From a virus: 30,184 nt of DNA. The translations under genes were made by a program, and so were the position numbers. The stretch spans positions 1 to 30,184 of the IMG/VR virus record IMGVR_UViG_3300010403_000242; one strand, 5' to 3'. Each line of letters begins with the position of its first letter. Within the stretch, counting starts at the first letter, position 1. The notes below the pieces were generated by a model. The model worked only from the letters and a program-made list of their open reading frames with translations. It was not told the DNA's origin and made no database searches. Shown here one piece after another: positions 1 to 30,184 of the stretch.

Positions 1-1
1 C

Positions 2-496
2 AACTGCGCGCAGGTGGTTTCCATCGATACCGTGACCAAGATCGTTACATGCTCGACTGTGCCGAGTGACTGGACGAGTGCGCTAACTATCGACGTCATC
101 CCGAACCGCCCTCAGTTCACGTCTTTGCAGGATGACGGGACGATCACGGCAGTCACCACAGGAGCATCTGGGACCGTTACTTTCTCGACACTTCCGACTG
201 ATTCGCTTGGTAATTACACGATGCAAGCTGGTGACTGGATATGCCCGGCTACCATGAGCCCGATCCCGCAAATTCCTTACGACATGTTCCCACTCTTGGC
301 GCAGCGGGGAGCACTCAGGATTTTAGAATCCCTAGGCGATACCCAAAACTTGCAGGTGGCCGAGCGCAGGTACCAGGACATGGCGGCGGACTTCGCGCGG
401 ACAGTGAGCCCGCGTATCGAAGGGACGCCGAAGAAGATCGTGAACCGTAACACTCCACCTTATTGGGGTTCCTACGGCTTCCCTTTCCAGAGGTGA
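2..496 (+). CDS. Head-tail connector-like structural protein, 5' end outside window
   Basis: The frame is open from the first bases, so the gene probably begins upstream; a GTG at 14 exists but has no ribosome site. The visible 160+ residues have a beta-rich first half and a helical second half, with an IPQIPYDMFPLLAQR segment followed by a helix and a KKIVNR motif near the C-terminus. From memory, this layout resembles head-completion or head-tail adaptor proteins of podoviruses, encoded just before a gp10-like tail gene, which is the case here. A strong ribosome site for the next gene lies across its stop. Function is inferred from context and a remembered pattern. Confidence 0.55.
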   Translation, partial: NCAQVVSIDTVTKIVTCSTVPSDWTSALTIDVIPNRPQFTSLQDDGTITAVTTGASGTVTFSTLPTDSLGNYTMQAGDWICPATMSPIPQIPYDMFPLLAQRGALRILESLGDTQNLQVAERRYQDMAADFARTVSPRIEGTPKKIVNRNTPPYWGSYGFPFQR

Positions 497-502
497 TTTG
501 AT

Positions 503-958
503 ATGGCGACAACCGTAAATTACGTCGGCAATAACTACTCGGTCCCGGCATATAACGACACCGGGTACGCGCAAGGGTCTGGCAATTTATCGAGCTACCT
601 GGTAGCGCTTGCGACCGGATCGCTCACCCTCTCTGGCGGATCATTCCCTTTAACAGCGGACGCCAATTTCGGCGGCAGCTTTGGCCTGGTCTCGCTCTAC
701 TACAAATCCCGAACATCGAACATCGCATCCGCTGGTGTCGTGCGCCTAGCCAACACCGACGCGATCAAATGGCGCAATGCAGCCAATGACGGAGACAAAT
801 CTCTCGGGGTCAATACATCCAACCAATTAACTTATGACGGAGATCTACTAAGTACCGGAGCCGGAAAAGGGTTCGTCTGTACCACGCCTGATGGGACAAA
901 GACATACCGAATTTCCATCGACAACAACGGGGAATTAACTCAGGAGCAGCTCACATGA
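503..958 (+). CDS. Small beta-rich virion protein, fibre-like
   Basis: This 151-residue protein starts at ATG 503 behind a GAGGTGAT ribosome site. It is rich in Ser, Thr, Asn and Gly, has no membrane segment, and contains a stretch (IKWRNAANDGDKSLGVN, about residues 89-105) that recalls tail fibre or head decoration proteins built of short beta repeats. It ends in ATGA, so its stop overlaps the start of the next fibre-like gene. Position between connector and tail genes supports a virion role. Exact function is unknown. Confidence 0.6.
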   Translation: MATTVNYVGNNYSVPAYNDTGYAQGSGNLSSYLVALATGSLTLSGGSFPLTADANFGGSFGLVSLYYKSRTSNIASAGVVRLANTDAIKWRNAANDGDKSLGVNTSNQLTYDGDLLSTGAGKGFVCTTPDGTKTYRISIDNNGELTQEQLT

Positions 959-1839
959 AATCATTGAAAACACTTCTGTTCGCGTTCGCTGGTATCGCGC
1001 TGCCTACTTTGGTACAGGCGACTTCTCCTATCCGCTACGTGCAGATCAGCACGAATACGCTCACGCGTCAAAGCGGGACATTGGTCGTGCAGGGAGCGAA
1101 CATCTCAACGGCCACGATTTCGAGCATGACGCTGACGAATGTGTCCGTAACAAACGTCAGCGTTTCCAGTCTTACCGCCACCGATGCCACGATCAATCGA
1201 TCAACTGCAACGTTTAGCAATATTGGAACTTTGATCGTTACCAATCCTGTCTCATCGTTCACGATAACGAATGCGGCGATTTCGTCCGCCACCATCCAGA
1301 ACGCGACGGTCTCAATCGCGACTGTTACGACCAGTCTATCGATGAACGCCAAAAAGATCGTGAATCAAGCAGATGGGACGGATGCCACAGATTCTGCTGC
1401 ATTTGGTCAAGTCCATCTGATGCAAATCCCGCAGTTTGCATCTGAAACAACCGGCGCCACAACCGCCAGTACAGCCTTCATTCTGTTCGGTTCAACGCTA
1501 ACTATTACGCCAACGAGTGCCAGTAGCAAGATCGCCATATTCGGTGTCGCTCCATGTAACGTTGGCTCAGCTACTGATGGACATAGCGTCGCTTTGGGTG
1601 TAGGCCGTAACGGTACCGCTCTATTTACTCGAGCGGCATCACCTGCGAACTTTGTAACGGGAGGAGTCAGTACAGCGCTGGTGACCAGTCTGTCGTTCTT
1701 TTATTTGGATTCGCCGGCGACGACATCGGCGACGCGCTACCAACTCATGATGGCATCAGGTACCGGGGATACCGCGACATGCGGCGCGACTGCCGGGGCT
1801 GGATTAAGCACGTTCATTATGGTCATGGAAGTTAAATAG
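955..1839 (+). CDS. Signal-peptide-bearing, repeat-rich fibre-like protein
   Basis: 294 residues. The N-terminus (MKSLKTLLFAFAGIALPTLVQA) is a textbook Sec signal peptide with a probable AxA-like cleavage near residue 22, odd for a virion protein. Residues about 45-125 are low-complexity repeats of Thr, Ser, Ile, Val and Asn (SxATISSxT-like units) of the kind that form beta-solenoids. Around residue 133, KKIVNQADGTDATDSAAFGQV resembles the short motif before the C-terminal domain of many tail fibres. The C-terminal part is a hydrophobic beta-rich domain. Likely a receptor-binding or fibre protein; an exported surface protein is the alternative. Confidence 0.55.
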   Translation: MKSLKTLLFAFAGIALPTLVQATSPIRYVQISTNTLTRQSGTLVVQGANISTATISSMTLTNVSVTNVSVSSLTATDATINRSTATFSNIGTLIVTNPVSSFTITNAAISSATIQNATVSIATVTTSLSMNAKKIVNQADGTDATDSAAFGQVHLMQIPQFASETTGATTASTAFILFGSTLTITPTSASSKIAIFGVAPCNVGSATDGHSVALGVGRNGTALFTRAASPANFVTGGVSTALVTSLSFFYLDSPATTSATRYQLMMASGTGDTATCGATAGAGLSTFIMVMEVK

Positions 1840-1846
1840 GGGATCT

Positions 1847-4348
1847 ATGCTTCCAGTCGTACAACTAGACAATAAAGGACTCTACACCTACAACAATCTA
1901 TTGTCCCAGGTTCCGCCTGGGGCGATGACGATTGCCAATAACACCGTGATCGACCGGCCTGGCATCGTTGAAACGCGACGCGGGTTCGATTTCTACGGTG
2001 ACGCGCTGCCATCAGCAGGGATTAAAGGGTTCGTGTACCTATCTGAGCTTCTTTGGTATTGCTCAGGCGGTCAGCTTGTCTACGATTCCGATGGTGCCGG
2101 TACTTGGGTGACGTACTCCGGGTCTTTTTTCCCGCCTTCCGGGAACTTCATCAACTCCACTCAATCAAACGGGAATTTCTATTTCACGACGAACAACGGG
2201 GTTTACAAGATCGCTGGACTCACTGGAACCCCTATGCAAGCAGGAAGTCCTCCGGCACTTGATCTGGCGGTGGTCTCTGCTGGAATGGGGTCCGCCATTG
2301 TCACGAACAGCCAGGTGGCCTACTCGGTTGTGTGGGGATACATCGATGATAACGATAACCTTGTCCTAGGGTCGCCGTCCTCCTGGGCGTATCTGACGAA
2401 CTCATCCGGTTCCACCATCGATGTCACCGTCACGATCACGATTCCTGAAACGATCACCACGAGTTTCTTCGTGCAAGTCTACAGGACCCCAGCGACGGCT
2501 TCCTCATCGACTATTCCTGGGAACAATTTCCAACTGGCCATCGTCCAGACGCCGACGGCTGGCGAGATCACCGCTAAAACCATGACGATCACCGATACGA
2601 TCCCAGATTCGTTGCTCGGAGCGTATCTTTACACCGCTGACGGGCAACCGAACGCCTTCCCGAACACTCAGCCTCCCCTATCGCAAGACCTTTGCACGTT
2701 CAACGGGATGACGTTCTACATCAATTGGCAGACGTTGCAGCAGGCGAACATCACACTGGACGCCGTAGGCGCTACTTTGGGTATCCAGGTCGGGGATACG
2801 TTCACGATTACGGATACGGGCGCGGCAGGGACGTACACCTACACAGGCGCAGCCGCGAATAATGCTGCGACCCGCGAATTTAAGATCGATACGGCGGGAA
2901 CGATTGCCGAGGATATCGACAAAACCGCGCGTAACTTAGCGGCCATGATCAACCAAGACCCAAACAACACACTTTGGTATGCCTACTATCAGACCGGCAC
3001 GAACGTACTCCCTGGATCGATCATCATTACGGCCAGGAATCTCCAATCTGGGACCTTTCATCTGAACAGCTCGCGCACGACATGCTGGACACCAGTTGTC
3101 CCTTCATCTGGATCGACATATTTGAGCGGAAACCTCGCGCGGTCCGATAGTTTCATCCCGTCAAAAGTGAATGAACCGGAAGCGGTACCCTTGGCGTATA
3201 ACACACCCGTCCAAACCGGGAATATCACCGTTTCTCTCTACCGTGGCCTGGCGTTGCAGGATGCGGCGTACCTTTTCTCTAACGCTGGCGTGTTCCGCGT
3301 GACCGGCACTGACCCTACGAACCTGCAAGTCGTCCTATTCGACTCCTCCGCCCTATTGGTAGGCCTACAAACGCCGGAAACGCTCAATAACTCCATCTTC
3401 TACTACTCGACACAGGGGATTTGCTCGGTATCAAGCGGTGGGAACCAGATTTTAAGCCGAAACATCGAGCGTGACATCATCCAGCTTTCGGCGCTATCCA
3501 ATTTCACATCCGTTTCGTTCGGTTGCGCGTACGAATCCGACAGGAAATACTTCCTGTTCAGCCCGACGTCTGGATCAGACACAGTCGCGCAACAGGAGTA
3601 CGTTTACAACTGGATCACGCAATGCTGGACACTCTGGACGCGAGCTTGCGCAGCGGCCATCGTCAATCAATCGGTGAATAAGCTCTACGTGACCGATGGA
3701 TCGGGTAACGTCTTCCAGGAACGCAAGAATTACAACAATTCTGATTATGCTGATGAGGAGTACAGCGTCACGATCAGCTCAACAGACACAACCCTAGACA
3801 CGATCACTCTGGTGAGTTCAGCCAATGTGCTGATCGGCGACACGCTCCAACAGACTGTTCTTGGAACACAGTACACCACTCAAGTCACCGGGAATAATAC
3901 GGTCACCGGCGTGATCACTGTCGAGGATGCCGCTGGGTTTGCGGCGGGGACTGCTGAAGATTTCCGGTCCATTCAGACAAAGGTCCGTTATACGCCTGTC
4001 ACCTGCGGATTCCCTCAGTACAACAAGAAATTCACGAGCTGGGATTTCGCGTTCGAAAACGCCAATTTCACCGAATTGGATGTAAGTTTCTCGACGGATT
4101 ATGTGATCGCCCAGGAATCCGTGACTCTGGAACCTCGGACATCGGCGGGATGGGGCACGCTTCCATGGGGGACGTTCCCATGGGGTGTCTCGACATTCCC
4201 CGAACAGGTGATCCCATGCTGGCCGACGCTTAATACAGCATTCGGTCATTGGGTTGTTATTGAGCTTCAGCTACAGCAGGCGTTTACCTCGATTGCTTTA
4301 AACGGCATCACCGGCACTTACGACATCGGATCAACGAGGGGCAGGTAA
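1847..4348 (+). CDS. P22 gp10-like tail / DNA-stabilisation protein
   Basis: At 833 residues this is the largest protein in the window, starting at ATG 1847 behind GGGGAT. The opening residues (LPPGA/VPPGAMTIANN followed by a RRGFDFYG segment) and the C-terminal WGTLPWGTFPWG repeat followed by a HWVVIELQLQ strand match, from memory, the pattern of podovirus tail hub or stabilisation proteins related to P22 gp10. The body is beta-rich with fibronectin-like segments. It would seal the portal channel and join the tail to the head. Neighbours (connector upstream, internal virion proteins downstream) agree. The exact family needs a profile search. Confidence 0.6.
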   Translation: MLPVVQLDNKGLYTYNNLLSQVPPGAMTIANNTVIDRPGIVETRRGFDFYGDALPSAGIKGFVYLSELLWYCSGGQLVYDSDGAGTWVTYSGSFFPPSGNFINSTQSNGNFYFTTNNGVYKIAGLTGTPMQAGSPPALDLAVVSAGMGSAIVTNSQVAYSVVWGYIDDNDNLVLGSPSSWAYLTNSSGSTIDVTVTITIPETITTSFFVQVYRTPATASSSTIPGNNFQLAIVQTPTAGEITAKTMTITDTIPDSLLGAYLYTADGQPNAFPNTQPPLSQDLCTFNGMTFYINWQTLQQANITLDAVGATLGIQVGDTFTITDTGAAGTYTYTGAAANNAATREFKIDTAGTIAEDIDKTARNLAAMINQDPNNTLWYAYYQTGTNVLPGSIIITARNLQSGTFHLNSSRTTCWTPVVPSSGSTYLSGNLARSDSFIPSKVNEPEAVPLAYNTPVQTGNITVSLYRGLALQDAAYLFSNAGVFRVTGTDPTNLQVVLFDSSALLVGLQTPETLNNSIFYYSTQGICSVSSGGNQILSRNIERDIIQLSALSNFTSVSFGCAYESDRKYFLFSPTSGSDTVAQQEYVYNWITQCWTLWTRACAAAIVNQSVNKLYVTDGSGNVFQERKNYNNSDYADEEYSVTISSTDTTLDTITLVSSANVLIGDTLQQTVLGTQYTTQVTGNNTVTGVITVEDAAGFAAGTAEDFRSIQTKVRYTPVTCGFPQYNKKFTSWDFAFENANFTELDVSFSTDYVIAQESVTLEPRTSAGWGTLPWGTFPWGVSTFPEQVIPCWPTLNTAFGHWVVIELQLQQAFTSIALNGITGTYDIGSTRGR

Positions 4349-4762
4349 ATGGCGACAGCGCAATCGAACCTGCCTACGATCCAGCGGCTCAAGTACGAGG
4401 ATTACGCGCGCGCGACCGGGTGGCAGCAGGCAACGCAATTGCTTGTCAATTCTCTAAACCTTTTCATGACACCGGTTTACGACATTTTGAATGGCGGGGT
4501 TAACTACACAAACCTGGCGATTCCGCAGACCTACGAGAAGGTGATAACAGCGGCTGCCACGACGACATTCAGTTTCATTAATCCGTTACGGGCCCTTCCG
4601 AAAGCGGTCATCGTCGGCAACTGTTGGACTGGGCTACCTTCGACGCATCCATCGGCGGCGTTGCAAGTCTACTGGCATATCACGGGAAGCACGATTATTG
4701 TCGATAACGTCGTCGGTCTTTCGTCGGGAACACAGTACAACTTGACGCTGGTGATTTTATGA
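4349..4762 (+). CDS. Small tail-associated protein, unknown
   Basis: 137 residues, starting one base after the stop of the gp10-like gene behind a GAGGGGCAGG ribosome site. The N-terminal half is helical with an amphipathic stretch (TGWQQATQLLVNSLNLFMTPVYDIL). The C-terminal half is beta-rich and closes with YNLTLVIL. The family is not recognised. Tight spacing with the gp10-like gene suggests co-production and a role in the same tail complex. Confidence 0.6.
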   Translation: MATAQSNLPTIQRLKYEDYARATGWQQATQLLVNSLNLFMTPVYDILNGGVNYTNLAIPQTYEKVITAAATTTFSFINPLRALPKAVIVGNCWTGLPSTHPSAALQVYWHITGSTIIVDNVVGLSSGTQYNLTLVIL

Positions 4763-4775
4763 GGAGGGCATCGCT

Positions 4776-6317
4776 ATGGCTTTCGTAACTCCGCTCCCAC
4801 AGGAACAACAAAACCAATTTGCGCCGAATGGGCAGACTACGCCAAACCCCATGGCGGTCCTTCCACCACAAGCTGGCGGAAGCTCAGGCCAGGCGGGTGC
4901 TGGTGCCCAAGGGATTCCGTCAAAGGGTACCCCAACACAGTTTGGGTCAGGCGCCTCGCGCCTTAGCGATTATTTGCAGGCGAACAAAGATCAAGTGCAG
5001 GAGATGGCTAATCAGGTATCCGGACAGATGGGTACGCAGTTCGGGAACATCCAATCCGGGATCGGGCAAGCGGCGAATCAGTTCGGCCAGCAGGTCCAAA
5101 ACAGCTACACCCCTACCGACCCCACGATTTTAGAGCAGGTGAAGACGAACCCAGTGGAAGCGGCTAAAAATCCATCGTCTGTGTCTTCATTCCAGAAGCA
5201 GCTTAATAGTCAGTATTCTGGTCCTGCCAATTTTGAATCGACCACGCCGTACCAGTCTGTGCAAAAGAGCGTCCAGGATGCCATGCAACAGGCGAACCTT
5301 TTGGGGAATTACCAGGGACTTTCTGGGTACCTTCAAAACAACGTCGAGAAAAACGCGACGCCAGGCCAGAATACGCTTGATACCGTGTTGCTCCAATCAA
5401 GTCAGCCAGCTTTCCAAACAGTCCAGAATGCAGCGAAACCGTTTAGCGGGCTCGGGGATTACCTCTCAGGCATCACCGCACAACAGAACCAAAGTGTCCA
5501 GGCGGCCCAGCAGGCAGCCCCGGCTACCAGACAAGCGGCACAGCAGGCACTCCAAAGCGCAACGGACCCGTTAATTGAGGGATTAAATACGGGGTATCAG
5601 ACGGCATTCAATAAATCGAAGGATTACAACACCGGATTAAACACGCTGGCGGATTTTATCGGGAATAAGAACTTCGGAGCGTTGACGCCTGAACAACAAC
5701 AGCAGATCGGGTTTAACCCAGCGCTCATCCCGCTCATTCAGCAGTACCCAGAGATATTCGCGACTCAGGCCCAGAATAATCCGATCAATTGGTCGAATTA
5801 TTTCACCCAGGGTGCGCAGGCTCCCACACCAACGCCAGGTAACACGGTCACTCCTGAACAACTCGCGCAATACCAAGCGTTAACGACGCTCGGCGGTTCA
5901 GCGCCACAGGGTTTAAATTTCTCGATGCCTCAAGAGTTATCAGACCAGTTCGGCCTTCCAGCGGAAGCGCCGCAATACAACAACGTTCAGGCGGCCACAG
6001 CTATTGAACAGTCTTACGGGCCTATGTTCCAGCAACTCGCAAAAGCTGGCTTCCCGGGAGTCAATGGTCAGGACAAAGAGAAGATTGTTAACTACATGAA
6101 CTCTCTGTATGGGTTCCTTAACAATCCGCAACCTTCGCCAGAACCGACGGCGCCTCCGCAAGAGCCAACCAGTCCACAACCAGGCCCCGGATATGTTTGG
6201 AATCCGACGCTTGGCGAATGGCAGGACATGGGCGGCGGGGGCGGTGGGGGCGGCAATACAACCACTCCGCCAGTCGGTGGCGGTGGAGGAAACACGTTTT
6301 CGAGACCTATAGGGTAA
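4776..6317 (+). CDS. Gln/Ala-rich internal virion protein with poly-Gly tail
   Basis: 513 residues, starting at ATG 4776 behind GAGGAGGG. It is rich in Gln, Asn, Ala and Pro and poor in charge. Residues about 60-300 are predicted helical with a NTLDTVLLQSSQPAFQ segment that I associate with phage structural proteins of this genome position. Near residue 465 a YVWNPTLGEWQD segment precedes two Gly-rich runs separated by TTTPPV. The composition and the two similar proteins after it fit a set of internal (ejection) or tail-tip proteins. Function is inferred. Confidence 0.6.
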   Translation: MAFVTPLPQEQQNQFAPNGQTTPNPMAVLPPQAGGSSGQAGAGAQGIPSKGTPTQFGSGASRLSDYLQANKDQVQEMANQVSGQMGTQFGNIQSGIGQAANQFGQQVQNSYTPTDPTILEQVKTNPVEAAKNPSSVSSFQKQLNSQYSGPANFESTTPYQSVQKSVQDAMQQANLLGNYQGLSGYLQNNVEKNATPGQNTLDTVLLQSSQPAFQTVQNAAKPFSGLGDYLSGITAQQNQSVQAAQQAAPATRQAAQQALQSATDPLIEGLNTGYQTAFNKSKDYNTGLNTLADFIGNKNFGALTPEQQQQIGFNPALIPLIQQYPEIFATQAQNNPINWSNYFTQGAQAPTPTPGNTVTPEQLAQYQALTTLGGSAPQGLNFSMPQELSDQFGLPAEAPQYNNVQAATAIEQSYGPMFQQLAKAGFPGVNGQDKEKIVNYMNSLYGFLNNPQPSPEPTAPPQEPTSPQPGPGYVWNPTLGEWQDMGGGGGGGGNTTTPPVGGGGGNTFSRPIG

Positions 6318-6329
6318 TGGGGGAAAAAT

Positions 6330-7598
6330 ATGTCCTTATTCGGTGAAGCCTCAAGTTTTCTACAGGGAGGGCGCGATAAACAAGGCGAGGAGGCCTTAAA
6401 TAGAGCCCTCCAAGCCTACTCCGCTATAAAGGCACCTACGCAGCAGGAGCTTTCGCTGCCGGAGCTTCAGATGTACGTCCAGGCTGGTCTTATGACGCCG
6501 GGGCAGGCACAGGCTTACCTACAGGACCGGAACGCTTACGCCGATCAGGTCATCCCCCAAACCGGAACCCAGGCCATGGTCGAAGCTCTAAACCAGCTTT
6601 CTTCTACCGCTGAAGCTGGACCGCGCGGTACACCTCTGATGCAAGCGCAGTCTGCCGACACGATCCAGCAGCTCAATAACGCAGTACGAGGTAATCGCGG
6701 GGCGATCGAGCAGCAGATGCAAGCAAAAGGGACGCCCGCGGCCATGATCCAGGCGGCTCTACAGAATCAATACGCCGGCCAGGACGCGCAGCAGGCCTAC
6801 CACAACTCCTTAGACCAGCAGGCTGCGGCATATCAAGCGGCTGTGGCCGCTTTGTCCCAGAAAGGTCAGCTCGGAGGTCAGCTCCAAGGTCAGCAGAACC
6901 AGCAGGCGAACACGGTTTCCCAGGCACAGAACGCCATGCAGCAGTTCAACGCGGCGAACCAGCAGCAGGCGTCCGCCCTTAATGCGCAGCTTCAGCAGCA
7001 GGCGAACGCGGCAAACACCCAAAACGCCCAGAACGTTTCGAATCAGAACGTAGGGACAAAGAACGCGCGCACCGCTTACAACACATCCCAGCGTCAGCAG
7101 GTTTTCGATAACGAGATGCGTAAAGCGGCTGGCATGTCAGGTGTTCTGGGTCAGCAGGCCAATAATTACAACCAGATGGGCGCCGATGCAAAAGACACCG
7201 CACTCCGTGGGATCGGGGCAGTATCGAACTTCTTTGGAGGGCCAGCAGGAGTGTCTACAGGTGGCGGCGGTGCACCTATGGGGATGGTCGCTGAAGGCGG
7301 CATTCTCATGGACCATGACGGCTGTTACCACGATGGCGGTATCTGCATGGATGACGGCGGAATGGTGCCAGGCGAACCGAATGTCCCTGGAAATTCGCTT
7401 CAAAACGATACCGTCCACGTGATGGCAAGCCCAGGGGAAGCAGTGATCCCACGCACAGCGGTTCAGCAGAATATGCCGGAGGTTCTGAGTCTCATCGCGG
7501 AAGGACAAGGCCAAAAACCGCCAGAACAAACGAATCCAAGCGATGTGGCGACTGTTTTAAAGGCTTTACGCGAACTTCGCATGGGAGCATCCCTATGA
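6330..7598 (+). CDS. Gln-rich coiled-coil virion protein (ejection-type)
   Basis: 422 residues from ATG 6330. Residues about 60-270 are helical and very rich in Gln, Asn and Ala, the usual make-up of phage internal virion proteins. Residues about 310-385 change character: Gly-rich with EGGILMDHDG, CYHDGGICMDDGG and GMVPGEPNVPGN, then DTVHVMASPGEAVIPR. The DTVxxxxSPGEAVIPR pattern is frequent at the end of phage internal or tail proteins. Acidic and Cys/His residues in the Gly-rich part could bind metal (inference). It overlaps the next gene by ATGA. Confidence 0.65.
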   Translation: MSLFGEASSFLQGGRDKQGEEALNRALQAYSAIKAPTQQELSLPELQMYVQAGLMTPGQAQAYLQDRNAYADQVIPQTGTQAMVEALNQLSSTAEAGPRGTPLMQAQSADTIQQLNNAVRGNRGAIEQQMQAKGTPAAMIQAALQNQYAGQDAQQAYHNSLDQQAAAYQAAVAALSQKGQLGGQLQGQQNQQANTVSQAQNAMQQFNAANQQQASALNAQLQQQANAANTQNAQNVSNQNVGTKNARTAYNTSQRQQVFDNEMRKAAGMSGVLGQQANNYNQMGADAKDTALRGIGAVSNFFGGPAGVSTGGGGAPMGMVAEGGILMDHDGCYHDGGICMDDGGMVPGEPNVPGNSLQNDTVHVMASPGEAVIPRTAVQQNMPEVLSLIAEGQGQKPPEQTNPSDVATVLKALRELRMGASL

Positions 7599-8641
7599 AA
7601 ATTCGATCACCTTACGAAGAAATGGAAGAACCGGAGCAAGAGATGCCCCAAATGGCTAGAGGCGGGATGGTTGATCCATTCAGCATGGATGATCCGTACT
7701 CGGTGGAGGGCGGCGCTTCTTCAACAGTGAAGACACCCCCATTACCGCCACCAGCCGCCGCGGCTATGCCACCAGTAGCACCTGCGCAAGCTCCAATGGA
7801 CCAAAAACCAATGATGGCGGCTCCAGTAGCTCCAAAGAAACCACTTCCGGGGATGCCGGCCGGCGTTACTCCTGACGATTTGAAAGGATATCTCGACAAA
7901 CAGCGGTCAGCCATCGGTAAGTTCGATCCAAGCGCCCAATATGACCGCGAAATGTCGATGCAGAACGCCAGGAGCGGCATAGTCCCACGTTTGGCGCAAG
8001 CGGCCGCCACTTTTGCAGGTCCTGAATACGCCAAAGCCAATAACGACCGATGGGATCAAGCGATCAATCAGTCGGCAGGTTCGTTTGAACGGGCGCGCGA
8101 AGGAACGATGAAACAGGTCTCCGCGAACCAGGAGATCGATTTCATGGACCCCAGCTCGACCATGTCGAAGCTCTATCAACAGACGTTCGCGCCGATCTTC
8201 GCCAAGATGGGATATGACCCAGCGGACGTGGCAAAGATGCCGGCGAGCAAAATCAGCACGATCGCATCGCTTGGAATCCAGTTTGAAGACGCTCAGAGTC
8301 AGCAGGAATTGAAGCGAGCCATGCTCGGACTTCAAGGAATGACAGCCAAAGCAAACATTCTTAACCAACAGGAACAGCGCAAGCAGACGGCATCCAAAGA
8401 ACGCGTCGATGCGGCGAAGGATCTTTTAAGCAAATCTGGGAATGCCAAAGTTCTCGGTATCCCCATACCGTTCACAAGCGATGTATCGGGATCTGACAAG
8501 GAAGCTGCCTTAAATATCATTCGTGGTCAGATGAAAAATGGTGAAACGCCTGATTTTGAGGATGAAGCATCCGCAGAGGCCGCTGGTTTACCACGTGGCA
8601 CTGAAATCACGATCGGCGGCCGCAGAGCGAGGGTTAAATAG
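7595..8641 (+). CDS. Virion-associated protein with Pro-rich linker, unknown
   Basis: 348 residues, start overlapping the upstream stop (ATGA). It opens with acidic residues and MARGGMVDPFSMDDPY, then a Pro/Ala/Met-rich linker (about residues 50-90), then a mostly helical domain with an ARSGIVPRLAQAAATFAGP stretch and coiled-coil segments to about residue 270. The C-terminus is GTEITIGGRRARVK. The AxGGMV motif is shared with both neighbours, tying the three proteins together as a probable internal virion set. The family is not recognised. Confidence 0.55.
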   Translation: MKIRSPYEEMEEPEQEMPQMARGGMVDPFSMDDPYSVEGGASSTVKTPPLPPPAAAAMPPVAPAQAPMDQKPMMAAPVAPKKPLPGMPAGVTPDDLKGYLDKQRSAIGKFDPSAQYDREMSMQNARSGIVPRLAQAAATFAGPEYAKANNDRWDQAINQSAGSFERAREGTMKQVSANQEIDFMDPSSTMSKLYQQTFAPIFAKMGYDPADVAKMPASKISTIASLGIQFEDAQSQQELKRAMLGLQGMTAKANILNQQEQRKQTASKERVDAAKDLLSKSGNAKVLGIPIPFTSDVSGSDKEAALNIIRGQMKNGETPDFEDEASAEAAGLPRGTEITIGGRRARVK

Positions 8642-10122
8642 TGCCAATCGAGTACCTAGACACACCGGCTGCCAGTAAATTCGAGTATCTGGATGAAAAG
8701 CCAGAGAAGTCGATTCCTGGATTCGGTAAAAACCTCATGGAGGACGTTAAGGGGACCGGAAAAGGTCTCATGTCGCTCGCTGAGGGTTTCACGGAGCATC
8801 CGATCGACACCGCTGTGAATGTCGCGAAGGGCTTACCTGGCGCCGTAGTCGAGGAGGGTAAGCGCCTAGGGGTCGGGAAGCTGTTCACCGAAGGCCCTGT
8901 ATCCATGGGGAACCAATTTCGGGAAGCCGCCTACGATAAGCCTCTGACGACTGCCCTAGACGTTATCCCAGCAGCAGGAGTGGCAGGAAAAGCCCTAGGA
9001 ATTGGTGGAAAGGTCGCAAAAGGGGCCGACATGGCTTCTCAGGCCGCCAAAGTAGCACCTGTGGCCGAGGATCTTGCAGCAGGCGCAGCTAAAGCGGCCC
9101 CAGGCGCCGCAGAGAAGGCTGCTGGCCCGGCCGCGGCAGCCGAAGCGAACCCGTTGCAGGCAGTTAATGAGTTCGTCACCAAAAAGTACGGGCAGGCGTC
9201 CGCGCAGCCTGGATGGTCTGAGAAGGTCGCCAAGTATTTACAGGATACCTCTCGCAATCTCGGAGCCAAAGATATCGGCTTGCAACCTCGCCAGATTCAA
9301 TCGATGGGGCAAGGATTCAAAGGAATTGAGAAAGCGGAGGCGCTTGTCGACTACGCGCGCGAGAAGGGTTATTTCGACCCGAAGCTCACCGACATCGCCC
9401 GCAAAGAAAAGATCAAAGCGGCAATGGAAAAAACCGGTCAACAGGTAAATGCTATTCGATCTTTGGCCGATGAGCGTGGGGTATCTCCGAAGGACGCCAT
9501 CTTTAACGAGGTGAGGGCACAGCTTGAGAAGGACTACAAGATCGACGCACCGCGAGAGATCCAGAAGGTGCTTGCGAAAATCAAAAATGCCGATCCGACA
9601 TTCTCCGGCATGGCTGATTTAGCAACTGAACTCAATAAGGCAAAGACCAGCATGAAATCTCTCGCGCAGCATCCGGGACCGACTACAGACGCCGCAAACA
9701 TCGTGAGCCGGATCAATAACGAAGCGATCAAGGCAACTTTGAACCCAGCAGAGCAGGAACTCTATTCGACGAGCTTGCGTGATTTCGGCGCACACAAGAA
9801 ACTTGAGCAGGCTGTAGCGGCAGCGGGTCGTCGAGGGATGGCGGCACGGTCCAACCAGCGCGGCGTTCTCGGTCGACTATTTCAGGAAGCTCTGGATCGC
9901 GGTGGGTACCGGATGGCCGGTAATGTCGCTGACCGGACAGCGAAAGCCATTTTGAAAGATCCCTCAAAAGTGAAAACGCTTCCGCAATTTTTCGAGGAGT
10001 TAGCGCACGAAGCAGGAGATGTACTCGATGAAACTCTCGATATTCCAGGGATGGCGCATGGTGGAATCGTCGACGGAGAATTAGACAATTTCCTAGCCTC
10101 AAAATACTCGAACAGGAGATAA
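8641..10122 (+). CDS. Large Ala/Lys-rich virion protein (ejection-type)
   Basis: 493 residues, starting at a GTG whose G is the last base of the upstream stop (TAGTG). Residues about 90-175 are Ala/Gly-rich and weakly hydrophobic, as in proteins thought to cross or insert in the host envelope during DNA entry. Residues about 220-420 are helical and strongly charged. The tail has MAHGGIVDGELDNF followed by a short basic end, again with the GG(I/M)V motif of the two genes before it. Size, order and composition fit the last of three internal virion proteins. Confidence 0.6.
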   Translation: MPIEYLDTPAASKFEYLDEKPEKSIPGFGKNLMEDVKGTGKGLMSLAEGFTEHPIDTAVNVAKGLPGAVVEEGKRLGVGKLFTEGPVSMGNQFREAAYDKPLTTALDVIPAAGVAGKALGIGGKVAKGADMASQAAKVAPVAEDLAAGAAKAAPGAAEKAAGPAAAAEANPLQAVNEFVTKKYGQASAQPGWSEKVAKYLQDTSRNLGAKDIGLQPRQIQSMGQGFKGIEKAEALVDYAREKGYFDPKLTDIARKEKIKAAMEKTGQQVNAIRSLADERGVSPKDAIFNEVRAQLEKDYKIDAPREIQKVLAKIKNADPTFSGMADLATELNKAKTSMKSLAQHPGPTTDAANIVSRINNEAIKATLNPAEQELYSTSLRDFGAHKKLEQAVAAAGRRGMAARSNQRGVLGRLFQEALDRGGYRMAGNVADRTAKAILKDPSKVKTLPQFFEELAHEAGDVLDETLDIPGMAHGGIVDGELDNFLASKYSNRR

Positions 10123-10127
10123 ACAGA

Positions 10128-10502
10128 ATGAAAAAGTCATTGTGGATCGCCGTTGCCGTTGTCGGATTCAGCGCTGGTTTAGTGTGGGCGGGTCATTTCA
10201 CCGACCTACTTCCGCCAGCTCAGTCTGCCGGATGTGTGCCAATCGCCAATGGGTACGACTGGAATTGCGCGAGCGACAACTACTCGCCTGGCCCGACATT
10301 CTCAACCACGACTGTAACTGGTGGCCTTACGCTGCGTTCCGCTACCGCTGCGCAGTATGACACCATCACCCCGACAGCGGCCGGCCAAATCGGTTATTGT
10401 TCAGATTGCAGCGCCTCAAAAATCTGCGTTTCTACTGGTACAGGCGCAGGTGCATGGGTTGTCGTTTCAACCAATACGGCTGCTACCTTAGCCTGTCAGT
10501 AA
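10128..10502 (+). CDS. Exported small fibre-like protein
   Basis: 124 residues from ATG 10128 behind AGGAGAT. The N-terminus (MKKSLWIAVAVVGFSAGLVWAG) is a Sec signal peptide. The mature part has six cysteines, in CVPIANGYDWNC, CSDCSASKIC and a final ACQ, plus a GLTLRSATAAQYDTITPT segment like the beta-strand repeats of tail fibres. It follows the virion block and precedes lysis genes. It could be an exported surface protein or an odd fibre tip. The pairing of signal peptide and fibre-like sequence repeats what is seen in the 955-1839 gene. Confidence 0.55.
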   Translation: MKKSLWIAVAVVGFSAGLVWAGHFTDLLPPAQSAGCVPIANGYDWNCASDNYSPGPTFSTTTVTGGLTLRSATAAQYDTITPTAAGQIGYCSDCSASKICVSTGTGAGAWVVVSTNTAATLACQ

Positions 10503-10511
10503 GTTAAGGCC

Positions 10512-10691
10512 GTGGGCCTAGCCCCGGTCATCGAGTGCAAAGAATGCGGCGGTCCTATGGAAGCCGTTATCGATGAACCTATGGGACGGTTGTATCGCTG
10601 CATTAACTGCACGGTTACGAAAACCGTCCTTTTCGATAAGCATCCGCACCGCTTGGACAGGGTACAGGAAGGGGGACGCTATGCCGCCTGA
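10512..10691 (+). CDS. Small zinc-ribbon protein
   Basis: A 59-residue frame from GTG 10512. It has CKECGG near residue 9 and CINC near residue 30, an intact four-cysteine zinc ribbon, followed by a basic tail. Its 3' end overlaps the endolysin start at 10681 by 11 nt, so the endolysin ribosome site GAAGGGGG lies inside this gene. There is no clear ribosome site of its own. It may bind nucleic acid or help another phage protein; no specific function can be given. Confidence 0.5.
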   Translation: MGLAPVIECKECGGPMEAVIDEPMGRLYRCINCTVTKTVLFDKHPHRLDRVQEGGRYAA

Positions 10692-11070
10692 TAAACGATG
10701 GACGTACTTCACTGACGAGGAGGTGGCAAACCTTGACACCGAGTTCGTCGCAAAGCTGGACCAAGCAAGGCACATCGCTGGGATACCGTTCGTCATTACG
10801 TCTGGCTTCCGGTCCCCTGAGAAGAATGAATCCATCCTGGGAGCCGGGGCTGTCGCTGATTCGGCGCATCTCAAGGGGTTGGCAGTGGATCTGCGGGTCG
10901 AGAACTCGCACGAGGTCGCTCTCATCCTGGACGCGGTCAAGACGGTAGGAATCACGCGTCGCGGGGTCTATGTCAATCAGGACTTCCAACCGGTCCATGT
11001 GCATGTGGATCTGGACCCAGAAAAACCTGACGAGGTGATATTCATCAGGCAGGAAGGGGCAAAGGCTTGA
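10681..11070 (+). CDS. Endolysin, M15-family L,D/D-Ala-D-Ala peptidase
   Basis: 129 residues, cutting peptide bonds in host peptidoglycan at the end of infection. The SAHLKGLAVD motif (His63 and Asp70) and the PVHVHVD motif (His108 as the third ligand) are the zinc site of M15_3/VanY-type peptidases; ITSGFRSPEKNE before it is also typical. There is no signal peptide, so it needs a holin. Start chosen at ATG 10681 because GAAGGGGG sits 6-7 nt upstream; a longer in-frame version from 10573 lacks support. The following genes look like its membrane partners. Confidence 0.85.
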   Translation: MPPDKRWTYFTDEEVANLDTEFVAKLDQARHIAGIPFVITSGFRSPEKNESILGAGAVADSAHLKGLAVDLRVENSHEVALILDAVKTVGITRRGVYVNQDFQPVHVHVDLDPEKPDEVIFIRQEGAKA

Positions 11071-11084
11071 TCTAAGGGGGAAAA

Positions 11085-11336
11085 ATGCTGAATTGGATCT
11101 TGAAGATGATACCGGACCAGTACAAATGGCCCGTGGCGATCAAAAAAGCATCGTACACGGTCGCCAAACTGGCCATGGCGGCGCTCATGATGGGGAAAGC
11201 GAAATCGATCGGCGATCACTTAAACCCAGAGCAGATTGTTCAGGTCCAGGGGGCAGTGGGTGCAATTACGGCCGCTGCACTTGAAGGCATCCATGACTGG
11301 CTAAAAATGAAGTACCCAAACGCGGCATGGCTTTAA
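11085..11336 (+). CDS. Small helical protein of lysis region, possible holin or helper
   Basis: 83 residues behind TAAGGGGG. It has an amphipathic N-terminus, a moderately hydrophobic stretch about residues 24-38 (SYTVAKLAMAALMMG) and another about residues 57-68 (AVGAITAAALEG), ending in a basic helix. From memory, short proteins with this outline often sit beside phage endolysins. Hydrophobicity is low for a classic holin, so holin is only a suggestion from position. Confidence 0.45.
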   Translation: MLNWILKMIPDQYKWPVAIKKASYTVAKLAMAALMMGKAKSIGDHLNPEQIVQVQGAVGAITAAALEGIHDWLKMKYPNAAWL

Positions 11337-11355
11337 TTGGGAGGAGTTTTGTTTC

Positions 11356-11679
11356 ATGGAAAAATTGGCAATGCGGATCTGGGTCGCCGATATTGAATCC
11401 GCACTTGATAAGAAGCTAACCAAATGGAAAAAAGAGAGCAAGATCGAAAACGGAGAGGCCATCCAGTTAAGCTGGCAATTTGAGCAGACGCATTTCATCC
11501 TAGACATTTTCTGGGAAAACCATAAAGAGACGGCACAGCTTCAATATCTGGGGCCACGCGTGAGTCAGCGATTCAATTGGCATGGGTTAAATGATCGGAC
11601 TTACAACAAAATCATAGACCGGGTGGGAAACTTAGCCCAGATTACGATGCACCCCCCAGTAGATTCAACGGATGGATGA
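11356..11679 (+). CDS. Hypothetical protein in lysis region
   Basis: 107 residues from ATG 11356, with GGGAGGAG about 10 nt upstream. It is soluble, alternating helix and strand, with many Trp and aromatic residues (LSWQFEQTHFILDIFWEN). It overlaps the next coiled-coil membrane gene by 8 nt, so the two are probably made together. The family is not recognised; there is no signal peptide or membrane segment. Confidence 0.5.
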   Translation: MEKLAMRIWVADIESALDKKLTKWKKESKIENGEAIQLSWQFEQTHFILDIFWENHKETAQLQYLGPRVSQRFNWHGLNDRTYNKIIDRVGNLAQITMHPPVDSTDG

Positions 11680-12181
11680 GCGCCGGGATGATTGGCGGCA
11701 AGGGGTAGATGAGAATTTAGCGAGCCTGAACGCCGGCCAGCGGGTTTGGGAGCGCGAGATGACCGTTATAAGGAAGCTCCTGGGCGAGTTTGACCGCCTC
11801 CTACGTGGCGACATCGAAAAGGACACAGATGGCGCCATTGCCCGCCTCCACCAGCAGGAAACCGAAATAAACCTCTTAAAAGCGGTTGTTTTGAAGGACA
11901 AGGCTGGAAATAAGGGCCTGATTGGTCGGATTGAGGACCTAGAGTCAGGCGAACGTCGCTCAGAGACACGTTTAAAGCTCTACATTGCGCTGATTGGCCT
12001 TTTATCTGCCCTTGCCGTAGGCGCGCTTACCAATATGGACAAAATAGGGGCCTTTTTCGGCTCCAAAACGCCAGACCCGCTGGATCAGATGATCGATAGA
12101 GCTAAGAATCCGCCACGAAAACACCTCAAAATCCGCATAAAAGACGACGAAATCCAACGCATAGAACGCAGCGATAATTAA
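11672..12181 (+). CDS. Coiled-coil membrane protein, candidate holin/lysis accessory
   Basis: 169 residues. Residues 1-95 are charged and helical with a likely coiled coil, residues about 102-118 form one membrane span (LKLYIALIGLLSALAVGAL), and the tail is charged and Lys/Arg-rich. This outline (long N-terminal coiled coil, one late span) is common in phage lysis cassettes. It lies one gene beyond the endolysin and holin-like genes. No family is claimed. The block ends here; a short non-coding gap follows. Confidence 0.5.
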   Translation: MDERRDDWRQGVDENLASLNAGQRVWEREMTVIRKLLGEFDRLLRGDIEKDTDGAIARLHQQETEINLLKAVVLKDKAGNKGLIGRIEDLESGERRSETRLKLYIALIGLLSALAVGALTNMDKIGAFFGSKTPDPLDQMIDRAKNPPRKHLKIRIKDDEIQRIERSDN

Positions 12182-12218
12182 GCCAGTTTTGTAGGCCAAA
12201 TCGTACCCACACTCTAAA

Positions 12219-12254
12219 AAGCTATTGCAAGCTAAGAGTTTCTATGTTAAGCTA
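12219..12254 (+). promoter_or_regulatory. Phased AAGCTA repeats and weak promoter
   Basis: The 92-base gap between 12182 and 12273 holds three copies of AAGCTA starting at 12219, 12229 and 12249, spaced 10 and 20 bases, so they lie on one face of the helix. A weak promoter overlaps them: TTGCAA at 12225 (4 of 6 consensus bases), 17 bases, then TAAGCT at 12248 (3 of 6). A good ribosome site AGGGAGGAT precedes ATG 12274. This looks like a regulated promoter for the accessory block. The regulator is unknown. Confidence 0.4.
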
Positions 12255-12273
12255 CTAGCGAGAGGGAGGATAC

Positions 12274-12462
12274 ATGGACCGAGTGATTTTGAAGTATGAC
12301 GGAAAGTGGGATTTTAAGACCGGCGACCAGCGCCAGTGGACGATCCAGACAATTTTCATAGATGCGGATGGATTCAACCGGCAATGGGGATCATTCGATA
12401 TCGAAGGCTTACGGAGCATCGGCGCTGTGCCGGCCGCAAAGGGGAATGGCCATGCGCAATGA
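12274..12462 (+). CDS. Hypothetical 62-residue protein
   Basis: First gene after the regulatory gap, with ribosome site GAGGGAGGAT 5 nt upstream. It is soluble and mostly beta, with a WTIQTIFIDADGFNRQWGSF segment. It overlaps the next gene by 11 nt. The family is not recognised. Confidence 0.5.
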   Translation: MDRVILKYDGKWDFKTGDQRQWTIQTIFIDADGFNRQWGSFDIEGLRSIGAVPAAKGNGHAQ

Positions 12463-12874
12463 ATGGGACAACGCTGATGATGATATCGAGTATTCAAAAG
12501 AGCTTAACGATCCGCGGCTTGAAAAGATGTTTGCAGACCAGGAACAAACCCCAGATGAGAAGGCGGTTCGGGAATGGCTGCATGAAAATAAGCATGTTTT
12601 CGACAAAACGTGGAGTTCGGCAGAGGTCGCCCACATGGCGATCACCTGCGGATTCAAGCCGGAAGCGGTGTATGCCGTGATGTCCTTCTGGCGGGATGCG
12701 ATGGATGGGACGCGTTTCGAGAACCGGGCAGCTATGGATCAATACTGCTTCGAGATCGCCTGCGAAGAACGGGAAAATCTAGAGAAAAAGCGGCATTACG
12801 TAAAGGAATTGGACCTCGGGCCACTATGGGTTGAACTAACAAACAACACAGTTACAGGGGAGGAGCAGCTATGA
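12452..12874 (+). CDS. Hypothetical acidic helical protein
   Basis: 140 residues when read from ATG 12452, chosen because AAAGGGGA lies 6-7 nt upstream; a frame extension to 12362 overlaps the previous gene fully and is not used. Acidic, soluble, mainly helical, with NEWDNADDDIEYSKELNDP at the start and two Cys in the last third. Not recognised. Its stop overlaps the start of the exported protein that follows (ATGA). Confidence 0.5.
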   Translation: MRNEWDNADDDIEYSKELNDPRLEKMFADQEQTPDEKAVREWLHENKHVFDKTWSSAEVAHMAITCGFKPEAVYAVMSFWRDAMDGTRFENRAAMDQYCFEIACEERENLEKKRHYVKELDLGPLWVELTNNTVTGEEQL

Positions 12875-13170
12875 AAAAACTACTCGTCATCATGCTAATC
12901 GCCGCACCGCTGGCCGCTTACGAGAAACCAGGTAACCCGGACCGCTATATGTCCTTCGGGATTGAGGCATTCAAAGGCCAAGAGGCTGGGATCGCCAAAA
13001 CAGCCGATACCAATGGGGGGACCGCTGGCGGAAAGCTCGATATCCGGTTGCCGATCAGCTCAAACATCACGCTGAACGCCTTCGGCGAGAACACTGGAAT
13101 CAACAACAACAAGGGGTACACGGAAGGCTACAAAATCGGCTTCGGCGTCAGAATCTACGTGAAGGACTAG
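12871..13170 (+). CDS. Small exported beta-rich protein
   Basis: 99 residues. A short Sec signal peptide (MKKLLVIMLIAAPLAAYE) has likely cleavage after residue 16. The mature part is Gly/Asn-rich with alternating strands (KLDIRLPISSNITLNAFGEN, then YKIGFGVRIYVKD), ending in an aromatic/aliphatic strand as small outer-membrane barrels do. It could be a periplasmic or outer-membrane protein that changes the host surface, for example by superinfection exclusion (inference). Ribosome site GGGGAGGAGC is just upstream. Confidence 0.5.
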   Translation: MKKLLVIMLIAAPLAAYEKPGNPDRYMSFGIEAFKGQEAGIAKTADTNGGTAGGKLDIRLPISSNITLNAFGENTGINNNKGYTEGYKIGFGVRIYVKD

Positions 13171-13179
13171 GGGGATACC

Positions 13180-13566
13180 ATGAAACTCAAATTCGCTCGC
13201 TGGTATATGGAAGTGGCATGGGTTCGGATGAGCAAACTGCGTAACGTCCGATGGCTTCATCACCTGTTCAACTGGGCGTATGCCACCCGGCGCGTTGAGT
13301 ACCTGGCCGCACTGTTCAATACCCCGCCGTCGCCTTGGCTCTTATCCCGCCAACGCGAGCGCGGTGAGTCGATCCGCTACATGCTGGACCTAGCTAAACG
13401 GGTGCCATTGCCAAGCCCGAAGCTGAAACTGCCGATCCTGAGCGAGTATTGCGGGACCTGCGGGACGAATAGGCCTAGCCGGTTCGCCGTCAATCCAGTT
13501 CATGTCTTTTTCAAATGCCTGGTCTGCAATACCGAGAAGTTCTATCGCCCTTTGCAGGTGGCCTGA
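13180..13566 (+). CDS. Hypothetical protein with C-terminal zinc ribbon
   Basis: 128 residues, ATG 13180. The first 70 residues are basic and rich in Trp, Tyr and Arg. The last 45 contain YCGTCGTN and, 20 residues on, FKCLVCN, a plausible four-Cys zinc ribbon (about residues 88-115). Such an architecture suggests nucleic-acid binding, but no family is recognised. It is followed one base later by a 45-residue gene. Confidence 0.5.
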   Translation: MKLKFARWYMEVAWVRMSKLRNVRWLHHLFNWAYATRRVEYLAALFNTPPSPWLLSRQRERGESIRYMLDLAKRVPLPSPKLKLPILSEYCGTCGTNRPSRFAVNPVHVFFKCLVCNTEKFYRPLQVA

Positions 13567-13567
13567 G

Positions 13568-13705
13568 ATGACTTTTACCTTAACTATCGCAGAAGTCGAA
13601 AGGTTGCTTCGGATGCTTCGCCGATCGAACGGGTACAACTCCGGCGAACGCTTGGAAAACGTACTGGTAAACAAATTCGAATCCACACTTTTTGAGGTGG
13701 CCTAA
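13568..13705 (+). CDS. Hypothetical 45-residue protein
   Basis: ATG 13568 comes one base after the previous stop. The sequence is helical with charged faces (IAEVERLLRMLRRSNG, then RLENVLVNKFESTL), compatible with a small dimeric helical protein. A GAGGTGG ribosome site for the next gene is in its last codons. The family is not recognised. Confidence 0.4.
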   Translation: MTFTLTIAEVERLLRMLRRSNGYNSGERLENVLVNKFESTLFEVA

Positions 13706-13706
13706 C

Positions 13707-15164
13707 ATGCGACGAAAAATGGCGAATCTCAAGCTCACCATCGAATTGTTGATTATCGATATACTGGATGATGCCGGGTTAGCAGAAGACCGATCAAACG
13801 AGATCGCCACCAAAATCATGTCGAAAATAACGAAGTTTTTGATCGTTTCCGCTCTACTTCTATTCCCAGTAAAACTCTTAGCCTCGTGCGATCCACCGTG
13901 TGGTTTTGGCGAGAGCTGCATGAGCTGTAGCTGCGGCAGCGGGCCTTGGACCGGGTCGTGTTTATGTTCATCGGTCATGGACGTGTGTGTATGCCCCACA
14001 GACCCCCCTTGTCCTACGCCAAGTTGTGATTCTGACACCGATTGCGCGGTTCCGCCACCACCTGTAAGCCCCCCACCGCCGCCACCTGGTGCCTCATGTG
14101 GCGATGACTGTGGGTGCGCCCTGGGGTACACCTGCGCTGGCGGTTATTGTGTGCCTGGTGCCAATTCCTGCGAACCGAGTGGCGGAGGATGCGACGATTC
14201 AGCCTGTGCGCCCGATGGCCTCACCTGCTGCCCGAATAAAACAGGGTGCTTCATGGGATGTGGTAGCGGTGCGCCTCCCCCCCCACCTCCGCCGCCTCCG
14301 TTGGGTCCGCCACCACCTACATGCACCCCTTGGGGTCATTTGGCGTGCGGTGGATGGTGCAATGAGTTCGCCTGCCCCGCTGGTACCCGTTGCTGGACGC
14401 GCTCATGCAACCAAGCGATATCTGGGGACCCTGACTGCCCTGTAGATGGCGGATCATCGGTCTGCAATAACTGCATCGCCGACCCCGGGTGCGTGGTACC
14501 CCCTCCTCCGCCCCCACCGCCCCCGCCACCTCCTCCCCCACCACCTCCCAGCCCGCCGCCACCGCCCCCTGTTGTCACGTTCTCGTGTGGGGCGAATACA
14601 ACCATCTGCGGCAAGATTAAGCCCCTGGATGGCTCAGCGAATGGTTTGAGCGGGGTCCTGGTGCAGCTTCGCCAATCAAATGGAGCGATTGTAGCGACCC
14701 AAACAACGGGCGAATCCGGGGTTTACAGCTTCGGTCCCCTTATTTCCGGTGAGCGCTACTTCGTAAAACCAGTCCTGATGCGTAAACAGTTCGCGTTGCC
14801 AGCTTACGATTCCAAGATCCCTGGGCAACCGCCAGCGAACTTCCAAGTGCGGGGAATCCCGGCAATGGTCAAGTTTACGGGATTACCACCGGCTACCTTA
14901 GCCCTATTGCACGCAGATGTGGCCTATACGGGCCCCTTAGCCCCTCCGTCAAGCTATGCGAACGTCTATAGCGCGATGACAGACGCGACAGGCAATACCT
15001 CAATTGCCGTCCCTGCCGGGTCCAAGTATTTCATCACCTGCTGGGCGCCTGTCATGGAGAGGGGCCGGAGCCATTATGAGCGGTTCCCTTCGGCCGGCGG
15101 GATCTCGATCGCCGGGGGAGCCATTCTGCAACCACGACAAACCGTAACGGGGAGCTGCCAATGA
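13707..15164 (+). CDS. Cys-rich, poly-Pro, exported multidomain protein
   Basis: 485 residues from ATG 13707 (GAGGTGG 8 nt upstream). Residues 1-37 are a charged helical extension; a Sec signal peptide (MSKITKFLIVSALLLFPVKLLAS) begins at ATG 13818, residue 38. The mature part has 38 cysteines by my count, arranged in modules such as CGDDCGCALGYTCAGGYC and separated by poly-proline linkers; the longest, about residues 265-289, is nearly all Pro. After it, residues about 295-350 (CGKIKPLDG to GERYFVKP) resemble a carboxypeptidase-regulatory-like or Cna-B-like beta sandwich. Probably a disulphide-bonded surface protein that binds host or environmental polymer. I recall nothing like it in phages. 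Confidence 0.6.
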   Translation: MRRKMANLKLTIELLIIDILDDAGLAEDRSNEIATKIMSKITKFLIVSALLLFPVKLLASCDPPCGFGESCMSCSCGSGPWTGSCLCSSVMDVCVCPTDPPCPTPSCDSDTDCAVPPPPVSPPPPPPGASCGDDCGCALGYTCAGGYCVPGANSCEPSGGGCDDSACAPDGLTCCPNKTGCFMGCGSGAPPPPPPPPPLGPPPPTCTPWGHLACGGWCNEFACPAGTRCWTRSCNQAISGDPDCPVDGGSSVCNNCIADPGCVVPPPPPPPPPPPPPPPPPSPPPPPPVVTFSCGANTTICGKIKPLDGSANGLSGVLVQLRQSNGAIVATQTTGESGVYSFGPLISGERYFVKPVLMRKQFALPAYDSKIPGQPPANFQVRGIPAMVKFTGLPPATLALLHADVAYTGPLAPPSSYANVYSAMTDATGNTSIAVPAGSKYFITCWAPVMERGRSHYERFPSAGGISIAGGAILQPRQTVTGSCQ

Positions 15165-15493
15165 TGAGCGAATACTTCGTACTTCGGGCGATCAGGCGGG
15201 AAGTGAAGCAATACGAGCACAGCTATCAGGATGTCGTGGGTTATTCCGGCAACTTGGCCGGCGCTATATTGGGACTCAAACGAGCGATGGAGATCATTAG
15301 GGCTGATGCTGAGCGACGCGCCGGGTTTTGGCGTCGCTGGACACATCCAGCACGCGCGTTCGATAAGGCTGAACTCCTCCATGCGCTCATTACCGCCTAC
15401 AACTGTATCTGTAGAAGCGACAGGAAAAAAGCGCATAAACGATTGAAGGAAGTCTATGAAAAGTACAAAGACGCCTTGACACCTAGAAGCTAA
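15161..15493 (+). CDS. Hypothetical basic helical protein
   Basis: 110 residues, start overlapping the previous stop (ATGA). Basic and almost wholly helical, with YQDVVGYSGNLAGAILGLKR and a Lys-rich C-terminus, no signal peptide and no clear membrane span. The promoter for the next block overlaps its last codons, so it is the last gene of this transcript. Not recognised. Confidence 0.5.
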   Translation: MMSEYFVLRAIRREVKQYEHSYQDVVGYSGNLAGAILGLKRAMEIIRADAERRAGFWRRWTHPARAFDKAELLHALITAYNCICRSDRKKAHKRLKEVYEKYKDALTPRS

Positions 15494-15504
15494 GATTATC
15501 TAAT
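15476..15504 (+). promoter_or_regulatory. Sigma70-type promoter for recombination block
   Basis: TTGACA at 15476-15481 matches the -35 consensus fully. After 17 bases, TCTAAT at 15499-15504 matches 5 of 6 bases of the -10. The ribosome site AAGGAGG and ATG 15528 follow at normal distance. The spacer carries AAGCTAAGA (15487-15495), which also occurs at 12229-12237 in the other regulatory gap, so both may answer to one regulator. It overlaps the end of the upstream gene. Confidence 0.65.
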
Positions 15505-15527
15505 AGCCTCACTTTAAGGAGGCAACG

Positions 15528-15728
15528 ATGCAAAAGAAACAAGGGAACAGGGGAATGCCGATCAGTATCTACCTCGGAGATCGTCGGTTATCAGACAAGC
15601 GGCGCGCAGTGCTACAGAAATTCGCCAAAGCCGACAACCGGTCCGTCTCGGAAATCATTTGGCTTGGGTTTCTTAACGGAATCTCTGAAACATTGCGAAG
15701 TGCGTTGCAGGCAGAGGAAGAAAATTGA
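15528..15728 (+). CDS. Ribbon-helix-helix-like small protein
   Basis: 66 residues behind AAGGAGG. The outline fits an RHH (Arc/MetJ-type) DNA binder: a basic start, a strand (MPISIYLGDRRL), then two helices (SDKRRAVLQKFAKADN, then SVSEIIWLGFLNGI). It is the first gene after a strong promoter, where a self-regulating repressor often sits. DNA target unknown; the AAGCTAAGA element in the promoter is a natural candidate. Its stop overlaps the next start (TGATG). Confidence 0.55.
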   Translation: MQKKQGNRGMPISIYLGDRRLSDKRRAVLQKFAKADNRSVSEIIWLGFLNGISETLRSALQAEEEN

Positions 15729-15976
15729 TGTACCACGATTGTCGGTCATCGCTTTGCGATACGCCACACTATGAAAACGATGACCATTCTGACGATTGTC
15801 TCTGTGAGCTATGCCACGACCATTTCGATGATTGGAACTCTTGGAATATCTACCCGGAATGCGACGGATGCCTAAATGCCATGTCCCACTGGATTCATGA
15901 GAATACGGATTTCGTGGGATGTCCTTTCCCGGAGCTTTGCGACTATTCCAAATCATGCCGGAAGGGGGAGAATTGA
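15728..15976 (+). CDS. Cys/His-rich acidic small protein
   Basis: 82 residues from ATG 15728, which shares a base with the previous stop. About nine Cys and six His, in pairs (CLCELCHDH, ECDGC, CPFPELC), in a very acidic setting, suggest one or two metal sites. The next gene begins at TTG within its stop codon (TTGA). No family is recognised. Its place directly before the exonuclease suggests a recombination or early takeover role, by context only. Confidence 0.5.
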   Translation: MYHDCRSSLCDTPHYENDDHSDDCLCELCHDHFDDWNSWNIYPECDGCLNAMSHWIHENTDFVGCPFPELCDYSKSCRKGEN

Positions 15977-16842
15977 CGGAAGTCACAGAAGCGCCGGACA
16001 GGACTAAGTTTCTTGGAGGTTCGGACATAGCCGGCGTCCTGGGACTCTCCCGCTGGAAAACGCCGCTCTCCGTTTGGTCGGAAAAAACTGGCCAGGTCGT
16101 AAAAAAAGACGAACCCAAACTATATAAAACTCTTGGCATCAGACTTGAGGAAGTTGTCGCCGAAATGTTCATGGAGGAAACCGGCAAGAAACTGATCCGG
16201 GTTAAAGAGCGCCGCGTGCATCCGAAGTACCCGATGTTCGTCGCCCAAATCGACCGCCTGGTGGTCAATGAAGATGCTGTTTGGGAAGGCAAAACTGCCA
16301 CGCTATGGCTCAAGAAAGAATGGGCTGATGAGGAGATCCCCCAGGAGTATATTTGCCAGGTTATGTGGCAGCTCGCGATCACCGGCCGCAAGGTGGGATA
16401 CATTTCGGTTCTCATCGGCAACGAACAATTTCTGACAAAGAAGATCGAAAGAGACCCGATCATGATTGCCGAGATGCTCAAGCGCGCCAATTCATTCTGG
16501 CAGGAGTTCGTGATTCCAAAAGTGATGCCGATGCAGATCACGGCTTCTGATGCGGACACCCTGTACGCCTTATTCCCGAACGCAGAGCCGGACACTCAAA
16601 TCGATTTAGGAGATGAGGGCGCGAAACTCATCGAAGTGCGAAACGCGCTTCATCAAGACAATATCAACCTTGAGAAACAGATCGACCAGGTGGAAAACGA
16701 GTTGAAAGCCCGTTTGAAGGACAAGGAATCCGGCATCGCCGGTAAATGGCGCGTGTTTTGGAAGAACCAGAAGCGCAAGGGCTACACCGTCGAGCCTAAA
16801 GAGTTCAGGATGTTCAATATCAGGGAAGTGAAGGGAACTTAA
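15973..16842 (+). CDS. YqaJ-type (lambda Exo-like) recombination exonuclease
   Basis: 289 residues from TTG 15973, chosen because AAGGGG lies about 5 nt upstream and the TTG overlaps the previous stop; the longer frame lacks a ribosome site. It degrades one strand of duplex ends so that the annealase RecT can load. Residues 14-36 (FLGGSDIAGVLGLSRWKTPLSVW) are the YqaJ signature. The PD-(D/E)XK site is visible as Glu60, Asp94 (QIDRL) and EGK at 105-107. Residues about 220-270 form a coiled coil. RecT lies two genes on, giving a full single-strand annealing recombination pair. Confidence 0.9.
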   Translation: MTEVTEAPDRTKFLGGSDIAGVLGLSRWKTPLSVWSEKTGQVVKKDEPKLYKTLGIRLEEVVAEMFMEETGKKLIRVKERRVHPKYPMFVAQIDRLVVNEDAVWEGKTATLWLKKEWADEEIPQEYICQVMWQLAITGRKVGYISVLIGNEQFLTKKIERDPIMIAEMLKRANSFWQEFVIPKVMPMQITASDADTLYALFPNAEPDTQIDLGDEGAKLIEVRNALHQDNINLEKQIDQVENELKARLKDKESGIAGKWRVFWKNQKRKGYTVEPKEFRMFNIREVKGT

Positions 16843-17052
16843 ATGCGAGATGAGGATAAAGCGGTAATAAAAGCGATGGCCTACGTAGTAGGTGGCATTT
16901 TTGGATTGGCTTTTTTGTTGGCTTTTATTTTGGGGCTTCCTCCCGCCTACTACCAGAGCAAAATAACTGGCTACAGTTTTTGGGAGTGTTTTTTCGCTGG
17001 CAGTACAGTGAAGATCGCTATTTTAAAGGAGGACCGCAATGGCAAGCACTGA
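16843..17052 (+). CDS. Small membrane protein between exonuclease and recT
   Basis: 69 residues, starting immediately after the exonuclease stop. One strong span (about residues 13-34, VVGGIFGLAFLLAFILGLPP) and a second weaker hydrophobic stretch (SFWECFFAGSTVKIAIL). It overlaps recT by 14 nt, so it carries the RecT ribosome site in its coding sequence. Function is unknown. A membrane gene between exo and recT is unusual. Confidence 0.55.
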   Translation: MRDEDKAVIKAMAYVVGGIFGLAFLLAFILGLPPAYYQSKITGYSFWECFFAGSTVKIAILKEDRNGKH

Positions 17053-17923
17053 ATCAACCAAACAGGCTTTACAGACGACCGAGAAACCGAAGGATTTACG
17101 AAACCTGATCAAAGACGCAGCCGCGGAACTATCCCTGGCCCTTCCTGAGCACATGCGGGCCGAGCGCCTTGTGCGGATCGCGCTGACCTGTATCCGCATG
17201 ACGCCGAAGCTGGCGAATTGCACGCCAGAAAGCTTTCTGGGAGCCCTATTCACAGCCGCGCAGCTTGGCATCGAGCCGATCGCCGGCCGCGCGTATCTGA
17301 TCCCTTTCTACAACTCCAAGAAAAAGCAGGATGGCTCTTGGCACAAGGTCTTAGAGGCTCAGTTCGTCATGGGCTACCGTGGCCTGGTCGAACTGTTCTA
17401 CCGCCATGAAAAGTCAGTGATGATCAACTGGGGGATCGTTAAAGAGCATGACAATTTCGGGTATGAGCTTGGTACAACGGCTTTCCTAAGACACATCCCT
17501 GCGAAGGAAGACAGAGGAGAGACCATCGGTTTCTACGTCATGGCCGACCTCGGAAACGCGAAACCGTTTGCCTACATGAGCCTGGATGAGTGCCTGGAGC
17601 ATGGTCGGAAGCATTCGAAAACCTATGACGAGAAAACTGGCAACTTTTACGACGACTCCCCCTGGTCAACGAACCGGGATGCGATGTGCCTCAAAACCGT
17701 TCTTTTGCAGCTTGGCAAGGTCCTACCGTTATCCTTCGAGATCCAGCGCGCGATCGAGCAGGACGAAACGAGCCGGGAATATCGAAAAGGGGTGGGGGAT
17801 ATTCTTGACACGCCGTCTACGACCAATTGGACGGAACCTGCGCAAATCGAAGGGAAGAAAACCGACCCAGAACCACCGCCAGAGACAAAGAACGCTGAGC
17901 CTGAAATTCCGTTCGGCGATTAA
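17039..17923 (+). CDS. recT: RecT family single-strand annealing protein
   Basis: 294 residues behind AAGGAGG. It anneals complementary single strands during phage recombination and repair. Residues about 28-75 (LPEHMRAERLVRIALTCIR, then FLGALFTAAQLGIEP) and 79-125 (GRAYLIPFYN, then QFVMGYRGLVELFYR) are the conserved RecT core; the WSTNRDAMCLKTVLLQL segment near 210 is also typical. The C-terminal 60 residues are acidic and Pro-rich and end in EIPFGD, an acidic tip like those that bind SSB partners. Pairs with the YqaJ exonuclease. Confidence 0.92.
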   Translation: MASTESTKQALQTTEKPKDLRNLIKDAAAELSLALPEHMRAERLVRIALTCIRMTPKLANCTPESFLGALFTAAQLGIEPIAGRAYLIPFYNSKKKQDGSWHKVLEAQFVMGYRGLVELFYRHEKSVMINWGIVKEHDNFGYELGTTAFLRHIPAKEDRGETIGFYVMADLGNAKPFAYMSLDECLEHGRKHSKTYDEKTGNFYDDSPWSTNRDAMCLKTVLLQLGKVLPLSFEIQRAIEQDETSREYRKGVGDILDTPSTTNWTEPAQIEGKKTDPEPPPETKNAEPEIPFGD

Positions 17924-17939
17924 CCTAAAAGGGGACCCC

Positions 17940-18230
17940 ATGAAGACATCAACTGCCATTCTGATGTTCGTTGCCAGCGCTACGAGTGCGATCACGTGTC
18001 CGAGTAACTGCACCGAATGGAAAGGCAATTGCGCCTGCGAAGCTAAACAGGAAGCGATCCCATCTGTGAAACCAAGCGATGAACTCCCGCGAAAAGAGCA
18101 ACAGCTTTGCTGGCAAACCGGCGAGTGCTCGGTAGTCAACGTTCCGAACCTTGCAGCAGAAGACTTGGCCATGGATAAAGCCAAAGCTGATGCGGATTCG
18201 GAAGGGAAGCGTGCGGCCGGCATCAAATGA
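17940..18230 (+). CDS. Small exported Cys-containing protein
   Basis: 96 residues from ATG 17940 behind AAGGGGAC; a longer in-frame reading from 17586 lies inside recT and is rejected. The N-terminus (MKTSTAILMFVASATSAITC) is a signal peptide. The mature part has six Cys (TCPSNCTEWKGNCAC and two later) and a charged helical tail. CPSNCTEWKGNCAC resembles the Cys modules of the 13707 protein. Likely periplasmic or surface; function unknown. Confidence 0.5.
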   Translation: MKTSTAILMFVASATSAITCPSNCTEWKGNCACEAKQEAIPSVKPSDELPRKEQQLCWQTGECSVVNVPNLAAEDLAMDKAKADADSEGKRAAGIK

Positions 18231-18331
18231 CCCCTGAATTAATGGCCGATCTTGTAGATGAGATTCAGAAGCTCCGTTATGCGGTGGAGGACTTGGTCAA
18301 AGTAGTCGAGAAACTTGGGGAGAGCGTATAG
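18227..18331 (+). CDS. 34-residue helical protein
   Basis: ATG 18227 overlaps the previous stop (ATGA). The product is one continuous amphipathic helix (ELMADLVDEIQKLRYAVEDL and on) with heptad spacing of Leu/Val, so a coiled-coil mini-protein is plausible. The overlap and good codon pattern support expression. No function known. Confidence 0.4.
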   Translation: MTPELMADLVDEIQKLRYAVEDLVKVVEKLGESV

Positions 18332-18452
18332 GCGTATTAATGGGTGGGGAGGGTTCCGCGGCCTAGCGGGAACCCGTCAGGTCCTCTCTCCATCATCTTG
18401 AATGAGGATAACGGGTGAAATTCCCTACCTCCCCTAACACTCTGGAGGACTG
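18332..18452 (+). promoter_or_regulatory. Structured leader with switchable ribosome site
   Basis: This 121-base gap is full of pairing. Outer stem: GGGGAGG (18346-18352) with CCTCCCC (18428-18434). Inside it are a hairpin 18353-18373 (7 pairs with one bulged G) and an arm 18374-18414 (CCGT with ACGG, then TCCTC 18382-18386 with GAGGA 18404-18408). A GGGTGAAATTCCC segment sits at 18413-18425. The 3' strand of the outer stem (CCTCC, 18428-18432) is also complementary to the ribosome site GGAGG (18444-18448) of the next gene. The two pairings exclude each other, the layout of a translational riboswitch or protein-sensing leader. Ligand unknown. Confidence 0.5.
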
Positions 18453-18677
18453 ATGCCTTTCTCCGACGATGATTTGAAGCGGTTGAAAGACGAATTTAAT
18501 CGCGGATTAGTTTTCCTCGAAAGAGACGGAGTACGGATCGACGATGTTCTTGAGGCTCTCCTCGCCCGCCTGGAAGCTGCCGAGAAAGCCATTGAACCTC
18601 GGTGCAGTATGTATTGTGGCAATTGCGAATGCGCAGAAGATTATAAAGCATGGCTCAAATCCAAAGGTGAGAAATGA
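18453..18677 (+). CDS. Small helical protein with C-terminal Cys cluster
   Basis: 74 residues downstream of the structured leader, ribosome site GGAGG 4 nt from the start. Residues 1-45 are helical and charged; residues about 51-60 hold CSMYCGNCEC, a probable metal or disulphide cluster. It overlaps the next gene by ATGA. Expression may depend on the leader fold. Family not recognised. Confidence 0.5.
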   Translation: MPFSDDDLKRLKDEFNRGLVFLERDGVRIDDVLEALLARLEAAEKAIEPRCSMYCGNCECAEDYKAWLKSKGEK

Positions 18678-18778
18678 CCTGTCAATCCCCCGATTTCTGG
18701 ACTTGCGATGGATGGCTAGGCTTCGATGACCAATACTGTTTGAATTGCCTGAAAACGAGGGAAGATCATGACCGATAA
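18674..18778 (+). CDS. 34-residue Cys/Trp-rich mini-protein
   Basis: ATG 18674 overlaps the previous stop. The product has four Cys (TCQ, TCDGW, YCLNCL), enough for one zinc site. Its last codons overlap the next start at 18768 by 11 nt. It is too short for family recognition; tight coupling on both sides supports it. Confidence 0.4.
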   Translation: MTCQSPDFWTCDGWLGFDDQYCLNCLKTREDHDR

Positions 18779-19043
18779 AACTGACCCCACCGCGAAGGCA
18801 TACACGATTGTTCAATCTATCGAAAAGCTCATTCATGAATACGACTATGACGAAGCCGCAAACATAATCGACGCCGCCCTCTCCGCCGAATATCAGAGAG
18901 GATTGTTGGATGCGGCGAAGATTGTCGAAGGCGAAGTTTTATTAAGTCCAGACGAGTTTGAAGGAAAAGTGAAACTCAAGATATTTGATTTATTGGAACG
19001 CATCGCAGTACAGATTTTCGCCAAAGCGAGGGGATTGAAATGA
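18768..19043 (+). CDS. Hypothetical helical protein
   Basis: 91 residues, acidic, almost all helical: AYTIVQSIEKLIHEYDYDEA, then AALSAEYQRGLLDAAKIVEG. The short helix-loop pattern resembles small early phage proteins of unknown role. ATGA overlap with the next gene; ribosome site GAGGGAAG lies within the previous gene. No known family. Confidence 0.5.
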   Translation: MTDKTDPTAKAYTIVQSIEKLIHEYDYDEAANIIDAALSAEYQRGLLDAAKIVEGEVLLSPDEFEGKVKLKIFDLLERIAVQIFAKARGLK

Positions 19044-19324
19044 ACGAATATCGCAATCTCACTACAGAGACTTTTAAATACTTTGAACTACTTGAATCAC
19101 AACTCAAAGCGGCAGATGAGCTGCTTGACTATCTGGAACATGCGCGCACTTGTATTCGTTCGTTTTCAGAAGCCGGGGAGCCTACACCGGATGGTGGATA
19201 TAGACAAAAGTTTAAAGGTAAGTGGTATCAATCGTTGCCTGTTGATGAAACACCCAAATGTGACTGTGGTCTAGATGAAGCTGTTTCTGTTTACGAAAAA
19301 GCATGCGGGGAAAGGAAATCATGA
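19040..19324 (+). CDS. Hypothetical protein with CDCG motif
   Basis: 94 residues, ATG overlapping the previous stop. The N-terminal half is helical (FKYFELLESQLKAADELLDYLEHARTC is one long amphipathic run), then a Gly-rich loop, then KCDCG near residue 74. Family not recognised. Its stop overlaps the following start (ATGA). Confidence 0.5.
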   Translation: MNEYRNLTTETFKYFELLESQLKAADELLDYLEHARTCIRSFSEAGEPTPDGGYRQKFKGKWYQSLPVDETPKCDCGLDEAVSVYEKACGERKS

Positions 19325-19860
19325 ATAAATTGCTGTCATTCCATAACGATAAAAAAATAAAAGAGAAATACGTTAATCGTCTCCAGGCTCATGCCGAAGC
19401 TGATGAGTTTATCAAGGGACAATATTGGGAAAATGGAAAAGGTTGTGCCGTAGGTTGCACTATCCATTCTTCACAACACGATGCCTACGAAACCGAGCTG
19501 GGCATCCCCGAATGGCTGGCGCGTTTAGAGGACTCTATTTTCGAGGGTCTTGGTAATGGCCAAGCCAAAGAATTTGCTGTCGATTTTCTCTTGGCAATAC
19601 CGGTAGGAGTTAATTTAGAGCCCGTCAAATGGAAGTTCTGCGCTTTCATTTTAAAAGGGGGGATCGATAGCGTTTTAAAACTTGCCATTGCGGACGATCT
19701 AAAACAAAAGGTTGTCGAATCCATTCAAGGTGTTCTTTCCCTCCATGAGAAAGCTATTAGAACGGGGCAATGGGATGAGTCGGCGGCGTGGTCGGCGGCG
19801 TGGTCGGCGTATAAACGTTACGCCGATGAGCTTTTGAGATTGTTAAAGGACTCTAAATGA
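19321..19860 (+). CDS. Phage early protein with GCAVGC motif and WSAA repeats
   Basis: 179 residues from ATG 19321. Residues about 40-70 (GKGCAVGCTIHSSQHDAYET, then ELGIPEWLARLEDSIFEGL) match, from memory, a family of conserved but uncharacterised phage early proteins. Near residue 154 a 12-base unit repeats in the DNA, giving SAAWSAAWSA, a short Trp/Ala repeat tract whose copy number may vary. The C-terminus is helical. Function unknown. Confidence 0.6.
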   Translation: MNKLLSFHNDKKIKEKYVNRLQAHAEADEFIKGQYWENGKGCAVGCTIHSSQHDAYETELGIPEWLARLEDSIFEGLGNGQAKEFAVDFLLAIPVGVNLEPVKWKFCAFILKGGIDSVLKLAIADDLKQKVVESIQGVLSLHEKAIRTGQWDESAAWSAAWSAYKRYADELLRLLKDSK

Positions 19861-19888
19861 TCGCCGAACTTTCCAAGGAACCTAAACC

Positions 19889-20437
19889 ATGAACTTGCTT
19901 GCGCATCCATTAGTAACGAAATACTTTAGTGTTAACGCCGGATCGATAGAAAAAGAGCAGCGTTATATGGCTGAGCGTATTCTCCAAGCCATGCAAGGTC
20001 AACTAAAACCTGGCGATAAAGTTTTGCAGTTTTCTATCCCCGAAGATTCTAACGACGGCTTTTGGGAAGAACAGGAATACAAATACGCATCATTATCGTA
20101 TTTGGGGGATTGGCATCCTGTTACGCTCCGTCTTCCCGATCAATTCCAGACAAAGCCTGAGACGAAGGAAGAATGCTGTGAATACAAAAAGTATCGAGAG
20201 ATGATTAAGGATGGTAGTATCGCTAAACTTTGCGCAGTTCATTATGTGGCGATACAAGAGGCCGTAAAAGACGTCTGGGCCCAAGGCGATCCGGTGAATG
20301 AACGCGAAGACGAGGTAGAGGAGAAGATTCAAGAAATTCGTAATTGGCATTCGGCGAAACTCCAGTTACCAGAACCAGATTCTATGATGGAGTATAAACT
20401 CCGCGAACTCGTCGAACTTGCGAGGAAACATAGGTGA
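19889..20437 (+). CDS. Hypothetical 182-residue protein
   Basis: Starts at ATG 19889 after a 28-base gap that holds only an 11-codon frame; AAGGAACC may serve as ribosome site. Soluble and acidic, with a beta-rich middle (GDKVLQFSIPEDS, GDWHPVTLRLPDQF) and helical ends including EREDEVEEKIQEIRNW. The final segment resembles the kind of short helix seen in small phage regulators. Not recognised. Confidence 0.5.
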   Translation: MNLLAHPLVTKYFSVNAGSIEKEQRYMAERILQAMQGQLKPGDKVLQFSIPEDSNDGFWEEQEYKYASLSYLGDWHPVTLRLPDQFQTKPETKEECCEYKKYREMIKDGSIAKLCAVHYVAIQEAVKDVWAQGDPVNEREDEVEEKIQEIRNWHSAKLQLPEPDSMMEYKLRELVELARKHR

Positions 20438-20440
20438 ATC

Positions 20441-20539
20441 ATGGATAAAGTCCTCCACGAAAACGTCACGGTCGCCCTTGGAATCGTCTACTGGGCATTT
20501 ATCTTGTACTTGATCGGGTATTGCAGGAGGCAGAAATGA
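20441..20539 (+). CDS. 32-residue single-span membrane protein
   Basis: ATG 20441 to a stop overlapping the next start by 4 nt. One membrane span (VALGIVYWAFILYLIGY) followed by a basic end (CRRQK) that should stay inside. It is one of several such mini-proteins in this genome, all linked to neighbours by stop/start overlaps. Function unknown. Confidence 0.45.
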   Translation: MDKVLHENVTVALGIVYWAFILYLIGYCRRQK

Positions 20540-20916
20540 GCCTTATCGAACATGCGAGGAAAGAAATGGAGCTGGCTGGCCTATTCGATAAAGATTCTGA
20601 TTATGATGGGATGCTTGGACCAGCAATCATGAAGATGGTGGAAGTCTTTTCAGCCGAGGGGCATTCTGGGATGAGCGCCAGCATTGCTCTTTCGATCTTT
20701 GATCGGATAGCGCGATTTAAAGCACTGACACCACTTACTAACGATCCCGGCGAGTGGGTTAATGTCAGCGACTATGGCACCCCCGATGACAAGCCCATAT
20801 GGCAGAACAATCGAGACGGCTCGTTTTTCTCGCATGATGGTGGGAAAACTGGATATTCCGTCGATGATCCAGAGCGAAAACTTACAACTTTCAAAGAGTC
20901 AGAGAAACCTAAATGA
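20536..20916 (+). CDS. Widespread uncharacterised phage early protein
   Basis: 126 residues from ATG 20536, with ribosome site GGAGG inside the previous gene. The N-terminus (MSLIEHARKEMELAGLFDKD, then SDYDGMLGPAIMKMVEVF and GHSGMSAS) is a pattern I have seen in many phage genomes as a conserved hypothetical. The C-terminal part (EWVNVSDYGTPDDKPIWQNNR, then VF/SFFSHDGG) fits the same family. No molecular role is known to me. Confidence 0.65.
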   Translation: MSLIEHARKEMELAGLFDKDSDYDGMLGPAIMKMVEVFSAEGHSGMSASIALSIFDRIARFKALTPLTNDPGEWVNVSDYGTPDDKPIWQNNRDGSFFSHDGGKTGYSVDDPERKLTTFKESEKPK

Positions 20917-21008
20917 CCATCGCTGCCGTCATCCTCATCGTCACAGGGATCATCCTGCTCGTCATCTGGGGTCTCGGGGGACTAGTGAATAAGGGGAAAT
21001 GGGAATGA
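20913..21008 (+). CDS. 31-residue single-span membrane protein
   Basis: Start and stop each overlap the neighbouring gene by 4 nt (ATGA). One very hydrophobic span (TIAAVILIVTGIILLVIWGLGGLV) and a short basic end. Similar in layout to the protein at 20441 but not in sequence. Role unknown. Confidence 0.45.
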   Translation: MTIAAVILIVTGIILLVIWGLGGLVNKGKWE

Positions 21009-21163
21009 CCCGCTGGATGGCGACGAATTTTTGGTTTTCGACCTGGCGCCTGCGTGTCGCGCAAGCCAAGGAACGCAAAGAAGAAACCCACGGATACCAG
21101 CGCGCGGCGGTGATCGCGCAGGCGTTTTATGTGATGTCGCTGGCGCTGGAATCGAAGCGATGA
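21005..21163 (+). CDS. 52-residue basic hypothetical protein
   Basis: ATG 21005 overlaps the stop of the mini membrane gene, and its own stop overlaps ATG 21160. Aromatic, basic N-terminus (RWMATNFWFSTWRLRVAQ) and a helical C-terminus. Not recognised; supported by overlaps on both sides. Confidence 0.4.
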   Translation: MTRWMATNFWFSTWRLRVAQAKERKEETHGYQRAAVIAQAFYVMSLALESKR

Positions 21164-21357
21164 TTGAACAAAATCAGTCGACTGAGATGCCAAAATGCGG
21201 ATCAATCATTAACCATGGGATGTGTAAATGCTATTCCGCTTACCACAAAAAACTTGAAGCCGTTGCACGAGCTGCCGAAGCGCATCGCAAGCGATGTAAA
21301 GGCGATGACATCAGTCCCCTTGATTTGGCATTGGAATATTTAAGGGACTCCGAATAG
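21160..21357 (+). CDS. 65-residue hypothetical with Cys triplet
   Basis: ATG 21160 chosen because it overlaps the previous stop; an upstream in-frame extension to 21031 overlaps the preceding gene fully. Cys residues in KCGS and MCKC suggest metal binding; the rest is a basic helix. Its stop shares a base with the GTG start of the methyltransferase (TAGTG). Not recognised. Confidence 0.45.
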   Translation: MIEQNQSTEMPKCGSIINHGMCKCYSAYHKKLEAVARAAEAHRKRCKGDDISPLDLALEYLRDSE

Positions 21358-22076
21358 TGTATGGCCTGGATCTATTTAGCGGAATCGGCGGAATCACTAA
21401 AGCCTTGGACGGGTATGTCCAGCCAATCGCCTATTGTGAGAACGAGCGATACGCTCAAGCTGTACTTTTGTCGCGTATGCGGACAAGAGACATTCCGATT
21501 GCGCCTATCTGGGACGATGTGCGAACACTCCAAAAACGACATTTACCCTGTATGCCCGATATCATTTACGGAGGATTTCCTTGTCAAGACATCTCCATTG
21601 CGGGCAATGGAAAAGGCTTGGATGGAGAGCGAAGCGGACTTTTTAGCGAGATCGTACGGCTCGTTAGCGATATACGACCATCGTTCGTTTTCTTGGAAAA
21701 CTCATCAGAGATCGCTAGTCGAGGATTGGGAACCATTGCCACGACGTTTGCCGGATTACGGTATGAGTTTAGGTGGATCACTTTATCCGCTGGAGATGTC
21801 GGAGCTCCGCATTGCCGGGAGAGATGGTTTTTTATGGCGTACTCCAACAGCGGAAGAGGGAACGGGCGGATCGCAGACACCGGAAAAACGCAAAGCTGGA
21901 AATCACTCAGTCCACCTGCGCGATCAGCTTGGTGGTCAACCGAACCCGATGTGGTTAGAGTGGCTAATGGGTTACGAATACCGTTCAGGGTGGACCGTCT
22001 TAGGGGTCTTGGAAACGCTGTGGTACCGGCCCAGGCGCGGGAAGCGTTCGAACGTCTCATCGGCATCAAAAAATAA
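21357..22076 (+). CDS. dcm: DNA (cytosine-5) methyltransferase
   Basis: 239 residues from GTG 21357, ribosome site AAGGGA about 9 nt upstream. Transfers a methyl group from S-adenosylmethionine to cytosine, probably to protect phage DNA from host restriction. Motifs: DLFSGIGG (I, SAM), GGFPCQDIS with catalytic Cys76 (IV), FLENSS (VI, usually ENV), GAPHCRERWFF (VIII region) and RLRGLGNAVVP (X). The target-recognition region is short, so the enzyme is compact compared with 300-400 residue relatives. No partner restriction enzyme is present. A second long frame fully overlaps it. Confidence 0.85.
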   Translation: MYGLDLFSGIGGITKALDGYVQPIAYCENERYAQAVLLSRMRTRDIPIAPIWDDVRTLQKRHLPCMPDIIYGGFPCQDISIAGNGKGLDGERSGLFSEIVRLVSDIRPSFVFLENSSEIASRGLGTIATTFAGLRYEFRWITLSAGDVGAPHCRERWFFMAYSNSGRGNGRIADTGKTQSWKSLSPPARSAWWSTEPDVVRVANGLRIPFRVDRLRGLGNAVVPAQAREAFERLIGIKK

Positions 22077-22104
22077 AAATCATCGTCGACAGAAATCAAT
22101 TTGA
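21361..22104 (+). CDS. Dual-coding partner of dcm in the +1 frame
   Basis: A 247-residue frame begins 4 bases after the dcm start and covers the entire gene. It is unlikely to be a shadow: it contains VCGQETFRLRLSGTMCEH, DFLVKTSPLRA, WKTHQRSLVEDWEPLPRRLPDYGM, LWRTPTAEE (from residue 158) and NPMWLEWLMGYEYRSGWT (from residue 195). From memory, these match a conserved phage protein (often annotated as methyltransferase-related) with the WLMGFPxGWT signature. Such a frame staying open by chance is roughly a one-in-100,000 event in random codons. A later start, for example ATG 21415, is possible. Role unknown. Confidence 0.6.
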   Translation: MAWIYLAESAESLKPWTGMSSQSPIVRTSDTLKLYFCRVCGQETFRLRLSGTMCEHSKNDIYPVCPISFTEDFLVKTSPLRAMEKAWMESEADFLARSYGSLAIYDHRSFSWKTHQRSLVEDWEPLPRRLPDYGMSLGGSLYPLEMSELRIAGRDGFLWRTPTAEEGTGGSQTPEKRKAGNHSVHLRDQLGGQPNPMWLEWLMGYEYRSGWTVLGVLETLWYRPRRGKRSNVSSASKNKNHRRQKSI

Positions 22105-22129
22105 CACCCGCGCACGTATTTAGCATTAT
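22101..22129 (+). promoter_or_regulatory. Promoter with operator-like inverted repeat
   Basis: TTGACA (22101-22106), 17 bases, then CATTAT (22124-22129) form a strong -35 and a 4-of-6 -10. CGCGCA (22109-22114) and TGCGCG (22129-22134) are a perfect inverted repeat placed in the spacer and just past the -10, where a repressor would block RNA polymerase. It should drive the replication block. The -35 overlaps the stop of the +1-frame gene. Confidence 0.6.
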
Positions 22130-22166
22130 GCGCGAGCAATGACGCTCGGATCTTCAAAACTCACCC

Positions 22167-22223
22167 AATTTTCCCCGCGCCCCACACTCCTATCCGGGCG
22201 TCTGGGCCGGGGAATTTCTTTTT
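22167..22223 (+). terminator. Hairpin plus T-run before the replication gene
   Basis: AATTTTCCCC with GCCC (22167-22182) pairs with GGGC and GGGGAATTT (22204-22217); the following bases are TTTCTTTTT. This is an intrinsic terminator in form, 7 bases before ATG 22230 and about 40 bases after the promoter. It could end the upstream transcript, act as an attenuator, or hide the ribosome site, since GGGGAA is within the stem. Confidence 0.55.
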
Positions 22224-22229
22224 ACGTTC

Positions 22230-23231
22230 ATGGCCTGGATTGAATCTCACCAGAAATTAGAAAAGAGCGGGAAGCTCTTGATACTCGCGCAACGCCTCAG
22301 CATAAGTAAATATCAAGCTATTGGTCATTTACATGCTTTATGGTGGTGGGCATTGGATAACGCCTGTAACGGTGATGTTACGCGTTACAAAGACGCACTT
22401 GTAACGGTCTGTGGTTGGTCGGAGTACCAAGCGGAGCGTTACGCGAGACATGATGATGTTAAATTTGACGCCGGCGAGTTCCTTAAAATATTGGTTGAAT
22501 GTGGATTCATCGATTACGACAAAGCTAAATATCGCATCCATGATTGGAATGAGTATTCATGGAGATATTTTGAAATGATTGAAAAATCGCGCATAAATAG
22601 AGAACAATCGAAAGAGAGATTGAAACGCTGGCGTAACGCTCATGTAACGCGTAACAATATCGTTTTAGAAACGCCTATGAAACGCGATGTTACGCACCCT
22701 ACCATAACCAGACCTAAACCAGACCTAAACAACATCCCCCCTACCCCCCTTTTGGCAAAGGACTATGTGAAACCGGACCGGGAAAAAGACTTGGCTGGAT
22801 TTATTGTCTATGCCTACAAAGTCGCCAAAGGGTTCTACCCAGGAGATCGTGACTGGGATAAAGCCAACTGGCCGAGATTCATGAAGCCGGCTCAAGAGCT
22901 GGCACGTTTATTCAAACACTGGAAGCCTGCTGTCGACTGCCTTGAATTTCTCTCAAAACAATTCAACGATAAAGGCCTCGATTGGACATTGTCGACGATA
23001 GCCAAACATGCGCACGAATGGAAACTCAAGCGCGAAAAGGAAGGTACTTATGCTCCCACTGGTAGCCCGAGGATTTCTGATTCTTATGCTCGATCGAGAC
23101 GAAATGAAAAAACTGAGAGAGCTGGAGGGTTGGTTACCGCAGGGAAGATACTTGCAAGCGTCAGATCTGTCTCGTCTTTTCTCCCTGAAGCCGAAGACGT
23201 TGGAAGAACATCGCGAAGCGCGGATGACTGA
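22230..23231 (+). CDS. Replication initiator / replisome organiser-like protein
   Basis: 333 residues. The N-terminus (MAWIESHQKLEKSGKLLILA, then HLHALWWWALDNACNGD) is, from memory, the start of a phage replication-protein family with a winged-helix N-terminal domain (about residues 1-110). A Pro-rich linker near 165-180 leads to a second helical domain (about 190-260) like a DnaD- or O-type helicase-loading domain. It would bind the origin and recruit host helicase. The last 60 residues overlap the next gene in another frame and are low-complexity, basic and Ser-rich. Ribosome site is weak. Confidence 0.7.
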   Translation: MAWIESHQKLEKSGKLLILAQRLSISKYQAIGHLHALWWWALDNACNGDVTRYKDALVTVCGWSEYQAERYARHDDVKFDAGEFLKILVECGFIDYDKAKYRIHDWNEYSWRYFEMIEKSRINREQSKERLKRWRNAHVTRNNIVLETPMKRDVTHPTITRPKPDLNNIPPTPLLAKDYVKPDREKDLAGFIVYAYKVAKGFYPGDRDWDKANWPRFMKPAQELARLFKHWKPAVDCLEFLSKQFNDKGLDWTLSTIAKHAHEWKLKREKEGTYAPTGSPRISDSYARSRRNEKTERAGGLVTAGKILASVRSVSSFLPEAEDVGRTSRSADD

Positions 23232-23424
23232 GCTGCTGAACGAATGGGAAAAAATGAACTGGAAAAAATCGCAGATCGAAAACGAAGCCCACGACAAAAC
23301 CTGCGGGAGCGGCTTGTGTAAATGCCGAACACGCCAGCAGGAAATTTGGGAATGGGACGACTTCATCAAAAAAGCATGGAGTGAACCACAGCATCGAGAG
23401 AAAACGTTATCCGAATCAATCTGA
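23050..23424 (+). CDS. Hypothetical protein overlapping the replication gene
   Basis: 124 residues from ATG 23050, placed by AAAGGAAGG 5 nt upstream. The first 182 nt overlap the end of the replication gene in another frame. Helical and charged, with a LDRDEMKKLRELEGWLP segment, a long charged helix (about residues 55-80) and a CGSGLCKC cluster near 90. A shorter start at ATG 23086 or 23104 would reduce the overlap. Family not recognised. Confidence 0.5.
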   Translation: MLPLVARGFLILMLDRDEMKKLRELEGWLPQGRYLQASDLSRLFSLKPKTLEEHREARMTELLNEWEKMNWKKSQIENEAHDKTCGSGLCKCRTRQQEIWEWDDFIKKAWSEPQHREKTLSESI

Positions 23425-23426
23425 GC

Positions 23427-23627
23427 ATGTGCGATAAACCATCCACGGATCGCCAAAAGAAAGCTCGCGCCTACTGGCGAAAAGAGAACTGGCCCGAGCA
23501 GGACATTTTGTTTTTCCAGGTCGTCTACAAAAAATGTGTTTGCCGTGATTCGTGGCTTGTTAGTTTGCCTGGAATGGATCGCTGGCAGGAAGCGGATCTC
23601 CAAGTCTGGGGTGAAGTGACCGCGTGA
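23427..23627 (+). CDS. 66-residue hypothetical protein
   Basis: Starts 3 nt after the previous stop. Basic, Trp-rich (YWRKENWPEQDILFFQVVY), with two Cys in KCVCR and a C-terminal WGEVTA. The next mini membrane gene starts at GTG inside its last codons. Unknown. Confidence 0.45.
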   Translation: MCDKPSTDRQKKARAYWRKENWPEQDILFFQVVYKKCVCRDSWLVSLPGMDRWQEADLQVWGEVTA

Positions 23628-23713
23628 TCAAGATTTTTATTTGCGTCGTCACTTTAACGCTCTTGATCTTTTTCGCAGTGCTCTTTGTAGCGTTTGTATT
23701 GTCGCAACGATGA
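23624..23713 (+). CDS. 29-residue single-span membrane protein
   Basis: GTG 23624 overlaps the previous stop by 4 nt (GTGA), and its own stop overlaps ATG 23710. The product is one hydrophobic span (FICVVTLTLLIFFAVLFVAF) with a short basic end. It fits the repeated theme of mini membrane proteins between early genes. Role unknown. Confidence 0.45.
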   Translation: MIKIFICVVTLTLLIFFAVLFVAFVLSQR

Positions 23714-24075
23714 GGCGGACGCGGTATGAGTTTAAAAACGGAGTCCATCAGCCGGTTTTGACGGAGGAAAATGTTCTACGTGAGATCGTGTGGAGACTAT
23801 GGCTGCAAGCGAAGATAAAAGTCTGGAGGATCAGGGAACGCATCCCGGGGAGAGGCGCGCTTTCGACAGCGGGTATCCCGGATTTGATTGGGTGGATTCC
23901 GTTAACCGGGATCGCCGTGTTCATCGAAGTGAAGCGCCCCGGCGGTGTCCACCGGGCTGCGCAAACCCAGTTCATCGACGAAGCAAGGAGGGGTGGTTGC
24001 ATCGCCTTCTTCGCAGAATCTTGGGATGATGTGGTGCGCGAGCTTGGCGCAGTGGGTATTAAATTACAGTCGTGA
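23710..24075 (+). CDS. VRR-NUC domain nuclease
   Basis: 121 residues from ATG 23710, overlapping the previous stop. A PD-(D/E)XK nuclease of the VRR-NUC type: GIPDLIGW (Asp58), FIEVKRPGG (Glu73 and Lys75) and RAAQTQFIDEARRGG (Gln85) are in the usual order and spacing. Such stand-alone domains are common in phages and are thought to act on branched or replicating DNA, possibly as a Holliday-junction resolvase. Size is normal for the family. It sits in the replication block after the initiator-like gene. Confidence 0.85.
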   Translation: MRRTRYEFKNGVHQPVLTEENVLREIVWRLWLQAKIKVWRIRERIPGRGALSTAGIPDLIGWIPLTGIAVFIEVKRPGGVHRAAQTQFIDEARRGGCIAFFAESWDDVVRELGAVGIKLQS

Positions 24076-24085
24076 AATCTGGCTC

Positions 24086-24154
24086 GTGATCGCGGTGATG
24101 ATCTTGATCGGGACGTTTTTGTACTCGTGGAAAATTGACCAAGGGGAGGATTGA
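24086..24154 (+). CDS. Candidate 22-residue membrane mini-protein, start uncertain
   Basis: A short frame starts at GTG 24086 (or earlier in frame, at about 24026 inside the nuclease gene) and ends in IDQGED. It holds one span ([14 protein letters not shown]). It contains the AAGGGGAGG ribosome site of the cold-shock gene in its last codons, so translation through it would help to start that gene. It has no clear ribosome site of its own. Confidence 0.3.
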
Positions 24155-24155
24155 A

Positions 24156-24359
24156 TTGAAAGGCAAAGTGAAATGGTTTCAGGACGAAAAAGGATACGGG
24201 TTTTTAAGCGGTGACGACGGTATAAATGTTTTTGTGCACTACTCGGCTATCCAGATGCCGGGGCGTAAAACGTTGCGTGAAGGCGATGAAGTGGAATTTG
24301 ATATCGAGCCGAGCGATAAGGGGCCCAGGGCGAAAAATGTGTCGTTAACTGCAAAATAA
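24156..24359 (+). CDS. Cold-shock domain protein
   Basis: 67 residues from TTG 24156, set by AAGGGGAGG about 6 nt upstream and by family start position. Binds single-stranded RNA or DNA; the KGYGFL (RNP1, residues 12-17) and VFVHYSAI (RNP2, 25-32) motifs and the VKWFQDEKG start are complete, so the five-strand OB fold should be intact. In a phage it may keep early mRNAs open or help replication. The next gene encodes a small Cys-rich protein. Confidence 0.9.
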
Positions 24360-24374
24360 AAAACGGAGAAAAAA

Positions 24375-24665
24375 ATGAAAGTCCAAGGTTTAGAAGGCGA
24401 TTATTGTCCGACGTGCGCATCGGTGTTGGCGTTACGAACTCAAGATCCGAAGCAAGTGCTCGTGATGTGCGGCAGCGTTTGCCATTCGGTGTTGCAATCG
24501 AGCGGCGACTACGGACGGCTCCATGTCTCACCGACGCCAGTCAAAGTGCCGGAAGCCAAAACAGACAAGCGATCCGAAGAACGTGACCCAGGCGAGATCG
24601 AACAGCATTTGGCAGAGAAAGCCAAGCTTGTCAAAGAACCGAAAAAAAAGGGGAAAACAATATGA
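24375..24665 (+). CDS. Small zinc-binding protein with Lys-rich tail
   Basis: 96 residues behind ACGGAGAA. CPTC near residue 11 and CGSVC near residue 32 give a four-Cys knuckle; the C-terminal 40 residues are charged and end KKKGK. This could bind nucleic acid. Its last codon overlaps the start of the following membrane mini-protein (ATGA). Family not recognised. Confidence 0.55.
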   Translation: MKVQGLEGDYCPTCASVLALRTQDPKQVLVMCGSVCHSVLQSSGDYGRLHVSPTPVKVPEAKTDKRSEERDPGEIEQHLAEKAKLVKEPKKKGKTI

Positions 24666-24787
24666 TCGAATACCGAGGGATTCTGAAAATTATCGGAGTG
24701 GCGCTCATGACGTTCGTGTTCTGGCATTCGATGGGGATTTACGGATTGCTCCTGGGCGTAGGTGTGGCGATGGTTGTACTGCCGTAG
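24662..24787 (+). CDS. 41-residue membrane protein
   Basis: ATG 24662 overlaps the previous stop and the stop shares one base with the GTG of the next gene (TAGTG). Two hydrophobic stretches (IIGVALMTFVFWHSMGIYGLL, then LGVGVAMVVLP) may form one long or two short spans. Unknown role; the longest in the mini membrane set. Confidence 0.45.
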   Translation: MIEYRGILKIIGVALMTFVFWHSMGIYGLLLGVGVAMVVLP

Positions 24788-26070
24788 TGTGGCCTCTTGA
24801 ATCCATCAAAGCGGCGGCGATCAGCGCAGCGGACCTCGTCAACAAAGTCTATGACCCGTTCGACGACTTCACGCGACCAACACCCCCAAAAGAATCCAAA
24901 AAACTCAGTGCACTTGAGCATGAGTTCTACGTCGATCTTGTCGGCGCTTTCTGGGGCTGTGGAGGACGTGTTGTATTGCATCGCATACCCCTTCCTGTGG
25001 GGACCCAAATCGATCTGGGTGACCAAGCCATCTGGCACGGTGTGTATACAGCCATGCTCGCATTGCGTTATTACGTCAACGGAGGCGGCAACGAATTATC
25101 CGATGCAGTCTCAAACGCCGTCCTCGGGCTCAAGCTCCACCAAACCGCGCACGGGGAAGCGAAACCGCGACTGATCAGGGGGGTAAGCGATGACCTCAAA
25201 CAATGGCAAGACGACGCCTCAAACGACAGCGCCACCGGACACGTACTCGGGATTTATTTTGCATGGAAATTTGGGCCTGCGGGTTTGCGGACGATGCTGG
25301 CGGAATTGGCGACGGGGCTCGCCCGTGAAATTCTTACAAATCGCCACGCACTGGTCCGTGCCGATGGGACACCAACAACTTACGGAGCACTGGAGCAGGG
25401 ATGGAAAACGGACCCTCTGCGGATCACGCTTGCTCTAGCGATTTACGGCGTTGCCTCCATGCTCGGCCGCGGCGACACGCATCCGTTCATGCAGGCTTAC
25501 CGAGTATTGTTCGCACGATACAAATCGATCCTGGCGTATCCGAAAGTGAAGTTGCTCTGGAAAGAAAACCAGAACGACACGCACCGGGCCGCGATTCATT
25601 TGGCGATTTTGGCGGATCTCACCTTCGGTCAACTCGATCGGGAGATTTACAAAAACGGTCTCGTTCGGTTGCGCCGCATGACCGCCAAGCAAGGCAACGT
25701 GTGGGTGAACGCACTCTGTGCATTCGGCCGGCGTTTGCGGTACAGCGAGGACCGCAGCGTGGCACTCAAAGTGTTGAGTGAGTTCACGCTCACAGACAAA
25801 CAGTTCAACAACGGTCGTGAAAATTATCCGATCCCGATGCCGTACGCCGTGATGGGAGTCCGCGCGGTCAAGTGGGGGGACAAGTACATGGCGAGCCAAC
25901 CGCTGCCGCGCTACGCGGTGCGTCCGCAGGATTTCTTCTGGCAGCGAAATCTTTACTCGCTTGATCTCGGCAGCACCGGAGCGAACGCGGATTCGCGATT
26001 GAACGGCGGCGACTACATGGCCGCGTACTGGCTCTCGCGTCTCACCGGGATTTTGAATGCCGAAGATTAA
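24787..26070 (+). CDS. Alpha/alpha-toroid-like protein, function unknown
   Basis: 427 residues from GTG 24787, one base overlap with the previous stop; a longer frame to 24523 is a shadow of the zinc-protein gene. Almost all helical, with four related helix hairpins: DQAIWHGVYTAMLALRYYV (from residue 79), DSATGHVLGIYFAWKFG (147), NDTHRAAIHLAILADLTF (263) and GDYMAAYWLSRLTGIL (408). Repeated D-x-x-x-x-H/aromatic starts suggest an (alpha/alpha) barrel such as carbohydrate-active enzymes use. No signal peptide. Its place in the replication block is odd for such a fold. A novel phage enzyme or scaffold is possible. Confidence 0.5.
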   Translation: MWPLESIKAAAISAADLVNKVYDPFDDFTRPTPPKESKKLSALEHEFYVDLVGAFWGCGGRVVLHRIPLPVGTQIDLGDQAIWHGVYTAMLALRYYVNGGGNELSDAVSNAVLGLKLHQTAHGEAKPRLIRGVSDDLKQWQDDASNDSATGHVLGIYFAWKFGPAGLRTMLAELATGLAREILTNRHALVRADGTPTTYGALEQGWKTDPLRITLALAIYGVASMLGRGDTHPFMQAYRVLFARYKSILAYPKVKLLWKENQNDTHRAAIHLAILADLTFGQLDREIYKNGLVRLRRMTAKQGNVWVNALCAFGRRLRYSEDRSVALKVLSEFTLTDKQFNNGRENYPIPMPYAVMGVRAVKWGDKYMASQPLPRYAVRPQDFFWQRNLYSLDLGSTGANADSRLNGGDYMAAYWLSRLTGILNAED

Positions 26071-26143
26071 CTGGGGGGCGGTCATGCTTTGGTTTCTACT
26101 GGTCTCGGCTGTTTTGTTCGCGGTCGGATATTTTCGGGGGTAG
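26057..26143 (+). CDS. 28-residue single-span membrane protein
   Basis: ATG 26057 lies within the last codons of the toroid-like gene (14 nt overlap). One span (VMLWFLLVSAVLFAVGYF) and a short basic end. Seventh member of the mini membrane set of this early region. The promoter for the next gene follows at once. Confidence 0.4.
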   Translation: MPKINWGAVMLWFLLVSAVLFAVGYFRG

Positions 26144-26149
26144 GGGGAC

Positions 26150-26178
26150 TTGACGTCTTTGCAAACAAGGGCTAGACT
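26150..26178 (+). promoter_or_regulatory. Promoter giving a near-leaderless transcript
   Basis: TTGACG (26150-26155, 5 of 6), 17 bases, then TAGACT (26173-26178, 4 of 6). ATG 26191 comes 13 bases after the -10, so the RNA would start about 6-7 bases before the coding region and cannot hold a normal ribosome site. None is visible. This suggests leaderless translation of the KTSC gene. Confidence 0.5.
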
Positions 26179-26190
26179 TGCGGGAACCGA

Positions 26191-26562
26191 ATGGCAACGA
26201 TCGCCGGTGCCGATCTTGGAGATTCAAAAACTGATGAGTTCACACCTAAATCCTCGTTTCTGGAATCAGTCAAATTCGATCGTAAAGCCAACACTCTCGA
26301 CATCACATTCAAGTCCGGTTCAATGCGCCGTTACATATCGGTCTTCCCGTCGACCTACGAAAGTTTTCGTCAGTCTCCCGACCACGGATCATTTTTCGCT
26401 CGTGCCATCAAAGGGCAGCTCAGCTCAGCTCCTATCGTCAACAAAGACATTGGGCGACAACGTACAACTGCACTTAAAAAAGTCACTCAACGGAGGGTTT
26501 TAAATGCTGGAATCAAACGGATCGCAGGGACCGTCGCACGCGCCTTCGGGCCCGGACTTTAA
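26191..26562 (+). CDS. KTSC-domain protein
   Basis: 123 residues from ATG 26191. Residues about 21-75 (SSFLESVKFDRKANTLDITF, MRRYISVFPSTYESF, DHGSFFARAIKG) fit the small KTSC domain, found alone in phages and fused to lysyl-tRNA synthetase in some bacteria, with no established activity. The tail is basic. The alternative frame over 26150-26503 lacks recognisable features. The next gene starts within its 3' end, overlapping by 59 nt. Confidence 0.75.
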   Translation: MATIAGADLGDSKTDEFTPKSSFLESVKFDRKANTLDITFKSGSMRRYISVFPSTYESFRQSPDHGSFFARAIKGQLSSAPIVNKDIGRQRTTALKKVTQRRVLNAGIKRIAGTVARAFGPGL

Positions 26563-26938
26563 CGCAGAATTTCGTCAAGCGCAAGAGACCGGCGATTACG
26601 ATTTCGTTTTGCGCACCGCGCATCAATCGCACAAGATGCTGTTGGATTTACGCGACGCGGTCAAAGCGGCGATGTACCCGGGGCGCTCAGCGCATTCAAT
26701 CGCCATGGGGCTTAACTTCATCGAAAACATGATCGGGCAAGCGGCCGGGCAGTTAAGCGCGCTCAGGCAAGCCGAGAAGCAAACGCGCGATGCTTTGAAA
26801 TCGGGAAACAAAGCGTCGAATTTGGAAGTTGTCGGTCCCGAGAAACCGGATGAGCCGCCGGCCGAAGCACCGCAGGAACCGGCGCCCGAGCAACCCGCAG
26901 CCCCGGTAGAAGTGCCACAGGAGCCCGCCAGTGCCTGA
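26504..26938 (+). CDS. Hypothetical helical protein with acidic Pro tail
   Basis: 144 residues from ATG 26504, ribosome site GGAGGGT about 7 nt upstream. Helical to about residue 95, including SHKMLLDLRDAVKAAM; then a Pro/Glu/Ala-rich tail (APQEPAPEQPAAPVEVPQEP) probably disordered. Starts inside the KTSC gene. Not recognised. Such acidic tails mediate protein binding in many phage early proteins (inference). Confidence 0.55.
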   Translation: MLESNGSQGPSHAPSGPDFNAEFRQAQETGDYDFVLRTAHQSHKMLLDLRDAVKAAMYPGRSAHSIAMGLNFIENMIGQAAGQLSALRQAEKQTRDALKSGNKASNLEVVGPEKPDEPPAEAPQEPAPEQPAAPVEVPQEPASA

Positions 26939-27239
26939 GCAGCGAACGTTAGACAACCCGAACGATATCGCCATCCGCGAAAGCCAGAAGATCCAGCGCC
27001 TGGAGCAGGGTCGATCAATCGCCGAGCGCGCCGCGGCCGAAAAAAAGAATGTCATCAAGCAATACAGCGAATCGTTTACATTTCGTTTCCGCAAGATCAA
27101 AAACGGTTCTTTCTCTGGTCTCTGGGAATTGGCCGCGCTCAAGAAAGACGGCAAGGTGGACGAGATCATCACGGACGCTGACGCGCTCCCGAACGTTCTG
27201 GAAGCAATCGGTAACATTTTCGCAAACCGGGGATTTTGA
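26931..27239 (+). CDS. Hypothetical 102-residue protein
   Basis: GTG 26931 overlaps the previous stop by 8 nt. Basic helical N-terminus (IRESQKIQRLEQGRSIAERAA), then an alternating beta region (SFTFRFRKIKNGSFSGLWEL) and a helical end (LPNVLEAIGNIFANRGF). Unknown family; the codon pattern favours this frame. Confidence 0.5.
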   Translation: MPEQRTLDNPNDIAIRESQKIQRLEQGRSIAERAAAEKKNVIKQYSESFTFRFRKIKNGSFSGLWELAALKKDGKVDEIITDADALPNVLEAIGNIFANRGF

Positions 27240-27241
27240 GA

Positions 27242-27466
27242 ATGAAGCGATTTCTCCGCTGGTTCGTAGATTTCTTGGAGCGCAAATTCCCGGACAAAGT
27301 CGTGGTCACGGATGCGGCTTACAAGCAGCTTACCGAGACCATGGTAGGGCAAGCGACGCAGATCGTGGAATTAAAGCAGAAGTTGTCCGCGCTTGAGTTG
27401 AACCTGATGAACGTAAACACGGCCATGGGGTTCGCCGCCCCCAAGCTCGGGATGCTGGAAAGGTGA
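27242..27466 (+). CDS. Small coiled-coil protein
   Basis: 74 residues from ATG 27242 (an in-frame TTG at 27236 overlaps the previous stop and is a possible alternative). Basic amphipathic start (KRFLRWFVDFLERKF), then QATQIVELKQKLSALELNLM, a likely coiled coil. Unknown function. Confidence 0.5.
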   Translation: MKRFLRWFVDFLERKFPDKVVVTDAAYKQLTETMVGQATQIVELKQKLSALELNLMNVNTAMGFAAPKLGMLER

Positions 27467-27688
27467 ATGCCTTTTGTCCCTCGTGCAATTGGCCGATCGA
27501 GTCTGCGGTACCCCCAGAACAAGTGGGCTATCGCCTTCCAAAGCCAGGCGGCAAAGGAAAGGTGGTACGCAGCGCAGGACCCGCAGGAGCTGGCCGAAAG
27601 CTCAAAGGACTTCGCAAGGTTCTGGGCCCGGTGGTACGTAGGGCACGTTAAGCTGAAAAGGTTTTTGTTCCGTTTCAAGTTCTGGTAG
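27467..27688 (+). CDS. Hypothetical 73-residue basic protein
   Basis: ATG 27467 follows the previous stop directly. Rich in Trp, Arg and Lys, with WAIAFQSQAAKERWYAAQ and SSKDFARFWARWYVG, which look like real folded helices. A competing frame from GTG 27463, which overlaps the previous stop as this genome often does, gives a 62-residue product with CPSCNW near its start. Both are plausible; this frame was chosen for composition. Confidence 0.45.
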   Translation: MPFVPRAIGRSSLRYPQNKWAIAFQSQAAKERWYAAQDPQELAESSKDFARFWARWYVGHVKLKRFLFRFKFW

Positions 27689-27723
27689 ATAAGTAGACAC
27701 GAAATAGACAGTCGGTCGGTTAG

Positions 27724-27765
27724 TCAGCCTTCACGGTCTTTGTATCCGTGGATGCTGGCTTTTTT
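27724..27765 (+). terminator. Intrinsic terminator ending the early block
   Basis: Stem CAGC (27725-27728) and CACGG (27732-27736) pair with CCGTG (27746-27750) and GCTG (27754-27757), followed by a run of six T. It is well placed to stop early transcripts before the terminase genes. The rest of the gap (27689-27803) has TAGACA twice (27694, 27705) and no gene. Confidence 0.65.
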
Positions 27766-27803
27766 ATGCCCAGGGGTATTTAACAAACATGGGAAAAATA
27801 TAA

Positions 27804-28133
27804 ATGCCGTTTAAAAAGGGTCATGCAGGTGGGCCAGGAAGACCGGAAGGGTCAAAGAATAAAAATTTCACAAACGTGAATTGTTGGCTTGAGGTTGTTT
27901 GGAACCATCTGGCGGATATGCAAATGGAGCAGCGTCTCGAACACTCTTGGAAAGCCATCAACGCGCTATTGCCGAAAATCCCGGTGTTGCCGGCCACTCC
28001 TGGGGACTCTGTAAACAACGTGGCGGCGACTTTGGCGATTTTGGAGTCCGCGAAGGCTTCTCAGACCTTACCAAACGCACAGACTTTCGATTCTAGCGGG
28101 GTAACCAATGGGAATGGCCGCACAGATCACTGA
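27804..28133 (+). CDS. terS: Small terminase subunit-like protein
   Basis: 109 residues. The start MPFKKGHAGGPGRPEGSKNK is the basic Gly/Pro-rich pattern typical at the front of phage small terminase or terminase-associated DNA-binding proteins. A helical middle (about residues 30-65) and a low-complexity end follow. It overlaps the large terminase by 26 nt, the usual gene order. It would recognise the packaging site and present DNA to TerL. The ribosome site (GGGAAAAATATAA) is weak. Confidence 0.65.
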   Translation: MPFKKGHAGGPGRPEGSKNKNFTNVNCWLEVVWNHLADMQMEQRLEHSWKAINALLPKIPVLPATPGDSVNNVAATLAILESAKASQTLPNAQTFDSSGVTNGNGRTDH

Positions 28134-29574
28134 AGCCGATATAAGCGCTGCAATCGGCCTTGCGTGGCAAATTGGCCGACTTGATTACCGGCGCCGCCAG
28201 ACCCAGAAGTATCTGAAAGCCAAAACCGAGCAAGCCTGGGCACGCGGGTGCCGGAAGATTTACTGGGAGTGCACCAGGCGACTGGGTAAATCAAGCGAAC
28301 TTCTCGCGACGTTTTCGGAGCATTGCCAACAGACACCCGGATGGCGCGCAGGGTTCTTTGCTCCGGTCAAAGACGGTCTCAAAGATTACATCGAACCGAT
28401 CATCGAGGAAACGTTCAAAGATTGTCCTTCCCACCTGCGACCGTTCTTCAATGAAGCCAGACTGATGCTGGAGTATGCAAACGGCGCCGTGATTGTCTTC
28501 CGGGGTTCGAACAACAAACAGCACCGTATCCGCCGCGGCCAGGAGTTCCATGAAGTCGGTATCGATGAGTGCCGGGACGTGGATGAGCTGGACGTTTTGG
28601 TGGACTCGGTTCTGATGCCATCGCTATTTGATAAGGGCGGCCACATGTACATGAGTTCAAGCCCGGCCGACACGCGGTCGCATCCGCTTTTCCGCTACCG
28701 TCAGCAGGCTGAATCAGGCGGTTGGTTGATCAAGATCACCATCTGGGACGCCAACAAGATGGACCCGTTTGTCTACCCGATTGAGCGAATCAGAGAATGG
28801 CAGCGCGAGACACTGCAATCTGTCGACGGAGAATCCAAGTGGAAACGGGAATACGAATGCGAATGGGTGATCAACGTCAGTCGAGCTGCTGTGCCGGAAT
28901 GGTCGAACGCTTTCGTCATGGACATCCCGCGTGATCCTTACTACCAGTTCTACCAACACTACGTGGCCATTGACTGGGGCTATCGTGATTTTACCGCTAT
29001 CGGGTTTGCCACCTACATCTACCGACGCGCCAAACTCCAAGTGGAAGGTGAACTTGCGTTCTCTGGAAAAGAAGTTCGCAGCGACCGAATCTCGGAAGCA
29101 ATCACCGATCACGCGAAGAAACTCTGGGGACCGGATTGGTCCGCCAGGCAAGTCAGCGATTCCGCAGACCCCATTCTGATCAACGAGCTGAACAAGTTCC
29201 CAGGCATGAACGTGGTACCGGTTGAGAAGGCGCATACGCTCGAAGCGATGCTTAACGAGTTCCGCGTGCTCGTGAACCTAGGCAATGTGGTTGTCTCGCC
29301 TAAATGCCCGCTCACGCTTCATTGTTTATCAAACGCCATCTGGGATGAGCATCGGAAGAAACTGGATCAAGACGTGTTCGCTCGCCATTTCGATCATCTG
29401 ATGCAGCTTGTCTACATGACCCGTATCCTGGATACAGCTTCGAACCCGATCCCGCCTGATTTCATGATCGATGGGCAGCGGATCATCGAACTCAATTTCG
29501 ACAAAAAGAAGTCCCCGACTCAAGCTGGCCGCACGCTTGAGGAAGCGTTCAGCGGGGCGAAGAGGTTCGGATGA
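28108..29574 (+). CDS. terL: Terminase large subunit (packaging ATPase and nuclease)
   Basis: 488 residues; pumps DNA into the head and cuts concatemers. ATPase: a modified Walker A, RRLGKSS (about residues 57-63), Walker B VGIDE (150-154) and the coupling motif SSSPAD (183-188). Nuclease: Asp289 in VAIDWGYRD, Asp351 in SDSADP and Asp429 in the HFDHL region are the expected acidic residues of the RNase-H-like fold. Length is normal for TerL. ATG 28114 is a possible shorter start. It sits before a small gene trio and a probable portal gene, as in many phages. Confidence 0.93.
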   Translation: MGMAAQITEADISAAIGLAWQIGRLDYRRRQTQKYLKAKTEQAWARGCRKIYWECTRRLGKSSELLATFSEHCQQTPGWRAGFFAPVKDGLKDYIEPIIEETFKDCPSHLRPFFNEARLMLEYANGAVIVFRGSNNKQHRIRRGQEFHEVGIDECRDVDELDVLVDSVLMPSLFDKGGHMYMSSSPADTRSHPLFRYRQQAESGGWLIKITIWDANKMDPFVYPIERIREWQRETLQSVDGESKWKREYECEWVINVSRAAVPEWSNAFVMDIPRDPYYQFYQHYVAIDWGYRDFTAIGFATYIYRRAKLQVEGELAFSGKEVRSDRISEAITDHAKKLWGPDWSARQVSDSADPILINELNKFPGMNVVPVEKAHTLEAMLNEFRVLVNLGNVVVSPKCPLTLHCLSNAIWDEHRKKLDQDVFARHFDHLMQLVYMTRILDTASNPIPPDFMIDGQRIIELNFDKKKSPTQAGRTLEEAFSGAKRFG

Positions 29575-29807
29575 GCCAGCTACAGATGAAAAGTGCCACG
29601 GTCGACGTCACCGGGTACGTGATCAACCGAGATATCAAACTGCCGTCATGGGTCAAATGCTGTGTCTGCGGGAAACCGCCGACCGCAACGGATTGGCTTA
29701 AACCAGTTAATCCTGCACCTGATTGCCGGCGGTTTGTGCATTTAAGTCATATCCATGACGGCCCGCAGCTCTCAGCAGAAGCGGGTTACATAGCGAGGAA
29801 CGCATGA
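29571..29807 (+). CDS. Small zinc-binding protein after terminase
   Basis: 78 residues, ATG overlapping the TerL stop (ATGA). KCCVCGKPP near residue 30, then a later HLSHIHDG segment, give Cys and His for one zinc site. Recalls HNH-like or zinc-knuckle fragments near terminases but lacks a full HNH core. Its stop overlaps the lipoprotein start. Function unknown. Confidence 0.5.
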   Translation: MSQLQMKSATVDVTGYVINRDIKLPSWVKCCVCGKPPTATDWLKPVNPAPDCRRFVHLSHIHDGPQLSAEAGYIARNA

Positions 29808-30019
29808 ACAAAGTATTGGCAATCTTGATGCTGTTATGTTTGACGGGGTGCGGGTGTACCAGGAAAGCGCGGGTGGAACAATACCGCTTGGCGTTACGTG
29901 ACACCAACGTGATCTTGACTGAATGCCAGGAACAGAACGCTCAAAAGAGCGCCATGATCCGCAGGCAGCACGCCCAGATCGCTGCACTCAAGAAACAACG
30001 CAGGCAAATGGGTAAGTGA
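29804..30019 (+). CDS. Small lipoprotein, Rz1-like candidate
   Basis: 71 residues. MNKVLAILMLLCLTGCGC is a lipoprotein signal with lipobox LTGC (Cys16 lipidated). A coiled-coil helix (ECQEQNAQKSAMIRRQHAQIAALKK split by loops) and a basic end follow. It could be an outer-membrane spanin part or a surface lipoprotein. It is not next to the endolysin, so the spanin role is only a suggestion. GTGA overlap with the next gene. Confidence 0.5.
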   Translation: MNKVLAILMLLCLTGCGCTRKARVEQYRLALRDTNVILTECQEQNAQKSAMIRRQHAQIAALKKQRRQMGK

Positions 30020-30105
30020 ATGATGATCCGTATGTCGCGATCATCGTGGTCCTGGGATGTATCGGGTGGATGCTGGCGATTTACTGGATGATAAAGGCGA
30101 AATAA
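30016..30105 (+). CDS. 29-residue single-span membrane protein
   Basis: GTG 30016 overlaps the lipoprotein stop by 4 nt. One span (YVAIIVVLGCIGWMLAIYWMI) and a basic end (KAK). It ends directly before ATG 30106. With the lipoprotein it could form a two-part membrane system such as a spanin; that is a guess from order. Confidence 0.45.
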   Translation: MNDDPYVAIIVVLGCIGWMLAIYWMIKAK

Positions 30106-30184
30106 ATGGGCGGAATCGATACCACTGACATAACAAAAGGGCCGATGCCGGATAACGCCACGACGTATATGTGGAACCAGCCCA
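30106..30184 (+). CDS. Start of probable portal protein, truncated by window
   Basis: ATG 30106 opens a frame that runs off the window end. Only 26 residues are visible (GGIDTTDITKGPMPDN and on), acidic and Pro/Gly-containing. Position after terL and small genes is where portal genes usually sit. The identity is an inference from order only. Confidence 0.35.
   Translation, partial: MGGIDTTDITKGPMPDNATTYMWNQP

Follow-up and report, generated by a model that had tools for sequence, protein, structure and literature searches.

A putatively exported cysteine-rich protein with polyproline linkers, encoded outside the tail module of an environmental phage

The window, meaning the whole stretch of DNA analysed here, is one whole viral record of 30,184 bases (label G000), and it is probably incomplete, since larger related records run to 35-43 kb. 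It derives from a real phage genome, as the first-pass annotation had taken it to do: a terminase, a DNA methyltransferase and a match to a T7-type internal virion/tail family are encoded together with RecT, YqaJ and the M15 endolysin. The gene of interest is flanked by lysis genes on one side and recombination genes on the other, an accessory position away from the tail module (Table 1), with several ORFs between it and the last ORF of the lysis cassette. One cassette ORF (11672-12181) has a hydrophobic stretch that probably spans the membrane.

Table 1. Features of the gene, its surroundings and putatively exported proteins of related phages
Feature	Position	Strand	Remarks
Full ORF, 485 aa	13707-15164	+	Longest ATG reading, with Shine-Dalgarno; stop overlaps next start (ATGA)
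37-residue N-terminal extension ahead of signal peptide	13707-13817	+	Absent in ortholog
Predicted Sec signal peptide from internal ATG	13818-13886	+	Rule-based reading; aligned with ortholog MKIKLFIISLMVSARVLA/DC
Cys-rich region 1, 12 Cys	13887-14045	+	
Polyproline linker 1, runs of 4 and 6	14052-14087	+	
Cys-rich region 2, 12 Cys	14097-14261	+	
Polyproline linker 2, runs of 9 and 4	14274-14318	+	
Cys-rich region 3, 10 Cys	14322-14492	+	
Polyproline linker 3, runs of 17 and 6	14499-14570	+	
Prealbumin/Cna-B-like (SdrD B-like) beta-sandwich	14598-14858	+	Pfam SdrD_B; AlphaFold model; fold match
Second all-beta C-terminal domain	14859-15161	+	Conserved in ortholog; lower model confidence
M15 endopeptidase (endolysin)	10573-11070	+	Start of lysis cassette common to phage group
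Two conserved lysis-cassette ORFs, 11356-11679 and 11672-12181	11356-12181	+	Also upstream of gene in ortholog's phage
Short, putatively exported beta-barrel-like protein	12871-13170	+	
Small ORF 15161-15493 (overlaps by ATGA) and Arc-like repressor 15528-15728	15161-15728	+	Downstream
YqaJ/RecE-like exonuclease and RecT	15919-17923	+	Downstream
Large tail-module protein with signal peptide	G003 L036:6828-9617; G001 L042:9573-12029 (28572-31028); G012 L033:1-1716 (-)		G012 copy cut by contig end
Small, putatively exported AAGI(K) protein	Window 17940-18230; L003:12052-12378 (-); L035:6834-7133 (G003); L039:18057-18371 (-) (G013)		

The frame at 13707-15164 is open and intact on the plus strand and encodes 38 cysteines among 485 residues; its stop-free stretch of 497 codons compares with a maximum of 327 in 1000 mononucleotide shuffles of the region. 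Seven nucleotides 5' of the ATG at 13707 stands a Shine-Dalgarno sequence, GAGGTG. Codon usage over the whole gene scores the true frame best of the three forward frames, but the scoring is weak, one antisense frame comes slightly above the true frame in raw codon usage, and the composition of the Cys regions is too skewed for them to be judged in this way, so that the case for a real gene rests on ORF length and in-frame homology. The original observation is right and reflects more than chance.

The homology is provided by one ortholog of 419 aa in another viral record (IMGVR_UViG_3300036790_000073, here G010; L029:4369-5628, minus strand). Because that protein opens directly with its signal peptide, preceded by a GAGG Shine-Dalgarno sequence, the functional form in the window may be one of 448 aa that starts at an internal in-frame ATG (13818) without a Shine-Dalgarno of its own. 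The 37 residues ahead of it may stem from a separate small gene that became joined in frame with the signal peptide. By eye, a 45-aa ORF at 13568-13705 and this extension look similar (LTI...).

Signal peptides were judged throughout by rule (n-, h- and c-regions) rather than by a trained predictor, and by this rule both orthologs have one. The signal peptide claimed in the first-pass annotation is therefore present, only it begins at 13818 (MSKITKFLIVSALLLFPVKLLAS/C, the slash marking the cleavage site) rather than at 13707. Its end can be read either as a perfect lipobox, LLAS/C, or as a signal peptidase I site, LLA/SC. Since the ortholog reads VLA/DC at this point, lipidation is not conserved and cleavage by signal peptidase I is at least as likely. 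With the lipobox not shared by the ortholog and no recognisable anchor, the mature protein could simply be periplasmic.

All 38 cysteines fall inside the 448-aa form, in three clusters and, for the remaining four, in the C-terminal part, an arrangement in line with the small modules and long poly-Pro linkers described at first reading; the longest proline run reaches 17 residues. In the proline tracts all four Pro codons are intermixed, which rules out a slippage artefact and indicates that the tracts belong to the protein and do not stem from a simple repeat in the DNA. No Pfam match was obtained for the N-terminal 251 aa.

The C-terminal part is about 197 residues long and all-beta, and its four cysteines are invariant between the two orthologs. 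Its first domain passes the Pfam threshold for SdrD_B (E 1.4e-7; 32.1 bits against a cut-off of 29.7), and the ortholog passes that for CarboxypepD_reg (35.1 bits against 32.3); a model of full-length SdrD falls far below its cut-off on the window protein. AlphaFold prediction from a single sequence was useless (pLDDT 38), but with the two-sequence alignment mean pLDDT rose to 75.5, with values of about 75-92 in the first C-terminal domain. As modelled, this domain has a seven-stranded prealbumin-like fold that superposes on the B domain of staphylococcal UafA with Z 11.5 and an rmsd of 1.9 Å over 81 residues, SdrD and Cna-B pilin domains being fold matches of lower rank. The Cna-B-like sandwich proposed from the letters is thereby confirmed by both the Pfam score and the UafA match. 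Foldseek finds the same general beta-sandwich in many phage baseplate, fibre and tail-collar models as well, and for this reason the fold alone cannot separate an adhesin from a virion part. In strand 1 the window protein reads CGKI and the ortholog CGTL (by alignment only); because the ortholog has no Lys at that position, no conserved isopeptide bond is expected, and what the two proteins conserve is Cys.

Anchoring features were sought along the protein. Neither ortholog contains an LPxTG sorting signal, and the window protein ends in ...GSCQ with no anchor-like or membrane-spanning tail, no cell-wall-binding Pfam match and no further hydrophobic span apparent in the 448 aa. A cell-wall-anchored adhesin was accordingly rejected for lack of a sorting signal, so that of the suggested "extracellular adhesin or cell-wall protein" the first half retains an export signal and an adhesin-like domain in its favour, and the second half falls away. 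A defence-system protein was likewise rejected, PADLOC returning no match. Small disulphide-rich modules and a missing anchor would also suit a soluble protein released into the medium as an antibacterial, anti-grazer or signalling ligand rather than held at a surface; domain and profile searches detected no toxin family or catalytic domain, however, and no immunity partner was recognised, and we consider such a ligand very unlikely.

The M15 endopeptidase and the small ORF 11356-11679 of the lysis cassette gave access to related phages, and the ortholog was detected by unfiltered tblastn on the records so retrieved. Searches of the same records with the single protein missed it, as such searches filter low complexity or need exact peptides. 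No relative was found by single-protein searches of viral contigs with the C-terminal half or the Cys half, by tblastn against phages and plasmids, or by an exact-peptide search of 84,980 species genomes, which reaches close relatives only; no third member emerged from a profile run over all retrieved related loci or from a viral scan with the two-sequence alignment. A look through the literature on exported virion proteins and on Cys-rich, polyproline phage proteins found nothing relevant. No PHROG match was obtained. The initial impression that nothing similar occurs in phages was nearly right and needs amending for the one ortholog and for a fold shared with many phage baseplate and fibre proteins.

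The ortholog has the same architecture: signal peptide, 32 cysteines, a PPPPPTTTTTTTTTTTTTAPPTPT linker and a homologous C-terminal part, with a Thr-rich stalk where the window protein has polyproline. Over 186 aa the C-terminal halves are 28% identical and align 25.7 SD (~26) above composition shuffles, against 1.9 SD for the Cys/Pro part, where the two proteins are alike in composition only. Judged by these alignments, the C-terminal halves are clearly homologous, and it is the C-terminal part that is conserved and the Cys-rich part that is fast-changing. The ortholog locus runs from lysis cassette to gene, small ORF, Arc-like ORF (by eye) and DNA-processing genes, here too outside the tail module. 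Both G010 and a further phage, G011 (IMGVR_UViG_3300045391_001131), share an 833-aa tail protein with the window at about 40% identity; G011 is without the gene and carries an integrase at the corresponding place, close to the end of its contig, and the gene is absent from the related phages other than G010. From this distribution, an intact ortholog in G010 and absence from G011, the gene is best described as accessory but maintained.

These comparisons bear on whether the gene is merely a recent capture from a host, a secreted matrix or adhesion protein with no selected function in the phage. Known phage collections hold no relative, and B domains of this kind are mostly cellular, as a captured gene would lead one to expect. 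Yet the ortholog sits at the same place in a phage whose tail protein is only about 40% identical, and the exact-peptide search, within its reach, turned up no relative. The frame of this ortholog, a break in relatives having been named as one observation that would refute the first reading, is open, and with the four C-terminal cysteines kept in so diverged a phage, long maintenance in phages is indicated. Recent capture is thus improbable.

Position relative to the lysis genes raises the question of a periplasmic or outer-membrane protein that aids lysis or envelope disruption, as a spanin-like or lysis-accessory factor. In both phages the gene follows the M15 endopeptidase and the conserved lysis-cassette ORFs, the LLAS/C end is lipobox-like, and Pro-rich exported proteins beside lysis genes recall Rz1. 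Against this role stand the length of 448 aa, the beta-sandwich domains, the lack of a transmembrane partner in the same protein, the unconserved lipobox and the several ORFs that intervene before the gene is reached. A spanin proper, of Rz1 or unimolecular type, was rejected on size, lipobox and the lack of a further hydrophobic span, and the wider class of lysis helpers has little to recommend it.

Export by itself appears to be a habit of this phage group, on the rule-based reading. Credible signal peptides occur on several proteins per genome, including some beside or within tail modules. In the window, the protein encoded at 955-1839 has one and adjoins a tail protein; in G011, signal-peptide ORFs match a tail fibre PHROG (E 8.5e-5) and a baseplate family (1e-9), the protein at L032:4446-5462 being one that matches a tail fibre family; and in G001, G003 and G012 a signal peptide heads a large protein of the tail module, whose length is 800-930 aa in the first two. 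Applied to lambda, T7, P22 and HTVC034P as controls, the same scan picked out only a few proteins, namely lambda Lom, the T7 spanin and evident false positives.

Because tail-fibre-like proteins of the group also carry signal peptides, having one is compatible with a virion role, and the earlier claim that the protein is something "rather than a virion part" is not established. The main rival to a surface function is accordingly a virion adhesion fibre or decoration that would be exported and then incorporated into the particle, either extracytoplasmically or when the cell lyses. Many phage baseplate and fibre proteins have Cna-B-like folds, and receptor-binding proteins usually pair one conserved end with one variable end. 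Nevertheless, in both phages the gene stands after the lysis cassette and away from the tail module, no PHROG structural family is matched, and G011 has the tail proteins and lacks the gene. To our knowledge, disulphide-rich modules and polyproline stalks are also unusual for virion fibres. We rate a virion part as unlikely, though as the most serious of the alternatives. A broader proposal would join both ideas: these phages would Sec-export a set of adhesion proteins, among them tail-fibre-like ones and the Cys/polyproline protein, which would acquire disulphides and fold outside the cytoplasm before serving on the cell surface or being taken up by virions at lysis. We regard this as a long shot; if true, part of a phage adhesion apparatus would be made outside the cytoplasm, and signal peptides on tail-module proteins make such extracytoplasmic building of adhesion parts a testable idea.

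The reading we tentatively prefer, at a probability of roughly 0.45, is that of an exported accessory ("moron"-type) protein that would act at the host surface in masking or adhesion. The host Sec pathway would export the protein, the Cys modules would form their disulphides outside the cytoplasm, and the polyproline stalks (Thr-rich in the ortholog) would keep these modules away from the anchor or docking part. The conserved C-terminal part might dock on a common envelope partner of the hosts, and the fast-diverging Cys modules might meet a changing target, their rate of change being what a recognition surface should show. In this way the infected or lysogenic cell would have its surface altered, with a receptor masked against further phages or adhesion promoted. 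Points in favour of a surface role are the intact ORF, the overlapping operon arrangement, the signal peptide in both orthologs, the fold matches to adhesin and pilin B domains, the location between lysis and recombination genes in both phages and the patchy presence, together with the lack of a PHROG structural match. Other points weigh against it: a gene placed after the lysis cassette may be expressed late, when a change of surface matters less; the signal peptides of the tail-fibre-like proteins count here too; and a lysogenic role in particular finds no integrase in the window or in G010.

Among known systems, a precedent for the proposed function is given by phage exclusion lipoproteins such as Llp of T5 and BF23, a receptor-blocking lipoprotein produced in the infected cell (PMC4728585). 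Like these phage-encoded exported proteins, the window protein would act at the host envelope, but it has a large, modular build and an unconserved lipobox, and its gene stands between the lysis cassette and recombination genes, where the Llp gene stands beside that of the receptor-binding protein (PMC4728585). A firm assignment as an Llp-type lipoprotein was rejected on the lipobox. Lambda Lom and Bor are likewise exported accessory proteins encoded outside the essential modules; they are an outer-membrane protein or a short lipoprotein, without Cys modules or polyproline stalks. The SdrD B, Cna-B and CarboxypepD_reg domains of MSCRAMM adhesins (UafA, SdrD) and sortase pilins share the fold of the first C-terminal domain, but MSCRAMM adhesins such as SdrD and UafA combine these with ligand-binding A domains and an LPxTG anchor, neither of which was found in the window protein. 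The Ig-like or Cna-B-like domains of phage virions (baseplate, tail-collar) have the same general beta-sandwich by Foldseek and sit in long structural proteins; the comparison with them is one of fold only. By the features tested, the window protein is a phage-encoded, putatively exported protein of surface type and a member of neither the MSCRAMM nor the Llp group. In model systems, most of the known exported phage proteins that alter the host surface are small lipoproteins or barrel proteins. A protein of the present build (large, stalked, rich in disulphides, adhesin-like), retained in two diverged phages from the environment, would give that role a new architecture.

As to the host, the barrel-like exported proteins hint at a diderm. 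The tail protein and the terminase have as a distant named relative a phage recorded with Silvanigrella aquatica, and the terminase also two Pelagibacter phages; these relatives are too distant for a host to be named from them. An alignment of the M15 endopeptidase found no relative among the genome contigs searched.

Several smaller observations concern other proteins of the group. The exported beta-barrel-like short protein at 12871-13170 shares NPDRY(M/F)S(F/I)G with that at L034:9720-10070, minus strand (G012 28719-29069), both near the lysis cassette. Four otherwise different phages have in common a small, conserved exported protein in which a few cysteines directly follow the signal peptide and which ends in AAGI(K). 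Two similar exported proteins of ~200 aa, at L031:3972-4574 (G011) and L034:7362-7970, minus strand (G012 26361-26969), share FYIY.DKG.R.NH..PSGWMGD.GD...; they may be carbohydrate-binding beta-sandwiches, and the one in G011 has no Pfam or PHROG match. Acidic Cys-rich small ORFs at window 15725-15976 (10 Cys), near the recombination genes, and at L031:1406-1627 (G011) resemble each other by eye, as if they were related zinc-binding proteins. A small lipoprotein-like ORF at 29804-30019 (MNKVLAILMLLCLTGC/GC), close to where the window ends and with a coiled-coil-like tail, is a possible outer spanin.

Follow-up and report, generated by a model that had tools for sequence, protein, structure and literature searches.

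The window analysed here, a virus record of 30,184 bases taken as a whole, most probably encodes a naturally split C5-cytosine DNA methyltransferase, the two subunits of which are specified by one DNA segment read in two frames. This reading draws on comparison with relatives, in which both frames are open, conserved, and under selection and divide the domains of the enzyme between them. The two genes and their start signals lie as follows.

21357..22076, plus strand: the dcm frame, 239 aa with a GTG start, assigned by PF00145 and phrog_363 as the catalytic (alpha) subunit of a C5-cytosine methyltransferase.
21361..22104, plus strand: the +1 frame, 247 aa with an ATG start, open, conserved, and matching phrog_1008, the proposed nested partner (beta) protein.
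21342..21347, plus strand: Shine-Dalgarno-like AAGGGA, 9 nt 5' of the dcm GTG and 13 nt 5' of the +1 ATG.
21355..21359, plus strand: TAGTG, in which the stop codon closing an upstream ORF shares bases with the GTG that starts dcm, as read from the sequence and the ORF list.

Both ORFs lie where the original prediction had placed them, with a dcm gene starting at GTG 21357 and an open +1 frame at 21361-22104. The +1 ORF begins 4 nt past the dcm start and ends 28 nt past the dcm stop; the predicted 4-base offset was therefore correct, but the cover of dcm, which had been called complete, leaves out the first 4 dcm bases, all others being read in both frames. A Shine-Dalgarno-like 4-mer is present upstream in 94 of 111 relatives. 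The upstream ORF runs from ATG 21160 to 21357, and its TAGTG stop/start overlap suggests that its translation is coupled to that of dcm, just as the spacing of 4 nt between the dcm and +1 start codons suggests coupled translation of these two, for which the original prediction had supposed a possible fixed 1:1 coupling. The neighbours of the locus are phage genes, encoding a YqaJ-type exonuclease, RecT, a replication-initiation-like protein, VRR-NUC, and a terminase-like protein. An antisense ORF of 180 aa (window 21584-22126, minus strand) is likewise open over the overlap and is probably a by-product of the constraints from both sense frames.

The +1 frame is more open than expected by chance. 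When synonymous dcm codons were shuffled, 7.3 stops were expected in the +1 frame of the window, where none is present, and none of 500 shuffles gave zero stops; the +2 frame is ordinary (11 stops observed, 10.4 expected). Searches of viral contigs returned 37 loci via the +1 protein and 18 via the dcm protein, and in almost every case the two frames correspond to the two proteins of the window in the same +1 relation, the exceptions being three fragments or deleted copies. Because queries with the +1 protein favour open +1 frames, the search was repeated from the dcm side only. A +1 homologue was found in the +1 frame at 80 of 80 loci in this dcm-side search with alignment, and 72 distinct relatives fetched by the dcm protein only had no stops in +1 codons 66-160, where 191 were expected; in the +2 frame of the same relatives, the same codons held 290 stops against 296 expected. 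A further 141 relatives contained a single +1 stop (370 expected). The same nested +1 gene is also carried by a divergent methyltransferase subfamily in which CPCQP and FGEQ replace GFPCQ and ENV, and between motifs IV and X none of its 76 distinct loci has a +1 stop, where 242 would be expected. The dcm-frame linkers of this subfamily (L365-L370 and L371-L450) are long and 'ADA/ANS'-rich, and resemble what WPTPTA repeats of the +1 protein would give when read in the dcm frame.

In single-chain C5-methyltransferases from bacterial genomes, the number of +1 stops agrees with expectation. Within the family, the long form, to which the window belongs, begins its +1 frame with an ATG 4 nt downstream of the dcm start at 50 of 60 loci fetched from the dcm side, the dcm start itself often being GTG, TTG, or unclear. 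Short-form relatives have a later +1 start, and the first 20-60 codons of their +1 frame are closed, with 71 stops against 63 expected in +1 codons 2-55. Since the short form is open only where the +1 gene is present, the signal tracks the +1 gene and not a peculiarity of codon use in the family.

Conservation was examined in both directions. With the dcm protein fixed and its synonymous codons shuffled, the median +1 identity between the window and its relatives was 0.36, against 0.23 in the null; with the +1 protein fixed, the median dcm identity was 0.58, against 0.22 expected. All pairs tested showed more +1 conservation than the dcm protein imposes. For the short form, the excess of +1 conservation had a median z of -0.1 in the early codons and 6.3 from codon 65 on; the corresponding value for single-chain C5-methyltransferases was 0.3.

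The frame under selection changes along the locus. Among 170 close pairs, which are interrelated rather than independent and include none closely related to the window, codons 1-165 diverge mostly at dcm third positions. From 60 to 31 codons before motif X, divergence is instead 0.21-0.29 at dcm position 1 and 0.01-0.05 at positions 2 and 3, a pattern that corresponds to the wobble of the +1 frame, and from motif X onward it is back at dcm position 3 (0.23 vs 0.07). Across all pairs at 60-80% identity, codon-position divergence between motifs VIII and X is saturated and is informative only over the final 20 codons ahead of motif X. The +1 wobble between motifs VIII and X implies that the stretch in which a TRD and motif IX would be expected is read mainly as +1 protein. 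Stops, two-way conservation, and the frame of selection thus give strong support to the earlier proposal that a single piece of DNA encodes two real proteins, and the relatives clearly do not show constraint in the dcm frame only, with stops in the +1 frame.

By its sequence, the dcm-frame protein has the catalytic characteristics of a C5-cytosine DNA methyltransferase (PF00145). It matches PF00145 at E=1e-34 over profile positions 3-167 and phrog_363 at E=8e-58, and its frame includes SAM-binding motif I, PCQ, EN (motif VI), RxR (motif VIII), and GN (motif X). Two of these sites serve as landmarks.

21579..21587, plus strand: the catalytic Pro-Cys-Gln (motif IV) in the dcm frame, from the sequence.
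22011..22028, plus strand: motif X (GNAVVP) in the dcm frame, from the sequence.

In an alignment of 85 relatives, dcm residues 73-76 (GFPC) and G219 are invariant and N220 is conserved in at least 90%; the +1 reading across the catalytic PCQ site is the DFLVKTSP stretch. An AlphaFold model of the dcm product built from 85 sequences has a mean pLDDT of 83.5; most of residues 1-165 and 221-239 exceed 90, and residues from about 171 to 215 are at low pLDDT, disordered between the well-folded halves. The closest solved fold is M.HhaI (Z 21.6, 192 residues, rmsd 2.7). The dcm frame gave no motif-IX signal, the canonical motif-IX matrix scoring as it does for shuffled sequence. Taken with the disorder of residues 171-215 and an alignment to M.HhaI of only 192 residues, this score suggests that an in-frame small domain (TRD plus motif IX) is missing from the dcm chain. 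The protein therefore resembles the single-chain enzymes M.HhaI and M.HaeIII in the fold of the catalytic domain and in motifs I-VIII and X, but differs from them in appearing to have no small domain.

Two segments of the +1 protein are candidates for the corresponding region.

21823..21939, plus strand: the putative target-recognition region in the +1 protein, from WxTPxA on, based on +1 wobble and cassette exchange; the dcm frame here encodes the disordered stretch that links motif VIII to motif X.
21940..21978, plus strand: motif-IX-like segment of the +1 protein, PNPMWLEWLMGYE, based on a weak matrix match and a predicted helix at residues 196-203.

The +1 product is a member of phrog_1008 ('DNA methyltransferase'; profile match at E=3e-12) and of phrog_26627 (unknown). 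The family consensus of the motif-IX-like segment is LNPxWVEWLMGxP, and the best match to the canonical motif-IX window converges on it, with weak scores, in 51% of 111 +1 proteins, a convergence that tops that of every other canonical C5-methyltransferase window. The motif-IX score in +1 proteins has a median of -4.4, against 28.7 for genuine motif IX and -8.0 for shuffled sequence, and in the window's own +1 protein the best score falls elsewhere than in this segment. The assignment is a statistical match that we regard as a lead and not as proof, since the scores are weak, the window's protein is not among the clear cases, and hhalign of the +1 family against single-chain C5-methyltransferases returned no hit. 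The AlphaFold model of the +1 protein (mean pLDDT 59) is reliable only in a helix at 78-98, a hairpin at 103-114, and the helix at 196-203; Foldseek found no match to this model, and a sequence search of the PDB with the +1 profile yielded nothing credible.

The region between motifs VIII and X also behaves as an exchangeable unit. The variable stretch of the +1 protein from motif VIII to motif IX ranges from 24 to 162 residues, and pairs with more than 90% identical catalytic parts often carry unrelated variable stretches, the converse also being seen. Locus L224 and the locus of Pseudomonas phage phPA-G (L058) share 94% of their DNA sequence as far as motif VIII, after which they carry unrelated inserts of 271 and 121 nt, respectively; beyond the inserts identity is back to 88%. 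Both frames stay open in the two loci despite a VIII-X cassette of different length. Methyltransferase recognition domains are exchanged as cassettes in such a manner.

A model of the system can be proposed from these observations. The dcm frame would encode the catalytic (alpha) subunit, with motifs I-VIII and X, for catalysis and the cofactor, and the +1 frame would encode the nested beta subunit, the C-terminal half of which would carry the target-recognition region and the motif-IX-like segment. In the recognition region the dcm chain would form a disordered linker, and the N-terminal half of the +1 protein would lie overprinted on the catalytic domain. With start codons 4 nt from each other, alpha and beta would be produced together and may assemble into one enzyme, which probably labels phage DNA and thereby shields it from host restriction. 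From the comparison we infer translation of both frames, assembly of the products, a need for both subunits, and this biological role. A two-protein modification system, as originally suggested, is the most likely function judged from comparison alone; the suggested alternative of an anti-restriction system found no evidence past the usual role of a phage methyltransferase. More broadly, we consider it reasonably likely that the nested, frame-split heterodimer is common, and perhaps usual, for C5-methyltransferases of tailed phages of several bacterial phyla, together with the following steps of origin and cassette swapping. The recognition domain would have come into the +1 frame through frame changes, after which the remainder of the partner would have been overprinted on the catalytic domain, and phages would change specificity by swapping a cassette that is read as recognition domain in one frame and as linker in the other.

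Alternatively, the +1 protein may be real and selected but not a methyltransferase subunit, acting instead, for example, by blocking host restriction or regulating the methyltransferase. The absence of a confident fold or homology linking it to the methyltransferase small domain, along with the weakness of its motif-IX resemblance, would suit such a role, which we nevertheless consider unlikely: the +1 protein never occurs outside a dcm gene in our sample, fills exactly the stretch where dcm is without a small domain, includes a stretch that swaps as a cassette, and converges at the motif-IX position. In 369 gammaproteobacterial and 7 further genomes searched with phrog_1008, all matches overlap a dcm gene in the +1 relation and no standalone +1 gene was found, nor was one found among the genome-contig loci fetched by the +1 profile. 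The original prediction had counted a lack of +1 homologues outside dcm loci against the gene; none was found, yet this does not refute it, because a nested subunit should not be found except within its partner. The proposed membership of its motifs in a conserved phage family did hold, as phrog_1008 is matched by 45 of 45 aligned relatives, with every member examined lying inside a dcm gene.

A second possibility is programmed ribosomal frameshifting to give one fused enzyme, with motifs I-VIII from the dcm frame and the recognition region from the +1 frame. The selected frame does switch at the boundary of motif VIII and the TRD and back at motif X, as frameshifting would predict. Such a fusion would, however, need no open +1 frame upstream of motif VIII, where codons 66-160 are stop-free and highly conserved, would not account for a separate +1 ATG in most long-form relatives, and could include motif X only through two opposite shifts, all of which make it very improbable. 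Finally, that the +1 frame is a non-coding shadow, held open by dcm codon use and protein sequence, fits the location of every +1 homologue within a dcm gene but is scarcely credible given zero stops where 7.3 (window), 191 (72 relatives), and 242 (second subfamily) were expected, ordinary stops in the same family where the +1 gene is absent, and selection that tracks the +1 frame between motifs VIII and X.

The preferred reading, a methyltransferase split into two subunits encoded by one DNA segment, has a precedent by analogy in M.EcoHK31I, the nearest of the known systems. This enzyme is part of an E. coli restriction-modification system and needs both subunits for activity; Lee et al., in 1995, reportedly placed its small-subunit gene inside the large-subunit gene, in another frame. 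M.EcoHK31I is a two-polypeptide C5-methyltransferase with motifs I-VIII and X in the large chain and motif IX in the small one, and M.AquI has motifs I-VIII in one chain and part of the recognition region plus motif IX in another (PMC3404938). The layout of the dcm chain, with motifs I-VIII and X and without IX, is like that of the large chain of M.EcoHK31I. A partner gene nested in the other frame of the large-chain gene is a further likeness to the layout reported for M.EcoHK31I. Unlike M.EcoHK31I, the present locus belongs to a phage, has no restriction enzyme seen nearby, and has a partner gene that spans nearly the whole catalytic gene from 4 nt after its start; moreover, the predicted TRD of M.EcoHK31I was assigned to the large subunit, whereas here the evidence puts the recognition region in the partner. 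No adjoining restriction enzyme was found among the neighbours scanned at three more divergent genomic loci. M.AquI is similar in having the catalytic motifs I-VIII in one chain of two but has motif X in its small subunit, unlike the dcm chain, which contains it (GNAVVP).

Relative to these systems, what would be new is that the arrangement occurs in phages, that the overlap is nearly complete, that the recognition region is assigned to the nested protein, and that the spread seems so wide. The entries for phrog_1008 and phrog_26627 state no nesting in a methyltransferase gene, whereas every member examined here is nested. We found no description of overlapping or nested phage methyltransferase genes in the literature searched, most subscription journals excepted, which is weak evidence of novelty. 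If true, the arrangement would rank, in extent and in spread, among the foremost full-length overlaps of genes on the same strand in double-stranded DNA phages, and would offer a clean setting in which to study how two folded functions are served by a single DNA sequence. Under the two-subunit reading, dcm alone should be inactive and could look dead in tests, and phrog_1008, a large hidden family, would gain a function.

Phage C5-methyltransferases are usually annotated as one gene. Some of the records looked at list the dcm frame only and two list the +1 frame only, and annotations that name one of the two genes probably miss half of the enzyme. In the records of Vibrio phage 1.236.O (L285:696-1394) and phPA-G (L058:1501-2229), the +1 frame is annotated as 'hypothetical protein' and the methyltransferase frame is absent; in other records the reverse is usual, with the dcm frame given and the +1 frame absent.

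The nested dcm/+1 arrangement was seen in hundreds of related phage sequences, from phages of several bacterial phyla. Isolates with both frames include Salmonella phage S9-5, Acinetobacter phage vB_AbaM_ABMM1, Pseudomonas phage phPA-G, Vibrio phage 1.236.O, and Sulfitobacter phage phiGT1, as well as Synechococcus phages S-H1 and Ssp-JY42, Mycobacterium phage SG4, Paenibacillus phage Paisley, and Lactobacillus phage Lc-Nu. Of these, Salmonella phage S9-5, mycobacteriophage SG4, and Lactobacillus phage Lc-Nu would allow direct tests.

Several copies are interrupted or incomplete. Viral contigs L056:1501-1642 and L057:1501-2362 retain only the first 17-28 and the last methyltransferase codons, the middle being deleted or replaced. 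At L038:1000-1496, an insertion of ~480 nt with an HNH-endonuclease-like frame, possibly a homing element, lies directly 5' of the methyltransferase PCQ motif. Gp74 and gp75 of Mycobacterium phage Llama (L360:301-1060) are methyltransferase halves split by a frameshift that breaks the nested protein as well, and several related phages gave this split match too. In a prophage of E. coli PCP07014 (L356:701-1462), the methyltransferase is marked as a pseudogene with an internal stop; a +1 stop lies at nearly the same place as this internal stop, so that both proteins are lost together.
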